This document shows, piece after piece, positions 1 through 64,000 of a DNA stretch of 64,000 bases (positions within the stretch are counted from its first letter, which is position 1; each line of letters starts with the position of its first letter). Made by a program: the position numbers and the translations under genes. Source of the DNA: Isotricha intestinalis (Eukaryota; Ciliophora; Litostomatea; Vestibuliferida; Isotrichidae). Below the pieces are notes generated by a model. That model saw nothing but the letters and a program-made list of their open reading frames with translations, did not search any database and was not told the origin of the DNA. The stretch covers positions 1 to 64,000 of the forward strand of contig JAJJLU010003468.1 of NCBI GenBank assembly GCA_023807065.1. The letters are read 5' to 3'.

Positions 1-1
1 A

Positions 2-109
2 GTTTATCATGCTATCTTTTATTCTTATCAAATGTTAAAAATAGAATTAGAGTTAATTGAGGATTTTGAATTAATTATTTTATTTATTTCTCATGTTTTA
101 AATGAATAA
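2..109 (+). CDS. Possible 3' end of a gene that begins before the window
   Basis: An open frame enters from the left edge and runs 35 codons to a TAA at 107-109. Its residues are mixed (Tyr, His, Glu, Asp, Leu, Ser) rather than the plain Ile/Asn/Lys/Phe of random AT-rich DNA, ending in ISHVLNE. I do not recognise the protein. It may be a real gene tail or another decayed fragment, since much of the next 1.7 kb looks like gene remnants. Sequence to the left of the window would settle this. Confidence 0.35.
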   Translation, partial: VYHAIFYSYQMLKIELELIEDFELIILFISHVLNE

Positions 110-223
110 TATTTTTTCAATTAGAAACATTAGTTAATTCTATTTCATTTATATTTATTATTTTAATTCTTTAGAATCAATGTATTTATATTGTATAATT
201 TATTTAATTTTTTAAATATTTTT

Positions 224-360
224 CTATAAACATTCCTACTAACTTTTGTGAGAATATCATCTTTAAATAAACTAAACCTTCTCTAATATCATTAAATTTT
301 ATATAAATATTAATCAGTGTTTTTTTAAGTTCAAATAAATCTTTAACAAATATTTATTAT
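224..360 (-). pseudogene. Decayed copy of the 3' end of the phosphatase gene at 1831-3723
   Basis: This stretch aligns with the last ~145 bp of the phosphatase gene (1831-1975), in the same orientation, with long exact runs such as the 14 bp at 275-288. Most differences are single substitutions. One base is missing near 265-268, which shifts the frame, and about 7 bp next to the old stop are gone. No open phosphatase frame remains and the catalytic DxDxT part is absent. It reads as a truncated duplication of the neighbour's tail that has since decayed. It lies about 30 bp from the left inverted repeat of the element at 392-750. Confidence 0.75.
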
Positions 361-391
361 AATCTAATTTTAGAATAATATTGACTATTGG

Positions 392-425
392 AATTACCGT
401 ATTCGTCTTTTTAAGAGCAACACCC
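392..425 (+). repeat. Left terminal inverted repeat (34 bp)
   Basis: Pairs with 717-750 in inverted orientation, with three transition differences (positions 6, 14 and 27 of the repeat). It ends in AGAGCAACACCC. Confidence 0.75.
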
Positions 426-612
426 CAAAAATTTATAAAATAACAAACAAATGTTGCTCATATTAAGATAAATTTATAAAAAAAAGAAAAATATTTTTTG
501 AGATATTGCTTTTATTAAAACAAAAAAATAAGTCTTATTAATATATCATATTGATTAAAAAAAGCAAAAAAAAAAAAGAAAATAATTTTTAATCCTCTAA
601 ATAATTGGGAAT

Positions 613-690
613 ATATGTTGTTCTAATTAAGACTATTTTTGATTTTTCAAAAATTTGTAAAAAAAATATGTTGTTCTTATTAAGACTATT
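613..690 (+). repeat. Two direct copies of a 25-bp motif inside the TIR element
   Basis: The copies lie at 613-637 and 666-690 and differ at one base. Each contains ATGTTGTTC followed by an A/T stretch and AAGACTATT. A more diverged third copy is at 451-470, and both terminal repeats carry the same core. Confidence 0.7.
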
Positions 691-716
691 GCATTTTCGC
701 AAAAGCTTAAAAAATA

Positions 717-750
717 GGGTGTTACTCTTAAAAAGATGAATACGATAATT
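717..750 (-). repeat. Right terminal inverted repeat (34 bp)
   Basis: Reverse complement of 392-425 with three transitions. Read on the plus strand it starts GGGTGTTACTC and ends ATACGATAATT. Confidence 0.75.
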
Positions 751-879
751 AATTAGCACTTAAAATTATTTTAAAATTAAGTATCATTTAATTTGATATA
801 TGTAAATCCAATTCATTTCTAAAGATTATTTTAACTATTTTGTTTGATAGAAATTTAATATAAAAAAATCATTTTATTC

Positions 880-1510
880 AAAATATCAAAAGGTGATAAT
901 ATAGAATCAACAGCAGAAAAAGCAATAGGTAAATCTTATGAAGGAAGAAAAAGTTTCAAATGAATTTGATTGATAAGGATTATCAATTTGGAAATAAAAA
1001 ATAATAAATTGTAAATGTTTATTCTAGAAGTATAAAACAAAAAAATCAGGAGATTTACTATTCTATATTATTCTTGATAATAGTAATGATGCTATTCATA
1101 TATAATTTTTATAGGAAATAAAGATTATGCTCCGCGAAAAAGAAAAAACTTTCAAGATACTAAAAGTAATTTGATTATTGGACTAGTTGGCTTAAAGGTA
1201 TTAGATGATATTTATAATAATTTTTATTTTAATTTAAATTTTTTTGTATATTATAAAAGAATAAAATATAAAAATAAGATTTTTTACATCTCTATTTATA
1301 ATACAAAAAAATAACCTATTTTTCATAAAATAGGAAAAAAGAAAAAAATAGTTGAATATAAAATTGTATAAAATATTGTTATTTTAAGAAGAAGTTATTG
1401 TATTGAGTAATATTTATGTAAAGAATTATAAATTTTATTATAGTAATGAAAAACAAGAAAAAATAAATTTGGAGACTGATTATTTCCTGTTTAAAATAAA
1501 GTTAATGTAA
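880..1510 (+). pseudogene. Decayed coding-like region, product unknown
   Basis: Short open pieces in different plus-strand frames have protein-like composition: around 895-960 (contains AEKAIGKSYEGRK), 1065-1105 (GDLLFYIILDN), 1090-1315 (contains RKRKNFQDTKSNLIIGL), and 1388-1510 (EEVIVLSNIY to KIKLM, then TAA). Stops and frame changes separate them. A 32-nt stretch starting GTAATG and ending TATAG (about 1083-1114) would, if spliced out, join two of the pieces in frame, so a short intron is possible. The other breaks have no such explanation. I do not recognise a family. Pseudogene is the simplest reading; an intron-containing gene is the alternative. Confidence 0.3.
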
Positions 1511-1830
1511 AATTTTAATAAAAGATATAAATATGAAAATAATAAATAATATAATTGAAGACTTTTTTAATGAAACATTTTTCTTTTATTAAACTTTGTT
1601 TTAGGTAATAAATTTATTGTTAGAATTAATTTATTTTTAGAAAACAATTAATTGTTATATTAAATAATTTAATTAATTTATATATTAATACTTAATTTAT
1701 GTGAATGATAAGATACTTAAATTTCATATTTTCTTTAACTATAAAAAAAATAATTTTATCCTTAAATAATTTGATATAATAAATTTTTTGAAAAAAAAAA
1801 AAAATATTTAAAAATGATTTAACTTATATT

Positions 1831-3723
1831 CTATAAACTATAAATATTCCCACTGACTTTAGTAACAATATCATCTTTAAAATGGACTAAACCTTCTCTA
1901 ATATCATTAAATTTTTTATGAATATCAATAAGTATCTTTTTAAGTTCAAACAAAGTTTTATCAAATTTATTATTATCTTCATAAAAAGGATAAATAAGAA
2001 TTCCATTCTCTTTATTTAATCTATAATTAATAGAAATATTATCAACAATACAAATTTTACTCATATCTCTTCCAATGCGAGAAATATCTTTAACGAAATC
2101 TTTTCCAATAATAATAGCATGTTCTCTAAATAATTTTTTGTCAAAATATTTTTTTTTAGATTCTATTTCATTTAAAATTGGTTCAGCATAAATTCTAGTT
2201 CCACAAGTAAAAGAAATTAATTCATAAAAAGGTTTTAAATTATCTAAAAAATCAAATAATCCAGGTCGAAATTTTAATATTCCTTTATTATTATTATTTA
2301 ATTTTAAACTTATTAAAGTTTCATCTAAATCTAAAACCAAAGAAAATTTCTTTGTTGATGGAATTTTTATATAAGGAACTTTTATTGAATTATTTATATA
2401 TTGTTTTATTATATTATAGGAGTTTATTATTGATTTATTTTGATTTTCTATTTTCAAAGCTTTGTTTAAAAAAAAATTGTTTATTGAATTATTATCTATT
2501 TTTGATATGTTGTAAAATATTGTTAATAATTCTTTTGAATTTGGATAATTATCTTTTGACATTTGGTTTATTATTATTTTTGAATAATCTACAATAATTT
2601 TACAATTTTTTGTAATTTTATTTACTATTTCTTCTTCGTTTTTTTCATTAATTTTATTTTTTATTAATATTTTTTTAATAAAAGAAAAGTAAATTTCTGA
2701 ATTTGGAATATCAATAGAATTATTATTAAAAAAAAATAGTATTTGTTTTACTTCAAGAAGAAAGTTATTTCTTATAATAGGGAAAATATTAGTTAATAAA
2801 ATTTTATAATCAGATAATAACTTATAATCTAAAGAAATAGTATAAGTTAAAACAATAGATAATAAGCATAAATTATTTGAAGAAAGAGCAATTATTTTAT
2901 TTTTATGAACGAAAAAATTATGAATCTTTCCAACTAAAGAACTATTAAAATAAAATAATAAATATTCAAAACATTCATTACTTGCTCCACTTTCACAAAT
3001 TATATTTTCATTATTATTTATTATTCTATGAATTATATCATCTAATCTTTCTTTTAATAATAATATATCTTCTATTTTAAATTCATTTGTTTCTGAATCT
3101 AATTTTGTTCTTTTTATATTATATATATTATTGTTGTTTATTGTGTTATATTCATTTTCATTCTCATTTTTTTCTTCTATTGAATCTATACTTTTTGTTA
3201 AGGAATTTGTTTTGAAAGAATTTTTTTTCACAAATATATTCTGTTTTCTTTTTGGGTTTAATAATAATTCTCGCATATTACTTTTTTCATTTTTAAATAT
3301 TCTTTTTCTAATAAGATTATTAGGATCATCCATTGAACTGGCAAAATGTTTTTTAACAAAACTTACATTATTATTATCAATTAAAGAATTATTACTATAA
3401 TTATAATTTAAATTACTATTAGTATTATTATAATAAGAAATATCAGAAGAACAATATCTATGTTTTTTTTTATCACTTAAATTTGATTTAACTGAATTAA
3501 TGGTTGATGAAGTTGAAAGAGGAGCTTGTGGATTTTTATTATTATATGGTTTTTTCTGTAAATTTACTTTTATAATTTTATTATCAGGACTTATTGATTT
3601 TTCTAGATTTATATATCTTTTATCATTATTTTCTATTAATTTTCTTGGTTGTTTTCCTACTGTATTTAATTGCTTAACTGCTGTTAATAAATATGCATTA
3701 CCTGGAATATTTGAATAGTTCAT
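1831..3723 (-). CDS. FCP1/SCP-family (HAD) phosphatase with long Asn-rich N-terminus (paralogue 1)
   Basis: The C-terminal ~170 residues form an FCP1/SCP-like catalytic domain of the HAD superfamily. The nucleophile motif DLDETLI is at about 462-468, an FRPGLFDFL segment follows, and a downstream acidic motif (CIVDNI) is present. The family dephosphorylates Ser/Thr in proteins such as the RNA polymerase II tail; some members (TIM50) are inactive, but here both Asp and the Thr of DxDxT are kept. The first ~250 residues are Asn/Lys/Ser-rich and probably disordered; a more ordered helical stretch (about 225-440) is shared with the protein at 25820-27991, including its C-terminal DIREGL. The ATG at 3723 is followed by MNYSNIP and the gene ends in TAG. 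The substrate cannot be told. A broken copy of its tail lies at 224-360. Confidence 0.85.
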   Translation of the reverse strand: MNYSNIPGNAYLLTAVKQLNTVGKQPRKLIENNDKRYINLEKSISPDNKIIKVNLQKKPYNNKNPQAPLSTSSTINSVKSNLSDKKKHRYCSSDISYYNNTNSNLNYNYSNNSLIDNNNVSFVKKHFASSMDDPNNLIRKRIFKNEKSNMRELLLNPKRKQNIFVKKNSFKTNSLTKSIDSIEEKNENENEYNTINNNNIYNIKRTKLDSETNEFKIEDILLLKERLDDIIHRIINNNENIICESGASNECFEYLLFYFNSSLVGKIHNFFVHKNKIIALSSNNLCLLSIVLTYTISLDYKLLSDYKILLTNIFPIIRNNFLLEVKQILFFFNNNSIDIPNSEIYFSFIKKILIKNKINEKNEEEIVNKITKNCKIIVDYSKIIINQMSKDNYPNSKELLTIFYNISKIDNNSINNFFLNKALKIENQNKSIINSYNIIKQYINNSIKVPYIKIPSTKKFSLVLDLDETLISLKLNNNNKGILKFRPGLFDFLDNLKPFYELISFTCGTRIYAEPILNEIESKKKYFDKKLFREHAIIIGKDFVKDISRIGRDMSKICIVDNISINYRLNKENGILIYPFYEDNNKFDKTLFELKKILIDIHKKFNDIREGLVHFKDDIVTKVSGNIYSL

Positions 3724-3950
3724 TTTAATTAATTATTTTTAATTTTATATTTTTTTAATTTCAAAAAAAAATAAATTTTTTTTGCATTTTTATATTATAT
3801 TTATATAAATATCTAAATTGCCTATCAATATATAATGAACATATATTAAATTTAATTACTAAAATATTATTTCAAAAAGTATATTAAATGAATAAACAAC
3901 ATATAATATACTTTTCTAGAATTTTTTATATATAAGCTAAATAATATTAT

Positions 3951-4790
3951 TTATTTCTTGTTAGTTAAAAATAAGTTTTTATTACTTTTTTGATTTTTTT
4001 GATAAATTTTTTTTGGTCTATTACCTTTACTTAAAGAATAATATCTAATATAAATTTTAGAAACATATTTATATAAAATTTCAAATTTTTCTCCTTCTTT
4101 TTCTCTAATAACTTCACAATCTTCTTTAAATCTTTGAGATTCAGTATAAACATTAAATAATTGAGAATAAGTATAATTTAAAAGTGATTTTAATTTAGGA
4201 ATATTATCTTGAGAAATTCCTATAAAAAATTCTTTTTCTTGATTCACTAAATTTAAACTTTTATAAATTTCAAAAATGGTTTTATTCATATAATTTTTAT
4301 TATAATCAATATTAATATTAGTAATAAAAGATTGAGGTAATCTGTTAATTTGAGTTAAATCATTAGTAATTTTTTTGATTGAATCTTGAACAGCTCTAAA
4401 AAATTTAGATTTACATTTTTTTAAAATGCTATCAATTTTTGTTTTTCTTAAAGGACGATGGAAATTTAAAACTGTTTTAAAATCCATAAAATTTGAATGA
4501 AATTCACTTATTGAATTATTATTTTTTAGATTTAATAATACTGATATTAATCCTTCAAAATTAAAATTTGGTAAATCTATTTTTTTATTTTCTTCTTTTT
4601 CTTCTTTTAAATTTATATTTTTTGAAAGGAAAGATTGTAAAAATTGAGAATCAAACATTTTTTCTTTTGTCATTTTTGTTATTTTAAATATCGTTTTTTT
4701 TTCTTCTCTTTCTAACAATAAATTTGAATTTTTTAAATTTTGACTTTCAAAATGAAATTTTATTTCTAAATTATTTTTAGTTCCTTCCAT
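3951..4790 (-). CDS. Basic hypothetical protein, 279 aa
   Basis: I do not recognise a named domain. Residues ~1-90 are Lys/Glu-rich. From ~108 a conserved-looking part begins with HRPLRKTKIDSILKKCKSKF and includes LPQSFITNINIDYNKNYMNK. The arrangement of a basic KIKS(R/K)F-like helix followed by LPQSFI resembles, from memory only, a recurrent unnamed family in protist gene models that looks DNA- or RNA-binding. Function is open. The gene lies 227 bp from the phosphatase start, on the same strand, with its own A/T-rich upstream region. Confidence 0.7.
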   Translation of the reverse strand: MEGTKNNLEIKFHFESQNLKNSNLLLEREEKKTIFKITKMTKEKMFDSQFLQSFLSKNINLKEEKEENKKIDLPNFNFEGLISVLLNLKNNNSISEFHSNFMDFKTVLNFHRPLRKTKIDSILKKCKSKFFRAVQDSIKKITNDLTQINRLPQSFITNINIDYNKNYMNKTIFEIYKSLNLVNQEKEFFIGISQDNIPKLKSLLNYTYSQLFNVYTESQRFKEDCEVIREKEGEKFEILYKYVSKIYIRYYSLSKGNRPKKIYQKNQKSNKNLFLTNKK

Positions 4791-5490
4791 TTTGGAATTT
4801 ATATTTTTAATTTCGATTTATATTATTTTTTAGATTATTTTTAATAATATTTTCCAAAAATTATAAATTATTTATCATATGATTTCTCATATATAATTAT
4901 TTATAATTATTTATTTGAAATATTTTTTTTAATTATTTATAAATAAGTATAATTAAAAATTTAATTAATTATTTTTAATTTTCAAAAAAAGAAATAATTG
5001 TAATTTTTGTTTATGAAAGAAATTACTATAGTCAAAGATAAATAATTTTACAAAAAATTTCAATCATTCTCGAGCATATAATATCTAAAAATATTTTCAA
5101 AAATATATTATTAAAAAACTTTAAATAAAAAACATATTATATAAGTAAATATTCATATTACTACTTAACATAGGAAACTTTTAATTAATACATTAAAAAA
5201 AATCTTTTAATATAATAGTAATAAATACTTTTAAATATTCTTTATATTTTTTTTTTATTCTAAAAAATTATTTTTATAATAAATAAATAAAAGTATTATA
5301 GCAATGTAAAGAAAATTATCAACAATATTAATTTCATTTTATTTTTTTATATCTTTAAAAAAATAAAAAATTTATACCATGAATAAATAAAATAATAAAT
5401 TTTTTTAATATTTTTCTTTTTAAAATTTAAACTAAACCTAAAACTAAATCAAAAACCCAAAAAAAAAAACAAAAAAAATAAAGAAAAAAT
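4791..5490. other. 700-bp intergenic gap, A/T-rich, no gene seen
   Basis: Almost pure A/T with runs of A and T and no coding-like frame. It should hold the promoter of the gene at 3951-4790 and the 3' end signals of the CFAP36-like gene. No RNA gene motif was found. Confidence 0.6.
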
Positions 5491-6714
5491 TTATTCTTTT
5501 TCTTTTTTAAAATTTTCCAAATTTTGCTTTTTTAACTTTTCAGCTAATTGCTTTCTTAAAGCAAGTCTTCTTTTTTCTTCTTCATTATTACTATTATTAT
5601 TATCTAATTCTTCTTTTTTTTTTCTTTTTTCTAATCTCATATTTATAATCATTTCTCTATATTCTCTTAATTTTCTAGCTTTTTCAGCTTCAATATCATT
5701 TAAAGATTTATTTAAAGTTGAAGATAAAGTCCCTCTTCCACCAGAAAAAACAGGTAATTTTTGACCAACTTCAAATTGAATATTACTTTCAGGAATTTCT
5801 TTTTTTTCCTTATTTAAAACTTTATCAATTGGATTCATTGGTTCATCTTCTTCATCAAAAATTGGTTTTTGTTCTTCTTCATTTTCTTCTTTTTTTACCT
5901 CTTCTATTTTTTTTACTTCTTCTATTTTTTTTTCCTCTATTTTTTTTTCTTCTTTTTTGGGAATTTCTATTTTTGGTTTTTGAGGAATTATAGGAATCTC
6001 TTTTTTTTTTTCTTCAATTTTACTATCTTTTAATAAATTAAATCCAGAATTTTTCATATTATTATTATCACTAGAATTATCTTTTGGTGTCGGTGTGCTA
6101 TTTTTATCAACAACAGGAATTAAATTAACAGGAGCTTTTTTCTTATAACTTTCAATAACAGGATCATTTTGAATTTTAGAACTTTGAATTTGTGATAATT
6201 TAATAGCTCTTTTTAATTCTATTTCTTCTAAAAGTTGTAACTTTTTTTTTTCTTCTTCACATGCTTTACTCATTTCAATAGCAACTTTCAAATCTATATC
6301 TTCTTTATTTTTTTTATTTTCTTTCTTTATTTTCTTTCCTGTCATTTTTTCAAAAGCTTCTTCTTCTAATTCTCGGTTTCTTTTTGTCATTAAATTTTTA
6401 AAGTAATTATAATTAGTGAAAGAAATTAATTGTTCAAAATATTTTTTTGCTATTTGATTTTCTAATCCTCTTTTTGCAGCTAAACAAAACATTTCATCTG
6501 TTATTCCAACATCCATTAATGATATTGATAATAGAGTTTCTATTAATTCTGTAAATTCTTTAAAAATTTTTCCCTGTTCAAAAGAATTTTCTTCTATTCC
6601 AATAAAAGATTCACAATTCCTGTCAATGAAGTCTTTTATTGGATTACGAAATTGGGGAGACGATATTGTTTCTACTATATAGTCATAATACCATTCTTCG
6701 TATTGATCTGACAT
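5491..6714 (-). CDS. CFAP36: CFAP36-like ciliary protein (BART domain plus UIM-like helices)
   Basis: Residues 1-125 match the BART-type domain of CFAP36 (CCDC104), the Arl3-binding ciliary protein: an acidic Trp/Tyr-rich start (EEWYYDYIVETISS), then IKDFIDRNCESF, a KEFTELIETLL helix, an ISLMDVGI segment, and the FKNLMTKRN(R/I)E element that closes the fold. Two helices at about 139-153 (DLKVAIEMS) and 163-177 (ELKRAIKLS) resemble ubiquitin-interacting motifs, also typical of this family. After that come a long Lys/Glu/Ile repeat region and a charged C-terminal coiled coil. Length (407 aa) is close to vertebrate CFAP36. It implies that the organism has cilia or flagella. Confidence 0.75.
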   Translation of the reverse strand: MSDQYEEWYYDYIVETISSPQFRNPIKDFIDRNCESFIGIEENSFEQGKIFKEFTELIETLLSISLMDVGITDEMFCLAAKRGLENQIAKKYFEQLISFTNYNYFKNLMTKRNRELEEEAFEKMTGKKIKKENKKNKEDIDLKVAIEMSKACEEEKKKLQLLEEIELKRAIKLSQIQSSKIQNDPVIESYKKKAPVNLIPVVDKNSTPTPKDNSSDNNNMKNSGFNLLKDSKIEEKKKEIPIIPQKPKIEIPKKEEKKIEEKKIEEVKKIEEVKKEENEEEQKPIFDEEDEPMNPIDKVLNKEKKEIPESNIQFEVGQKLPVFSGGRGTLSSTLNKSLNDIEAEKARKLREYREMIINMRLEKRKKKEELDNNNSNNEEEKRRLALRKQLAEKLKKQNLENFKKEKE

Positions 6715-7021
6715 TTCTCTTTTAAGATTATTTTTTTTATAAAAAAATATTTATATTTTTGAAATTAAGGGATTATATTTTATTTATTATCATTTGTGCT
6801 TCTACATAGGATTTTTTTAATTTATTTTTTATTTTATCAATTGTTTTAATTTTTCTTTAATTATAAAAATGAGAGTTGATTTAAAGATTATTCATTTGAA
6901 TATTTATAATATTCTAAATTTAATATATTTTAAAAATAAATCTTAATCATTTAAAGAAAATGATAATATTATTTAAATTACTCTTGAAAAGTTAACAATA
7001 AAAATTTTTTTAATTTTTGAA
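6715..7021. other. 307-bp intergenic region, nothing recognised
   Basis: A/T-rich spacer between two minus-strand genes. No coding-like frame or RNA motif seen. It must contain the promoter of the CFAP36-like gene. Confidence 0.5.
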
Positions 7022-7732
7022 TTAATTATTTGATGAATTGTAACTAAAAGAATCACTTTCATCTGAACTTGAATCATTAGAAAAATTGATTAAATTTTCT
7101 TTTGTAAAAATACTTTTATAATTTGTAAAATCTGCCTTTTTTTTTAAATTATATTTATTTATTTCTTCTTGATAAGAAATAAATTCTTTATTTAATAAAT
7201 TATTTTCTGTTAATTGATTAACATATGAAAATAAAGAATCAAAATTATTTTTATCTAAATTATTTAATTCTAAATAAATTTCATTATCAGAATTATTATT
7301 TATTTTAGGAAAAAACTTTTGACTTATTTTTTTTATTTGAGCAAGAGATAAATTTATTATTTTTTCTCTTAATAATTTTATTAATTTTTTTTTTTGTTCT
7401 TCTTGAAATAAATAATTTTCTTCTTCTTTTTCATTATCATTTTTATTTTTTTTATTATTTACATTTCTTATTAAACTTAATATTAATCTTTGTAAATCGT
7501 GTTTATGAATTATTTTTGAATTTAAATCTATTTTCGATAAATTAAATTTAGGTCTTTTACAATTTTCATCGTTATTTATTTTTATTTTTTTTTCTTTTTC
7601 ATTTTTTTTTTCATTTACTTTTTTATTTTTTCTTCTTTTTATTCCTAAAGATGTTGAATGTTGGATAAATTTTCTCTTTCTCAAATAATATTTACATTCA
7701 TTATTATTATCATTTTTGCATTCTTTTTCCAT
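7022..7732 (-). CDS. NET (extraterminal)-domain protein without bromodomain
   Basis: Residues ~110-175 fit the NET/ET domain of BET chromatin proteins: a helix with EEQKKKLIKLL, then INLSLAQIKKISQKFFP, an acidic EIYLELNNLD strand, and FDSLFSYVNQL. The N-terminus is rich in Lys/Arg (LRKRK, IKRRKNKK), like nuclear localisation signals. The C-terminus is acidic and Ser-rich (SSSDESDS), as in BET proteins. The protein is only 236 aa and has no bromodomain. NET domains bind short basic/hydrophobic peptides of chromatin and transcription factors, so a nuclear adaptor is likely; this is inferred from the fold. Confidence 0.6.
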   Translation of the reverse strand: MEKECKNDNNNECKYYLRKRKFIQHSTSLGIKRRKNKKVNEKKNEKEKKIKINNDENCKRPKFNLSKIDLNSKIIHKHDLQRLILSLIRNVNNKKNKNDNEKEEENYLFQEEQKKKLIKLLREKIINLSLAQIKKISQKFFPKINNNSDNEIYLELNNLDKNNFDSLFSYVNQLTENNLLNKEFISYQEEINKYNLKKKADFTNYKSIFTKENLINFSNDSSSDESDSFSYNSSNN

Positions 7733-7940
7733 AATTTTAAAAAGTTTTTTTTTTGTTTTTCTATTTTTTCCTTATTTTTATTTAAAAATTTTCACTCCAA
7801 ATTTTAAATAATATTTATTAGCAATAAATTTTTTAAAAACATTTAAAGAAAAAAAAAGAAAGTTAAAGCTAAATAATTCTTAAAATGAATATTTTTTATA
7901 TATAATAAATTTCCAAAAATAAATAACTTAAATAATAATA

Positions 7941-9287
7941 TTAATTACCAATTAAATTTTTAATTTTATCTTCTTCTTCTAATAAGTTTTTAACTTCTAT
8001 TTCATTTTTAATTTTTTCTTTTAAATCATCATCTAAATCTTTTATTCCATTTAAAAACTCTAAAATTTCATCTAAAGAAAAAGCAACATAACTAAAAATT
8101 TTATTAGAATTACTAACTAAATTATCAGAAATTAAAATTTTATTATTATTTATACTATTAATTATTTTTTCAATATCTTTATAATTTAATTTTCCATTTA
8201 AAGAATCATTATAAATTCTTTTATAAATAACATCCAAAAATAAATCTTTAATAGAATTAACATTATATTTTAAAAATAAATTATTATAAATTTCTTTAAT
8301 ATTTTCTCCTTGAACTTCATTAATATTGTCTCCTAAACAAGAAATAATCATATCTAATAATTTTTTATTAGTTTCATTATCGTTTTTTTTTAATTCATTT
8401 TCTTTTTGTTCATTCAAAAAATTTAATCCAGTTTTTGCAGTTTTAGAAGGATAATTACTTAATTTTTCAACAATACTTTTATCTTCTTCTTCAATTGATT
8501 CTTGCTTAAGTAAATTTATTTTATTTTCAATATTTAATAAAGTGTCATTATAAATATCATTCGGAGAAACTTGGTTAAATATTATTCTTTTTGAAGGTAA
8601 TAATTTTAATTTATCTTCATATGGTAAAATTTCTGAATTTAATAATATATATATTGCTTTTGTTTGAGAATCTGGTAATGAATTTAATATTTCTTTTTTA
8701 CTTTTTTTTATATTTCTCTTATTTTTTTCATTTTCTTTTGTATTATTTTTTTCAGGAGTTTGTTCTTTAAAAATTCCTTTTATATGTTTTCTATTATCAG
8801 GAGAAAAAATTTTATTATTTTTCATCATTTTTTTATTTGTTATTTTATTATTATAAACAGGTTTTTTATTATAATTAATCATATTACTATTATTATTATA
8901 AACATTAATTCTATTATTATATTTTTTATCTGATTTAGACAAAATTTTTGACTCATAATTAGGCATTTTAGGAACATTAATTGGATTAGAATATTTACCT
9001 AAAGTAATATTATCAAACTTATCATATCTAATTTCTTTTTTAGTTAAATTTAAATATTCAGAAATTAAAGAAACATCCCCTACAAATTCTCTTTTCATTT
9101 CTTCTAATTCTGTTTGAATTATTAAATATCTTTTTGTAAATTTTAATACTGATTCATCTAACATTTTCCCTATTCTTGTTAATTGAAGTGTAATATTTGA
9201 TGCTTCTGATGCTGATATTATATTACTTTTATTTGTTTTTATTTCTCCAAAACTTCTTATTGAATTTTTTATTGACATTTCTTGCAT
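7941..9287 (-). CDS. Hypothetical coiled-coil protein, 448 aa
   Basis: No family recognised. Residues ~1-100 look helical and conserved (ASNITLQLTRIGKMLDES, ELEEMKREFVGDVSLI). A basic Asn/Lys-rich linker follows (~100-205), then mostly helical sequence with acidic patches to the C-terminus. No signal peptide or membrane segment is visible. Its start lies 165 bp from the oppositely directed start of the small gene at 9453, so the two may share a divergent promoter. Confidence 0.7.
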   Translation of the reverse strand: MQEMSIKNSIRSFGEIKTNKSNIISASEASNITLQLTRIGKMLDESVLKFTKRYLIIQTELEEMKREFVGDVSLISEYLNLTKKEIRYDKFDNITLGKYSNPINVPKMPNYESKILSKSDKKYNNRINVYNNNSNMINYNKKPVYNNKITNKKMMKNNKIFSPDNRKHIKGIFKEQTPEKNNTKENEKNKRNIKKSKKEILNSLPDSQTKAIYILLNSEILPYEDKLKLLPSKRIIFNQVSPNDIYNDTLLNIENKINLLKQESIEEEDKSIVEKLSNYPSKTAKTGLNFLNEQKENELKKNDNETNKKLLDMIISCLGDNINEVQGENIKEIYNNLFLKYNVNSIKDLFLDVIYKRIYNDSLNGKLNYKDIEKIINSINNNKILISDNLVSNSNKIFSYVAFSLDEILEFLNGIKDLDDDLKEKIKNEIEVKNLLEEEDKIKNLIGN

Positions 9288-9452
9288 TTATTATATTTAT
9301 TAAATCATTAAAAATTTATTTAAATCAAAAAAAGATTGAATGTATTTAATTAAAATAAAATAATAAAATAAATATTTCAAAATTTAATAAATATAATTAA
9401 AGCAAAAACTCAAAAAAAAAAATTCTTAATTCGTTTTTATTAATAAAAAAAA
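9288..9452. promoter_or_regulatory. Divergent promoter region, 165 bp
   Basis: Lies between the start codons of a minus-strand gene (ends at 9287) and a plus-strand gene (starts at 9453). It is A/T-only in large part, with A-runs directly before the plus-strand ATG. Inferred from layout only; no known element is identified. Confidence 0.4.
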
Positions 9453-9866
9453 ATGAATGACACGAAAAAATCTTTATCAAAGACAAAAACTTCAAAAAAA
9501 ACATCAGATCAAAAAAAGACAAATTTCAACAGTGATAAACGTAGAAAAGAAATAGAAGAACAAACAAAAAAGCAAGAAAAGAAGGAAGAACAATATAAAA
9601 AATTAGAAGCATATATAAGTGAAAGTGGATTAACATTAGCATTTAATATTATATTTGCAGAATTAATTTCAAAACAAATTTTACCAGAAAATTTTTTTTC
9701 TTATACTGCAATGAGACTTAAACAAATTGGAAAAGAAATTGAAGGAATGCAAACTAAAATTTCCAAAACTGTTGAAAATCCTAAAAATGATGATGAAGGA
9801 AATGAAGGAGAAAAAAATGATGATGATGATGAAGGTATTTTAATGACTCAACAAAAAAAAAAATAA
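9453..9866 (+). CDS. Small protein with DPY-30/RIIa-like helical hairpin (tentative)
   Basis: The first 50 residues are a Lys-rich charged helix. Residues ~51-95 form two predicted helices around a proline turn: YISESGLTLAFNIIFAEL, then LPENFFSYTAMRL. This spacing (a leucine-rich helix, a short loop with Pro and Asn, a second helix ending in Leu) recalls DPY-30/RIIa dimerisation motifs, frequent in ciliary radial-spoke and chromatin proteins. The C-terminal 40 residues are acidic and Lys-rich. The match is by eye and incomplete, so the family call is weak; that this is a real gene is much surer. Confidence 0.65.
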   Translation: MNDTKKSLSKTKTSKKTSDQKKTNFNSDKRRKEIEEQTKKQEKKEEQYKKLEAYISESGLTLAFNIIFAELISKQILPENFFSYTAMRLKQIGKEIEGMQTKISKTVENPKNDDEGNEGEKNDDDDEGILMTQQKKK

Positions 9867-10059
9867 TTTCATTTTTTTTCTCTTTATTTTTATAAAGATT
9901 TTTTATATTGTTTTATTATAAGTTATTTTTTTTTACTTTATTTTTATTTATCATTAAATTTTTTTTTTGTTGATGAGAAAATATCCAATATTATACTTTA
10001 AATTATTATTTATATTTAGTTTTATATTATTTTTAATATTTTTTGATAAAATAAATAAA

Positions 10060-13000
10060 ATGAGAATAATAATAATATTCTTCTTCATTTTTTATTTTAT
10101 TTTTATAAAAGCAGATTCTGGGGCAAATCCTCATGCAATTAATATATTAGATAAAATACTTTTTATAATTGACAAAAATTCTTATTTTTTTTCTCCATTG
10201 TCGAGTGGAACGTTTATAGAAACAAATCTGAGTTTCCCTCAGCATTATTCAAATAAAAATATAAGTAAATTAAATGATTCTTCGTTTATTATTACTGGAT
10301 GTGAAAATGATGCTTTGTATTTTCAAATATTTAATTTATCTGAACAAAATATAAATAATTTAACAAATGTAATAGATACTGGTATTCGTATTCTTAATTA
10401 TAATTTGGGTTATTTTTCATCTAATCAATTTCTTATTTCTTATCCTAATGGAGGTAATTATTATTGTACTTTATTTTCAATTAATGGAATGACTTTAAAT
10501 AATTTTACTATTGATAATTATGAAAATGCTCCTTTTAAATATATAAAATGTTTAGGTTATTCTTCTAATGGAATTGTATGTTTATATCTTAAAAATTTAT
10601 ATATTGTTTTAAAATTATTTTCATTAAATACTCCAAATAATGCAATTATTTATAATATTACTAATGCAAGCCTTCCTGACTTTAATATTAATCATAACAA
10701 TAAAATTTATTTATGTTATCATATAGATATTAATTTATATTGTGATGTAATATATGTTAAAAATAATATTTTTAATTTTGAAAAAAAAAATTTATTTATT
10801 GGTTTGGTTTATTCAAGTGGAGGAGGAGCATCTAATGCTTCAATCTTTACATTTCCTCAAATAATCTTTAAATCAAATTTAGTATTCATAATATATGAAG
10901 AAAAATCAGGTATTGAATATAAATTTAAAGTTAATATATATTTTGATAATTTAGATTTTGTCATAAATACAGGATCATTATTATCAGTTAATTCAATAAT
11001 AAAAAAGTATTCTATTGCTATTGACAATGATAATATAATAAATTTTTATGAAGATGCCATTTCTTGGGAAAAAGGAGTCCTGAAATTATTTAAATGTTCA
11101 AATAAAAATATTCTTTTATCAAAAAACAATACTAATGCATCATTTAAATTAGATGATATCAATTCAGAAAAAAATTTTATAATATATAATTCAAATAATA
11201 ACTTTAGTTTAAGATATTCTGTAGGTGGAAGTGAAATAAATCCAAAGAATGAATATAGTTGTAAAAATAATATAGATATATCATATTTAAATGTATCAGA
11301 TTCCTTTGATTATTATTATAGTCTTCAAAAAGATAATATGTTTTCATTAATATGTAACATATCAATATTTTCATGTTATGAAACATGTAATGAATGTTAT
11401 ACCAATAAAACAGGAGATAATAATATTCATAATTGTAAAAAATGTGCAAATACTTATTATCCTTTTTGTGCAAATAAATTAAATTGTTTAAATAATAATT
11501 CTTTTCCAAATGGTTATTATTTAAATTCTTCAAGGCATTGTTATGACAAATGCCATATTTCATGTAAAAATTGTACAAATTTATCTTCTTGTGATTTTTG
11601 CAATGATAATTATTATAAAAAAGAAGATCAAAATAATGGTCTATGTTATAAAAATCCTTTAGAATATTATTATTTAAATGATAATTCTACTTTTTCTTCT
11701 TGTAATAATAAGTGCAAAAATTGTTTTGGAAAAGAAATAAATCAATGTACAGAATGTATTACTAATTATAAAATATATAATTATTTTCCTTATAAATGCG
11801 TAGTTAATATTGATAATTGTCCTAAATGGTATTTAAATAATGGAGAATTAGAATGTAATAATTCTTGTCCTAATAATTTTATGTATTCTGTTGAAAATTC
11901 TTCTCAATGTGTTAATAAAGGAGAAAATATTTTTAATATAAATGCTACATTTTTTGATGAATCCCAAAATATAAAATATTATAAATATGAAACTGATAAA
12001 AAGTTTTATTTAAATTGTCCTAATGGAACTAATATTATTAATAATGAATGTATTGTTTTAGATAATAAAACTTTTGAAACCAAAGATGTAATAATTTTTA
12101 ATATTTTTAATAGAGATTCATATTTTAAAGATTATATCATTAATTATAATTTAATTAATTCATATATTGAACATAGGAAAAATTATAGTAATATTTATAA
12201 TTCTTCTATTGATTTAGTTGAATTATTTAAAGGAAAAGATTTTCAATTTATTATATATAGATATGTAAATACCAAAATTTCAGAATTAGAAAATTTTTTT
12301 GAATTAAATAATTTAATTCAAATAGATTTTTCAAATATATTTAAAGGAAGAAGAAATCTTCAATCTTATGAAATAATCATTGCTCAAACAGATGCATTAA
12401 GAGATATGGATTACACAAATCAAACAGAATATGAAGCATATTTATATGATGGAAATAATATTATGAAAATTACTTTAGAATCCGATAAAAATATTAGTAT
12501 TGTTTATCCTTTAAGAAATATAAATGAAGGAATTAATAGAATTATTTATGCTTCAAAATTAGGAATTAATGTTTATGATATAAATTCTCCTTTTTATAGT
12601 AATATTTGCTTTATTTTTACAAATGAAATGAAAAGAGATGTTACTATAAAAGATAGAAGAATTTATTATTATTTAAATAGTAGTTTTTGTGAAAATAAAT
12701 GTAAATTAATTACTGTTGATTTTGAAAATTTAAAAAGTATTTGTGAATGTGAAGTTAAAGATTTTTATTCTTATCAAATTGTTCCTAGTGATTACAAAGA
12801 AGAAACTCTGCTAAAAGAAGTGGAAAATATAAATAGCATTAAATGTGGAAATGAAGTTTTTAAAAGAAATAATTTATCTTCAAATTATTCTATTTGGTTT
12901 TGTCTTATTATCTTTATTCTTTTATTATCAAATTTACTTTGGTATATAAATATAAAAACAAAGAATTTTGAAAAATTCTATAATAAAATATTAAAATTTA

Positions 13001-14211
13001 AAAATAGAAATTCAATCAATATTCAAAATGAAAATGAATTTAGATTTAATTGTAGAAATCAATCAATAAATTATCCAAATCCTCCAAAAAAATCAATAGG
13101 TTTAAATATAAATGATTCAAAAACAACAATTGAAGAAGAAGATATAACTAAAAGACTAAATAATAATTATATGGATGATAGAAATGAAAATGAATATAGA
13201 AAAAATAATTATATGATTGATGATATAAATTATGAAAATATTATTGATGAAAAATTGAATAATGAAAAGATAGAAGATTTAAAAGAAGAAAATAACATTA
13301 AAAATTCTCAATCTTCTAAAAAAGAAGATTTAAATTCTTCAGATTCTCAACATGATGAGGATAAAAAAAAAAAATTAAAGAAAGGAAATATTCAAAAAAA
13401 TAATATTCATGATAATGGATCAGATTTAAATAGTTCCCACAGAGATCTGAAATTTAAAAAAAAAAATGAATTAATGGATATTGATATTAGAAAATCTTTA
13501 AGACTTGAAAACTCAAATAATTTTAACAACAATGAAAATAATGAAAATAATGATATAAATAAGAATGACAATGATGATGAAATAATTGATAAATTAAAAA
13601 AAGAGAAAGATATGTCTTTTAAAGGAATATTTTTTAGACTTTTTAGAAAAAAAGAAATTTTATTATTTCCTTTAACAAGTCCTAAAGATTATATTCCATT
13701 TTTTATTTCTTTTTCTGTTTTTTTATTATCTGTAAATTTCATTTTTTTAAGTTATTGTTTATGTTTTAATAATAAAAATATTCATGATAGATTTTTGAAA
13801 AATGGAAATTTAGGAATAAAATATTTTCTTCAAAATGAAATAACAAATTGTATTTTTTCTTCTTTAATTACTATAGTTATCAAAAATATATTTAATAAAT
13901 TTTTAATATTTTTAATGTTTAGAATAAATAAAAAGAAAATATCAAAAGAAAATAAAAACTCATTTATTAAATGTACTAAAATCAAAATTTTTATTTTTTA
14001 TATTATAATCTTTCTTCTTTTAATAATATCAAGTTATATTAATATATGTTATGGGGGAATTTTTAAAAATTCAATTAAAAGTTTATTATTTGGAAGTTTA
14101 TTTACTTATATAATATCTTTAATTATTTGTTTATTTTTATGTCTTTTGATTTCTTTATTCAAAAAATTTGATTTATTAACTTTATATAAAGTATGTAGAT
14201 TAATATATTAA
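10060..14211 (+). CDS. Large Cys-rich surface protein with C-terminal multi-TM region (1383 aa)
   Basis: I choose the ATG at 10060: it has an A-rich context and gives a clean signal peptide (MRIIIIFFFIFYF...ADSGANP). The frame is open 87 bp further up to another ATG at 9973. The mature protein has a long ectodomain with many N-glycosylation sites; its first ~400 residues read like repeated beta strands. A Cys-rich zone (~435-650) has repeated CxxC units such as CNECYT, CKKCAN, CKNCTN, CKNCFG, like the furin-like or variant-surface repeats of ciliates and other protists. A first TM helix is at ~944-965, followed by a ~220-residue charged Asn/Lys loop and about four more TM helices (~1209-1365). 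The gene at 41903 has the same order. A surface receptor or channel-like role is inferred. Confidence 0.8.
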   Translation: MRIIIIFFFIFYFIFIKADSGANPHAINILDKILFIIDKNSYFFSPLSSGTFIETNLSFPQHYSNKNISKLNDSSFIITGCENDALYFQIFNLSEQNINNLTNVIDTGIRILNYNLGYFSSNQFLISYPNGGNYYCTLFSINGMTLNNFTIDNYENAPFKYIKCLGYSSNGIVCLYLKNLYIVLKLFSLNTPNNAIIYNITNASLPDFNINHNNKIYLCYHIDINLYCDVIYVKNNIFNFEKKNLFIGLVYSSGGGASNASIFTFPQIIFKSNLVFIIYEEKSGIEYKFKVNIYFDNLDFVINTGSLLSVNSIIKKYSIAIDNDNIINFYEDAISWEKGVLKLFKCSNKNILLSKNNTNASFKLDDINSEKNFIIYNSNNNFSLRYSVGGSEINPKNEYSCKNNIDISYLNVSDSFDYYYSLQKDNMFSLICNISIFSCYETCNECYTNKTGDNNIHNCKKCANTYYPFCANKLNCLNNNSFPNGYYLNSSRHCYDKCHISCKNCTNLSSCDFCNDNYYKKEDQNNGLCYKNPLEYYYLNDNSTFSSCNNKCKNCFGKEINQCTECITNYKIYNYFPYKCVVNIDNCPKWYLNNGELECNNSCPNNFMYSVENSSQCVNKGENIFNINATFFDESQNIKYYKYETDKKFYLNCPNGTNIINNECIVLDNKTFETKDVIIFNIFNRDSYFKDYIINYNLINSYIEHRKNYSNIYNSSIDLVELFKGKDFQFIIYRYVNTKISELENFFELNNLIQIDFSNIFKGRRNLQSYEIIIAQTDALRDMDYTNQTEYEAYLYDGNNIMKITLESDKNISIVYPLRNINEGINRIIYASKLGINVYDINSPFYSNICFIFTNEMKRDVTIKDRRIYYYLNSSFCENKCKLITVDFENLKSICECEVKDFYSYQIVPSDYKEETLLKEVENINSIKCGNEVFKRNNLSSNYSIWFCLIIFILLLSNLLWYINIKTKNFEKFYNKILKFKNRNSINIQNENEFRFNCRNQSINYPNPPKKSIGLNINDSKTTIEEEDITKRLNNNYMDDRNENEYRKNNYMIDDINYENIIDEKLNNEKIEDLKEENNIKNSQSSKKEDLNSSDSQHDEDKKKKLKKGNIQKNNIHDNGSDLNSSHRDLKFKKKNELMDIDIRKSLRLENSNNFNNNENNENNDINKNDNDDEIIDKLKKEKDMSFKGIFFRLFRKKEILLFPLTSPKDYIPFFISFSVFLLSVNFIFLSYCLCFNNKNIHDRFLKNGNLGIKYFLQNEITNCIFSSLITIVIKNIFNKFLIFLMFRINKKKISKENKNSFIKCTKIKIFIFYIIIFLLLIISSYINICYGGIFKNSIKSLLFGSLFTYIISLIICLFLCLLISLFKKFDLLTLYKVCRLIY

Positions 14212-14408
14212 ATTTAAAATTATTTTTTTTTTTGAAAAATCATCAATTTAATTTAATTGTTATTAATATATAATAAAAAATGAATATATATATGAAATTA
14301 ATGAGAAAAAAAATATTAAAAATAAAAAGAATGAATTTAGGGTGTTTATAAATTAAAACTAAAATATTTAAATTAATTTATTTCAAAACTAAATATTAAA
14401 ATAATTAA

Positions 14409-17276
14409 ATGTATAATGAAGATTTAAATGATAATAATAATAAATCTCTAATTGAAAAAGTAGTAACATTTCCAATTGATAAAGTTTTTTCATTAGCAAA
14501 TTCCATATCAAATATATTTTCAGATAAAAATAAAATTGTTTACGAAAGTCCTTCTTTAAATTATGATGGAAAATATAATAATCAATTTCTAACTGAAAAT
14601 AATTTGGAGCCAAATAAAAAAGTAAATAAATCTGAAGAAATAAAATTTAAAACCAATTTATCTCAAGAAAAAACAATAGATAAAAAAATTCCTTTTGAAA
14701 GTTTTGAAGAAATTCAATATAAAAATTTTAAAAATCAATATGATTTTTATAAAGAACAAAAGAAATTTATAAATAATCTTCAAAAAAATTATATAATAAA
14801 TAATTATGAAAATTTTTCAGAAGAAGAAATTAATAAAGCAAAAACATATATTGATCATATAAATGAAAATATTTATTCAAGAAATAAATTATTAAATGAA
14901 TCAAAACCTTATATTTTAAATTTTGACATTAAAAGAATTTTATCGATAACAAATCATGAAGAGAATAATTCCGAAAAAAAAATTAATATAAAAAAAGAAA
15001 GAAATTCCTTAATAAAAGGAAGAAAATATATTGAATTAAATGAGAATAAATTTAAAGATAAATTTCATAAACAAAAAATGAAATATGATTCTTATGAAAA
15101 TTCATATGAAAATTCGTTTAATAGAAATTTTAAAAAAGAACTTTTTTTATTACAAGAAAATAATGCAAGATATGAATCAATTATTTTAAGAAAAGAAAGA
15201 GAAAATGCAGAAATGAAAAAAATTTTAGAAGATTATGAAAAAAATAAAAATGAAGAACTTAATTTTAAAGACTTAAAAATTAAAAGTCTAAATGAAATTA
15301 TTAAAATTCAATTAGATAATCTTTCTAATTATAAAGAATTATTAAATGAAAAAGAAAAAGAAAATTTAAAATTAATTTATGAAAAAGGAGAATATATTAA
15401 AAAAGAAAAAGAAAGTTTAGAACAAATTAAAAAATTACAAAAAGAAAATGAAGAATTAAGTAAATTTTCCTTTGAAAAATCTAATATTAGTTCTTTTGAT
15501 TTAAAAAATTTTTCTCGAAATGAAAATATAAAAGAAAATAAAGTTATAGAAAATAAAAAAGATGATATTTCTTTTGGATTGAAACCAGTAGAAAATATTA
15601 CATGTAAACTTAAAAAAAATGATGAAGAAAAAGAAGATAATAATATAAGTAATAATCCTTTATTTGGTTTTAAATATAGTATTACTAATAATGAATCTAA
15701 TAATAAAAACGAAGAAAAGAAATTAGATGAACAAAAAGAAGAAAAGAAATTAGAAGAAAAAAAAGAAGAAAAGAAATTAGAAGAAAAAAAAGAAGAAAAG
15801 AAATTAGAAGAAAAAAAAGAAGAAAAGAAATTAGATGAAAAAAAAGAAGAAAAGAAATTAGATGAACAAAAAATTGAAGATGCAGAAGAAAAAAAAGAAG
15901 AAGTTGAATTTGATATTGAAAGTAAAAAAAAACTTGAAAAAATTAAAACTGATAGTGAATCAACAAATCCTTTAACTGTTCTTTCAGAAAATATAAATGA
16001 AAGTAATTATAATAACAATAATAAGAAAATTGAAGAAAAAGAAGAAATTGTAAAAGAAGAAAAAAAAGCAGATGAAATTTCAAACTCATTTACTTTAAAA
16101 AATTTAACAAATGATAATATAGAAAATGGAAAGTATACTTCAAATCAAAATAATATTTCAAATAATAAAATTTTAGAAAACAATGAAAAAATAAATGTTT
16201 TTGGAACAATTAATGACAACAGTAATAATATTTTCAAAAATGATTCTATAAATATAAATAATAATCAAAGTGAAATAACATTTGGAATAAATAGTACAAT
16301 AATAAAGAGTAATAACCAAAATGAAAATACTAATAATAAAACTTCAAATAATAATTATAATGTTAATAATATAAATAACAATATTAATAATAATATAAAT
16401 AACTTTAATAATAATAATAATAGTCATAATTTATGTAATGAACTTACTAATCCTTTTCTTCAGGTACCATCTTCAACTGGAATAAATAATAATAATGTTT
16501 TTATAGCTCCATCAAATTCAAATAATAAAAATATTTCTTTTTCTGACAACCAAACAAGCAATATTAGTCCTTTTACAGGAACTCTAATTAACAACAATCC
16601 TTTTTCAAACAATCAAATCAATAATAATAATAATGATATAAATCCTTTTACTTATTCTACTTCAAATAATAATAATAATAGTAATAATAATAATTTAAAT
16701 TTCCCTTTTAATACTCAATCTAATATTTTTGGAAATAATAATACAATAAATACTAATAATAATGATATTGATATGAATCAAAATAAAAATATATTAAATC
16801 CTTTTAATATAATTAATAATAATAATATTGTTCCAAATATTCAAAACACAAATAATAATAATTTTTCTTTCCAATTAACTCAAAATATGCAAAATACAAA
16901 TAATAATAATAATTCAAATATAAATTTTAATAATCCTTTTACTCAAAATACACAATCAATGACTTCAAATTCAACTCAATCTACGTTAAATTTTAATAAT
17001 TCTTTTCAAATAAATCAACCAAATAATTATAATAATGTTTCAAATAATAATGTATTTAATAATACTATAAATCAAAATACAAATGATATTTTTAAAGTTT
17101 TTCAAAATAATTCACAATCAAATAATTTTCTTAATATAAATAATAATGGATTTGGAAGTATTGAGAATAATCCTTTTTTTCCGAATAATCCTAAAAATAA
17201 TACACAAAGTGGTAATGGTTCTATTTTTGACGAAGTTCAAAACGAGAATAAAAAGAGAAAAAAATATTTTATGTAA
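14409..17276 (+). CDS. Asn-rich FG/NPF-repeat protein, candidate nuclear-basket nucleoporin
   Basis: Residues ~1-35 contain a possible amphipathic helix (SLIEKVVTFPIDKVFSLANS). Residues ~200-350 are coiled coil. A Lys/Glu region includes six tandem 9-residue repeats (15711-15872). The last ~450 residues are Asn-rich with scattered FG and PF motifs: SFGLKP, LFGF, VFGT, TFGI, IFGN, GFGS, and repeated NPF. The protein ends in a basic KKRKKYFM. An amphipathic N-terminus, disordered FG repeats and a basic C-terminus are seen in basket nucleoporins such as Nup1, Nup60 and Nup153. NPF motifs instead suggest EH-domain binding and endocytosis. The nucleoporin call is an inference from composition. Confidence 0.7.
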   Translation: MYNEDLNDNNNKSLIEKVVTFPIDKVFSLANSISNIFSDKNKIVYESPSLNYDGKYNNQFLTENNLEPNKKVNKSEEIKFKTNLSQEKTIDKKIPFESFEEIQYKNFKNQYDFYKEQKKFINNLQKNYIINNYENFSEEEINKAKTYIDHINENIYSRNKLLNESKPYILNFDIKRILSITNHEENNSEKKINIKKERNSLIKGRKYIELNENKFKDKFHKQKMKYDSYENSYENSFNRNFKKELFLLQENNARYESIILRKERENAEMKKILEDYEKNKNEELNFKDLKIKSLNEIIKIQLDNLSNYKELLNEKEKENLKLIYEKGEYIKKEKESLEQIKKLQKENEELSKFSFEKSNISSFDLKNFSRNENIKENKVIENKKDDISFGLKPVENITCKLKKNDEEKEDNNISNNPLFGFKYSITNNESNNKNEEKKLDEQKEEKKLEEKKEEKKLEEKKEEKKLEEKKEEKKLDEKKEEKKLDEQKIEDAEEKKEEVEFDIESKKKLEKIKTDSESTNPLTVLSENINESNYNNNNKKIEEKEEIVKEEKKADEISNSFTLKNLTNDNIENGKYTSNQNNISNNKILENNEKINVFGTINDNSNNIFKNDSININNNQSEITFGINSTIIKSNNQNENTNNKTSNNNYNVNNINNNINNNINNFNNNNNSHNLCNELTNPFLQVPSSTGINNNNVFIAPSNSNNKNISFSDNQTSNISPFTGTLINNNPFSNNQINNNNNDINPFTYSTSNNNNNSNNNNLNFPFNTQSNIFGNNNTINTNNNDIDMNQNKNILNPFNIINNNNIVPNIQNTNNNNFSFQLTQNMQNTNNNNNSNINFNNPFTQNTQSMTSNSTQSTLNFNNSFQINQPNNYNNVSNNNVFNNTINQNTNDIFKVFQNNSQSNNFLNINNNGFGSIENNPFFPNNPKNNTQSGNGSIFDEVQNENKKRKKYFM
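15711..15872 (+). repeat. Tandem repeat, 27 bp x 6, in coding sequence
   Basis: Six in-frame copies encode a 9-residue unit of the form EEKKL(E/D)E(K/Q)K. Inner copies are nearly identical in DNA, so the array probably changes length by slippage or unequal exchange. It forms a highly charged helix in the FG-rich protein. Confidence 0.9.
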
Positions 17277-17795
17277 ATCCTTAATTTATTTTTTTTATTT
17301 TTTTGTAAAAAACAATTAAAAATAAATTATTTAAAAAAGATAAAAATTTACATTTTAATATTAATAATTCATTTTTATTCATAAAAGTTGATAAATTCGA
17401 ATATATATATTATTTTTTTTTCTTCTTTATTTACTCTTTCATAAATTTCATTTTTTTTTTTCATTTAAACCCCAAAAATTACATCGAATAATTTCCATAT
17501 AAATTAAGCAAGAAATCAAAGGTAAAACTATTTAATTCTCCAAAACATTAATTATAAAAGATAAGAGGGTAATGAATGAATGGTTAAATATTAAGAAATT
17601 AACTAAATATATATAAGTAATTGAAAAAATTTAATTGTAATTCTGGTGAAATAGGTTTTTCCTTTACATTAAAAATAACTTTTTTTATTTTTTTCCTATT
17701 TTATTATCTTTTATATAAAAAATGTATATTTTTTTTAAATAAAAAATCAATTGATAAACCAAAATACAAAAAAAATAAAAAATTTTTATAAAAAT
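17277..17795. other. 519-bp intergenic region, slightly less A/T-rich in its middle
   Basis: Between two plus-strand genes. The part around 17460-17670 has more G+C than typical gaps here (for example ACCCCAAAAATTACATCG, AAGAGGGTAATG), so a non-coding RNA or regulatory site is possible. I found no tRNA, snRNA or C/D-box pattern in it. Confidence 0.35.
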
Positions 17796-18353
17796 ATGGA
17801 TAAATCAAAGGTAAATATAAAATTCAATGATATTATATTGGAAAATATATATTTACCAATCTCATTATTAGAATTGAGAGAAATGATAATGAAAGAATTT
17901 GCTTTAGATGAAAATGACATATTAAATTATATAATAACTGCATTTACAGAAAATGAAAAATATGAAATAATAGATTCAGAGGATAAATATTCTAAAATAA
18001 AAGACCAAAAAATAAATGAAATATTAATAATAGAAAAGAATTTCAATCATGGATTATTTTGTGAAAAGGCAAAGACTTTTGATGAAAAAGTACAAAAAGT
18101 AATTGAAGAACAATTATTAATTGCTGCAAAAAATATTAAAGTTTTACTTTTTGATAAATCAACTGAAGAAAAAAAGAAAAATAATTGTAATAAAGTTAAT
18201 AGAACTAAACATGAGATAAAATGTTCTCAATGTAAAAAAGAAGAAATTAATGGTTATTATTATATTTGTACTTTATGTAATGAACAAAAAACCATTAATT
18301 TTTGTAGCGAATGCGCTGAAAATCATGATCATCCTTTATTTAAAATATTTTAA
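17796..18353 (+). CDS. PB1-like plus ZZ zinc-finger protein (p62/NBR1-like minimal adaptor)
   Basis: The ATG at 17796 (MDKSKVNIKF) is preferred; the frame is open 45 bp further up but only from a TTG. Residues ~1-80 fit a ubiquitin-like/PB1 fold: VNIKFNDIILENIYLP, then a helix SLLELREMIMKEF and late strands ending in EILIIEK. The C-terminal ~45 residues are a ZZ-type zinc finger: HEIKCSQCKKEEINGYYYIC, then TLCNEQ, FCSECAENHDHPLF, with the Cys pairs and the closing HxH. PB1 plus ZZ is the core of the selective-autophagy receptors p62 and NBR1. At 185 aa there is no UBA or NBR1 domain and no certain LC3-binding motif, so the autophagy role is inferred. Confidence 0.65.
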   Translation: MDKSKVNIKFNDIILENIYLPISLLELREMIMKEFALDENDILNYIITAFTENEKYEIIDSEDKYSKIKDQKINEILIIEKNFNHGLFCEKAKTFDEKVQKVIEEQLLIAAKNIKVLLFDKSTEEKKKNNCNKVNRTKHEIKCSQCKKEEINGYYYICTLCNEQKTINFCSECAENHDHPLFKIF

Positions 18354-18487
18354 ATAAATAATCGAGATTAAAAATTCTCAAAATAAAAAAAATTAATTTT
18401 TAAAATAAAAGTAAAAAAAAAGAAAATAAAATTACTTTCTATAAAAATACTAAAAGAATAATTTAATTGAAAACCAATTAAAAAAAA

Positions 18488-19999
18488 ATGAAAGAAAAAG
18501 AAACAATATCAAAGCACTTATCTCAAATAAATGAGACATCACGTGAGAATCTTTCAAGTGACTTATCAAAATTAAAAGAAGAGAACATATCATATTTAAA
18601 AGAAAATTTAAATTCTGATTTATATCATAGATCATTAAGTGATTCTCAAGACAATATAATATATGACACATCAAAAAAAATAGAAATATCTCCAAAATCT
18701 CGTTCATTTGTTTTTTTTTTATTTCTTCTTTCAAATATTTTTATTTCAATGGATCATGGATCAATTCCAGCATCAACAAATGAATTAAGATTAATAACAA
18801 CAATGGATCAAACAATTGGTTTATTTGGTTCTTTAGTTTATGTTGGAAATATAATTGGAAGTATTATTGTTTTTGCAATTATTAATGAATATAATAGAAA
18901 AAATTTACTTTTAATTTCTTTAATTTTTAACTCTATTTGCTTATATACTTTTGTTTATTTTGAAAATATTCCTTTCTTATTTCTTAATAGAATTATTGTT
19001 GGAATTTTTCAAAGTTATATCACTATTTATTTACCTGTTTGGTGTAATCAATATGGAGAAAAAGATAATAAAAATATGATGATTGCTTTAGTTCAATTTG
19101 TTAGTCCAATAGGAATTTTTGTTGGATACTTAATTGCTGCTATTAGTATTAATAATGATATTGGATGGAAATGTGCTTTTATTGTTCAAGGTACTTTAAT
19201 TCTATTATTATTAATTGTTTTTTATATTGTTCCTAATAAATTTTTCGAAAATAATTTATATTGTATTTCTAATATGAATGGAGATGAAATTTTCGTTTAT
19301 AAAATAAATAATGATTACAATGAAAATGAGGATAACATTCCTTTAAAAGAGAAATTATCTTTAATATTAAATAAGAAAATATTCCTATATTCAGTAATAG
19401 CATTATCTGCATTAATATATGTAATATCAGGAGTACAATATTGGATAAGTGATTATATGAATCAAATATTATTAATAAGAGGACAAAAGGAAAGATTATT
19501 CATATTTACATTAGTATGTTTCACATCTCCAACATTAGGAGTTTTAATAGGAACATTCACAAAAGATATTTTATGTAGAAATAATAGAATGAAATCTTTA
19601 TTATTTTGTTTAATTTTAGGTATTCTTGCAACTTTTTTTGCTATTTCAGTTACTTTCACTAATAATTTATATTTATATACTATTTTCATGTGGTTTGTTT
19701 TATTTTTTGGTGGTGGAATTGTCCCTGTTTTAACTAATTTAATCATTAATTCTGTTCCTAAAGAATTAGATGCTAGTGGAAATTCAATAACTAATTTATT
19801 CTCTAATTTATTCGGTTATTTACCTGCTCCTTATATTTATGGATTACTTATCGATATTTTCCAAGATAAAGGATATATTGCTATGATTTTCACTATGTGG
19901 TATTCTCTTGTAGGATGTTTCTTTATTGGAATGGCTTTTTATGTTTGCTATGGAAAATATAAGGAAAAGGAAAATAGGAAAGTTAAAAGTGATGTTTAA
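18488..19999 (+). CDS. Major facilitator superfamily transporter (spinster-like)
   Basis: A hydrophilic N-terminus of ~75 residues precedes about 12 TM helices in two groups of six with a central charged loop (~255-290). Segments such as DHGSIPASTNEL, TIGLFGSLVYVGNIIGS and NRIIVGIFQSYITIYLPVW resemble the spinster branch of the MFS, which moves sphingolipids or lysophospholipids in lysosomal and plasma membranes. The usual MFS motif A (GxxxDxxGR(K/R)) is degenerate here (INEYNRK). The substrate is not evident. The start is the ATG after a run of eight A. Confidence 0.75.
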   Translation: MKEKETISKHLSQINETSRENLSSDLSKLKEENISYLKENLNSDLYHRSLSDSQDNIIYDTSKKIEISPKSRSFVFFLFLLSNIFISMDHGSIPASTNELRLITTMDQTIGLFGSLVYVGNIIGSIIVFAIINEYNRKNLLLISLIFNSICLYTFVYFENIPFLFLNRIIVGIFQSYITIYLPVWCNQYGEKDNKNMMIALVQFVSPIGIFVGYLIAAISINNDIGWKCAFIVQGTLILLLLIVFYIVPNKFFENNLYCISNMNGDEIFVYKINNDYNENEDNIPLKEKLSLILNKKIFLYSVIALSALIYVISGVQYWISDYMNQILLIRGQKERLFIFTLVCFTSPTLGVLIGTFTKDILCRNNRMKSLLFCLILGILATFFAISVTFTNNLYLYTIFMWFVLFFGGGIVPVLTNLIINSVPKELDASGNSITNLFSNLFGYLPAPYIYGLLIDIFQDKGYIAMIFTMWYSLVGCFFIGMAFYVCYGKYKEKENRKVKSDV

Positions 20000-20056
20000 G
20001 TTTTTTAATTTTTTAATCTTTTTTTTAAATTTTTTTATTTTTTTTTAATTGTTTAT

Positions 20057-20515
20057 ATGGCTTGTTTTTATGAGGAAATAAATGGATTAATTAAATTTGT
20101 TTGTATTGTTGATAGGAATAATTCACCTATTGCTTTTTTTAATTTTGATAATGTGGATTTTGATTTACAATATCAAATAATGGTTTTTTCATCTTTGGAT
20201 TTGTTAAAGAGAAAAAATAGAAGTGGTAATTATTTAAGTTTATTATTTAATTTTTATGAAAATGATATTGAATATGGTTCTTATGGATATGTAGGAAATA
20301 ATGGAACTAAAATTTGTGTTATTAAAGAATTAAAAAATGAAAATGAAATAAATGAAAAAATGCATAATATATGTAAAAATATATATATTCAATTTATTCA
20401 ATTATTATTAAATCCTTTTTTTGATTATCAAGAATTTAATAAAACAAATTCAGAACAAAAGAAAAAATTCTCACAAAATATAATTGAATATATGAAAAAA
20501 AATCAATTAGTTTAA
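20057..20515 (+). CDS. TRAPPC2L: TRAPPC2L/Tca17-like TRAPP subunit
   Basis: At 152 aa it has the length and order of the sedlin-like longin fold: IKFVCIVDRNNSPIAFFN (first strands), QYQIMVFSSLDLL (helix 1), LSLLFNFYENDIEYGSYGYV (central strands, matching the LLyPtedykvYGYVT region of TRAPPC2L), KICVIKEL, and a final helix ending in NPFFD, a hallmark of sedlin-family proteins. TRAPP is the tethering and Rab-exchange complex of ER-Golgi traffic. The gene starts only 57 bp after the stop of the MFS gene. Confidence 0.75.
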   Translation: MACFYEEINGLIKFVCIVDRNNSPIAFFNFDNVDFDLQYQIMVFSSLDLLKRKNRSGNYLSLLFNFYENDIEYGSYGYVGNNGTKICVIKELKNENEINEKMHNICKNIYIQFIQLLLNPFFDYQEFNKTNSEQKKKFSQNIIEYMKKNQLV

Positions 20516-20697
20516 AAATATATTTTTTTTAAAATATTTATATGATAATATTTAAATTAAAAAACTTAAATAATTTTTTTCTTTTTTAACAGAAAATTTT
20601 ACTTTTGAATATTCATTACATTTAATAAGTAAAACAATATTTTTTTAAATAACAGAAATAATTGTAAAATAAAAAAATTTTTAAAAAAAATTTTAAA

Positions 20698-21459
20698 TTA
20701 AATATAAGGACAATAATTAATATAACCATAAGACAATTTTTCATTTTCTTTCATTTCCTTTAAAATATGGTTTTGAGACCATTCTTTATTATGCATATGG
20801 TATAAAGAAACATTATCAGTTTTACCATCAATTTTCCTAGATGTCATAATTCTTCTTTGAAAAAAAGTTTTTGGCTTTGGAATATTTAAATTATAAGTTT
20901 CTGGATTATAATTTCTTTGATTATGAAATCCAAGTGAAATTTTTCTTTTTGAATTTTTATTTTTCATATTTTTAAAATTTTCTTTACTTATATTTTTAGA
21001 TAAATTTTTACTTTTTGGTTTATTTATATTGTTAATTATTTTTTTTTTTGTTTTTATATTTGGTGTACTCATATTTTTATTTTTTGAAGTTAATTTTTTT
21101 GAATTATTTTTTTTTTTTTTTGATTCTTTATATGCTCTTATAAAATAATTTGGAGATAAAAATTGATTCTTTTCTTGATTATTAAATTTAATTTTTTTAT
21201 TTTCTTTTAAATTTTTGTCAAAAGGGTTTTTATTTTCAAAATTATTGTCATTTATATTTAATTTATTTTTTGATGTTTTTTCTTCTAATGTATTGAAATA
21301 ATGTCTCAACTCTTTTTTCTTATCATTATTATTATTAATATTATTATTATTATTAAGAGAAGTTCTATAACCAAATAATTTCATATGTTCTTTTTTACTT
21401 TTCATTAATTCTTCATTTTCTCTTAAAATATCTTGAATACTTTTCCCATTAATTATCAT
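20698..21459 (-). CDS. Basic Lys/Asn-rich hypothetical protein, 253 aa
   Basis: No domain recognised. The N-terminus (GKSIQDILRENEELMKSKK) is helical; the middle (~30-175) is low-complexity Lys/Asn/Ser; the last ~70 residues look more conserved, with FFQRRIMTSRKIDGKTDN and KEWSQNHILKEM. A nuclear or cytoskeletal protein is possible, but nothing in the sequence decides it. It converges with the TRAPPC2L gene (183 bp between stops). Confidence 0.65.
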   Translation of the reverse strand: MIINGKSIQDILRENEELMKSKKEHMKLFGYRTSLNNNNNINNNNDKKKELRHYFNTLEEKTSKNKLNINDNNFENKNPFDKNLKENKKIKFNNQEKNQFLSPNYFIRAYKESKKKKNNSKKLTSKNKNMSTPNIKTKKKIINNINKPKSKNLSKNISKENFKNMKNKNSKRKISLGFHNQRNYNPETYNLNIPKPKTFFQRRIMTSRKIDGKTDNVSLYHMHNKEWSQNHILKEMKENEKLSYGYINYCPYI

Positions 21460-21563
21460 TCGACAAAAAAATTTATATAAAAAAATATAAAAAATTAAAT
21501 AAAAATAAACAATTTAAATAATAATTAATAATTATAGGAAAAATAACGAACAAACAAAAACGA

Positions 21564-23348
21564 TTAATTAATTCCAAACTTATCTAAAAAATTATTTAAT
21601 TGATTTTGTAAATTTTCATTTTTCATATCTTCACTCATATTTTTATCCTTATTTTTCCTAAGATCATTAATAGGTTTAATAATTCTATTATTAGCATATT
21701 CAGTTTCTTTAATATGATTATCAATAAATTCTCTAACTTCAATTTCTAAAGAAGTTCTTGTATCTCTTAATTTATAAACATTTTTAGGATAAAAAAAGAA
21801 AATAAATCTAATTTTCATAGCATCTAAATGAAAATATAATTCATCTAACATTAAAACACTTAAATAAGCATAAAAAGGGAAAATAAAAGTAGACCAAAGA
21901 AAAATTTTTTTAAAAGGAATTTTAACTTGAGTAAAAGTAAATAGATAATAATTAATAAGAAATTGAATAATCATAATAAAGAAAATAAAAATAAAAGGTA
22001 AATATTTTACAAATTGAGTAACTTTAACTGAAGAAACAACATCTAAAGCTTCTAATTTATTTGGATTTTTTTGTTTTGCTTTTATTCTTGCAGTTTCTGC
22101 ATTTTTTTTCACTTGCCAAATAAAAGGACTTGTTGCTATTATAATTGGTAAAGAACATAATAAATAAATATGAAATAATAAAAAAGCTATTGTTGTTTTT
22201 TTGACAAAAAAAGAATAAGAATAATTAATTTTTTTAACTTCATTATCTTCTAAACTAACATTTTCTAATTCTTTCATATATCTAAAAATTCTTTTTTTCA
22301 AATGTAAAGCATCTTTAAGGTCTTTAAATTGATTATAGCATTTTGAAATTCTTTTGGAAATTTCAGTATAATCTTCAGTATTTAAATTAATATTATTAGG
22401 AATATATAAATCTCTCGTAAAGGATAATAAATAATATTCTTTAAAAGAAGGAGCCGTGAAAGTAACAGCTTTCATTCTATTTTCAATTTCTTTTAAAGTA
22501 ATACTAATAGGTACATTTTTATTTTCTTTAAATAATTTTCCCCAATCTTCAGGAATTTGAAAAGGAATTCCAAATTCCACAATAACATCACTTCTAAATT
22601 TATCTCTATTAAAATATGTAAAACCACAAGATAAAACTTTTATATTTTTAGTATTATGATTTGCCATTGCTCCTAATGACATTAATGCTACTCCTGCTTT
22701 TAAACTTATTAAATCACTTCTATCATGTGATGTTCCTTCTGGAAAAATACATACTGCATTTCCTTCATGTAATTTTAAATATGCTTCTTTATATAATTGT
22801 GAATTATCTAATTTTGGAATTAAATAATATTGATGTTTTTCTTCTATTTCCTTATTCAATAATTCAAATAAATTATTATTACTCTTTATTATTATTTTAT
22901 CTTCACTTTCTATTTTTTCAACAATTACTCTGTGTTTATTATCAATTAATAAAGCAGAAATTCCAAGAGTAAAATTTTTATTATTTTTAATTTGAGAAAT
23001 GAATTTAGTATTAATTCCAATAATTTCAAAGTTACTTTTCATTTTAATGAAACCAACTCCTAAAATTTTTGAGTCATCAGGTCTATAAACAGGAATAACA
23101 TTAATTTTTTTTGCTAAATAACCAACAATGGGAAAAGAATATGATGATGCTGCCATACAGAAACTTAAGGGACGAGGACAAAGAGCTAATACTAACATTG
23201 CATCCATAAATTGATTAGCATGATTACAACATATTATTGTTGGACCTGATAATGGAATATTTTCTAATCCAATTACACTTATTTTACGAAAGTAATTTGA
23301 TGTCACTCCTTTCACGAAGAGACGAATTCCTGAGTATAAAAGAGACAT
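21564..23348 (-). CDS. Glycerol-3-phosphate/DHAP acyltransferase, Gpt2/Sct1 type
   Basis: PlsC-type acyltransferase of phospholipid synthesis: it acylates glycerol-3-phosphate or dihydroxyacetone phosphate at sn-1, the first step toward phosphatidic acid. Residues ~42-49 read NHANQFMD, the HANQF(V/M)D form of the catalytic motif known from yeast Gpt2/Sct1. IPVYRPDDS follows, then FPEGTSHDRSDLISLKAGVA (~199-218), the substrate-binding motif of the same subfamily. Long spacing between motifs and C-terminal membrane segments (about 385-407, 437-461, 472-496) also match. It should sit in the ER membrane. Length 594 aa is a little shorter than the yeast enzymes. Confidence 0.87.
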   Translation of the reverse strand: MSLLYSGIRLFVKGVTSNYFRKISVIGLENIPLSGPTIICCNHANQFMDAMLVLALCPRPLSFCMAASSYSFPIVGYLAKKINVIPVYRPDDSKILGVGFIKMKSNFEIIGINTKFISQIKNNKNFTLGISALLIDNKHRVIVEKIESEDKIIIKSNNNLFELLNKEIEEKHQYYLIPKLDNSQLYKEAYLKLHEGNAVCIFPEGTSHDRSDLISLKAGVALMSLGAMANHNTKNIKVLSCGFTYFNRDKFRSDVIVEFGIPFQIPEDWGKLFKENKNVPISITLKEIENRMKAVTFTAPSFKEYYLLSFTRDLYIPNNINLNTEDYTEISKRISKCYNQFKDLKDALHLKKRIFRYMKELENVSLEDNEVKKINYSYSFFVKKTTIAFLLFHIYLLCSLPIIIATSPFIWQVKKNAETARIKAKQKNPNKLEALDVVSSVKVTQFVKYLPFIFIFFIMIIQFLINYYLFTFTQVKIPFKKIFLWSTFIFPFYAYLSVLMLDELYFHLDAMKIRFIFFFYPKNVYKLRDTRTSLEIEVREFIDNHIKETEYANNRIIKPINDLRKNKDKNMSEDMKNENLQNQLNNFLDKFGIN

Positions 23349-23432
23349 TTTTTATTTTTTTTTATTTTTTTTTTAGGAGTTTTTTATTAATTTAATTAAT
23401 GCTTTATTTACTTTTATTATGGATTTTTTATT

Positions 23433-24488
23433 TCATATTTTTAGAGATATTTCAATTTCTTCTAATGATTCATCTATTAAATGATTGCTGTCACGTATTT
23501 CTGAATTTCCTCTTTCATAAATTCTTTTTTTTATGTTTTTGTTTAAATTACAAAAATTTAATTCTAACACTTCTATATATATTAAAAAAGAAAAAAAAGT
23601 TATAAAAGTTATCAATAATAATTGTAAAACTTCAAAATCACTATTGAAATTATAGTTAAAAATATTTTCATCTTCTGAAGAAATAGGGAAAAATTTAAAA
23701 AAAAGAATAAGAAAAGTTTCAGAAATAATTAAAATAAAAGGATTAAATTTTTCAATAATATAATAATAAAGATAATAGTACAGAAACCTTGAAAAATAAT
23801 AAAAAATATTTATATATAAAGAATTATTCTTTTGTTTAAAATTTAAATTTAATTTATGTTTACTTAATTCTCGAATAAATCTTTCTAATCCAATTAAACT
23901 TCCACATAAATAAGTACTTACATAATATTCAGTATTAAGATATTTAATGATAAAGAGACTTAAAAAAAAAGAATAGCAATTATATAAAAATTTTGGGAAA
24001 AATAAAATAAAAGAAAAAAGAGAATTAAACTGCATTATTAATATATATAATAAAATAAATAAATAAAAAATAATTGAAAAGAGATGATGATGATAAAATT
24101 TTTTAGAAAAAAATCTTTCTATAAGAATTCCTATAATTATATCACCATAATAACAACAATATCTTATTGAATAAGGTAATATTATTAAATAAGCTAAAAA
24201 ATCTAAAACTAAAGAAATTATTATTAGAATAATTAATCTTCCTTTATCTTTTAATTTTTTTAAATTATTTTCTGTTGTTTTAAAAACCCGTTTATTTTTT
24301 TCTTCTTTTTCTTTTGATAATTGAAATTGAATAATAAATATTATTATAATACTTATTTGTGAAGTTCCTTTTAATATTTTAGCATTATTTGTAACTAAAT
24401 AATTTTGAATAATTTTTTGAATCGAATGAATGATCATAAAAATAAAACAATATGTAATTTCTTTTCGATAATGAAAATAAATCAACAT
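23433..24488 (-). CDS. Multi-TM membrane protein, tandem paralogue A (351 aa)
   Basis: About nine or ten hydrophobic helices with short charged loops, no signal peptide. It shares with the next gene (24534-25595) a set of motifs in the same order: YYGDI, a histidine pair in FYHHHLFSIIFY, FPKFLYNCYSFFLSLFIIKY, YVSTYLCGSLIGLERFI, and LELNFCNLNKNIKKRI near the end. This is a tandem duplication, now well diverged. Overall topology and size resemble drug/metabolite-transporter-like proteins, but I cannot name the family. The C-terminal ~30 residues are hydrophilic. Confidence 0.7.
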   Translation of the reverse strand: MLIYFHYRKEITYCFIFMIIHSIQKIIQNYLVTNNAKILKGTSQISIIIIFIIQFQLSKEKEEKNKRVFKTTENNLKKLKDKGRLIILIIISLVLDFLAYLIILPYSIRYCCYYGDIIIGILIERFFSKKFYHHHLFSIIFYLFILLYILIMQFNSLFSFILFFPKFLYNCYSFFLSLFIIKYLNTEYYVSTYLCGSLIGLERFIRELSKHKLNLNFKQKNNSLYINIFYYFSRFLYYYLYYYIIEKFNPFILIISETFLILFFKFFPISSEDENIFNYNFNSDFEVLQLLLITFITFFSFLIYIEVLELNFCNLNKNIKKRIYERGNSEIRDSNHLIDESLEEIEISLKI

Positions 24489-24533
24489 TAAAAGTAATTA
24501 TTTTTTTTAATATATTAATTAAATTATTTTAAA

Positions 24534-25595
24534 CTAATAAAATTTTTCATTGAAAGAATCAGATGAATAATTATTACTTTCATTTTTTGAATCTTTACTA
24601 ATTTCAGTTAAATTTTCTTCTATTAACGCTCTTTCTTTAATTTTACTCCTAATGTTTTTATTCAAATCACAAAAATTTAATTGTAAAATTTCTGTGAATA
24701 TAAAACAAGAAATTATAGATATTATATTTAATATAATTAATTCAATTAAATTGCTTGATTTACCTTGTTTATTATTTGTACTTTTATCAATAAATTTGTT
24801 AATAACAGAAAGTATATTTTCATTAATAAAAATATAAACAGGAGGATAATAAGCAATAATATAATAATAAAGATAATAATATATAAATCTTACAATATAA
24901 TATAATAAATTTAATATCAAAAAATTTTTATTTGAAAAATTTAAATCAAAGGCAAAAGTATATTTTTTTTTTACTCTTTGATAAATTAATCTTTGAACTC
25001 CAATAAAACTTCCACATAAAAAAGTACTAATGAAATATTTAGTATTGAGAAATTTAATAATGAAAATTGAGAAATAAAAGCAATGACAATTAAGTAGAAA
25101 TTTAGGTAAAAAGAGTGCTAATTTAATTAATGTAAAATGAGATAAAAAAATATAAATTATAAGAATGATATAAATAATCATTGATAAAAGATGATGTTTA
25201 TAAATGCTATTTTTAAATAAAATTATTTCAATAAAAAATACTATTAAAATATCACCATAATAATTATATTCCCTTAAAGAGTGATTTACATTTAAAAAAC
25301 ATGCTAGAAAATCATATATTATACAAAAAATGATTAAACATATTATTTTTTGACTTGGAAATAAAAATTCTTTGAAATTAAAATAATTTAAGTCATTTTT
25401 ATTTAAAAGAACATTGGCAAATTTTTTTTCTAGAAAAAAAGTTATTATTTGACTTATTTGACCATATACTTTTAAATTTCTGTAATTTTTTTTTGATATT
25501 TTATTTGATTGTTCAAGTCTTTTACAAAACAAATGAATTAAGATAAAAAAAAAACAATATATCAAAATTTTTTCAAAACGAAATGAAATAAACAT
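24534..25595 (-). CDS. Multi-TM membrane protein, tandem paralogue B (353 aa)
   Basis: Same architecture and motif order as the gene at 23433-24488: YYGDILIVFFIE, YKHHLLSMIIY, FPKFLLNCHCFYFSIFIIKF, FISTFLCGSFIGVQRLI, LQLNFCDLNKNIRSKI. Its stop and the start of paralogue A are 45 bp apart, on the same strand. The two probably arose by local duplication. Function unknown; a transporter is a reasonable guess from topology. Confidence 0.7.
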   Translation of the reverse strand: MFISFRFEKILIYCFFFILIHLFCKRLEQSNKISKKNYRNLKVYGQISQIITFFLEKKFANVLLNKNDLNYFNFKEFLFPSQKIICLIIFCIIYDFLACFLNVNHSLREYNYYGDILIVFFIEIILFKNSIYKHHLLSMIIYIILIIYIFLSHFTLIKLALFLPKFLLNCHCFYFSIFIIKFLNTKYFISTFLCGSFIGVQRLIYQRVKKKYTFAFDLNFSNKNFLILNLLYYIVRFIYYYLYYYIIAYYPPVYIFINENILSVINKFIDKSTNNKQGKSSNLIELIILNIISIISCFIFTEILQLNFCDLNKNIRSKIKERALIEENLTEISKDSKNESNNYSSDSFNEKFY

Positions 25596-25819
25596 TTTAT
25601 ATTATTAATTTTATATAAATATAAATTTTAACTTTAAAATATTATTAGACTTTTATAATTTTTTTGAAATTTTTTCATCAAAATAAAAAAATTAATATTT
25701 GTAAAAGATAAAAATAAATTAATAAATTTATTTAATCTAATATTTAATTAATTAATATATTTAATAATAAATTATTCTTGATTATTTAATCAAAATTCAT
25801 AAAATAAAATTACTAATTT
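25596..25819. promoter_or_regulatory. Divergent promoter region, 224 bp
   Basis: Separates the start codons of paralogue B (minus) and phosphatase 2 (plus). A/T-rich throughout, with no recognisable element. Inferred from gene layout. Confidence 0.35.
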
Positions 25820-27991
25820 ATGAACAGAAAAAGTTTTTCTCAAACACCTAGATTATCATATTCAAATAAATTATCAATATTAAAAACAGAAATTTTAAGC
25901 CCAATAACATTTACTCCTAAAAATAAAAAAACTCCAAATCCAAAATTTTTAAGTGATCAATTAGAGAAAAGAAATTTAACATCCAAACCAAAATTACAAC
26001 TTAACTATTCCAATAATACTATTTATAAAAAAGAAAATTTTTATAATAAAATATTAAAAGTAGAATTAATTTCTCCAATAAGTGATAAATTAACAAGTAG
26101 GTATAAAACATTTAGTAAAGAACAAAAAAAAAAATATAGTGATAGTAATTTATTGGAAAAAAAAATAGTTAAACCATTTATTTTAGATAACAATTTTTTT
26201 GAAAATGAAAAATATATAAGTAAAACCCCAAGGAATTTAAGTATTAATTTTAATGAAATAAAAAAAAAACATGATTTTAACTCTTTAAACAATAATTATA
26301 TAACTCCAAAAATTTATCATGAAAATATTAATATCACCCCAAATTCCAGAAATAAAAATGAAAATAATAATTTTGAACATAAAAATCAAAGTAGATCCTT
26401 TAGAAATCCAAATTTAAAAAGATTATCAGAAAATTTAAATAATGCAAATATTATTACATTATCAAAAAAAATAAATGATGAAGTATTTTCTAATAAAAAT
26501 TTAGAAAAAAATAAGAAAACTTTAGATAGAAATAATACTTATGATAAAAAACCTAATAAAATATATAATGATTTTAATAATGATTATTTTATTAATAATA
26601 ATATTAATGGTTCAAAAGGATTTTCAATTTATTCTTCATCAATAAATACAATGAAAATAGAAAAAAAAGATTTATTTGATTTAGAACAATTATTTATTTT
26701 AGAAAATAAAATAAATGCAATTTTAAAAAAATTAATTTCTAATAAACCTTGTTATAATGAATGTAATGAATGGATTAATTTTTATTTTTATGAAAATATT
26801 TCTCATAATTTGATATTTTTATTTAAAGAACCAAATAATCAAAGAGTTATTAATTATATAATAAAAATTGAATTATTAAGTGTTCTTCTATGTTGTCATA
26901 TATCATATAATAAAAATTTTATGCAATATATACTTTTATTACAATTAATATTTGAACAAATTTATAATAATTATATAATAATAATTCAATATCTTTTACA
27001 TAAAACAACAATGACTTATGATAATTTAATCTATTATGAAAAACTTTATAACATTATTAAAAAGGAATTAAATTTAATATTAAATAAAGAAAATTTAAAT
27101 GAAAATTATATTATTCAAATTTTAAAAAAAAATACTAATAATATAGGAATTTCATGTAAAAAATTAATAGATAATATATATTTACCTTCATATAATCCAG
27201 AGAATAAAAATAATAAAAAAAAATTAATAAATAATAATAATAATGTAGAAGAAAAAATAAGATTTATTTCATCATTTTTTATAAATTCATTTTTATTTAT
27301 TGATAATTTTTCAACAGAAGAGATTCATAAATTTTTTGAGCTTTATTTATTCCAAACTGATATTAATGGTGAACATATATTAATAAAAGAGAAAATAGAA
27401 GAAAATAATATTAATGCATTAAATATATATTCAAAATATCTTTTACCAAAAATAAGTCCAAAATTTAAATATTCTTTAGTTCTTGATTTAGATGAAACTT
27501 TAATATATTTACAAAGAGAATCAAATTTAAAAACAAAGAAAAAAATAATAATATTAAGACCATACTTATATGAATTTTTACAGAGAATGAAAAAAATATA
27601 TGAATTAATATTATTTTCATTGGGAACTTCAGAATATGTAAATCCAATAGTAGATTTAATAGAAAAAAAGGAAAAATATTTTCAATATAGATTATTTAGA
27701 CAACATGGGAGAATATATAAAAATGTTTATATAAAAGATTTAAATCAATTAGGAAGAGATTTAAAAAAAATTATTATTATTGATAATATGCCTCAGTCTT
27801 TTAAATTAAATAAAAATAATGGAATTTGTATTAAAGGTTTTTATGGTGATATTAATAATGATAATAATACTTTAAAAAATTTAAGTAATATTCTTGAAAA
27901 AATTAAATTTGATGCTGATCAATTTGGAGATATCAGAGAAAGTTTATTAAAAGAAAAACAAGAAATTATTATGAAAGTTACTTCTAATTAA
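25820..27991 (+). CDS. FCP1/SCP-family phosphatase with long N-terminus (paralogue 2)
   Basis: Same architecture as the gene at 1831-3723: a disordered basic N-terminus (~1-280), a helical middle region (~285-540), and a C-terminal FCP1/SCP domain with DLDETLI at ~555-561, LRPYLYEFLQRMKK, a LFSLGTSEYVNP stretch and IIIDNMPQSF. The shared tail (FGDIRESLLKE) extends past the usual domain end, so the two genes form one subfamily. The N-terminus has several (S/T)P pairs in contexts such as SPITFTPK, ISPIS and TPRNLS, which could be phosphorylated by proline-directed kinases. Catalytic Asp residues are intact. Substrate unknown. Confidence 0.85.
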   Translation: MNRKSFSQTPRLSYSNKLSILKTEILSPITFTPKNKKTPNPKFLSDQLEKRNLTSKPKLQLNYSNNTIYKKENFYNKILKVELISPISDKLTSRYKTFSKEQKKKYSDSNLLEKKIVKPFILDNNFFENEKYISKTPRNLSINFNEIKKKHDFNSLNNNYITPKIYHENINITPNSRNKNENNNFEHKNQSRSFRNPNLKRLSENLNNANIITLSKKINDEVFSNKNLEKNKKTLDRNNTYDKKPNKIYNDFNNDYFINNNINGSKGFSIYSSSINTMKIEKKDLFDLEQLFILENKINAILKKLISNKPCYNECNEWINFYFYENISHNLIFLFKEPNNQRVINYIIKIELLSVLLCCHISYNKNFMQYILLLQLIFEQIYNNYIIIIQYLLHKTTMTYDNLIYYEKLYNIIKKELNLILNKENLNENYIIQILKKNTNNIGISCKKLIDNIYLPSYNPENKNNKKKLINNNNNVEEKIRFISSFFINSFLFIDNFSTEEIHKFFELYLFQTDINGEHILIKEKIEENNINALNIYSKYLLPKISPKFKYSLVLDLDETLIYLQRESNLKTKKKIIILRPYLYEFLQRMKKIYELILFSLGTSEYVNPIVDLIEKKEKYFQYRLFRQHGRIYKNVYIKDLNQLGRDLKKIIIIDNMPQSFKLNKNNGICIKGFYGDINNDNNTLKNLSNILEKIKFDADQFGDIRESLLKEKQEIIMKVTSN

Positions 27992-28195
27992 GTATTATAT
28001 TTATTTTTTTCTTTGTTACCCATAAAAAAAGAAAAAAATAAATAATATAAACATGAAATTTTAATAAATGTAATTATTATCTAATTTTTTTAATGAATAA
28101 TAAAAACAAAAAAAAATAAATATTTAAACATTTTAAAAATAATATAAATAATTGAGTATCTAACTCAAAAAAAAAAAGAAAAAAGAAAAAAAATA

Positions 28196-31100
28196 ATGTC
28201 AAAAATAATTCACAGAAAATTTCCATTTTTTGATGTAGAAGAAGGAAATAGAGAAATGAATATGGATGACAATGATTTAAAGAAATGCGAAACAAAGGAA
28301 ATAAAAGCTTGTGATGATTATATATTTATATCAGTGAAAGAAAACAACAAAGAAAAAATAATAAAATTAAAGAAAAATAAAAAATTCGGTGAATTTGAAT
28401 GTTTCACTCATTCAATAAATAAATTTTTAATAAAAAAAAAAGACACAGAAAAAAATTCAGAAAGATTTTTATTTATTTTTGGAGTTGATTCTCTAAAAAA
28501 AAATATATCAAATAATCAAAATGAAAATGAAATATCAACATCAAATAATGAGAATACTACATTAATATCAAGTTTAAAAATATATGATATAACAGAATGT
28601 ATTTCAAATGATCAAACACCAAATGAATTATTTACAATAATATTAAGATATAAAGAAGAAAAAAATGGAATTTCAATTTCAAATTCTGATTCAGACGACA
28701 AAAGTTTAAATTCTTTTTTAAATGTTTCTAATTTTGATGTCTCTGATGATATGATGAATTGTGCTTTTACTTCAAATAATAATAATGATTTAATTGTTAT
28801 TAGTTCTACTAATATTAATAATGATTTAACTAAAATAAAAGATTTAAAAAGTATAAAAATTCAAATTGTTAAAAGAAATGATTTTGAAAATGAAGAAGAA
28901 GATGTTAAAAATTTAGATAATAAAATGTTCCCTGAAATTACTAATATTGGTTTTTCTGTTGATAATAATAATAATAATATTTTATATTATTCTACTAAAA
29001 AAGGTGTTTATTATTTATTTTTAAATGATTTAAATGTTAAAATGGTTGAATTTGCTGATGGAGCTGTTAAAAATTGTTTTACTTTAGGAAAAGAAGAAAA
29101 TAAATTTTTCATTGAAATTACTGCAAATGAAAATGAATGTTTAAAAGAATTTATTAATTTTGATCAAGGACTTTCTATTTGTCTTGAAGGAAAAAAAAAA
29201 TATTTGTTCTATTTTAAAAAATATTATGGATATATTTTAGATGAAGAAAATATTAATACTTTAGCTATTTATGACTCTTCTAATGATATGTTTGTTTGTT
29301 ATAATTCTAGTTTAGGAAAAATTAAAGGTTTTGATATTGAAAATAATTATATTTATATTTTAGGAGAAACTAATGATAAAAAGAAAATTGTTTTTAAATT
29401 AAAAGAAAAAGATAATAAAGAAAAATTTGATAGTTTTTATAAAAAAGGTTTATACGATACAGCTTTTAAATATGCTATAAATTTAAATTATGATGATAAA
29501 AAAAAATCAGAAATTTCATTAAGACATGCAAAATATTTATATGAAAAAGGAGAATATGAAAAATCAATTGAACAATATGTAAACACAATAAATTATCAAG
29601 ACCCTTCATATGTAATACAAAAATTCTTAGAAGGTTCGAAATTAGATTTTTTAATAAAATATTTAGAAAAATTATTAGATAATGAAACATTTAAAAAAAC
29701 TTGTGATTCAGAGCAATTAAAAGATTACACAGCATTATTATTAAATTGTTATATAAAGCAAAAGCAAACTCAAAAATTAAAAAAATTTGTTGATGATAAA
29801 AAATTAAATGATCCAATATCAATTAAAACCGCAATTGAAGTATGTAAAGATACAAAAGAATATGATTTAGCTTTAACAATAGCAAAAAATGCACAAATGA
29901 CAGAAGCTTATATTCAAATATTAATGGATTTAAAAGGAGATTATATTGAAAGTTTAGAATATTTAAAAGGAGTTAAAAATATTGTGGCTAAATATAATTT
30001 ATTATTAAAATATGGAGAAAAATTTTTGGAAAAAGAAGCTTCTCAAACTTCTGATGTAATTACAAATTTAGTAACTGATATTATTCATATTAAAAATTTT
30101 GAAATGGATAAAATAAGTAATTTAAGTGATATTCAAAAAAAACAAATTGTGGAATTACCAAATGAGAAATTAAAAACAATTCCAGATTTAAAAGTTTCTG
30201 ATGAAAAAATATTAAATTTATCACCAAATGAAATAAAAGCAATTCAAGAATTAAAATATGATAAAATAATAAATATATTTGTAGTTAAAGATGGTGATTT
30301 TTATGAACAAAAAGAGAATTCACCAAGAAATATGTTAATTAAATTATTAAATTTAATGATGGAAAATGATAATAAATGTCCTTGTTCAATTGCAGTAAGA
30401 AGAATAGAATTATATGTAGATGAATTAGTAAATTTAAATCAATCAACATCAGGAATTTCAATATTTGATGAAATGAATAAAATATTTGAAAATCCTAAAT
30501 TTAAAGAAATAGATAAAAGTTATATATTAATGTTATTTAAAGTGACAAAATTTAATTTAGGAGTAGAAAAATTAACAGAAATAATGAAATTGAATGATGA
30601 ATTATGTCAAATTTATATGGATAATCATGAATATCCTAAATTATTAGAATTTTGTAAAAGAAAAAAAAATGAGCAAAATGGAAGAAATTTCATAATTCAA
30701 GCATTATGTTATTTAATTCACACATCACAAGAAGCTACAAAAAATTATATAGGACCATATATAAAACAAATATTAGATTTAATAAAAGGAGATGATGGTT
30801 TTAATCCAATGTTGTTATTACAAATAATTGGAAAAGAAAGAGAAGACTCAATAAATAATAAAGTTTTAGAATTTAAATATGCAAAAAATTACATAATGGA
30901 ATGGTTAATAAATCAACAAGAACAATTAAATGAAGATAGGAAAATTTGTTTGAGTAATGTAGATAAAATTCAAAAGACAAATAATCAAATAGAAGAATTA
31001 AAAACAAAGGCAAAAATGTTTTCAATGAGTAAATGTTTAATTTGTAAAAGTCAAGTGAAACCTCCTTTTGTTTTTTTTGCTTGTAATCATGCTTGTTGTT

Positions 31101-31339
31101 CTGAATGTACTAAATATTCATATGATGAAGAAGAAGAAGTTTCTTGTCCTGTTTGCCAAAAAGAAGAAAGAACTTTATTGGATAGAATCGAACAAACTAA
31201 AGCTATTGCAAAAGATCAAAATTCTTTCTTTACTGAATTAAAAGGAAAAGCTAAAAAATTCAATTTGTTTGCTGAATTTTTAGGAAAAGGTATTTTTAAT
31301 TATTTGGAAAAGGATGATGAAAAAAATAATAAAATGTAA
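28196..31339 (+). CDS. VPS11: Vps11, core subunit of the HOPS/CORVET tethering complexes
   Basis: 1047 aa, the usual size. The N-terminus starts HRKFPFFDVEEGN, matching the family's opening FFD motif, then a beta-propeller (to ~400). Next is an alpha-solenoid with clathrin-repeat-like helices (YKKGLYDTAFKYAINL, ISLRHAKYLYEKGEYEKSIEQY, and NCYIKQKQTQKLKKF), as in other Vps class C proteins. The end carries a RING finger (~947-990): CLICKSQVKPP, FFACNHACCSEC, CPVCQKEE. Vps11 joins Vps18 and the other core subunits and helps Rab5/Rab7-positive endosomes and lysosomes fuse. A ~75-residue insertion of Asp/Ser/Lys-rich sequence lies in the propeller. Confidence 0.9.
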   Translation: MSKIIHRKFPFFDVEEGNREMNMDDNDLKKCETKEIKACDDYIFISVKENNKEKIIKLKKNKKFGEFECFTHSINKFLIKKKDTEKNSERFLFIFGVDSLKKNISNNQNENEISTSNNENTTLISSLKIYDITECISNDQTPNELFTIILRYKEEKNGISISNSDSDDKSLNSFLNVSNFDVSDDMMNCAFTSNNNNDLIVISSTNINNDLTKIKDLKSIKIQIVKRNDFENEEEDVKNLDNKMFPEITNIGFSVDNNNNNILYYSTKKGVYYLFLNDLNVKMVEFADGAVKNCFTLGKEENKFFIEITANENECLKEFINFDQGLSICLEGKKKYLFYFKKYYGYILDEENINTLAIYDSSNDMFVCYNSSLGKIKGFDIENNYIYILGETNDKKKIVFKLKEKDNKEKFDSFYKKGLYDTAFKYAINLNYDDKKKSEISLRHAKYLYEKGEYEKSIEQYVNTINYQDPSYVIQKFLEGSKLDFLIKYLEKLLDNETFKKTCDSEQLKDYTALLLNCYIKQKQTQKLKKFVDDKKLNDPISIKTAIEVCKDTKEYDLALTIAKNAQMTEAYIQILMDLKGDYIESLEYLKGVKNIVAKYNLLLKYGEKFLEKEASQTSDVITNLVTDIIHIKNFEMDKISNLSDIQKKQIVELPNEKLKTIPDLKVSDEKILNLSPNEIKAIQELKYDKIINIFVVKDGDFYEQKENSPRNMLIKLLNLMMENDNKCPCSIAVRRIELYVDELVNLNQSTSGISIFDEMNKIFENPKFKEIDKSYILMLFKVTKFNLGVEKLTEIMKLNDELCQIYMDNHEYPKLLEFCKRKKNEQNGRNFIIQALCYLIHTSQEATKNYIGPYIKQILDLIKGDDGFNPMLLLQIIGKEREDSINNKVLEFKYAKNYIMEWLINQQEQLNEDRKICLSNVDKIQKTNNQIEELKTKAKMFSMSKCLICKSQVKPPFVFFACNHACCSECTKYSYDEEEEVSCPVCQKEERTLLDRIEQTKAIAKDQNSFFTELKGKAKKFNLFAEFLGKGIFNYLEKDDEKNNKM

Positions 31340-31418
31340 TTTTAAATTTGTTATATTTAAAATTAAAAAAAAAGTATTTTATTTACTTATTTTTTTTTTT
31401 ATTTTTTTTTTATGGTTT

Positions 31419-31718
31419 TTAAATAGGGTTTAAAAATTTTTGGATATTTGGTTTATGTTTTAAAAATACTTTTTGGAAGTTATTATTACTGTTATTATTA
31501 GTATTATTATTTATTTCTATATTATTATTGTTTAAGGAAGAAAATGAGTTTGTAATTTTTATTTTAGATTGAGGTAAAAATCCCTGATTTTTAATTTTAA
31601 ATAACCTTATTGCTTCACTTTCATTTCCTTTAATTTCCATAGTAAAAAAATATTGTTCATTATTATTATCTTGCAATAAAAAATTATTAAATAAGAAAAT
31701 CCAAATGAAAAATTTCAT
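31419..31718 (-). CDS. Possible small secreted or membrane-linked protein, 99 aa
   Basis: The ATG at 31718 gives MKFFIWIFLFNNFLLQ, which looks like a signal peptide, then a short conserved-looking part (YFFTMEIKGNESEAIRLFKI) and an Asn-rich tail. No family recognised. It could also be a decayed remnant. It converges with Vps11 (79 bp between stops) and its start is 119 bp from the next plus-strand gene. Confidence 0.45.
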   Translation of the reverse strand: MKFFIWIFLFNNFLLQDNNNEQYFFTMEIKGNESEAIRLFKIKNQGFLPQSKIKITNSFSSLNNNNIEINNNTNNNSNNNFQKVFLKHKPNIQKFLNPI

Positions 31719-31837
31719 AATCAAAAAATATAATTAATAATAATTTTCTAAAAAATTGAAAAAAATAATTTCAAAAATTGACTAATAAAAAAATATTATA
31801 TAGGAGAAAAAAATAAAAATATACTTAAAATTTACAA

Positions 31838-33682
31838 ATGAATTCAAAAGAAGAACAAAAAATAATATGTGATTATATAAATGATCCAAAAAGAAAAACA
31901 GAACATATTCAACCATATTTTTTTTGTATAATATGTAATGAAATATTATGTTTTAAATGTTATGGAATACATTTCTCAAATAAAAAAATAAATCATGATG
32001 ATGGATCTATTGTTCCTTATATAGGATTAAATCAATATAATTTAGAACTTTTAAATCATTTAGATAAATTAAGTAAAAAAATAGAAGAAGATAAAAAAAA
32101 GTTCAATCAAAAAATTGAAAATATTGTTCAAAATGTTAATAATAAAACTGATAGTTTAATATTAAAATTTAATGAATTAAAAGAAAAAATAATTACTTTG
32201 GTTTTGGGTAAAAAAAAATTATATGATTTTGATTCTGAAAGCATTTATGAATTCTTTAAAAAATTTGACTGTAATGATTTTTCAAAAGAAAATATGATTA
32301 AATTAGGAAAAAATAAAAATTTAATTGATTCTATTGAAAAAAGAAATAAAGTTATTGTATCTATTAAAAATAATTATTTGGAAAATTTCGAAAAAATATG
32401 GAAAGAAACTATGGAAAAATTTGAAAAAATTTTTACTGAACAAAAAATAGTATTAAATAATTATATAGAAGAAAACTCAAATGATTGTACATTATTGAAT
32501 AATAAAAATCTTTTAAATGAAAGAGATGATTTCACTGCTTTAATTCCAAATAAAAAGGCAAAAATTGAAGAAATTAAAAATGTAGAATATGAAAAAGCAA
32601 TTCCAAAAAAGCATTGCTTCTCAAATATAAATAGTCCTAAAGTAAAAAATATTTCAAAATTAGTTCCAAATGAAAATAAAGCTCAAAATAATGATATTTT
32701 TAATAATAATAACGGAAATTTACTGAATAATAACAACAATAATAATAATAATTTAAATTATAAGATTTTAATTAATAATAATAATAATTTAAATAACAAC
32801 AATGAAATGAAATATTATTTTACAGTTATAATAGTAGAGAATGAATTTGGTAAAATAATAATATATAATATGAAAACAAATAAGAAAAAAACATATCCAA
32901 TAACAAATGATTTTTTTATAGATAAAAAAGGTTATAAATATTTTCCTTTTCCCTGTTCAAAAGGAGTAAATACAAAAAATACATTTTACTTAACAGGAGG
33001 AATATATGAAAATGAGATGAAAAATTTAACATTTAAAATAACATTTAACGAAAAATTAAAACAACCTGAAATAGAAACTTATATTCCAATGAATTCACCA
33101 AGAATAAATCACAATATAATATATTTAGAATCTAAAAATACAATAATAGTATCATCAGGGAAAAGTAGTGTAACATGTGAAGGAATAAATATAAATAATA
33201 ATTCAAACAATTGGTTTTTATTACCAAATATAAATAATGTAAGAATGAATGGAACTTTTTTTTCAATTCAAGATAAATATATTTATTTAATTGGAGGTTA
33301 TGATTCACAATTTGAAGAATATGTTAATGGATATGAATTTTTTGATTTTGATGAAAATTTAAAATGGGATTTAATTAATTTAGACAATATTAATTTTAGA
33401 ATTAGTACTATGGGAGTTATTAATTTTAATGATTTTAAAGTTATTTTTGTTGGTGGTCATAATGGTAAATATTCTTATAGTAGAAATATTGTTAATATTA
33501 CATTTAATAAAAATCAAATTTGTAATTATGAGGTAATTGATAATAAATTAGAGAAGGGAACTATTTTCTATCAAGAACAAACTTTTAAAAAAATTAATAA
33601 TAAATTTATTGGATTTGATATTCATGGAAATTTAGTCGAATATGATGTTGAAAAAAATGATTTTACAATAAACAAACAATAA
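31838..33682 (+). CDS. B-box-like zinc finger, coiled coil and kelch-repeat protein
   Basis: Residues ~11-55 hold a B-box-like zinc-binding pattern: an early Cys and His, then CIICNEILCFKCYGIHF and a closing NHD. A coiled coil follows (~65-115 and ~180-215). After an Asn-rich linker (~280-325), residues ~335-614 carry kelch-type beta repeats with the GG pairs in TFYLTGGIYEN, IYLIGGYDSQ and VIFVGGHNG. The order matches TRIM-like proteins, but no RING domain is present, so ubiquitin-ligase activity is not implied. Such proteins are often adaptors. Confidence 0.65.
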   Translation: MNSKEEQKIICDYINDPKRKTEHIQPYFFCIICNEILCFKCYGIHFSNKKINHDDGSIVPYIGLNQYNLELLNHLDKLSKKIEEDKKKFNQKIENIVQNVNNKTDSLILKFNELKEKIITLVLGKKKLYDFDSESIYEFFKKFDCNDFSKENMIKLGKNKNLIDSIEKRNKVIVSIKNNYLENFEKIWKETMEKFEKIFTEQKIVLNNYIEENSNDCTLLNNKNLLNERDDFTALIPNKKAKIEEIKNVEYEKAIPKKHCFSNINSPKVKNISKLVPNENKAQNNDIFNNNNGNLLNNNNNNNNNLNYKILINNNNNLNNNNEMKYYFTVIIVENEFGKIIIYNMKTNKKKTYPITNDFFIDKKGYKYFPFPCSKGVNTKNTFYLTGGIYENEMKNLTFKITFNEKLKQPEIETYIPMNSPRINHNIIYLESKNTIIVSSGKSSVTCEGININNNSNNWFLLPNINNVRMNGTFFSIQDKYIYLIGGYDSQFEEYVNGYEFFDFDENLKWDLINLDNINFRISTMGVINFNDFKVIFVGGHNGKYSYSRNIVNITFNKNQICNYEVIDNKLEKGTIFYQEQTFKKINNKFIGFDIHGNLVEYDVEKNDFTINKQ

Positions 33683-33784
33683 TTATTAAATATTTTATTT
33701 TTTATTTTTTTTTTATTGTTAAAAAATTATGATATATTAATTTTATTATTTAAATTATTTTGTTTTGTAAAATATAAATAATTT

Positions 33785-33979
33785 ATGAATTCAAGAGAAA
33801 GAATAATTTCAATTTCTTCTTTGAGACATAATAGAAAAATTGCAAAAAGAAATTGTAAAAGTGAAAATGCGAGAAAGGAAAAAATTGTTAATAAGAAAAT
33901 AAAAAATGATATGAAATTTAAAATACAAAGAACTTCTTATGGAAGACAAATTAATCAAGCAAGAGGACAAAATCATTAA
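33785..33979 (+). CDS. Small basic hypothetical protein, 64 aa
   Basis: A short ORF very rich in Arg and Lys, from MNSRERIISISSLRHNRK to QINQARGQNH. It has more G+C and more Arg, Gly and Gln than chance ORFs of this window, so I think it is coding. The composition suggests nucleic-acid binding (for example a ribosomal or mitochondrial protein), but no family is recognised. It starts 102 bp after the kelch gene. Confidence 0.45.
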   Translation: MNSRERIISISSLRHNRKIAKRNCKSENARKEKIVNKKIKNDMKFKIQRTSYGRQINQARGQNH

Positions 33980-35519
33980 TTAAACAGTTTTTATTTTTTA
34001 ACTTACTATAAATTAATTTTAGGTTTTTATATATCATTTAAATTTTAATTTTATTAAGAATTTTAAAAAAAGGTAATTTTTAGTTTTTATTATTATTAAA
34101 CATCTTTTTTTAACTTCATTATTTTTATATTATAAATTTTATAATATATATATATAATTATTAAAAAAAAAAAAAAATTAAAAATAATTTTGATAAATAA
34201 AAGTTTTAATTGTTTATTATGTAATAAATAATAAGCTAACTTTATTTAAAAATGAATAAAATAAATTCATCCAGATTAATATAATTATTATATTCCTTTT
34301 TAATGAAATCAGAATTATTTCTATTGTATTTTATTAATTTAACACTTTGAATGTGTTTTCTTCTTAAAATTAAAAATTTAATTCCCATATTTATAAAAAA
34401 ACAAATAAAACTTGACAAGATAATTTTAAGCACTTAGCATTTAAAATCATATAAAATAATGAAAAATATTATTATCAGGATATAAAAAAGAATAAATAAA
34501 AACAAAAAACATAAAAACCAGATTTATTGAAAAAAATAAAATAAATCATTTGAGAAAATTGAATTATGAAATATAATTCTCAAAAATTTCTTTTATCATA
34601 TAAAAAGCAGAATTTAAAAACATTTCATTTAATTGATAGTCATAAAAGTTAATGTATTCTCTTTAAAATTTTTATTAGAAATATTTTCATTATAAATAAA
34701 AGAATATTTATATTTTTTGATTGACTCATATTTTTATATGTTTTATTTTCTCTTATATTTAAAGTTTAATTATTTTTTTTGGTGAATTTTTTATATTTTT
34801 CAAACTTCACTTTTATTATCATTTCAAATCCTTGATTTATTTTCATTTAATAAAATTAAGGATTTTATTTTTCTTTTTTTTACTATTTTTTTTTCTAAAT
34901 TATTATTATTATTATGGGAATTATGAAAATATTAATTTTTAAAGGCAAAATTAATGAATTTGAATTTTCATCTGAAACTTCCTTTTCTAAAGTTAAATCA
35001 TAATGAAATATTTTATATCCTCAATTATACATTATAGTTATTTTATTATTTAAAATTTCATATATGAAAATTTTGATTTTTTTATTTCTATTTGTGTTTC
35101 ACTTTCTTTTAAAAAAAGTAAAAATTAAAACAATATTTTTTTAAGATTAATATAAATTAAATTTTTTAACTTTTTTTTTCAAAAAAAAGTTTAACTTGAA
35201 AATTATATAATAAAAATTTAATTGATATAAAGACTTTAAAAATTATTTTTAAATAATTTATATTTCATATTTTAATCCAATTTTTTATCTCTTTTTTTTA
35301 AAAAAACATTATTAAAAAAAAAAAATTTAATATATTATATTTTTTCCACTACAATTTCTTCATTAATATAAATATTAAGAAAAAAAAATATTTGTATTAT
35401 ATTATATATATATATAAAAATTTATTATATCTCTATTCTAAATAATAAGAATATATATTTTTATAATATTTGACCTTTTTTTCAAAGATGAAATTAAGTA
35501 TTTTTATAAAAGAGAAAAT
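33980..35519. other. 1.5-kb gap with possible remnants of a minus-strand gene
   Basis: No intact gene is seen. Minus-strand pieces at about 34242-34433, 34560-34740 and 34915-35110 have somewhat protein-like composition; the rest (35120-35519) is almost pure A/T. The gap is unusually long for this window. Confidence 0.5.
34915..35110 (-). pseudogene. Coding-like fragment of unknown gene
   Basis: A minus-strand frame reads KIKIFIYEILNNKITIMYN, then a TGA, then GYKIFHYDLTLEKEVSDENS and NSLILPLKINIF. The mix of residues (His, Asp, Glu, Ser, Pro) on both sides of the stop in the same frame is unlike random AT-rich DNA. Further pieces downstream on the same strand (YKYSFIYNENISNKNF near 34660-34740; EMFLNSAFYMIKEIFENYIS near 34560-34640) are in other frames. 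No family recognised. Most likely an old gene that has decayed. Confidence 0.3.
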
Positions 35520-36428
35520 TTAAAAACAACAAAAAATATTTTTTTTTTTTTGAGTTAAAAGATTATTTGGAACTTGATATCTAACTTCATCATTATTATT
35601 TACATTATCAGTAATTTTTACATAACTATTATTACTATTTCCTTCTTTTTTATAATTCAAATTTATTTTTTTTACATTTGAAAAATCAACTTCTTTTATT
35701 ATTTGATTATAATTGACTTTTGATTGTATTTTTAAAACATTAAATTTTTTAAAATTATTTATAATTTCGAAATGAATTGAATGTTGAATTTTTTCATTTT
35801 CTATATTAAAACCAATATTTTTATTATTAAATTTAAAATTTTGATTTAAAGCATTTTCAAAAGATAATAAATTTTGTGATTTAATATGATTAATATCATT
35901 TTCTTTTTTAATATTTGTTTTTGAATTTCTTTTATCATTATTTTCAAATATATTTTTTTTATTAATATTTTTATTTTTATTATTTGGAGTTTGAATTTCT
36001 TTTTCATTTAATAATAAACTATTGTTCCTTTTAAAAAAGTTTGTTTCTTTTTTTTCATTTAAAAAATGTTTATGAAAATTTGATTCTGACTTTTCTTTCT
36101 TTAAAAAACCAGGTTTATGTTTTTTTTTCTGAGTTAATTTTAAATAATTATCATTTTCTTTTTTTTCTTCGTTTTTTATTTTTTTCATTAACTCAACATA
36201 AAACAATAAATTATCATTTTCATTGCTTTTATCTACAAAAGGAATTACTTTTATATTTTCTTCATTATTTGATGATTGAGATTTATTTTCTTCTTTAATA
36301 TTATTATTTTTATTTTTTCTATTTGAAATTTTTTTTTCTATTTTAATTTTATTTATTGGCTTTTTTATTATATTTTCTTCATAATTATTTTGACCAAAAA
36401 CTTTTTCAATTTGTTTATTTACAATCAT
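35520..36428 (-). CDS. Asn/Lys-rich hypothetical protein, 302 aa
   Basis: Mostly low-complexity Asn/Lys/Glu. The C-terminal ~90 residues look structured, with alternating strands (IHFEIINNFKKFNVLKI, VKKINLNYKK, SYVKITDNVN). It ends FCCF, a Cys pair near the C-terminus that could be lipidated, although it does not fit the CAAX or CC rules. Function unknown. Confidence 0.6.
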   Translation of the reverse strand: MIVNKQIEKVFGQNNYEENIIKKPINKIKIEKKISNRKNKNNNIKEENKSQSSNNEENIKVIPFVDKSNENDNLLFYVELMKKIKNEEKKENDNYLKLTQKKKHKPGFLKKEKSESNFHKHFLNEKKETNFFKRNNSLLLNEKEIQTPNNKNKNINKKNIFENNDKRNSKTNIKKENDINHIKSQNLLSFENALNQNFKFNNKNIGFNIENEKIQHSIHFEIINNFKKFNVLKIQSKVNYNQIIKEVDFSNVKKINLNYKKEGNSNNSYVKITDNVNNNDEVRYQVPNNLLTQKKKNIFCCF

Positions 36429-36519
36429 ATTTTTATTTTATTATATTTTTTATAATTTAATTTTTAATTAAATAATAAAATATTTAAATAATTCATTTTC
36501 CAAGAAAAAGAAATGAAAT

Positions 36520-37380
36520 TCAGTCATTTTTTGATTGTTCACTTCTTGATTTTTTGTTATTTAAAAAAGTCTTTACATCTTTATTAATAAAGTCAATTAA
36601 TAATTCCTTATTCTTAACTCTAGTGTTTTCCAATAAAAATTTGTTTTTAAAATTAAATTTTTTTTCAAACTCTTTTTCTGACATTATAGAAATTTTAATA
36701 ATTTCTTCAAGATTGAATTCATTTAAAAATTGATTTATTAACTTAACATTTTTATGTGTATATTTATTTATACTTATTAGTTTTTCTATTTCATTTAAAT
36801 TTTTGAGAGTAAATCCATTTTCTTTTGAATATTCTTGCAAAATTTGTTTTATATTTTTTTGAAAAAGGTCTAAATTGTATTTTTTTTCTGTTTTTTCCTT
36901 CACTTCATTTTTTATTTTGATTTTAAAATATATAAATTGATTAATTAATCCTAATTTTTTTAGTTCTTCTAAAAGTAAATTTATGGTTTTTTCACAAAAT
37001 TTTATTCCATGAACTTTTGTTCGTTTCAATAAATTATCATCTTTTTTTTTTTTTGAAGAGTTATTAATATTAATATTATTAATATTATTAGTATCATTAT
37101 TATTAATATTATTATTATTAGTATCATTATTATTAATATTATTATTAGTATTAGTATTATTCTTTTGAGTCTGTTCATTACTATTGTTTTTTTTTCCTTT
37201 ATATATTTCATCATTCTCCGAAGAAGAAATATAAAAATCTTCATCATTTTTTTTGAATGTTTCACTTGTAGTATAAAACTCTTCAATTTCAATATTTAAG
37301 CTGCTTGGATACTCTTCAAAAAAATCTTCTTTCATACTTTCTTCATTTAAAAACAAATCAGTATTTTCGGCAGAAACCAT
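36520..37380 (-). CDS. Hypothetical protein with Asn/Thr linker, 286 aa
   Basis: The N-terminus is acidic (LFLNEESMKEDFFEEYPSS). An (AAT)n-like run encodes an Asn/Ile/Thr linker (~75-108). The C-terminal 170 residues are helical and more conserved in look (KTINLLLEELKKLGLINQF, EYSKENGFTLKNLNEIEKLI). No domain recognised. It ends in TGA. Confidence 0.6.
   Translation of the reverse strand: MVSAENTDLFLNEESMKEDFFEEYPSSLNIEIEEFYTTSETFKKNDEDFYISSSENDEIYKGKKNNSNEQTQKNNTNTNNNINNNDTNNNNINNNDTNNINNININNSSKKKKDDNLLKRTKVHGIKFCEKTINLLLEELKKLGLINQFIYFKIKIKNEVKEKTEKKYNLDLFQKNIKQILQEYSKENGFTLKNLNEIEKLISINKYTHKNVKLINQFLNEFNLEEIIKISIMSEKEFEKKFNFKNKFLLENTRVKNKELLIDFINKDVKTFLNNKKSRSEQSKND
37071..37161. repeat. 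ATT/AAT trinucleotide microsatellite in coding sequence
   Basis: A run of near-perfect ATT units (AAT on the coding strand) with occasional interruptions, encoding Asn/Ile/Thr. Likely to vary in length. Confidence 0.8.
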
Positions 37381-37665
37381 ATTTAATTAAAATAAGAAAA
37401 AATTTTATTATTTATATGAAAACTCTTTAACATAAATGAAAAAATTAAAAAATAGTTAGAAGTATTTTAAATGTATATAAAAATGAAATGCAATATCTTT
37501 GGGTTTTAAATTTGAAAAAAAAAAAACAGTTTTTTTAATGGAATTCTCAAAAAATTCATTTTAAATATTTCAAAAAGGTTTTTAAAGAAAAATCAATTGA
37601 AAAAAATTTTTAACTGATTTTTCGAAAAAATTACTGTATCAAGAAAAAGTTAAGAAAAAAAATAA

Positions 37666-38697
37666 TTAATAATAAGAATTTACATATTTTTCAATATAAT
37701 ATTTATCAACACTTAAATTTCCAACAGCATTTTTAAATCCTTGTTTTGAAATCCATTTTTTTTTATTTTCTAATTGTTCTTTTCTTTTTATTTCTTCAAA
37801 AGTAATATAAGGAGCAAAACTCATGTAAGGAGAAATATATTTAATAATTTTTTTATTTCTTGAATTTAATAAATTACTTTTATTTTTTTTTAAAATTATT
37901 TTTTTCTCTTTTTTAATATATGTTTTAATATTTTTATATAAACTATTTGTCAAACGTAATATTTGTAAAAATCGATTAAAATCAAAAGAAATATTTTTTG
38001 AGTTAAATCCAATTAAATATTTTTGAGGAGAAATATATTGACAAATATAATCTTTTAAAATAAGATTGTCTTTAAAAAAAATTTCAATTTGATTTTTAAA
38101 ATCTTCTAAATCTAAAATTCCTTCTACTTCAATTTTATCATAATAATTATTAAAATATAATTCTGAAGTCAAAGGAAAATTTTGATTTTTTTTTATTTCA
38201 AAAATTGGATTTTTTGTTTCTTTTATTATATCTTTTATTAATTCTTCATTGTTTTTTAAAGAATCAGTATTTTCTTTTAAAAATATTTCAAATTTATTTG
38301 TTGGAATTTCTATTCTTTCACTTATTTTATTTTTTAAATCTTCTAATTTTGATTTTTGACTTAAAGATATATTAAATTTATTTCTTCTATAAATGAAATT
38401 TATATTCAATGAAGGAATTATTTTTTTTAATTTAATTTTTAATGTTTCTTTCTTTTCTATATTATCTATTATTATTGGTTCTGATTTTTTTTTGTTTATT
38501 AATGTATCTAATAATGATACTGTTGTATTATTTTTGCTCATATTTTTTGTTGTTTTTTTTTTTGTTATTTTCTTTTTTATTGATTTGTTTTCTTTTGATT
38601 GAGGGTCATTTAATTTTGTGGAATTACTTTCTGAATCATTTATTTGATTTGATTTAATTAAACTATCAGTGCTTTTATTTATTGAAAGACTACTCAT
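37666..38697 (-). CDS. Hypothetical protein with possible ubiquitin-like fold, 343 aa
   Basis: The first ~85 residues are Ser/Lys-rich. Residues ~97-150 (INFIYRRNKFNISLSQKSKL, then KISERIEIPTNKFEIFLKE) have the strand-strand-helix pattern of ubiquitin-like domains. The C-terminus is distinctive: SPYMSFAPYITFEEIKRKEQ, NKKKWISKQGF, VGNLSVDKYYIEKYV. That Tyr/Trp-rich tail looks like a conserved binding motif, but I cannot assign a family. Its start is only 67 bp from the divergent start at 38765. Confidence 0.65.
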   Translation of the reverse strand: MSSLSINKSTDSLIKSNQINDSESNSTKLNDPQSKENKSIKKKITKKKTTKNMSKNNTTVSLLDTLINKKKSEPIIIDNIEKKETLKIKLKKIIPSLNINFIYRRNKFNISLSQKSKLEDLKNKISERIEIPTNKFEIFLKENTDSLKNNEELIKDIIKETKNPIFEIKKNQNFPLTSELYFNNYYDKIEVEGILDLEDFKNQIEIFFKDNLILKDYICQYISPQKYLIGFNSKNISFDFNRFLQILRLTNSLYKNIKTYIKKEKKIILKKNKSNLLNSRNKKIIKYISPYMSFAPYITFEEIKRKEQLENKKKWISKQGFKNAVGNLSVDKYYIEKYVNSYY

Positions 38698-38764
38698 TTT
38701 ATTTTTTATAACCTTAGAATTATTTTTTTAACAAAAAGCACCAAAAAATATTATTTTTAAAGAA
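38698..38764. promoter_or_regulatory. Very short divergent promoter, 67 bp
   Basis: The start codons of a minus-strand and a plus-strand gene are separated by only 67 bp, including both 5' leaders. The stretch contains A/T runs and one less A/T-rich patch (AACAAAAAGCACC). Both promoters must fit here or lie within coding sequence. Confidence 0.5.
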
Positions 38765-39652
38765 ATGGATAATTCAAATATTAGAAAAATGATAAATGAA
38801 GAACAAAATACAGATAATAAAGAATATAATAATATTGTAACAGAAGATAGTGATAAATTTAGATTATCTTTTGATTCAAGAAATTATAATAAAAGTAATA
38901 CAGAAAATAATTTTTATGAAGAAAATGAAATGTGTTTAACAAATTATTTTTCAATAAGAAATAAAACACATGATAATAATTTTTATATTAACCATAGAAA
39001 AACAATGTCAGAGTTAAAAAAGGTTAAACCAAAAATAAAGAACAGAACAATATATTTAAATACAATAAATTATAAAACAAATAAAAAAAAATATCCAAAT
39101 ATAATAAATCAAAGAATCAATTCTCAATCACTTGATTTTCAAAAAAGACCTTTTATAAACAAAAAAGTAATTAATAGAAACGTAAATAATAAATTAAAAA
39201 GATATTTATTACCTATTCACTTGATTCATGAAGTTAAAGAAGAATTATTTCCAAAATTTAAATTTTTATCTCCTGAAAATAAAGCAAAATATAATAATAT
39301 TATTAATAAAAATAAGAAATTAATTTTAAATACAAATATTAATTATTTAAATATTGAAAATGAAGTTGAAAATGTTAAAAATAATAATTATATTACAAAT
39401 AAAATAATAAAAGACAATCAAAGAGATTTTTTTCAAACTAATATAAATTACAAATATAATGATAATGAAAAAGATAATTTAAAAGAAAACAATAAATTAT
39501 TTGAAATTCCATTTTATCAAAGAAAAACAAAATATAAAAAATTAAATCAATTTAAATATCATATAGAAAATCCAGTAGAAAAATATAAAGCTAAAGAATT
39601 TTTTAAAAATTTTGACACAATATATAGTATAACTAGAATGATAAGTGATTAA
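38765..39652 (+). CDS. Asn/Lys-rich hypothetical protein, 295 aa
   Basis: No domain recognised. Tyr-, Asn- and Lys-rich throughout; residues ~138-165 (YLLPIHLIHEVKEELFPKF) and the end (YKAKEFFKNFDTIYSITRM) look the most conserved. No signal peptide or TM segment. It converges with the RCC1-like gene, with 41 bp between the stops. Confidence 0.6.
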   Translation: MDNSNIRKMINEEQNTDNKEYNNIVTEDSDKFRLSFDSRNYNKSNTENNFYEENEMCLTNYFSIRNKTHDNNFYINHRKTMSELKKVKPKIKNRTIYLNTINYKTNKKKYPNIINQRINSQSLDFQKRPFINKKVINRNVNNKLKRYLLPIHLIHEVKEELFPKFKFLSPENKAKYNNIINKNKKLILNTNINYLNIENEVENVKNNNYITNKIIKDNQRDFFQTNINYKYNDNEKDNLKENNKLFEIPFYQRKTKYKKLNQFKYHIENPVEKYKAKEFFKNFDTIYSITRMISD

Positions 39653-39693
39653 AAAAAGTATAAAAAAAAAACTTAAAAAATATTATAATAAAA

Positions 39694-41589
39694 TTAAATA
39701 TTTTTATTTTCATTATTATAAATATTAAACATAAGTTCCCAAATTGCTTTTTTCATATATGCTGTTTCTAATACAGACCATAAGAAAATTAAGCATATTT
39801 CTTTTAAAACTTTTTCCTTAATTGGGTAATGTGGATCTAATAAATTTTGTTTTATTAATATTAATCTATTTATTATACCATCTATTTCATAACAATCAAA
39901 TAAAGTTTTTTTCATTTTTTCTTGAAAAGATTCTTTTTTTTCTTTGTCTTCTATAATAAAAGAAAAATCTATTTTTTCTAAATAAATTTTTAAATTATTT
40001 ATTTCTTTAAAAATTTCTAATTTATTTATCATTAAATTTATTTCTTCTCTTAATTGATTTTCATTTTTTAAAGTTTCCATAGTATTTTTTATTAAAGTTT
40101 TTAAATTTAAACTTGATTCAATAATATGTTTAAAAATAAAATAATCATTTATATCAGTATTTTTCATTTTCATTAATTTATCAAAAAAAGTTCCAAATTT
40201 TTTACTTTGTTCATCAAAAGAATTTATAATTTTATCAACAACATTAATTTTAGATAAAATTATTTTATTTTTTCCAATAGAATTATTGTTTTTTTTATAA
40301 ACTTCTTTTAAAGCTTCTTTTACATTTTCCATTTCATAAGTTTTTAAAATTAATTTATTTAAACCAATTTTATAAACAACTCTTTCTAATTGTTTTAATT
40401 TAAAAGTAAAAGGAAGAAAATTAGAATATTCTTTTGAAATAATTTTTTTATATTCTGTTAAACTTTCTGCTTTATTAAATTCTTTTTGTACATAATCATC
40501 AAATTCTTCTTTTTTTTTTTTAAATTTTTCATCTTCAAAAGGGTAATTATACCACTCCTTTTTATCATGATTAATATTATTTAAACTTTTTATACTTTTC
40601 ACACTTTTTTTTAATTTTTTATCATCAATAAATTCTCTATCATAAAATTCATTATTTAAATCTTTTACTTTTAAAATTTCAGGATGTGAATTGTCAGTCA
40701 TAATAAAAGTTGATTGTTTATCTATAAAATTTTTTGCTTGTTTAATTTTATCATCGAAACTTTCATTTAAACTTTTTTTTTCAAATAATTTAAATATATC
40801 ATTTAAAACATTATTTAATTGTAAAAATGGATTTCCACTTTTTTCTTCTATATAATCTTCATCTTTACTTAAATCTTCTTCATCATCTTCTTCATTTTCT
40901 TCTTTATTTGAAAACATACTTTTTTTTATTTTACTATTTTTTTTTTTTAATTCTCTTTCTCTAAATTTAATTTGGTCAATTTCATCATCACTTAATTTTT
41001 TATATTTAACACTAATTTTATTATCATTATGACTAATATTAAAAATTTTATATTCAATGAAAATTTGTTTAGGAGAAAAAAAATTAGAATAATAATTAGG
41101 AATAAATTCACTACTTCCCCAAACAAATAATTTATTACTTTTATCAATAGCAAAAGAAGTATTTTTACAAATATGAATTTTCTCAATAACAATTTTATTA
41201 TTTAAAAAATAATCAATGCAAATTGGATAATTTTGATAAGTTAACATATTATTCCCTAAACCTAATTGTCCATAATAATTATTTCCTAATGAATGAACTA
41301 ATCCTTTATTATCTAAAAATAATATGTGATTATTTCCTTTTTTCATTTTTTTAATTTCACTTTTATGCTGAAATTTTAAATTTTCTGGTTCTTTCACTCC
41401 TTCTTGTTTTCTTATTACTTCTCCTTTATCTGATAAGAAATACATGAAGTTATGAAAAAAAAAAATTCTTGATGTTTTTGATTTTGTATATTGTGGAATT
41501 ATTCTTAGATCTTCTGTTGCAAATTGAGTTATTTTTTTTCCATTGTGTTTTAATGTTCCATCTCCCCATCCAACGAAAACTTCTGTCAT
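39694..41589 (-). CDS. RCC1-like N-terminus fused to a long coiled-coil protein
   Basis: The first ~170 residues carry RCC1-type propeller blades: VFVGWGDGTLK, FLDNKGLVHSLGNNYYGQLG with LGNN, and KLFVWGSSEF. Only three or four blades are visible, fewer than the seven of a full RCC1 propeller, so this is a partial or diverged one. Residues ~180-631 are charged and helical (KFRERELKKK, EEDDEEDLSKDED and many Leu/Lys/Glu helices). It may be a scaffold rather than a Ran exchange factor. Confidence 0.65.
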   Translation of the reverse strand: MTEVFVGWGDGTLKHNGKKITQFATEDLRIIPQYTKSKTSRIFFFHNFMYFLSDKGEVIRKQEGVKEPENLKFQHKSEIKKMKKGNNHILFLDNKGLVHSLGNNYYGQLGLGNNMLTYQNYPICIDYFLNNKIVIEKIHICKNTSFAIDKSNKLFVWGSSEFIPNYYSNFFSPKQIFIEYKIFNISHNDNKISVKYKKLSDDEIDQIKFRERELKKKNSKIKKSMFSNKEENEEDDEEDLSKDEDYIEEKSGNPFLQLNNVLNDIFKLFEKKSLNESFDDKIKQAKNFIDKQSTFIMTDNSHPEILKVKDLNNEFYDREFIDDKKLKKSVKSIKSLNNINHDKKEWYNYPFEDEKFKKKKEEFDDYVQKEFNKAESLTEYKKIISKEYSNFLPFTFKLKQLERVVYKIGLNKLILKTYEMENVKEALKEVYKKNNNSIGKNKIILSKINVVDKIINSFDEQSKKFGTFFDKLMKMKNTDINDYFIFKHIIESSLNLKTLIKNTMETLKNENQLREEINLMINKLEIFKEINNLKIYLEKIDFSFIIEDKEKKESFQEKMKKTLFDCYEIDGIINRLILIKQNLLDPHYPIKEKVLKEICLIFLWSVLETAYMKKAIWELMFNIYNNENKNI

Positions 41590-41769
41590 TTTTTATAATG
41601 TTTTTTTTTTTTGTTTTTTTTTTAAAAAAATGAATTTAAAAATAAATGTCTTTTTATTTTGGAAAATTTTAATAAAAAGCTTTTTTATTTCAGTTTTTTT
41701 TTGTTTTTTTACTTTTTTTTATTATTATTGTTTTTTTATATTTGGGGTTTTTTTATTTCATTTAGGTTA

Positions 41770-41845
41770 TTGATCATCAGATGTCTATTTTGGCATCAAG
41801 GAATTATTATTCAGTGCCATGCATGAGTGATCATCATTTAATTTA
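41770..41845 (-). ncRNA. C/D-box small nucleolar RNA candidate (18S rRNA 2'-O-methylation guide)
   Basis: Read on the minus strand: a perfect box C (ATGATGA, 41831-41837), D' (CTGA, 41811-41814), a C'-like TTGATGC (41793-41799) and box D (CTGA, 41777-41780), spaced 16, 11 and 12 nt apart as in C/D snoRNAs. The guide before D' includes the complement of GCCATGCATG (plus-strand 41816-41825), a 10-nt segment conserved near the 5' end of 18S rRNA. By the D+5 rule it would direct methylation of the A in GCCA. The guide before box D could pair with AUGUCUA, which directly follows in 18S rRNA, or with another short 18S stretch; that part is weak. The flanking stem is poor. The patch is clearly richer in G+C than the rest of the gap. 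Confidence 0.7.
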
Positions 41846-41902
41846 AAATAAGATATAATAATTCATTTATATTTTTTTAATAAATATTAAATTAATATAA
41901 TA

Positions 41903-44900
41903 ATGTCAATAATCATAATATTAAATTTAATAATTCAAGTATCAACAAATTTTAAAATAAATTTATATTTAATAGCAAATGAAACGATAAATTCAATAAG
42001 TATAAATTCTAAAACATATAATCCACAAAAAGAAATTTTTCCAAAATTATATAATTTAGAGTATGAAAGTAATCCAGGAGAAGAAATAATTATTTCAATG
42101 AAACCTTCAATTGAAAAAAAATGTAAATTCAATGGAGCAATTAAATTATCAAAAAATGAAAAAATATATTTTGAAGAATTTAATTTATGGAACAATAATT
42201 ATAATTATAGTTATGAATTTTATAATATTAATGGAAATAATATTTCTCTTTTTATTATTGAAGCAATTGAAAATTATTGTAATTTTACTTATATTATTCC
42301 AATTAATTATACTTGTCAAAATTATTCTTTTAATAATTTATTTTTAAATCAAGAATATAAATTAAATACAAGAGAATATATATCAGATATTTATGAAGGA
42401 AATTTTGATTCTACTGATAGTTTATTTATTATATTTAAAAATATCTCAAATTCAATTATTTTATATGATGAAAAAGAAGAGAAAATAAATGAGAATAAAG
42501 AATATCCTTTAAAAATTTATAAATATAAATTTATCAATTCTGGATTAATAAATGTTACTTTTATAGGAAAAAGTAAAACAGAAATAGAAAAATCAAATAA
42601 AAATTATTATTTTGAATTTAAAGTTTGTTATAAAACATGTAAGAGTTGTAATGAAGAAAGTAAAGATGAATATAATCAAAAATGTGAAGAATGTATTAAT
42701 GATTATTATAAAAAAGAAAATGATTCCTATAAAAATTGTTATAATGAAACTCCAGGACAAAATTATTTTTTAGATAATTCATCAATCCCAAATTTATATA
42801 GAAAATGTGATGATAATTGCTCTTCTTGTTTAAATAAAAGTTATTGTTTATCATGTTTGAATGGAACATATATAGTAGAAAAAACTCATAATTGTATTTC
42901 AATAAATGATAAACCAGCAAATACTTTTTTTGATAATTTAACTAATACTATAATTGAATGTTATTCTTATTGTACTTGTGAAAATAAAGGAAATGAATAT
43001 AATCATAGTTGTATAAAATGTTTAGATAATTATTCTAATACTGAAGATAATTTATATAATTGTTATAATAATAATGAAACTTTAGAAAAATATTTTTTTA
43101 ATGGTTCTTTATTTAAACGTTGTTATCAATTATGTAAAACATGCTACACATCAGGAAATATATATAATAATTCTTGTAATGAATGTATTGATTATTATTA
43201 TTTTATTTATGATGATAATTTGATATATAATTGTATAGAAGAAGGGACTCAACCTATAAATTATTATTTAAATGATAATGATACTTATTTAAAATGTTAT
43301 AATAATTGTTTAAGTTGTTCAAATGGAGGAAATAGTGACAATAATAATTGTAGTAAATGTATTGATAATTATATTTTAATTACTGGAAATGAAAAACAAA
43401 ATTGTGAAAATTTAGAAGAAATAAATAATAATGATATTACTTTAAATAATTTATTACCTTTATATAATGATAATTTTGAAAGTTTTTATAGTTTTAAAAT
43501 AGTTTTAATTAGAAATGAAAGTTTTTATTTTTATTATTCTCCTTCTTTAATTAATTATAATGAATATTTAATTTATCCTTTTATTATTTTAGGAATTCAA
43601 TGCCAAAGAAATTTAAAGTCAAAATATAATTATGAAAAATTAATATTTGCTGAAAATGTTAATCAAAGTAATTTAACAAATTTTACTTTTCATCTTTTTT
43701 TAAATAATAATGAAATAAATTTAACCGAAGAATGTAATAATCATTCTTTTATAAAACAATTTCCAATTAATAAAACAAAAATTGATAAAAATTTATTATC
43801 TCAAATTTTATTAAGTGAAGATTTAAATAATTTAATATTAATAATAAATAATTTAGATATATTTAATTCTTCATCTGAGTTTTATTTAAATCCTTGTTTA
43901 TCTTTCATAATAAATAATAAAGAAATAGAATTAAATGAAAGACAAAATATGTTCTTAAATGAATTAAATTTATGTCCTGAAAATTGTACTTTAGAAAGTT
44001 TTGATTTATTATTAAGAATAATAAAATGTAAATGTTATTTTAATGATTCTTATTATCATATTAATAATAATAAGATATTTGAAAAAAATTTTTTTTCTAA
44101 AAAAGAATTTGAAATTTACGGTTTGAGTATTTTTTCTTGTTATCAAATTTTTTATTCTTTTCCAAAATTTGAAAATATATTTTTCCATTATATTCTTTTA
44201 ATCATTGAAATAATAATAATATTATTATTTAGTTATTTTTGGTTTTTTGAAATGAAAAAAATAAAAAAGTATTTATATTCAAATTTTTTTTCTAAAGCAA
44301 ATCCACCTAAAGAAATTTCTTTTAATTTAGGAAATGATAGTTTTGATAATATAATAGAATTAAAAACTTTTTCAAGAAGTGAAAATCAAAATAATGAAAG
44401 TTTAATTTCTTCAAATAATTCTAATTTTACTTTTCAAATGAATAATAGTTCAATTAAAAATGAAACAAAAATAGATTTCAAAAAAGAAAGTATTGAAATT
44501 TTTTATAAGAAATTATTTATTATTTCTTTATTTAATTCATATTCTAAAAATTCAATTGTTTTTCCTTTTTCTTTAAAAATTTCTGAAAATTTATTTTTGT
44601 TATCTTTTATTTCTTTTTCTTCTTCTTTTTCAATTGATAAAGATTCTAAATATTCAATAAATACTTTTAGAAATTATTCTATTATTATAATAACAATAAT
44701 TTTAAGTTGTTTACTTCAACAAATTATCTTTTATTTAATGAAACAAGAAAAAATTTATAAAGTTGGGAAAAATAAGAAAAATATTATTATTAAATTTGTT
44801 AAAAATTTACGGATTAAAACTTCAATATTTTATATTATTTTTATATTTTTTGGTCTTATTTTCTGGTATTTTACTTATATTTTTTGTGTTATTCATAAAG

Positions 44901-45019
44901 ATTATCAAATAATTTGTTTCATTAATTTTGGTATAAGATTTTTAGGAATTTTAATTTTTGATTTTATTATAAATATTATAATTATTTATTATTCAAAAAA
45001 TAATAGTTCAAGTTTATAA
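41903..45019 (+). CDS. Cys-rich surface protein with C-terminal multi-TM region (1038 aa)
   Basis: Signal peptide at the start (MSIIIILNLIIQVSTNF). The ectodomain has many NxS/T sites and a Cys-rich zone (~242-502) made of repeated CxxC units: CKTCKSCNEE, CEECIND, CDDNCSSCLNKSYCLSCLNG, CKTCYTS, CNECIDYY, CLSCSNGG, CSKCIDNY. A TM helix is at ~761-783, then an Asn/Ser-rich cytosolic loop, and about four more TM helices (~886-1031). This is the same plan as the gene at 10060-14211, so the two are members of one family. A sensing or adhesion role at the cell surface is inferred. Confidence 0.8.
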   Translation: MSIIIILNLIIQVSTNFKINLYLIANETINSISINSKTYNPQKEIFPKLYNLEYESNPGEEIIISMKPSIEKKCKFNGAIKLSKNEKIYFEEFNLWNNNYNYSYEFYNINGNNISLFIIEAIENYCNFTYIIPINYTCQNYSFNNLFLNQEYKLNTREYISDIYEGNFDSTDSLFIIFKNISNSIILYDEKEEKINENKEYPLKIYKYKFINSGLINVTFIGKSKTEIEKSNKNYYFEFKVCYKTCKSCNEESKDEYNQKCEECINDYYKKENDSYKNCYNETPGQNYFLDNSSIPNLYRKCDDNCSSCLNKSYCLSCLNGTYIVEKTHNCISINDKPANTFFDNLTNTIIECYSYCTCENKGNEYNHSCIKCLDNYSNTEDNLYNCYNNNETLEKYFFNGSLFKRCYQLCKTCYTSGNIYNNSCNECIDYYYFIYDDNLIYNCIEEGTQPINYYLNDNDTYLKCYNNCLSCSNGGNSDNNNCSKCIDNYILITGNEKQNCENLEEINNNDITLNNLLPLYNDNFESFYSFKIVLIRNESFYFYYSPSLINYNEYLIYPFIILGIQCQRNLKSKYNYEKLIFAENVNQSNLTNFTFHLFLNNNEINLTEECNNHSFIKQFPINKTKIDKNLLSQILLSEDLNNLILIINNLDIFNSSSEFYLNPCLSFIINNKEIELNERQNMFLNELNLCPENCTLESFDLLLRIIKCKCYFNDSYYHINNNKIFEKNFFSKKEFEIYGLSIFSCYQIFYSFPKFENIFFHYILLIIEIIIILLFSYFWFFEMKKIKKYLYSNFFSKANPPKEISFNLGNDSFDNIIELKTFSRSENQNNESLISSNNSNFTFQMNNSSIKNETKIDFKKESIEIFYKKLFIISLFNSYSKNSIVFPFSLKISENLFLLSFISFSSSFSIDKDSKYSINTFRNYSIIIITIILSCLLQQIIFYLMKQEKIYKVGKNKKNIIIKFVKNLRIKTSIFYIIFIFFGLIFWYFTYIFCVIHKDYQIICFINFGIRFLGILIFDFIINIIIIYYSKNNSSSL

Positions 45020-45444
45020 AAAAGAAACAAAATTCTTTTGATATATCCAATTTGTTTAAAGTTAAATATATTGTTAAGGAAAAAAAAATATTATTTTCAA
45101 AATGTTAGTAAAAAATTAATCTTTATTTAATTTCTAAAATTCCTATTAATATTAAAATATAAGATAATTATAAAAATAAAAATTATATAATACACAATTT
45201 TTAGAAAATTAAAAAATATAATAGTAATTATTCTTATATAGAAGATATTAAAATAAATAAAGTTCAAATTTACAAAATAAAAACTTTAAAAAATTATTTA
45301 TTATTTATTTCAAATCAAAATATAATTAAAATAAGATGTAAAATAATAATATTTTTATATAATTTTAATTTTTACTTTATTAATGTATTTTACTTATATT
45401 ATAGTTTTATTATTACATAATAATTTTTATCATCTGAGAAACAA
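45020..45444. other. 425-bp A/T-rich intergenic stretch, nothing recognised
   Basis: Follows the Cys-rich gene. Near-pure A/T with no coding-like frame or RNA motif. Confidence 0.5.
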
Positions 45445-45693
45445 TCATACATTTGATTTTGTTTTTTTAATGATTTTTATTTCTGATATTATTTTTTCTT
45501 CTGATGTTAAATTTCCTTTTTTTATCTATTACTTTTAAGATTTGAAATAAATATAATATTTTTTTGATTGAATTTTGGTCTGATATTATATAATTTAATT
45601 TATTTCTTTTTATTTTTCTTTCTTTTCTTCATTATCATTTATTTCTTTTTTATTTTCATTATCTAAAATGTTAATTACTCCTTGAATTATCAT
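45445..45693 (-). pseudogene. Small interrupted gene, 82 codons with three clustered TAA codons
   Basis: One minus-strand frame runs from an ATG (45693) to a TGA (45445). It begins MIIQGVINILDNENKKEIND, then meets three TAA codons within nine codons, then continues in the same frame with QSKKILYLFQILKVIDKKGN and LTSEEKIISEIKII. Both sides look coding. Either a gene with nonsense mutations, or a short gene with a 99-nt phase-0 GT...CAG intron starting just after MIIQG that would remove all three stops. Since no other gene here needs an intron, decay is a little more likely. No family recognised. Confidence 0.4.
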
Positions 45694-45784
45694 TTATTTA
45701 AAATAAGAATAACCCATAATTAAAAAAATAATAATTAATTATATTTGTATTTTTTTAAAAGGAAATAAAATATTATAAAATAAT

Positions 45785-46258
45785 TTAAATTTCTTCATTT
45801 AATTTATTAAAATTTTTGTTGCCTTCAGTGGTATTATTATTTAAAGAATAATCTGGAAAAATGCCATCAATGAAACCATAAATTCCATTCATTCCAAGAC
45901 AAATAATTGTAAAAGGTAAAAAAATAAAAAAAATTAATCCTTTGAAAAAATATTTTGATCTCACATAACAATTATAATTTTTTATTGGAGCTTTGTATAA
46001 AGAATAAATTAATGAAAGGATTAAAAATAATGATATTAATAATAATATTATTATAATAAATTTTTTCCTTTTAAAATTATAGTTTATGTAAAATGTTATT
46101 GTTTCATTTGTTAATTTTATATTCATTGTGTCATTTTCTAAAGGAAATAATAATGAATTATTTGATATTTTATTATTGTTTTTTGTTTGATTTTTTTCTG
46201 ATAACATAATATTAATAAATGATAAAAATAATAAGACTTGTAATTTTTTTATGAACAT
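45785..46258 (-). CDS. Small membrane protein with signal peptide, 157 aa
   Basis: Signal peptide MFIKKLQVLLFLSFINIMLS, a short Asn-rich lumenal part with several NxT sites, and two TM helices (~68-90, IIIILLLISLFLILSLIY; ~106-133, FFKGLIFFIFLPFTIICLG). The tail is hydrophilic with more NxT sites. No family recognised. Likely in the secretory pathway or at the cell surface. Confidence 0.6.
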   Translation of the reverse strand: MFIKKLQVLLFLSFINIMLSEKNQTKNNNKISNNSLLFPLENDTMNIKLTNETITFYINYNFKRKKFIIIILLLISLFLILSLIYSLYKAPIKNYNCYVRSKYFFKGLIFFIFLPFTIICLGMNGIYGFIDGIFPDYSLNNNTTEGNKNFNKLNEEI

Positions 46259-46440
46259 TTTTTAAATATTTTTATTTTATTTAAATATAAATTAATGCTT
46301 ATAATAAGTACAAAAAATATAAAATAGCAAAAATAATTAGAAATATAATTAATTAAAACACATTTAATATTTTTTTTTATGAAAATAATTAATAAAAAAC
46401 AAAAATTTAAATAATTTGAAATAAATAAATAATAATAAAA

Positions 46441-47571
46441 ATGGAAAATGAAAATGAATATTATAAATTAAGCAAACAAGAATATCATGCTGGAAATTTT
46501 AAAAAGGCTCTTTTATATATAGAAATAAATATAAAACTATATCCAAATGATTATTTATCATATTTATTAAAAGGAAATATAGAAACTTTATTAGAAAAAT
46601 ATGAGAAAAGTGTGATATCATATGAAAAAGGAATCAAAATAAAACCAAACAATGCAAAATTACATAATGACTTATCTTTTTCTTTATCAAAAATAAATAA
46701 ATATAATACTGCAATATTAGAATCTGATAGAGCAATACATTTAAATCCTTTTTATGAAGATGCTTATTTTAATAAAGGTTTATTTTTATTTAACTTAAAA
46801 TTTTTTCAAAAATCTTTAGAAATTTTCTCTTTCTTATTATCTATTAATCCAAATTATACAGAAGCACATTTACAAAAAGGTTTAATTTATATTATTCAAA
46901 ATAAGTTTGAAGATGCTTTAAATGAAATGATTCTTTATATTAGTAATGTGAATGATAATACAAATGCTTATTTTCAATTAGGTTTTATTTATAGCAAATT
47001 AAAAAAATATAAGGAAGCAATTCAAGTTTTTAAAATTGTTATTGATCAAGATTTTTCTTTTCCAAATGTTCATTTTAATATTGCTTTGTGTTATATTGAA
47101 ATTAACAATTATGAAAAAGCAATATATGAATTGAATATTGTTTTATCAAAAAATAAAAAGGATTTAGTTTCTTTAAATAAAAGAGCATTCTGTTTTGCTA
47201 AATTAAAAAACTTTTATGATGCTATTAATGATTATGATAAAATTATTGAATTAAAGAAAAATAACTCTGATGCTTTTTTTAACAAAGCAATTTGTTTAAG
47301 TAATTTACAAAACTATTTAGAAGCTAAAAAATTTTTTGTCAAAGCTATTAATTTAAATTCTGAAAATGAAAATTATTTTCATTCTTATGGTGCTTGTTTA
47401 ATTAAAATCGGGAAATATAAAGAAGCTATTGAAATGTTTGAAAAAGAAAAAAAAATTAGAAATCGTAATTTGACTTCTTCTAAATCTAGTGTTAATATTT
47501 TTAATAAATTACCTGTTTACGTTAAAAAATTAGTACCTTCGAAAACAAAATATAATATTTTTAATAAATAA
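46441..47571 (+). CDS. TPR-repeat protein, 376 aa
   Basis: About ten consecutive tetratricopeptide repeats fill residues ~5-340, with the usual small and aromatic positions and closing Pro: for example YHAGNFKKALLYIEINIKLYP, YEKSVISYEKGIKIKPNN, YKEAIQVFKIVI, FYDAINDYDKIIELK and YKEAIEMFEKEKK. The C-terminal ~35 residues are basic. TPR proteins are protein-binding scaffolds; the ciliary and anaphase-promoting families are possible relatives, but no specific one can be chosen. Confidence 0.8.
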   Translation: MENENEYYKLSKQEYHAGNFKKALLYIEINIKLYPNDYLSYLLKGNIETLLEKYEKSVISYEKGIKIKPNNAKLHNDLSFSLSKINKYNTAILESDRAIHLNPFYEDAYFNKGLFLFNLKFFQKSLEIFSFLLSINPNYTEAHLQKGLIYIIQNKFEDALNEMILYISNVNDNTNAYFQLGFIYSKLKKYKEAIQVFKIVIDQDFSFPNVHFNIALCYIEINNYEKAIYELNIVLSKNKKDLVSLNKRAFCFAKLKNFYDAINDYDKIIELKKNNSDAFFNKAICLSNLQNYLEAKKFFVKAINLNSENENYFHSYGACLIKIGKYKEAIEMFEKEKKIRNRNLTSSKSSVNIFNKLPVYVKKLVPSKTKYNIFNK

Positions 47572-47873
47572 AAATTATTTAGGCTTTTTATTAAAAGAAT
47601 TCTTTTAATCAGTATCAACCAATTGTTAATATTATTATTATTTATTATAAGTATAAAACAATTCATTTATTTTTTGATTAAACTTTATTAAAATTTTTTT
47701 TAATATATAATCTTTTTAGTTATAATAAAATGTGACTTAAAGGATTGAATAATAGTTTAAAATCCTTTTTTTTATTTTTTCCAAATTTTGATAATGATTG
47801 GATGAAATTTTATAATTTCTTAGTTTGAGTTAAAAATTAACAATTAATTTTTAAAAATTTTTTCTATTAAAAT
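47572..47873. other. 302-bp intergenic region with a 20-bp perfect palindrome
   Basis: The palindrome, ATTAAAAGAATTCTTTTAAT at 47590-47609, begins 19 bp after the TPR gene's stop and could fold in the 3' end of its transcript. The rest shows nothing recognisable. Confidence 0.5.
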
Positions 47874-50099
47874 ATGGCAAAAAATTTTTCAAGAAATATT
47901 TATTCAAGTTTAAATGAACTGACAAAAAATTATTCGGAAATATTAAAATCAATGAAAGATATGATAGTTCATTCAAATAGATTTTCCGAATATTCAAGAA
48001 ATTATAATAATTATACTCAAACAACAACTTTTATGAAACCTGAAATAAGTGAATATCCAATTATTAAAAATACAAAATATATTCCTTTGAATAAAAAAGT
48101 TTTTTCATTTTCAAATGAAAAAGAAAAGAAAAAAAAAACTAAAAAAATTATTCCAAAACTTTTAAAAGGTTTTAATGATACAATAAATAATAATCATTCT
48201 AATATATACATTATAAATAAAAAAACAATTCCTCCAGTTTTGTCTTTAAAATATTTTTATAAAAGAAAAAAAAATTTTTCAAATAATAAATTTGATGATG
48301 AGAAATTATTTTTATTAAGAAATAATATTTTTTATGACGAATCATATGATAATTATAAATATGATGAAAGTGAAATTTTTCATAGAACAGTTTATTATAA
48401 TAAATATATTGAAAATTATATTGAAAATTTAAAAAAAATAAAATCAGAAAATTTAACTTCTTTTGTAAAAAGAGAGTTTTATAAAGAAAATTTAAAAAAA
48501 AATACATTTTCATTATGTGAAAATGAAGAAATAATTTCTTCAATTCTTTTTAAATCAATGAAGATAATTTTTATAAATAAAAATGATAAAACAAAAAAAC
48601 CTATTTCTTTTAATATTCCATTTTCATATTTGCCAATTTTTTATTTTAATAATATGAGAAATGTAAAATATATTTTATTATCATGTTTTAAATTTTTAGA
48701 TGACTTTGAAAAAGTAAATTTTAGTGAAGAAGATTTATATTATTTAATAAGAAATGCTATTCAATATCAATATCACAGAAAGAAAACAACAACAAATTTA
48801 CAATTTGAAGAGCCAATAAAAGAAAATGAAAATGAAGAAAAAATTTTTAAGAAATTATTTTTTGATAAAAAAGTAAAAGTTAAAGTTACAGATAATAATG
48901 TTCATAAAACAAATAGAAAAATAAATCCTTATATTTCAAAATATGATAATCAATATAATGTTTATTATTATATTTGGAGTACTCCAAAATATAAATATGA
49001 AGTAATATTAAAAGCACCAAAATTAAGTATTAATATTAATAAAATGTATATTACTAAATATGTTGATTCTGAATTAATATTATTTTTAATTAAAAGAAAT
49101 TTTTTAAATTGGGATTTTTATATTGTTCATTATTTATTTTCTTTTAAATCTTTTAGATGGATTATACAAACTTTTTTATCAAAAAATCCAAAAAATTTAA
49201 GTTTAGAATCTCAATATAATGAAGAAAATTGTGGTTTTATTTCTTTCAATAGAATTAGAGATAATCTTCATATAAAATTATCCAAAGATAAATTGTGGAA
49301 AATAAATGAAAATAGTCATCATTATATGTTTATATATACTAATGAACAAAATATGAATTATTTAAAAATTTTACATAGTTTTTCTGTTAATATAAGTAAT
49401 GATTTGATTAATAAAAAAAAAGAATTTTTTTTTATTTTTAATTTTTTTCAAATGATTATTTTAAATAAAATTTCAAAAAGACAAAAATTAACTGATTTTA
49501 TTAATAAATTGGTTTACGCTGAAAATTCTAACATTTTACTTCATTTTGATTTCTTTGAAAATTTTAATAAAATGTGCTATATTGATAAAGATAATAATTT
49601 AAATGATATAAAAGAAAATATTAATGAAAATAAAAATTATTCTGAAGAAAGGAGAAAAAGTTCAGTAAGATTTTCATTAAGTCCAGAATCAATTATAAAA
49701 AAAATAAATTTGTTTGATGAAAAAAATAAATTTAAAATAGAAGTGAATTATCCTCATATTGAAACAGTGGAATATATGAATGATAAGAATAAAGATTATA
49801 TATCTGATGAATTAAATTGTATTATTTCAAATGATATTCCTTGTCAAACAAAAGATTTAGATATTAACTCAATTGATAAATTATGTAAATTTAAAATGGA
49901 AAAATGGCCAAAATTAATTATTGAATTTTCTAAAAATGATATTAATATTTTAGATACATATAATAAAAAAAAAAGAAAAAAATCTTCTAGACAAACCACT
50001 CAAAAAAATTTAAGAAAAAATATTCATTCTCCTACTCTTAGAAATAAAAATAAAAATAAAGGTTCTGTTTTTTCGAATTGGAATTTTAAAAATGAGTGA
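47874..50099 (+). CDS. Conserved-looking hypothetical protein, 741 aa
   Basis: No named domain. The N-terminal ~110 residues are basic and probably flexible. From ~225 the sequence looks folded: FNIPFSYLPIFYFNNMRNVK, NFSEEDLYYLIRNAIQYQYH, YKYEVILKAPKLSININKMY, LILFLIKRNFLNWDFYIVHY, SFRWIIQTFLSK. The pattern of Trp/Asp/Tyr-rich helices after an alternating-strand segment is distinctive and may mark a lineage-specific family. Residues ~600-741 are charged and end in a basic, Ser-rich tail. It ends in TGA. Function unknown. Confidence 0.7.
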   Translation: MAKNFSRNIYSSLNELTKNYSEILKSMKDMIVHSNRFSEYSRNYNNYTQTTTFMKPEISEYPIIKNTKYIPLNKKVFSFSNEKEKKKKTKKIIPKLLKGFNDTINNNHSNIYIINKKTIPPVLSLKYFYKRKKNFSNNKFDDEKLFLLRNNIFYDESYDNYKYDESEIFHRTVYYNKYIENYIENLKKIKSENLTSFVKREFYKENLKKNTFSLCENEEIISSILFKSMKIIFINKNDKTKKPISFNIPFSYLPIFYFNNMRNVKYILLSCFKFLDDFEKVNFSEEDLYYLIRNAIQYQYHRKKTTTNLQFEEPIKENENEEKIFKKLFFDKKVKVKVTDNNVHKTNRKINPYISKYDNQYNVYYYIWSTPKYKYEVILKAPKLSININKMYITKYVDSELILFLIKRNFLNWDFYIVHYLFSFKSFRWIIQTFLSKNPKNLSLESQYNEENCGFISFNRIRDNLHIKLSKDKLWKINENSHHYMFIYTNEQNMNYLKILHSFSVNISNDLINKKKEFFFIFNFFQMIILNKISKRQKLTDFINKLVYAENSNILLHFDFFENFNKMCYIDKDNNLNDIKENINENKNYSEERRKSSVRFSLSPESIIKKINLFDEKNKFKIEVNYPHIETVEYMNDKNKDYISDELNCIISNDIPCQTKDLDINSIDKLCKFKMEKWPKLIIEFSKNDINILDTYNKKKRKKSSRQTTQKNLRKNIHSPTLRNKNKNKGSVFSNWNFKNE

Positions 50100-50217
50100 A
50101 AAATATTTTAAAATATATAAATAATAATTTATTTTTTTCTTAACAAAAAATGAATAATAAATAATTATTTCATCATTTGATTGAATACCCTTTTTTAAAT
50201 TATAATTATTTCAGAAA

Positions 50218-51069
50218 ATGGGGAATGATTTAGAAAAAATTAAATCAAATTATGAAAAATTGATTAAATTAAATGAAGAAGAATTAGAAGATATTAATAA
50301 TTTATTATCTAATCAAAAACAAAATAAAGAAATTATTCGATTAAGAGAAGAAATAGAAAAAGAAAAAAAAGAGATTAATGAATTTAAAACAGAAATTGAG
50401 AATATAGAACAAATTGATAATGTCATAAATAAAAAAAAAGAAGAAAAAAAGAAACCAGAAGATAAAAAAGAAGAAAAAGATAGACGTATTGCTATGTTAT
50501 ATGATAGAATATACGAAATTCAAAATCAATTAAATAGTTATGAAGTAAAGAAAAAAGGTAATCAAACGTTTTATTCAAATAAAAAACAATTAAATGAAGG
50601 GATGATTAATTTGAAGGCAAAAATTGATAAATATAAAAAAAGACAGATTGGCTATTTAGATATGATAAAAATTTGTAATGATGAAATTGAAGAAAATAAA
50701 TTAAAAAAGGAAAAATTAATTGATACTTTGAATAATTCAATGAATACTATTGAAAAGAAAATTCAAGATAGAAAAATAATTATTAATGATTTAATCATAA
50801 ATAACAAAGAATCTAACATAACTGAAAGAGAATATAAGAAAAAAATAAAAGAAGATTTAGAAAATACAAATGAACAAACAACACAAATTTATACTGAAAG
50901 AAATAATAAACAAGATTTTGAGAAATTATATTATGATGAAGTTATAAAAAATAAAAAGCTGGAGATAAAAAATAAAGACCTGGAGATAAAAAATAAAAAC
51001 CTGGAGAAAAATAAAAAAGAATTGGAGAGAAATAACATTTTATTGAGAAAAAAATTTCAAATCGAATAA
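50218..51069 (+). CDS. Coiled-coil protein, 283 aa
   Basis: Almost wholly charged heptad-type helix (EELEDINNLLSNQKQNKE, RLREEIEKEKKEINEFKTEI and so on), with no Pro-rich or membrane part. The C-terminus contains a short 7-residue tandem repeat (KNK(K/D/N)LEI). Likely a structural or motor-adaptor rod; no family can be named. It starts 118 bp after the preceding gene. Confidence 0.7.
   Translation: MGNDLEKIKSNYEKLIKLNEEELEDINNLLSNQKQNKEIIRLREEIEKEKKEINEFKTEIENIEQIDNVINKKKEEKKKPEDKKEEKDRRIAMLYDRIYEIQNQLNSYEVKKKGNQTFYSNKKQLNEGMINLKAKIDKYKKRQIGYLDMIKICNDEIEENKLKKEKLIDTLNNSMNTIEKKIQDRKIIINDLIINNKESNITEREYKKKIKEDLENTNEQTTQIYTERNNKQDFEKLYYDEVIKNKKLEIKNKDLEIKNKNLEKNKKELERNNILLRKKFQIE
50946..51029 (+). 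repeat. 21-bp tandem repeat in coding sequence
   Basis: About four diverging copies of a 21-bp unit containing CTGGAGAT followed by AAAAAATAAA, giving the 7-residue KNKxLEI periodicity at the coiled coil's end. Confidence 0.8.
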
Positions 51070-51139
51070 TTAAATAAAAAAAATTAATTTAGTTTTTTTT
51101 ATTCTAAAATAATTATAAAAAATAAAATTTATATAAAAT

Positions 51140-51770
51140 AAAGGATATGAAGAATCAAATGAAGATAGTTTTCCATCTTAATATGAAATAATAAATAAAG
51201 ATGGTTTATCTGAATGTGAAAATATTTTTGAAAAAAAATTTCAATTTTACAACTGAAAATACTTTAAATAATAATGAAAAAGCACATGATAATATTTATT
51301 TGAATAAAAAAAGGGAATTTAATTTGAAAAAAAGGAAACATTTTTAAATAAATAAAGTTATGAGTTTAAATTCTGGTATTGATTTTATTAATAGTTGTTT
51401 AAAAGATTTAATAGATTTATGAAATTTAGGAAAATTTTTTGAAAAATAAAAAGAAAAAACAAAAATAGATTATTTATTATCAAAATTTGGAGAAATTTTG
51501 ATTGAAAATAGTGAGAATAATGCTCATATTATGAATTTATTTAAAAAAAAGTTTAAGGAATCACTAAATAATGATTAATTGTAATAAATAAAATATTAAA
51601 TAAAAAATTATTCTAAATGATTAAAATTTTTAATATGAAAAATGATGAATTTAAGAATGAATATTGATTTTATAATCATTTTTTGTTGGAAAATATGAAT
51701 TTTTAAAAGTAAAAAAATAAGTGTCGAAACGATTGAAAAAGAAATTTCTAATTGTTTAAAAAAATAAAAA
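51140..51770 (+). pseudogene. Decayed gene, possibly ubiquitin-specific-protease-like
   Basis: Plus-strand sequence with strong protein character and repeated damage. It opens GYEESNEDSFPS, then a TAA, then YEIINKDGLSECENIFEKK; a frameshift follows near 51235; the next frame reads TTENTLNNNEKAHDNIYLNK and is broken by TAA, TGA and TAA before ending in KIDYLLSKFGEILIENSENN and a final TAA near 51575. More pieces follow (NMKNDEFKNEY; SVETIEKEISNCLKK). The part SLNSGIDFINSCLKDLIDL resembles the Cys-box region of ubiquitin-specific proteases (GLxNxGNTCFxNSxLQxL), with the catalytic part ruined. That identity is a guess; the decay is clear. Confidence 0.6.
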
Positions 51771-51797
51771 TATATATTGTATAGTTTAAATAGACTA

Positions 51798-53006
51798 TTA
51801 TAAAATATAACAATCAGAGCAACAATTATCTCTAGGTTCAAATTCTTTATTTAATATATCTTTAATAGAATCTTTTATATCTGGAAAATAATCAGATAAA
51901 ATTTCATCAATTAACATTTGATTTTTAATTTTATTATCAAGAGTAACATGATATAAATCGTTGATTCTACTTAAAAATTTCATTCTTGTGAAATTATCTA
52001 ACTCAAAATTTAATTCAATTTGAACTGTTTTATTATCTTTTTTATCATAATCATTATCAGAAAATACTTTTAATATAATATTTTTAGTTAAAGTATCTTT
52101 ATTCAAATCACATAAATCATCAATAAAACTTAATAATAAATGTAATAAATATTCATTATTACTTTCATAAAATCCATCTGTACTACTTATTTTTAATTTA
52201 AAATTTGAAAATGTTGAACCTGAATATCTTTTATCTACTAAGTAATTTTTATAGTCTTTATTTAAAAAAGTAAAAATATATTCTTCAAATTTATTTTCTG
52301 GTTCTTCTTCTTTTTGATTATTTGAGTAATTAGATGTAAAAAGAATACTATTTTTTCCTTCTTCAATTGTTATTAAATTTTTTGTGCTTAAAGTTACTTC
52401 TTTAAATATTTCATAAACATTTTCAGGATTATTTTTATTTAGATTTGTTTTTTCAGTTTCGTTTAAATCACTTTCTTGTTCAAAAGATGTATTTATATTT
52501 AATACAAGTCTATATGCTCCACTTTTAAAATTATTCATTGAAATTATATATGCAATTAATTTACTTTTATTATTTGGATTATTTTTAACTTTTATTTGTT
52601 TATTTAATATATTTAATAATTCATTTATTTTTGCAGTATTTTCTAAAATCCCATTTTTTTTTATATATATATCACTTAATTGAATTGAAAAATTTGCATC
52701 ATTTATTGTTTTTGATAATTTATTTGTAAATTCTTGTGTATTAACATATAAATTTCTTAAATCATTCCCTCTATTAACCTCTGATAATATTTCTAAAAGT
52801 TTATTAGATTTATCATAATTTGGATAAGGTGTTTGATTTTGTATTAAAGATTGAAAAGTTTGGTCATTTTTTAAAAAAAAAATTCTGTGATCAAAATTAG
52901 AATTTGGTTTATATCCTTTGACTATGAAATATTGCTCAAATTTTTGACATAATAAAGTGAGTCTTAAATCATTTAATTCTTTTGAAATCTCTTCATTGTA
53001 TGACAT
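51798..53006 (-). CDS. Hypothetical protein with a C-terminal CAAX prenylation motif, 402 aa
   Basis: No named domain. The protein is soluble-looking with mixed helix and strand and no signal peptide or TM segment. It ends NCCSDCYIL: the last four residues CYIL fit a CAAX box, and the final Leu predicts geranylgeranylation; the Cys pair just upstream could be palmitoylated. So it is probably anchored to the cytosolic face of a membrane. Residues ~1-70 (LNDLRLTLLCQKFEQYFIVK) are helical. The family is unknown to me. Confidence 0.7.
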   Translation of the reverse strand: MSYNEEISKELNDLRLTLLCQKFEQYFIVKGYKPNSNFDHRIFFLKNDQTFQSLIQNQTPYPNYDKSNKLLEILSEVNRGNDLRNLYVNTQEFTNKLSKTINDANFSIQLSDIYIKKNGILENTAKINELLNILNKQIKVKNNPNNKSKLIAYIISMNNFKSGAYRLVLNINTSFEQESDLNETEKTNLNKNNPENVYEIFKEVTLSTKNLITIEEGKNSILFTSNYSNNQKEEEPENKFEEYIFTFLNKDYKNYLVDKRYSGSTFSNFKLKISSTDGFYESNNEYLLHLLLSFIDDLCDLNKDTLTKNIILKVFSDNDYDKKDNKTVQIELNFELDNFTRMKFLSRINDLYHVTLDNKIKNQMLIDEILSDYFPDIKDSIKDILNKEFEPRDNCCSDCYIL

Positions 53007-53263
53007 TTTTTTAATAAAAAGTTTTCAAAAAATTATTTAAATTTTAATTTAAAAATATTGATTTGAAGAAATATGTATATATAGTAATTTTTCTGATATA
53101 ATTCATTCAAATGAAAATTATGAGATATTGTTTTATTTCTATTTGAGTTATTTTGTATTCATTATTTTATTGTTGTTCTTTTAATTTTATTAAAAATTAT
53201 GTATTTGAGAACTTTAATTATAAATAATATAAGAATAAATAATTAAAAAAGATATATGAAATA

Positions 53264-54412
53264 TTAACCTAATATATCAGAAATACTTACTTTAGGTTTA
53301 AATTCCATATAATTTTGACTCATATTTTTAATATTATCATTATTATTATCTCTTTCTAAAAATTGTAAATTAAACATATCAATATCTTCATTTTCGATTT
53401 TTAAATTTAAATCTAAATTATTGTTTTGTTCGTTATTTTTATTTTCAATAATAGGGGTTTCAACCACTAAACCATTTTTCCATGTACATTTATAAATACT
53501 ATTATTATCTTCTACTATACCAGTTCCATGTAATTTTCCATCATAAAAATTACCATCATATTTAATTCCATTTTTTTTTATATATAATCCTTCTCCATTT
53601 TTTTTCCCAAAAAGATAATTTCCATCATAAATAGAACCATCTTTAAAATTATATTTACCTTTCCCATGAAAAATATTATTTTTAAAATCACCAATATATG
53701 AACTTCCAGAAATTTCATTAATAATTTTTCCTCTTCCTTCGATTTTACCTAAATCAAAATTTCCATTGTAATAAATTCCATTAATCCATTTAAATTCTCC
53801 TTTTCCATTTGGAATTCCATATTTTAAATAACCTTCATAAAAGGATTTATCTTTATAAATGATTTTACCAAAATCTCCTTTTTCACCATCAATAAATTCA
53901 CCTTCAAATATAGTACCATCATTATGTATTAATTTCCCTTTTCCGTTAAATAAGTTATTTTGAATTTCTCCTTCATATATATCACCATTAGGATAATATA
54001 TTCTTCCATATTTAAAAATTCCTTTTTCCCATATTCCTTCAATATAAACATTATTTTCTTTTAAAATATATTTTCCAAAACCTTCCATTTCATAATTAGA
54101 ATTCCAATATCCATTATATAAATTTCCATTTTTAAATTCTATTGGTTTATTGGGGGTAAAAGTTAAATTTGATACTTCAAAATTAGAATGTTTAAATGGA
54201 TTACTTTGACTATATTCAACTATTTCATTTGGAATTTCATTTTGAAATTTATTTAGTGAAGTATATTTTCCAAATTGAGGTAATTTTTCTTCAAAATTTT
54301 TTATATAATTATTTATTAAATCTTCTTCACTTAAAAATGAAGTTTTTTTATGGGGAAATGTTATTTCATCATTATAATCTAATTGCTGTTTTCTACAAAT
54401 TTCACATCCCAT
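53264..54412 (-). CDS. MORN-repeat protein with a likely acylated N-terminus
   Basis: Starts MGCEICRKQQ: Gly2 is a candidate for myristoylation and Cys3 and Cys6 for palmitoylation, which would hold it on a membrane. Residues ~93-325 contain about ten MORN repeats of ~23 residues, such as YNGYWNSNYEMEGFGKY, YEGEIQNNLFNGKGK, YEGYLKYGIPNGKGE, YNGNFDLGKIEGRGK and YDGNYLFGKKNGEG. MORN proteins often bind membranes or organise the cortex and cilia. The C-terminal ~55 residues are Asn-rich and acidic. Confidence 0.8.
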   Translation of the reverse strand: MGCEICRKQQLDYNDEITFPHKKTSFLSEEDLINNYIKNFEEKLPQFGKYTSLNKFQNEIPNEIVEYSQSNPFKHSNFEVSNLTFTPNKPIEFKNGNLYNGYWNSNYEMEGFGKYILKENNVYIEGIWEKGIFKYGRIYYPNGDIYEGEIQNNLFNGKGKLIHNDGTIFEGEFIDGEKGDFGKIIYKDKSFYEGYLKYGIPNGKGEFKWINGIYYNGNFDLGKIEGRGKIINEISGSSYIGDFKNNIFHGKGKYNFKDGSIYDGNYLFGKKNGEGLYIKKNGIKYDGNFYDGKLHGTGIVEDNNSIYKCTWKNGLVVETPIIENKNNEQNNNLDLNLKIENEDIDMFNLQFLERDNNNDNIKNMSQNYMEFKPKVSISDILG

Positions 54413-54497
54413 TATTCTCTTTTTTTTTAATTTATTTTTTATATTTATTGGAAAGAAATAAATTTATATAAATATAAATTAAAAAATAATAAATTTT

Positions 54498-57116
54498 TTA
54501 ACTTGTTGATTTTGATTCTCTTTTTGATAATATATATCTTAATCCTGTATATGACTTTTTCTTTATTGATATATCACCAATTTCTTCCCATAAATTTTCA
54601 TTATTAGAATATCCTGGAACAGGATATGGAGAAATATATTCTTCCTTTTCTTTATTTTCATCCTTATTTTTTTCATTTTCTTTTTCATTCATATTTTTTA
54701 CATCATTTTCATCCAATATTATATCATTTATTTTTTCTTTATAAACATTTTTAGAATTATCAGCATTTTTTTCATTTTCTTCTTTATTTCTTTGAATAGA
54801 AGAAATTTTATTATTATCATTATTACTATTATTATTTCCATTATTTTTATCATTTATGCCTTCATTATTTATATTTTTATTATTTATTGTTTCTTTTATT
54901 TCATTATTATTATTATCATTTATATTCTCATTCATATTTGTGTTTTTTTCATGATTATTCTTATCATTATTGTCATTATTGACATCATTTTTATCTGTTG
55001 TTCCTGCTCCTTTATCAACTAAATTTTGTTTCTTTTTCACAATAAATCTATCTAACATTCCCAAATCATTTTTACAATCCTCTAAATTTATATCTTGAGT
55101 TTTTTCAAAATGAAATTTAGTTGGAAAAATACTATCAATAGTTAATCTTAAAGCATCATCTATCATTCTTGGAATAATCACATTAATCCAAGGTGAAGAT
55201 ATTTCTATTCCAGGATTCATATTTATTTCAATTAAATATACGTTAAATTGGGAATCTAACATAAAATCATATCCAAAAATTTCAAAGCAAAAATTTCTAT
55301 TATTTTGATTTATTTTTTCTTTAACGGAATTTAAACTTAACATAACAATTTCTTTAATTTTACTCATTATGTCTTTTTCCACACTAATTTTCTTATTTTC
55401 AGGACAAAATTTATCTAAAAATTTTTGAAAATCATAAAAAGGAACTTCATTTCCTAATTCAAATTTTTGAAAATTATCACAATGTTTTTGAAAAGAATAA
55501 TTTGTAATATGTACAAAAGCATCTTTATTATTATTTATATCAAATTTAGCTGAACATGTTTTTAAATGTCCTTCTTTAAAAACAAATACTTTCATTTGAT
55601 GGCTCAATAAAACCCAAATTCTCATATCACATTTTCTTCCATAATATAATAAAGGTTTTTCAATATATTTTTGAATAATTATTTTATCTGATTTATAAGT
55701 ATCTGATAAAGGAATTTCTCTTTTATCATCATATTTAAATTGAATATTATTTTCATTATTTTCTTTTGTTATATTAGTTAATTTAATTCCAGTGTTTAAA
55801 GTTTTTATTATATCATGAATTTTATCTACTGAATCAGCTATTCTTATACATTGTCCTCTATTTAAATTCACTGCTTTAATAACCCATAAATTTTTCTTAT
55901 TATAATGAGTTGATGGAATTGTAATTTCTGTTTTTTGTCCGACAATATTTTTATCTTCCAATAAAAAATAATTAGAATATAATTTTTCTCGGTTTAAATT
56001 TTTTTTTTTTTTCATTTCAATCTTATCATTATCAACAATATAATTTTCTATATTTTGAAAAATGTGATTAAAATTTTTTTCATTATCATTTCCTTGAGAA
56101 ATAATAATTGTAAAAGGGATATATTTAAATACATTAATATCATTTTTTTCACAATAATCAAATAAATTTGAAAATAAATTACTTTTATTAGCAATAGTTT
56201 TACAAAATTCAAAATGATTTACTACTTGAGGTAAAGATTCAATTTGTGATAAATGGTCATAATCAATAAATTTTGTGTTTTGTTGCCATTTAAAATTAAA
56301 TAATGAAGTTACACTCATAGAACTTTCTCTCCAATTTATTCTATGAGCCATAGCCTTTTTTATTAAATATGATGCATTTCCTGGATTTATTACATAAGTA
56401 AAATATTTTTCAGGTACAAATTTTTTTTCACTAAACATTTTTCTTACCTTTTGTAAATGATCAATTAAAGTTTCTTTTTCTTTTAATTTTTGAATGAAAT
56501 TTGTTACTACTGGTTTTAAATTTTTTTTTTTAATTTTTTTCTTTTTTTTGCGTTTATTTTCTTCTTCAGAATCTGAAGATTCTTCTAATATTTTCTTATT
56601 TAGAATTTGACTAGATGTACTTCTTATTAATGATTTATTATTATCAATTATATCTTCAAGATCTTTATTATTTTCTTTTATTAAACTATTTGAGCTTTTT
56701 TTAAAATTATGATTTATTTTCTGAGAAAATTGTCTTCCTAATTGAAGAGATGATAATTTTTCCTTTTCTTCTTTGGTTTTATCTTTCGCAATTAACATAA
56801 TTTTATTATTCTTTTTCTTTTTATTTTTTCTCTTTTTTTTCCCTTTTTTATTAATATTTTCATTTTTTTTCATATTTTCATTGATATCATATTGTGTATT
56901 TGTTTCGTTTACTTTAGTGTCATAATCATCTTTCTCATCACTATGATTTTCATTATTGTTTAAATTATCATTACATTCCATTAAATTTTTTTGTAACTCG
57001 TTTTGTTGTCTTAATTCTTCTTCTCCTGGATAAAAGCCCACAATAGTTTCTACACTAGATTCACTTTTATTATCATTTACTAACGAATTATTATATAATT
57101 CATCAAGTATAGACAT
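54498..57116 (-). CDS. Tubulin tyrosine ligase-like (TTLL) polyglutamylase or polyglycylase
   Basis: The N-terminal ~240 residues are charged and disordered with Lys/Asn runs. The catalytic TTL domain spans ~245-690: RINWRESSMSV, FTIIISQGNDN, WVIKAVNLNRGQCIRI (the nucleotide-binding segment), IIQKYIEKPLLYYGRKCDMR with IWVLL, then HITNYSFQKH, CFEIFGYDFMLD and VYLIEINMNPGIE, which carry the metal- and ATP-binding residues. These enzymes add Glu or Gly chains to tubulin, mostly on axonemes. The C-terminal ~170 residues are Asn/Glu/Lys-rich. Which TTLL subtype this is cannot be told. Confidence 0.85.
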   Translation of the reverse strand: MSILDELYNNSLVNDNKSESSVETIVGFYPGEEELRQQNELQKNLMECNDNLNNNENHSDEKDDYDTKVNETNTQYDINENMKKNENINKKGKKKRKNKKKKNNKIMLIAKDKTKEEKEKLSSLQLGRQFSQKINHNFKKSSNSLIKENNKDLEDIIDNNKSLIRSTSSQILNKKILEESSDSEEENKRKKKKKIKKKNLKPVVTNFIQKLKEKETLIDHLQKVRKMFSEKKFVPEKYFTYVINPGNASYLIKKAMAHRINWRESSMSVTSLFNFKWQQNTKFIDYDHLSQIESLPQVVNHFEFCKTIANKSNLFSNLFDYCEKNDINVFKYIPFTIIISQGNDNEKNFNHIFQNIENYIVDNDKIEMKKKKNLNREKLYSNYFLLEDKNIVGQKTEITIPSTHYNKKNLWVIKAVNLNRGQCIRIADSVDKIHDIIKTLNTGIKLTNITKENNENNIQFKYDDKREIPLSDTYKSDKIIIQKYIEKPLLYYGRKCDMRIWVLLSHQMKVFVFKEGHLKTCSAKFDINNNKDAFVHITNYSFQKHCDNFQKFELGNEVPFYDFQKFLDKFCPENKKISVEKDIMSKIKEIVMLSLNSVKEKINQNNRNFCFEIFGYDFMLDSQFNVYLIEINMNPGIEISSPWINVIIPRMIDDALRLTIDSIFPTKFHFEKTQDINLEDCKNDLGMLDRFIVKKKQNLVDKGAGTTDKNDVNNDNNDKNNHEKNTNMNENINDNNNNEIKETINNKNINNEGINDKNNGNNNSNNDNNKISSIQRNKEENEKNADNSKNVYKEKINDIILDENDVKNMNEKENEKNKDENKEKEEYISPYPVPGYSNNENLWEEIGDISIKKKSYTGLRYILSKRESKSTS

Positions 57117-58504
57117 TAAATGTTGTTTTAATTTAAATATTTAATTAAATAAATAAAAAAAAAATATTTTAAATAAAAATTAAATATCATACAAAAAATT
57201 TAAATACATATCATCAACTAAAAAATACTATCTTTTATTTTCCTTTTTAATTTTTAAAATCTTATATAAAAAATATGAAATTTATTACAAAATCTTTTTA
57301 TTCGTAGTAGGCAATTAAATTTATCTTTTATTGTTTTGAATATTTTTATAATAAATATATTATAAAAAATAATAAATCTATCTTATTTTTTAAAATATTT
57401 TATATATGTCATTGAATCCTCAAAAGACATAATCCAATAATTCTAAATATACAATATTAAGAATTACAATTAAATATTCTTTCCTAATTATGTAATATAT
57501 ATTCTTTAGATAATACCTCAAAATTATATCTGTGTTCTAAAGAATCTTATAATATAACTCCTTTGCTAATTACTCAACAACAATCCTATATTGCATAAAA
57601 TGGCTAACTACGAATTCACCTATCCATCCCTATAACTTTCAAATTCCACATATCTTTCTTCTTTTCCATTCATTTATTTTTTGTTTTTTATTTTATCATT
57701 CTCTTAAAAAAGAAATTTTCTGTTAACTTGTTCTAATTAGGATTAGAGGTACCTAAGATATTTTCTTTATTTATTTTAATTCAATATTTTTCTCCTATTT
57801 TTTTAAATAATTATCTGTTCATCTGTTCTAATATATATTATAAGATTTAATTAATTAAAAATTAATCTATTTTTTTAAATTTATCTTATTTTATAATTTC
57901 AAAATCTTTTTGTTTGATCCATTGTTTTACGTAAAAATCAAAAATTAATTCTTTTTTTCTATATATAACATTTAAACCTGAAATCATATGTAAATCATTA
58001 GAAAACATAATATAATGTTTTTTTTAAATATTTATTATAATATTAATTTATTTTAAATAATTTTTTAATTTTAAAATTATAAATCAAATTGGGAGTTTGG
58101 GGAGGAAAATTTAAGGAGATTAGAGAATTATGTTTATTTATTTTAATTTGTTTATTTTATTTTTTTCTTATCAGTTGTCTATTAAATATCTTCTTATTTA
58201 TCACAATCATATTAATTTGAATAATTATTTCCTAACAAATTTCATCTATTATTTTTTTAACTAAAGGCTCCTAAAGAATCGAAATGTATCCATTCATATA
58301 ATAATAACATATAAAACCAAAATAAGTCATCTCTAGAGGCATAATAATAGCTAACAAAATTGATGAATTATCAGAAAATTAATTGTATCTTTTGTATTAA
58401 TAAAATTCAACCAATCTTTTTATTTGGTTAATGTTTATACTTTATTATATCAATTTTTGTTAATTAATAATATTATTTTATAATGACAAAATTTTTTATT
58501 TAAT
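57117..58504. other. 1.4-kb gap between TTLL and Rab genes, with short ORFs and remnants
   Basis: No long ORF. The part 57480-57720 has more G+C than usual. Minus-strand pieces near 57410-57560 (DSLEHRYNFEVLSKEYILHN with TAG and TAA breaks) look like old coding sequence. A purine-rich, G-rich patch lies at 58091-58130 (GGGAGTTTGGGGAGG). No tRNA, snRNA or complete C/D-box pattern found. Confidence 0.45.
57886..58008 (-). CDS. Possible microprotein, 40 aa
   Basis: An ATG-to-TAA frame reading MFSNDLHMISGLNVIYRKKE and continuing LIFDFYVKQWIKQKDFEIIK. It has a Trp, a His and well-mixed polar and hydrophobic residues, unlike chance ORFs in this composition. It could be a tiny gene, one exon of a larger one, or the last intact piece of a dead gene. 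No family recognised. Confidence 0.3.
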   Translation of the reverse strand: MFSNDLHMISGLNVIYRKKELIFDFYVKQWIKQKDFEIIK

Positions 58505-59260
58505 TTAACAACAACTCACTTCTTTTTCACTTTTCTTTTCAATTGTATTGTTATTTTTATTTGATTTATTATCGTCTATTATACTACTGTTACTTAATTT
58601 AATTTTACTTTCTTCATTTTCTTGAAAATTTTTATTTTTTTCAAACATTTCTTTTGCTAATTTTTCAAAAAGTAATTCAATGTTTAGACCATTTTTTGCA
58701 GAAACTTGAATAAAATTTAATTTATTTATTTTAGTAAAATTTTCAATATCATTATCTGAAACATTTCTCTCTAAATCTGATTTATTTCCTACAATTATAA
58801 TAGATATATTTTTATTGGAAAAATTATAAATATCTTTGACCCAATATAATAAATTATCAAATGTTTTTTTATCATTAATATCAAAAAGTAATGCAACTCC
58901 ATTTGCATTTTTATAATATTGTTTAGTTAGTGCTTTATATTTTTCTTGACCACAAGTATCCCATATATTTAATTCTACAGCAGTATATGGATCTAATAAA
59001 ATTGATTTTTTTTGTAAATTTACAGAAATTGTACATTCATATTGTTCTGAAAATTGTTTTCCTATAAATCGATTTAATATTGATGTCTTTCCTACAGAAG
59101 TATCTCCCACTAAAATCACATTAAATTTATGTGTTATTTTATCAACTGATACTTCTTTTTGTTTGGAAGAATATTTTGAGTCTTCTAATAATGAATCTGG
59201 CTTATTCTGAATTGTTGAAGATAAATTATTTTTGGTAATATTATCTGATAGAAAAGACAT
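58505..59260 (-). CDS. Rab-family small GTPase with N-terminal extension
   Basis: All G-boxes are present: GDTSVGKTS (52-60, P-loop), the switch I Thr in ECTISVN (~75-81), WDTCGQE (100-106), NKSD (159-162) and SAK (187-189). It ends VSCC, the double-Cys signal for geranylgeranylation by Rab GGTase. The ~45-residue N-terminal extension and long charged tail make it 251 aa, longer than a typical Rab (~205). Switch II has WDTCGQE in place of the common WDTAGQE, and the RabF1 region (ISVNLQKKS) differs from IGVDF, so it is a divergent member. It should act in vesicle traffic; the compartment cannot be told. Confidence 0.85.
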   Translation of the reverse strand: MSFLSDNITKNNLSSTIQNKPDSLLEDSKYSSKQKEVSVDKITHKFNVILVGDTSVGKTSILNRFIGKQFSEQYECTISVNLQKKSILLDPYTAVELNIWDTCGQEKYKALTKQYYKNANGVALLFDINDKKTFDNLLYWVKDIYNFSNKNISIIIVGNKSDLERNVSDNDIENFTKINKLNFIQVSAKNGLNIELLFEKLAKEMFEKNKNFQENEESKIKLSNSSIIDDNKSNKNNNTIEKKSEKEVSCC

Positions 59261-59337
59261 TTAATTTTTTAATTTTTTAATTTTTATATATAAAAATTAA
59301 TTAAATATTTTAAAAATATTAAAATATTTTAATATAA

Positions 59338-61821
59338 TTATTTTCCACTTCCTGTAATAAATTTATACAATTCTTGAATTTCTTTCATTAAAATATTAAT
59401 TCTGGGTTTTACCAAATCTGCTTTCTCTTTTTGATTTTCTTGAATAAAATATTGATATAATTCTTTGTCATGAATAAATTGCTTTTTTATTATATTCAGA
59501 TAATCTGGAGGCTGAATTTTATCACCTAATAAATTTTGTAATTGATTTACTTTAACTGTTATTTTATTAATTTTCTCTCTTAAATCTTTTGGAGTTCTAC
59601 CTTCTATTTTTTTAGCTTTTTCCTCATAAAATTGTTTTTTACTTTTTAAAACTTCCATTGAATTTAAATTATCTATTATATCAGGGTCTAATAATTCTTC
59701 TTTTTTAAATTTACTCCCATCTATTTTATTAACAGGTTTCTTAACTTGATTATCTTTATTTCCACTATTTTTTTTATTATCATTATTCTGACTATTATGA
59801 TTATTATCTTTCTTTGTATTTTGAATTTTAGTGTTACCTATATTTTTATTTTGAGTGTTATCTATTTTTTTTTCAAAAGAAACATTTGTGTTTGTTTGTT
59901 TTTTTTCTTGTGAAAATGATACTCCAGTTGAATCAAATTGTAAATCAAAATCAATTTTAATTGGTTGACCTTTATATGAAGGATAAATTTTATTAATTAC
60001 ATAAATTGGAATTTTATTTTCTTTATAAATTGGATCTACACAAGGAATTCTTGTTGATATTTTTATTTCTAATTTAGGAATAATTTTAGTGGGTTTTACT
60101 AATTCAATGGGATATTTTCCTTGAATTATATATTTACTTTTTAAATCACCTAAATCTAATAAACAATGACCAATAACTTTTGGCTTTTTTTCTCCTTTTT
60201 GACAGAGTTTAATTCCTAATTTATATTTATAAATCTCTTTAAATTCTTTTTCAATAATCCAATCAACATTGTAATTAAAATTATTATTTTTATTAATGTC
60301 AATAATATCTGAAAATCCTTTTCCAATATCTAAATAAATATCTAAAAATAAAGACTTATCATTTTTAAAATCAACAATTTTACCAATAAAGATATTCAAA
60401 ACATTTTTTTCTACCAATTCATTAAAAGTTTCAATTTTATCAATTTTCATTCCTTTTGAGTATAAAGGAGCAGGGGTCCATTTATCTTTTATAATTTGTT
60501 TAATAATTTCTATTAATTTTTCATATTTATTTATTTTATCTTTTTTAATTTTAATTTCTTCTTTAAATTTACTTTCTACATTCTCCAATTCACTTGCTTT
60601 TAAATTACTCATTTTTACATTTATTTGAGTTATTTCTTTATTAATATTATTCTTTTGTGATAACATTTCTTTTAAAATTTCCTTAAATTTTCTCATTCTA
60701 TCTTCTTTAGAATAACCATAAATAAATTCAGGAGTAATTTCTTCAGGTAAAGAATCTTCTTTAACTTTATTAGAATATAAAGCTTCTATTTTTTTTTGAG
60801 CATTTTCTAATTTTTTTATATTATTTTTTGCAACATTTAATTGCTCTTCCAAATCATTTTTAGTAAAATATTCAACTGCCTTTGAATATTCCTTAATTTT
60901 ATTTTTAACTCTTTTTAGTAAATTATCATCTAATTTTTTATCTTTCGGACCAGTTAAATCATTATCATCTTCTTCTTCATCACCCAATTGATCTTTTAAT
61001 TGTTTTAATTCATAATCAATTAATTCAATTCTTTTGTTTATTCTATTTTTTATTTCTGGAATTTCAATTGATTTTAAATTTTTATCTTTTGAAATATTAT
61101 TTAAAAGATTTTGAGCTATTTTTTTTTCTTCTTCTATTAATTTCTTATAATCTTCTATACTTATTGCTCCATTTTCAACAAAAGTATTCATTCTATTAAA
61201 ATTAGTTTTTGCCAAAAATTTTTTTGATTCCCAAACATCTTCATTTTCAATTTTATTATCTTTTTTAAATTGAATTATACTATCACAAACTTTCATTTCA
61301 TTATCTAAAACACTTAAACATTTCATTTGATTAATATCATGATATTTTTTTTCAGTATTTTCAAAATAAATATCTTCTTTTTCAACTTCATCTTTTTTTA
61401 CATTTTTTTTTTCTTCATCTTCTTTTTTTTTAGTTAATCTAACAGAATTTTCCAATAGAGAATTAATTAAAGATTTCTTAATTTCTAATTTATTGTCCAA
61501 ATTTGGTTTCTCATCATCATCACTAATAGAAATATCATCTAATCCTTCATCTTCCAATTCTTTTAAATTATCGTCTAAATCTTCAATATTGGTATTTTTA
61601 ACTTTAACATTACTTTTTTCTTTTTTATTACTCACTACTTTAGTATTAATTTCATTTTCTAAATCATCTAAATCATCTAAAGCATCTTTTTCTCCTTTAA
61701 TACCCAATTCATTTTCTAAAGCTTTCAAATCATCATCGACATCCAAATTCATTGGGATTTTTCCTTCCATTTTATATTTAAATTGATTTAACATTTCTTC
61801 CATTTCATTCATTTTTTTCAT
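59338..61821 (-). CDS. C2-domain coiled-coil protein, CC2D1/Lgd-like
   Basis: 827 aa. The N-terminal third is acidic with helical stretches (MEEMLNQFKYKME; ALENELGIKGEKDALDDLDD); residues ~300-470 form coiled coils. Residues ~470-640 fit a C2-like beta sandwich (NVLNIFIGKIVDFKN, LFLDIYLDIGKGFSD, KYKLGIKLCQKGEKKP, GHCLLDLGDLKSK, LEIKISTRIPCVDP). After a linker, the C-terminus (DPDIIDNLNSMEVLKSKKQF and PPDYLNIIKKQFIHDKELY) forms a further helical domain. Order and size recall CC2D1/Lethal giant discs proteins, which act with ESCRT-III in endosomal sorting. DM14 repeats are not clear, so the family call is moderate. Confidence 0.6.
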   Translation of the reverse strand: MKKMNEMEEMLNQFKYKMEGKIPMNLDVDDDLKALENELGIKGEKDALDDLDDLENEINTKVVSNKKEKSNVKVKNTNIEDLDDNLKELEDEGLDDISISDDDEKPNLDNKLEIKKSLINSLLENSVRLTKKKEDEEKKNVKKDEVEKEDIYFENTEKKYHDINQMKCLSVLDNEMKVCDSIIQFKKDNKIENEDVWESKKFLAKTNFNRMNTFVENGAISIEDYKKLIEEEKKIAQNLLNNISKDKNLKSIEIPEIKNRINKRIELIDYELKQLKDQLGDEEEDDNDLTGPKDKKLDDNLLKRVKNKIKEYSKAVEYFTKNDLEEQLNVAKNNIKKLENAQKKIEALYSNKVKEDSLPEEITPEFIYGYSKEDRMRKFKEILKEMLSQKNNINKEITQINVKMSNLKASELENVESKFKEEIKIKKDKINKYEKLIEIIKQIIKDKWTPAPLYSKGMKIDKIETFNELVEKNVLNIFIGKIVDFKNDKSLFLDIYLDIGKGFSDIIDINKNNNFNYNVDWIIEKEFKEIYKYKLGIKLCQKGEKKPKVIGHCLLDLGDLKSKYIIQGKYPIELVKPTKIIPKLEIKISTRIPCVDPIYKENKIPIYVINKIYPSYKGQPIKIDFDLQFDSTGVSFSQEKKQTNTNVSFEKKIDNTQNKNIGNTKIQNTKKDNNHNSQNNDNKKNSGNKDNQVKKPVNKIDGSKFKKEELLDPDIIDNLNSMEVLKSKKQFYEEKAKKIEGRTPKDLREKINKITVKVNQLQNLLGDKIQPPDYLNIIKKQFIHDKELYQYFIQENQKEKADLVKPRINILMKEIQELYKFITGSGK

Positions 61822-61947
61822 TTTTGTATGAAAAAAAGGCTGAGTTATATGTTTTTAAAAAAATTAAAAAAATAAAAAATAATTATTTAAATAATAACTA
61901 AATTTTCAAGAACATTGTTTTAATTAATTGACAATAATAAATGATTT

Positions 61948-63999
61948 TTATTCTTCTTCTTCATTATCATTTCCTTCTTCTTCTTTTTCTTCTTCATCTT
62001 CAAATCCTTTTGCATAACCAACAGGGAAAAAAACAATATCTTTTTCATCAAGTTTTTCATTAATATAAGATTGATCTGAATCTAAATCTTTTTCTTCAAT
62101 TCTTTTCAACATAACAAAGAACATAATATAATTGTATAAATTATGTTCAGTTTCACAATGTTCATTAAAATCAATTTTTCTTTTTTCAAAATCTTTTTTT
62201 TCCTTATTACAAATAAAGCATTTTTCTTCAATATCTTCTTCTTTTTGACTAGAAGTTTCTCTAATTTGTGAAAAAGTAGAAACAATGACACCATTAATCA
62301 TATTTAAAAGAAGTAAAATGACAGTTATATAAAAAATTAAATCAGTACTCCATCTTATAGTGTAACCATGCATATCTGTAAAATCTTTTTCAGGTAAAAT
62401 ATCACCTATTCCTCCTCCTGCTCTTACTCCATGATTGAAATATGTTATTGCACATTCTACTAAAGTTTGGCAATAATTTTCTGTTTTTCCATTTATTTGT
62501 GCATCAAATTCATCTATGTAAAAAAAGAATCCTATATTTGAAAAGAAGAATATTAATATTGCTAAAAAGCCTATCATACATATTAATTGACTAAAACGAA
62601 TTTGAAATGCTATTACTATTTCTTTTATTGTATCTACAAAGTTAATTACTACTAGTAATTGAAGAACAAAATAAAATAAATTATAATGACAAATTATTCC
62701 TAATGTTGACATTAATATAAGATAATTTAATAAGTATATTTCTTCATTAAATAAAAATGAATCAAGTATATATATATGAAACATATTTAATATTTTTTCT
62801 ATTCCTTCTACATTTTTTAATGAATAATTATCTTTTGCAACTTTTATATAAAATCCATATTTATGTTTAAAGAATAAAAATAATAAACCTGAATTGACAA
62901 TAATTTGTCCAATTGCTAAAGTATTGATAAATAATTTTAATAAAATACCCATTGAACCTTGTCCAATTAGGAATAATAGGAGAAAAATATTAATAGCCAA
63001 AGAAACATAAAAATTATAATAAATTGCTTTCTGAAAATCTATTTGATTAGAACCTTCTCCAAAATCAACTTCATACATAAATATTTTTAAATTATCAATT
63101 AAATTACCTAATTTAGTAGAACTACTAGTTCTATCAACAGTATTATAAAATTGAAAAAGAGAATTATTAGAAATTTTATAATAAGCAGGATCAATTACAA
63201 AGAATAAAGTTTTAACATTTGATTCAATTTTAAATTCAACTTTCTTAATTATTTCATTGAAAAATTTACAAGTCATAGTTCTATTATTTACCTTTCTTAA
63301 CAAATCTAAATTTCTTGCTTGACTTCCTGTAATTCTACTTTCACTTCTTGATAAAGGTAAACTTGATAAAAATGTTTTATTTCCTTGTTTAATCATATTT
63401 TTAGCATCTTTAACTTTATAAGATTCAGCCATAATAAAAATAAATAAATACATTTCTGAAATTAATTGGAAATATTCATCTTCTGAAAAATCAGAATCAT
63501 ATTTAAATTTCTCCATTAATTCATCAACTGAATTTTGATCAAATTGAATTGATTTAAATTCAGAAACAAATTCAGCATCATTAGAATTTATTTCAATTCC
63601 TTTAATATGTTTAATATATAAAGCACAAGTATATTGAGTAATTAAATTAGTTAACTTTTCATAATTAAATATTAAAGAAATTAAACTTTGTTGATTTTCA
63701 CTAATTCCACCTTGTCTAATTAAATTATTTAACAATTTAAATTGACTTATTTTCATTTGATAAGAATTATCAGAAAAAATATAATCAATATCTTCTTCTA
63801 ATTCAAAATTAATTTGCATAGGATCTTTAAATAATTTATCTAAAGTAGGAGCTCCTTTAAATAATAATTGACTAACTTCATAAGCATTTACCATTGATTG
63901 ATATAATTGACGAGAATCTAATTTTTTCTTTTTAATATTACCAACTTTAATTGCAGAAACAATTGAATAAAAAACTTCATGTAAATGATAAGAACTGAA
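61948..63999 (-). CDS. IP3-receptor/ryanodine-receptor-type calcium channel, C-terminal part, cut by the window edge
   Basis: The open frame continues past the first in-window ATG (63894) to the right edge without a stop, so the true start lies outside. The visible ~683 residues are the channel end. They begin with helical, cytosolic sequence (SRSESRITGSQARNLDLLRK), then about six TM helices (~265-550 of the 648 aa after that ATG). The pore has the selectivity filter GGGIGD (in FNHGVRAGGGIGDILPE), as in IP3 receptors, followed by the inner helix LLLLNMINGVIVSTFSQIRE. Then comes the C-terminal zinc-finger-like element CFICNKEKKDFEK with EHCETEHNLYNY. All are hallmarks of IP3R/RyR proteins that release calcium from the ER. 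The tail is acidic. Ligand-binding domains are not in the window. Confidence 0.88.
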   Translation of the reverse strand, partial: FSSYHLHEVFYSIVSAIKVGNIKKKKLDSRQLYQSMVNAYEVSQLLFKGAPTLDKLFKDPMQINFELEEDIDYIFSDNSYQMKISQFKLLNNLIRQGGISENQQSLISLIFNYEKLTNLITQYTCALYIKHIKGIEINSNDAEFVSEFKSIQFDQNSVDELMEKFKYDSDFSEDEYFQLISEMYLFIFIMAESYKVKDAKNMIKQGNKTFLSSLPLSRSESRITGSQARNLDLLRKVNNRTMTCKFFNEIIKKVEFKIESNVKTLFFVIDPAYYKISNNSLFQFYNTVDRTSSSTKLGNLIDNLKIFMYEVDFGEGSNQIDFQKAIYYNFYVSLAINIFLLLFLIGQGSMGILLKLFINTLAIGQIIVNSGLLFLFFKHKYGFYIKVAKDNYSLKNVEGIEKILNMFHIYILDSFLFNEEIYLLNYLILMSTLGIICHYNLFYFVLQLLVVINFVDTIKEIVIAFQIRFSQLICMIGFLAILIFFFSNIGFFFYIDEFDAQINGKTENYCQTLVECAITYFNHGVRAGGGIGDILPEKDFTDMHGYTIRWSTDLIFYITVILLLLNMINGVIVSTFSQIRETSSQKEEDIEEKCFICNKEKKDFEKRKIDFNEHCETEHNLYNYIMFFVMLKRIEEKDLDSDQSYINEKLDEKDIVFFPVGYAKGFEDEEEKEEEGNDNEEEE

Positions 64000-64000
64000 A

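Follow-up and report, generated by a model that had tools for sequence, protein, structure and literature searches.

The short intergenic region between two divergent genes in this DNA raises the question of whether it encodes a box C/D snoRNA and, if so, whether that RNA guides methylation of 18S rRNA, as a sequence-only reading had proposed. The assembly totals 57.3 Mb in 2,153 contigs. The window (the whole stretch of DNA analyzed, 64 kb), which lies on contig C904, has a G+C content of ca. 17%. Its open reading frames (ORFs) are long in the standard code, with 33 of at least 150 amino acids, and the encoded proteins include VPS11, a tubulin-tyrosine-ligase-like protein, and MORN, kelch, and Ras proteins. 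Use of the standard code has been reported for the trichostome ciliate Muniziella cunhai (PMC11316547, excerpt). The candidate locus, which has a single match in its own genome, lies in the 313 bp between two divergent ATG-start ORFs that begin at 41589 and 41903. The first of these (39694-41589, minus strand) encodes an RCC1-repeat protein and starts 187 nt downstream of the candidate D box on the same strand, whereas the divergent ORF (41903-45019, plus strand), whose start lies 65 nt from the C box on its upstream side, encodes a cysteine-rich protein of 1038 amino acids. The latter protein has no Pfam match at an E-value of 0.001; it carries repeated C-x2-C motifs, with hydrophobic segments toward its C-terminal end. 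The candidate RNA may have its own promoter or be transcribed together with the RCC1 gene, as part of its 5' leader.

Box scanning of the gap identified a 61-nt element, measured from box to box (41777-41837, minus strand). Read from position 41837, it consists of a C box, ATGATGA, which fits the RUGAUGA consensus (41831-41837); a 16-nt D' guide arm, TCACTCATGCATGGCA (41815-41830); an exact D' box, CTGA (41811-41814); 11 intervening nucleotides; a C'-like box, TTGATGC, with two mismatches to RUGAUGA (41793-41799); a 12-nt D guide arm, CAAAATAGACAT (41781-41792); and a D box, CTGA, that ends at 41777 (41777-41780). The C' box is commonly degenerate in RNAs of this class. The element therefore has the RUGAUGA and CUGA boxes that define C/D RNAs, together with internal D' and C' boxes, in the order, on the strand, and at the coordinates that the sequence-only reading had described. 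A scan for the full arrangement, RTGATGA-CTGA-C' (up to two mismatches)-CTGA, returned this one candidate from both strands of the 64-kb window and none from 100 simulated 64-kb order-3 Markov strands. The claim that the element forms a G+C-richer patch in an A/T gap also held, with 36% G+C in the element versus 10% in the remainder of the gap. Of the 32 intergenic gaps, 29 have a length of 61 nt or more; among these, the highest G+C content of any 61-nt segment (0.377) was found in the candidate's gap, followed by 0.361 in the runner-up. The location is non-coding: no stop-free frame that crosses the element exceeds 26 codons. The mature RNA would probably be ca. 65-75 nt in length.

Structure and family searches gave less distinctive results. 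We found no terminal stem: folding energies were +0.2 kcal/mol with flanks of 12 nt and -4.1 kcal/mol with flanks of 25 nt (random median, -3.2 for the latter). Such stems are common, though not universal, in C/D snoRNAs. Likewise, the candidate region folds no better than shuffled sequences (z = -0.62), which is not required of C/D RNAs. No Rfam family reached its gathering score in the window. In a lax search the element matched four families of C/D snoRNA with E-values of 1 to 6.3, far under their cut-offs; the best score was 22.5 bits, as compared to the snoR09 cut-off of 50.

The sequence-only reading had identified the segment complementary to the guide as part of 18S, near its 5' end. 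Running the guide against the organism's own 18S could have sunk this interpretation; instead, the target proved to be present. The SSU rRNA gene lies at C1:7630-9271 (1,642 nt), where the eukaryotic SSU model matches from its first to its last position and the sequence resembles that of a litostome (gut) ciliate, and GCCATGCATG, found on the plus strand of the window at 41816-41825, recurs at nucleotides 48-57 of this 18S. Across the 57.3-Mb assembly GCCATGCATG occurs at only three places, namely the 18S, the candidate locus, and contig C162, and its reversed control at none; the C162 copy (L045) falls, by its coordinates, within a 180-amino acid minus-strand frame. The D' arm forms 10 uninterrupted Watson-Crick pairs with 18S 48-57 through its positions -2 to -11, with a duplex energy of -18.8 kcal/mol. 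The D' box is thus adjoined by a guide with 10 nt of rRNA complementarity that spans the D+5 position, and a 10-bp duplex that starts at -2 without mismatch is what functional guides normally show. Applying the D+5 rule places the target at 18S A51, an adenosine, as the sequence-only reading had it. The contig that carries this gene (L047, C1:1-10000) encodes the 18S, then the 5.8S, and then the first 380 nt of the LSU, which is cut short by the end of the contig at exactly 10,000 bases; Rfam also places a 5S gene on its minus strand, ca. 1.8 kb before the 18S. Searches of the assembly for two motifs from further along the LSU gave no match.

How much weight the guide match can bear was assessed by shuffling and by sampling genomic sequence. 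When the guide was shuffled 20,000 times and starts were restricted to -2 and -3, 48 shuffles reached a 10-bp match; with starts from -1 to -4, 979 of 200,000 reached at least 10 bp anywhere in the 18S. Among the 16-mers that precede CTGA in ca. 200 kb of sequence from the same genome, 7 of 751 had a 10-bp match to 18S, the candidate's own included. Adding the LSU as a possible target would raise these match rates about threefold. By the shuffles and the genomic 16-mers alike, the guide match taken alone is only moderately improbable; the earlier statement that chance would hardly give a 10-nt match is too strong on this basis, and a 10-bp guide match by itself is modest evidence.

The D arm is less informative. 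Its matches to 18S are 7 bp only, at 55-61 (through positions -1 to -7), 114, and 1222 (start -3), and there was no better match in the SSU, the 5.8S, the 5S, or the first 380 nt of the LSU. The match at 55-61 adjoins the D' target and overlaps the D' duplex by 3 nt; because the first three pairs of the D arm are the ones that overlap, both duplexes could not fully form together. Shuffled D arms reached 7 bp within 18S 30-80 in 120 of 20,000 cases. In Arabidopsis, extra interactions of 7-15 bp accompany 45 of 104 sites, and more than half of these extra pairings are immediately adjacent to the primary ones (PMC8053127, excerpt). We considered whether the arm marks the candidate as a homolog of guides for other 18S sites. 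The arm resembles TTCTATTTTG, which we take to be a segment of other eukaryotes' 18S; since it makes at most seven Watson-Crick pairs with its own 18S, the idea of such homology was dropped.

These properties of the D arm bear on the first alternative, that the element encodes a genuine C/D snoRNA that mainly does something other than guide A51 methylation: the D arm could guide modification of a site in the LSU or in an snRNA, or the pairing with 18S could act as a chaperone without methylating. That the D arm lacks a strong 18S target (7 bp), and that the assembly has only the first 380 nt of the LSU, would fit such a role, and the Tetrahymena snoRNA TtnuCD32 has predicted targets at which no methylation was found (PMC6315972, excerpt). 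We nevertheless regard this alternative as unlikely, in view of the 10-bp, mismatch-free D' duplex starting at -2.

A second alternative is that an A/T-rich intergenic stretch happens to contain the boxes and a 10-nt match, and that no RNA is made. Matches of 10 bp to 18S precede ca. 1% of genomic CTGA sequences, and the candidate has neither a terminal stem nor an Rfam match at cut-off, all of which this explanation would accommodate; however, the arrangement of the boxes, the G+C content, and the guide are largely independent features, and each of them is unusual, which argues against chance. We therefore consider a chance origin very unlikely. Finally, it is extremely unlikely that CATGCATG, a perfect palindrome in an element between divergent genes, is a protein-binding site in a shared promoter and the boxes incidental, because the whole 64-kb window, for all its 33 ORFs of 150 amino acids or more, contains a single copy of CATGCATG, and the genome three of GCCATGCATG, one of them in the 18S, which is not the behavior of a recurrent promoter motif, and because this reading leaves all four boxes (C, D', C', and D) unexplained.

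The odds for a genuine snoRNA also depend on what else in the genome matches the same pattern. RTGATGA-N10-20-CTGA-N15-40-CTGA was found at 84 places genome-wide, as compared to one in the reversed control. The other 83 matches were re-read as 82 loci, with 89 occurrences when nested starts are counted apart. Most of the excess of 84 over 1 reflects coding bias, because 85 of the 89 occurrences lie within stop-free frames of at least 85 codons (in any of the six frames, cut at the ends of the locus). The remaining four lie in frames shorter than 60 codons: L081 (0 codons), L018 (28), L124 (42), and L031 (55). Two of these were rejected as snoRNAs, L124 because it sits in a stretch of degenerate repeats and L031 because it reads as lysine-rich low-complexity sequence. 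As the strict box pattern misses most snoRNAs, these counts are not a census. The related pattern TGATGA-guide-CTGA had no match in viral contigs and 12 matches, in bacteria, among 257 Gb of genome contigs, which by our estimate is about the number expected by chance.

The other two loci are more convincing. L018 (C66:15726-15796, minus strand; 1501-1571 of the locus) has the D' guide GATAGGGACA and a clear A/T terminal stem, with energies of -5.5 kcal/mol (12-nt flanks) and -8.7 kcal/mol (25-nt flanks). Its D arm seems to pair just downstream of what we presume to be the same LSU segment. The same guide, GATAGGGACA, is printed as that of the Entamoeba U74/snR64 homolog, Me-Eh-LSU-C2414 (PMC3542256, excerpt). 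Thus, the few non-coding matches to the pattern include a member of a real snoRNA family, and L018 serves as a positive control from the same genome. The U74/snR64 family differs from the candidate in its target (LSU C2337 in yeast), and L018 in having the terminal stem that the candidate lacks. The third locus, L081 (C918:46758-46820, minus strand; 601-663 of the locus), matches the box pattern and has the D' guide ATCACGACGGTC, which presumably complements the invariant LSU segment GACCGTCGTGA; its terminal stem is also poor (+0.2 kcal/mol with 12-nt and -1.7 kcal/mol with 25-nt flanks). Both of these convincing non-coding loci thus resemble snoRNAs, which raises the odds for the candidate in the window.

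The genome also encodes the methyltransferase that such an RNA would need, with three fibrillarin matches over the Pfam cut-off (one on contig C263 and two places on C219). The candidate resembles the guide snoRNAs of eukaryotes in its boxes, their spacing, its length, its D+5 pairing with rRNA, and the presence of fibrillarin in the genome; it differs from them in having no detectable terminal stem. We conclude that the minus-strand element is very probably a genuine box C/D snoRNA. Guidance of 2'-O-methylation at 18S A51 is the best explanation of its sequence and is likely to be its function. Taken with the target in the organism's own 18S, the position of A51, fibrillarin, and the two further snoRNA-like loci, the earlier proposal stands as a supported prediction. 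By the known mechanism, a complex of Snu13, Nop56, Nop58, and fibrillarin would bind the RNA via its C/D and C'/D' motifs, the D' arm would pair with 18S 48-57 of the same genome, and fibrillarin would then add a 2'-O-methyl group to A51, the position given by the D+5 rule. More speculatively, the 7-bp complementarity of the D arm to 18S 55-61 might provide extra pairing that helps to hold the target.

The sequence-only reading had suspected that the site is unusual, and this is so as far as our comparisons reach. The 35 sites given for Arabidopsis 18S in Table 1 of PMC8053127 do not include A51. A review of Arabidopsis 18S methylation counts 79 predicted and 44 verified sites, so that other predictions near A51 are possible (PMC8351944, excerpt). 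In Entamoeba, A27, G41, and A83 are listed, and the string SSU-A5 does not occur in the main text (PMC3542256, excerpt). A literature search for Am51 together with snoRNA gave no match, and one set of 15 papers did not contain the target letters at all. Where papers matching the guide or target letters were inspected, the matches proved to be a fragment of trypanosome rRNA and primers used in cloning, the other papers being judged by title. To our knowledge, A51 is not a methylation site in yeast or human 18S. The segment around it is, as far as we know, nearly invariant, and A51 is not known to be methylated in yeast, human, or plants.

The U27/snR74/PFS4 family (18S Am27/Am28) also directs methylation to an adenosine close to the 18S 5' end (PMC3542256, excerpt), but its target, A28, lies 23 nt upstream of A51 and is reached by a different guide; in our view the candidate is not a homolog of this family. 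As a second positive control we searched for a U27-like gene with AAGCATATNNCTGA, which occurs at seven places versus one for the reversed control. None of the six places inspected was clearly a snoRNA, so this control failed and the U27 gene was not found. One non-coding locus, L064 (C895:143241-143254, minus strand), has GCATATATCTGA followed by TTGATGA; it is similar to the D' portion of U27-type guides directed at 18S A28, without a clear C box.

The candidate adds a member to a very well-known class of RNA, and its mechanism is textbook; we are aware of little cataloging of C/D snoRNAs in non-model ciliates. If the prediction is true, it adds a site of methylation to a portion of 18S that is among the most highly conserved. 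Very A/T-rich genomes make C/D snoRNAs readable from sequence, and if the candidate is real, a simple route is available to the remaining C/D set in such genomes. It is conceivable, though unlikely, that the A51 guide was gained in this ciliate lineage and that its two arms clamp a continuous segment, 18S 48-61, so that the RNA would both guide methylation and assist folding, as a chaperone, close to the 18S 5' end.

Two minor features of the region deserve mention. Directly before the C box lies a 17-nt A/T stretch, ATCTTATTTTAAATTAA (41838-41854, minus strand), of which 16 of 17 nucleotides are identical at L081 in the same register. Elsewhere in the window, ATCTTATTTTAAATTAA has no match with up to one mismatch and eight with two; genome-wide, with up to three mismatches, it has 93 matches versus 22 in the reversed control. 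Besides the candidate and L081, 23 of these matches keep an intact RTGATGA. No normally spaced D'/D pair was seen in the 20 of these 23 that were examined; two of the 20, L129 and L136, have CTGA at odd spacing. The stretch is possibly a leader or promoter element; as it is known before two loci only, its recurrence may also be due to chance. The second feature is the gap at 57117-58504 (1.4 kb with no ATG-start ORF of at least 150 amino acids), in which the second-highest 61-nt G+C patch (0.361) is found and which could house an RNA gene or a protein gene that is short or spliced.
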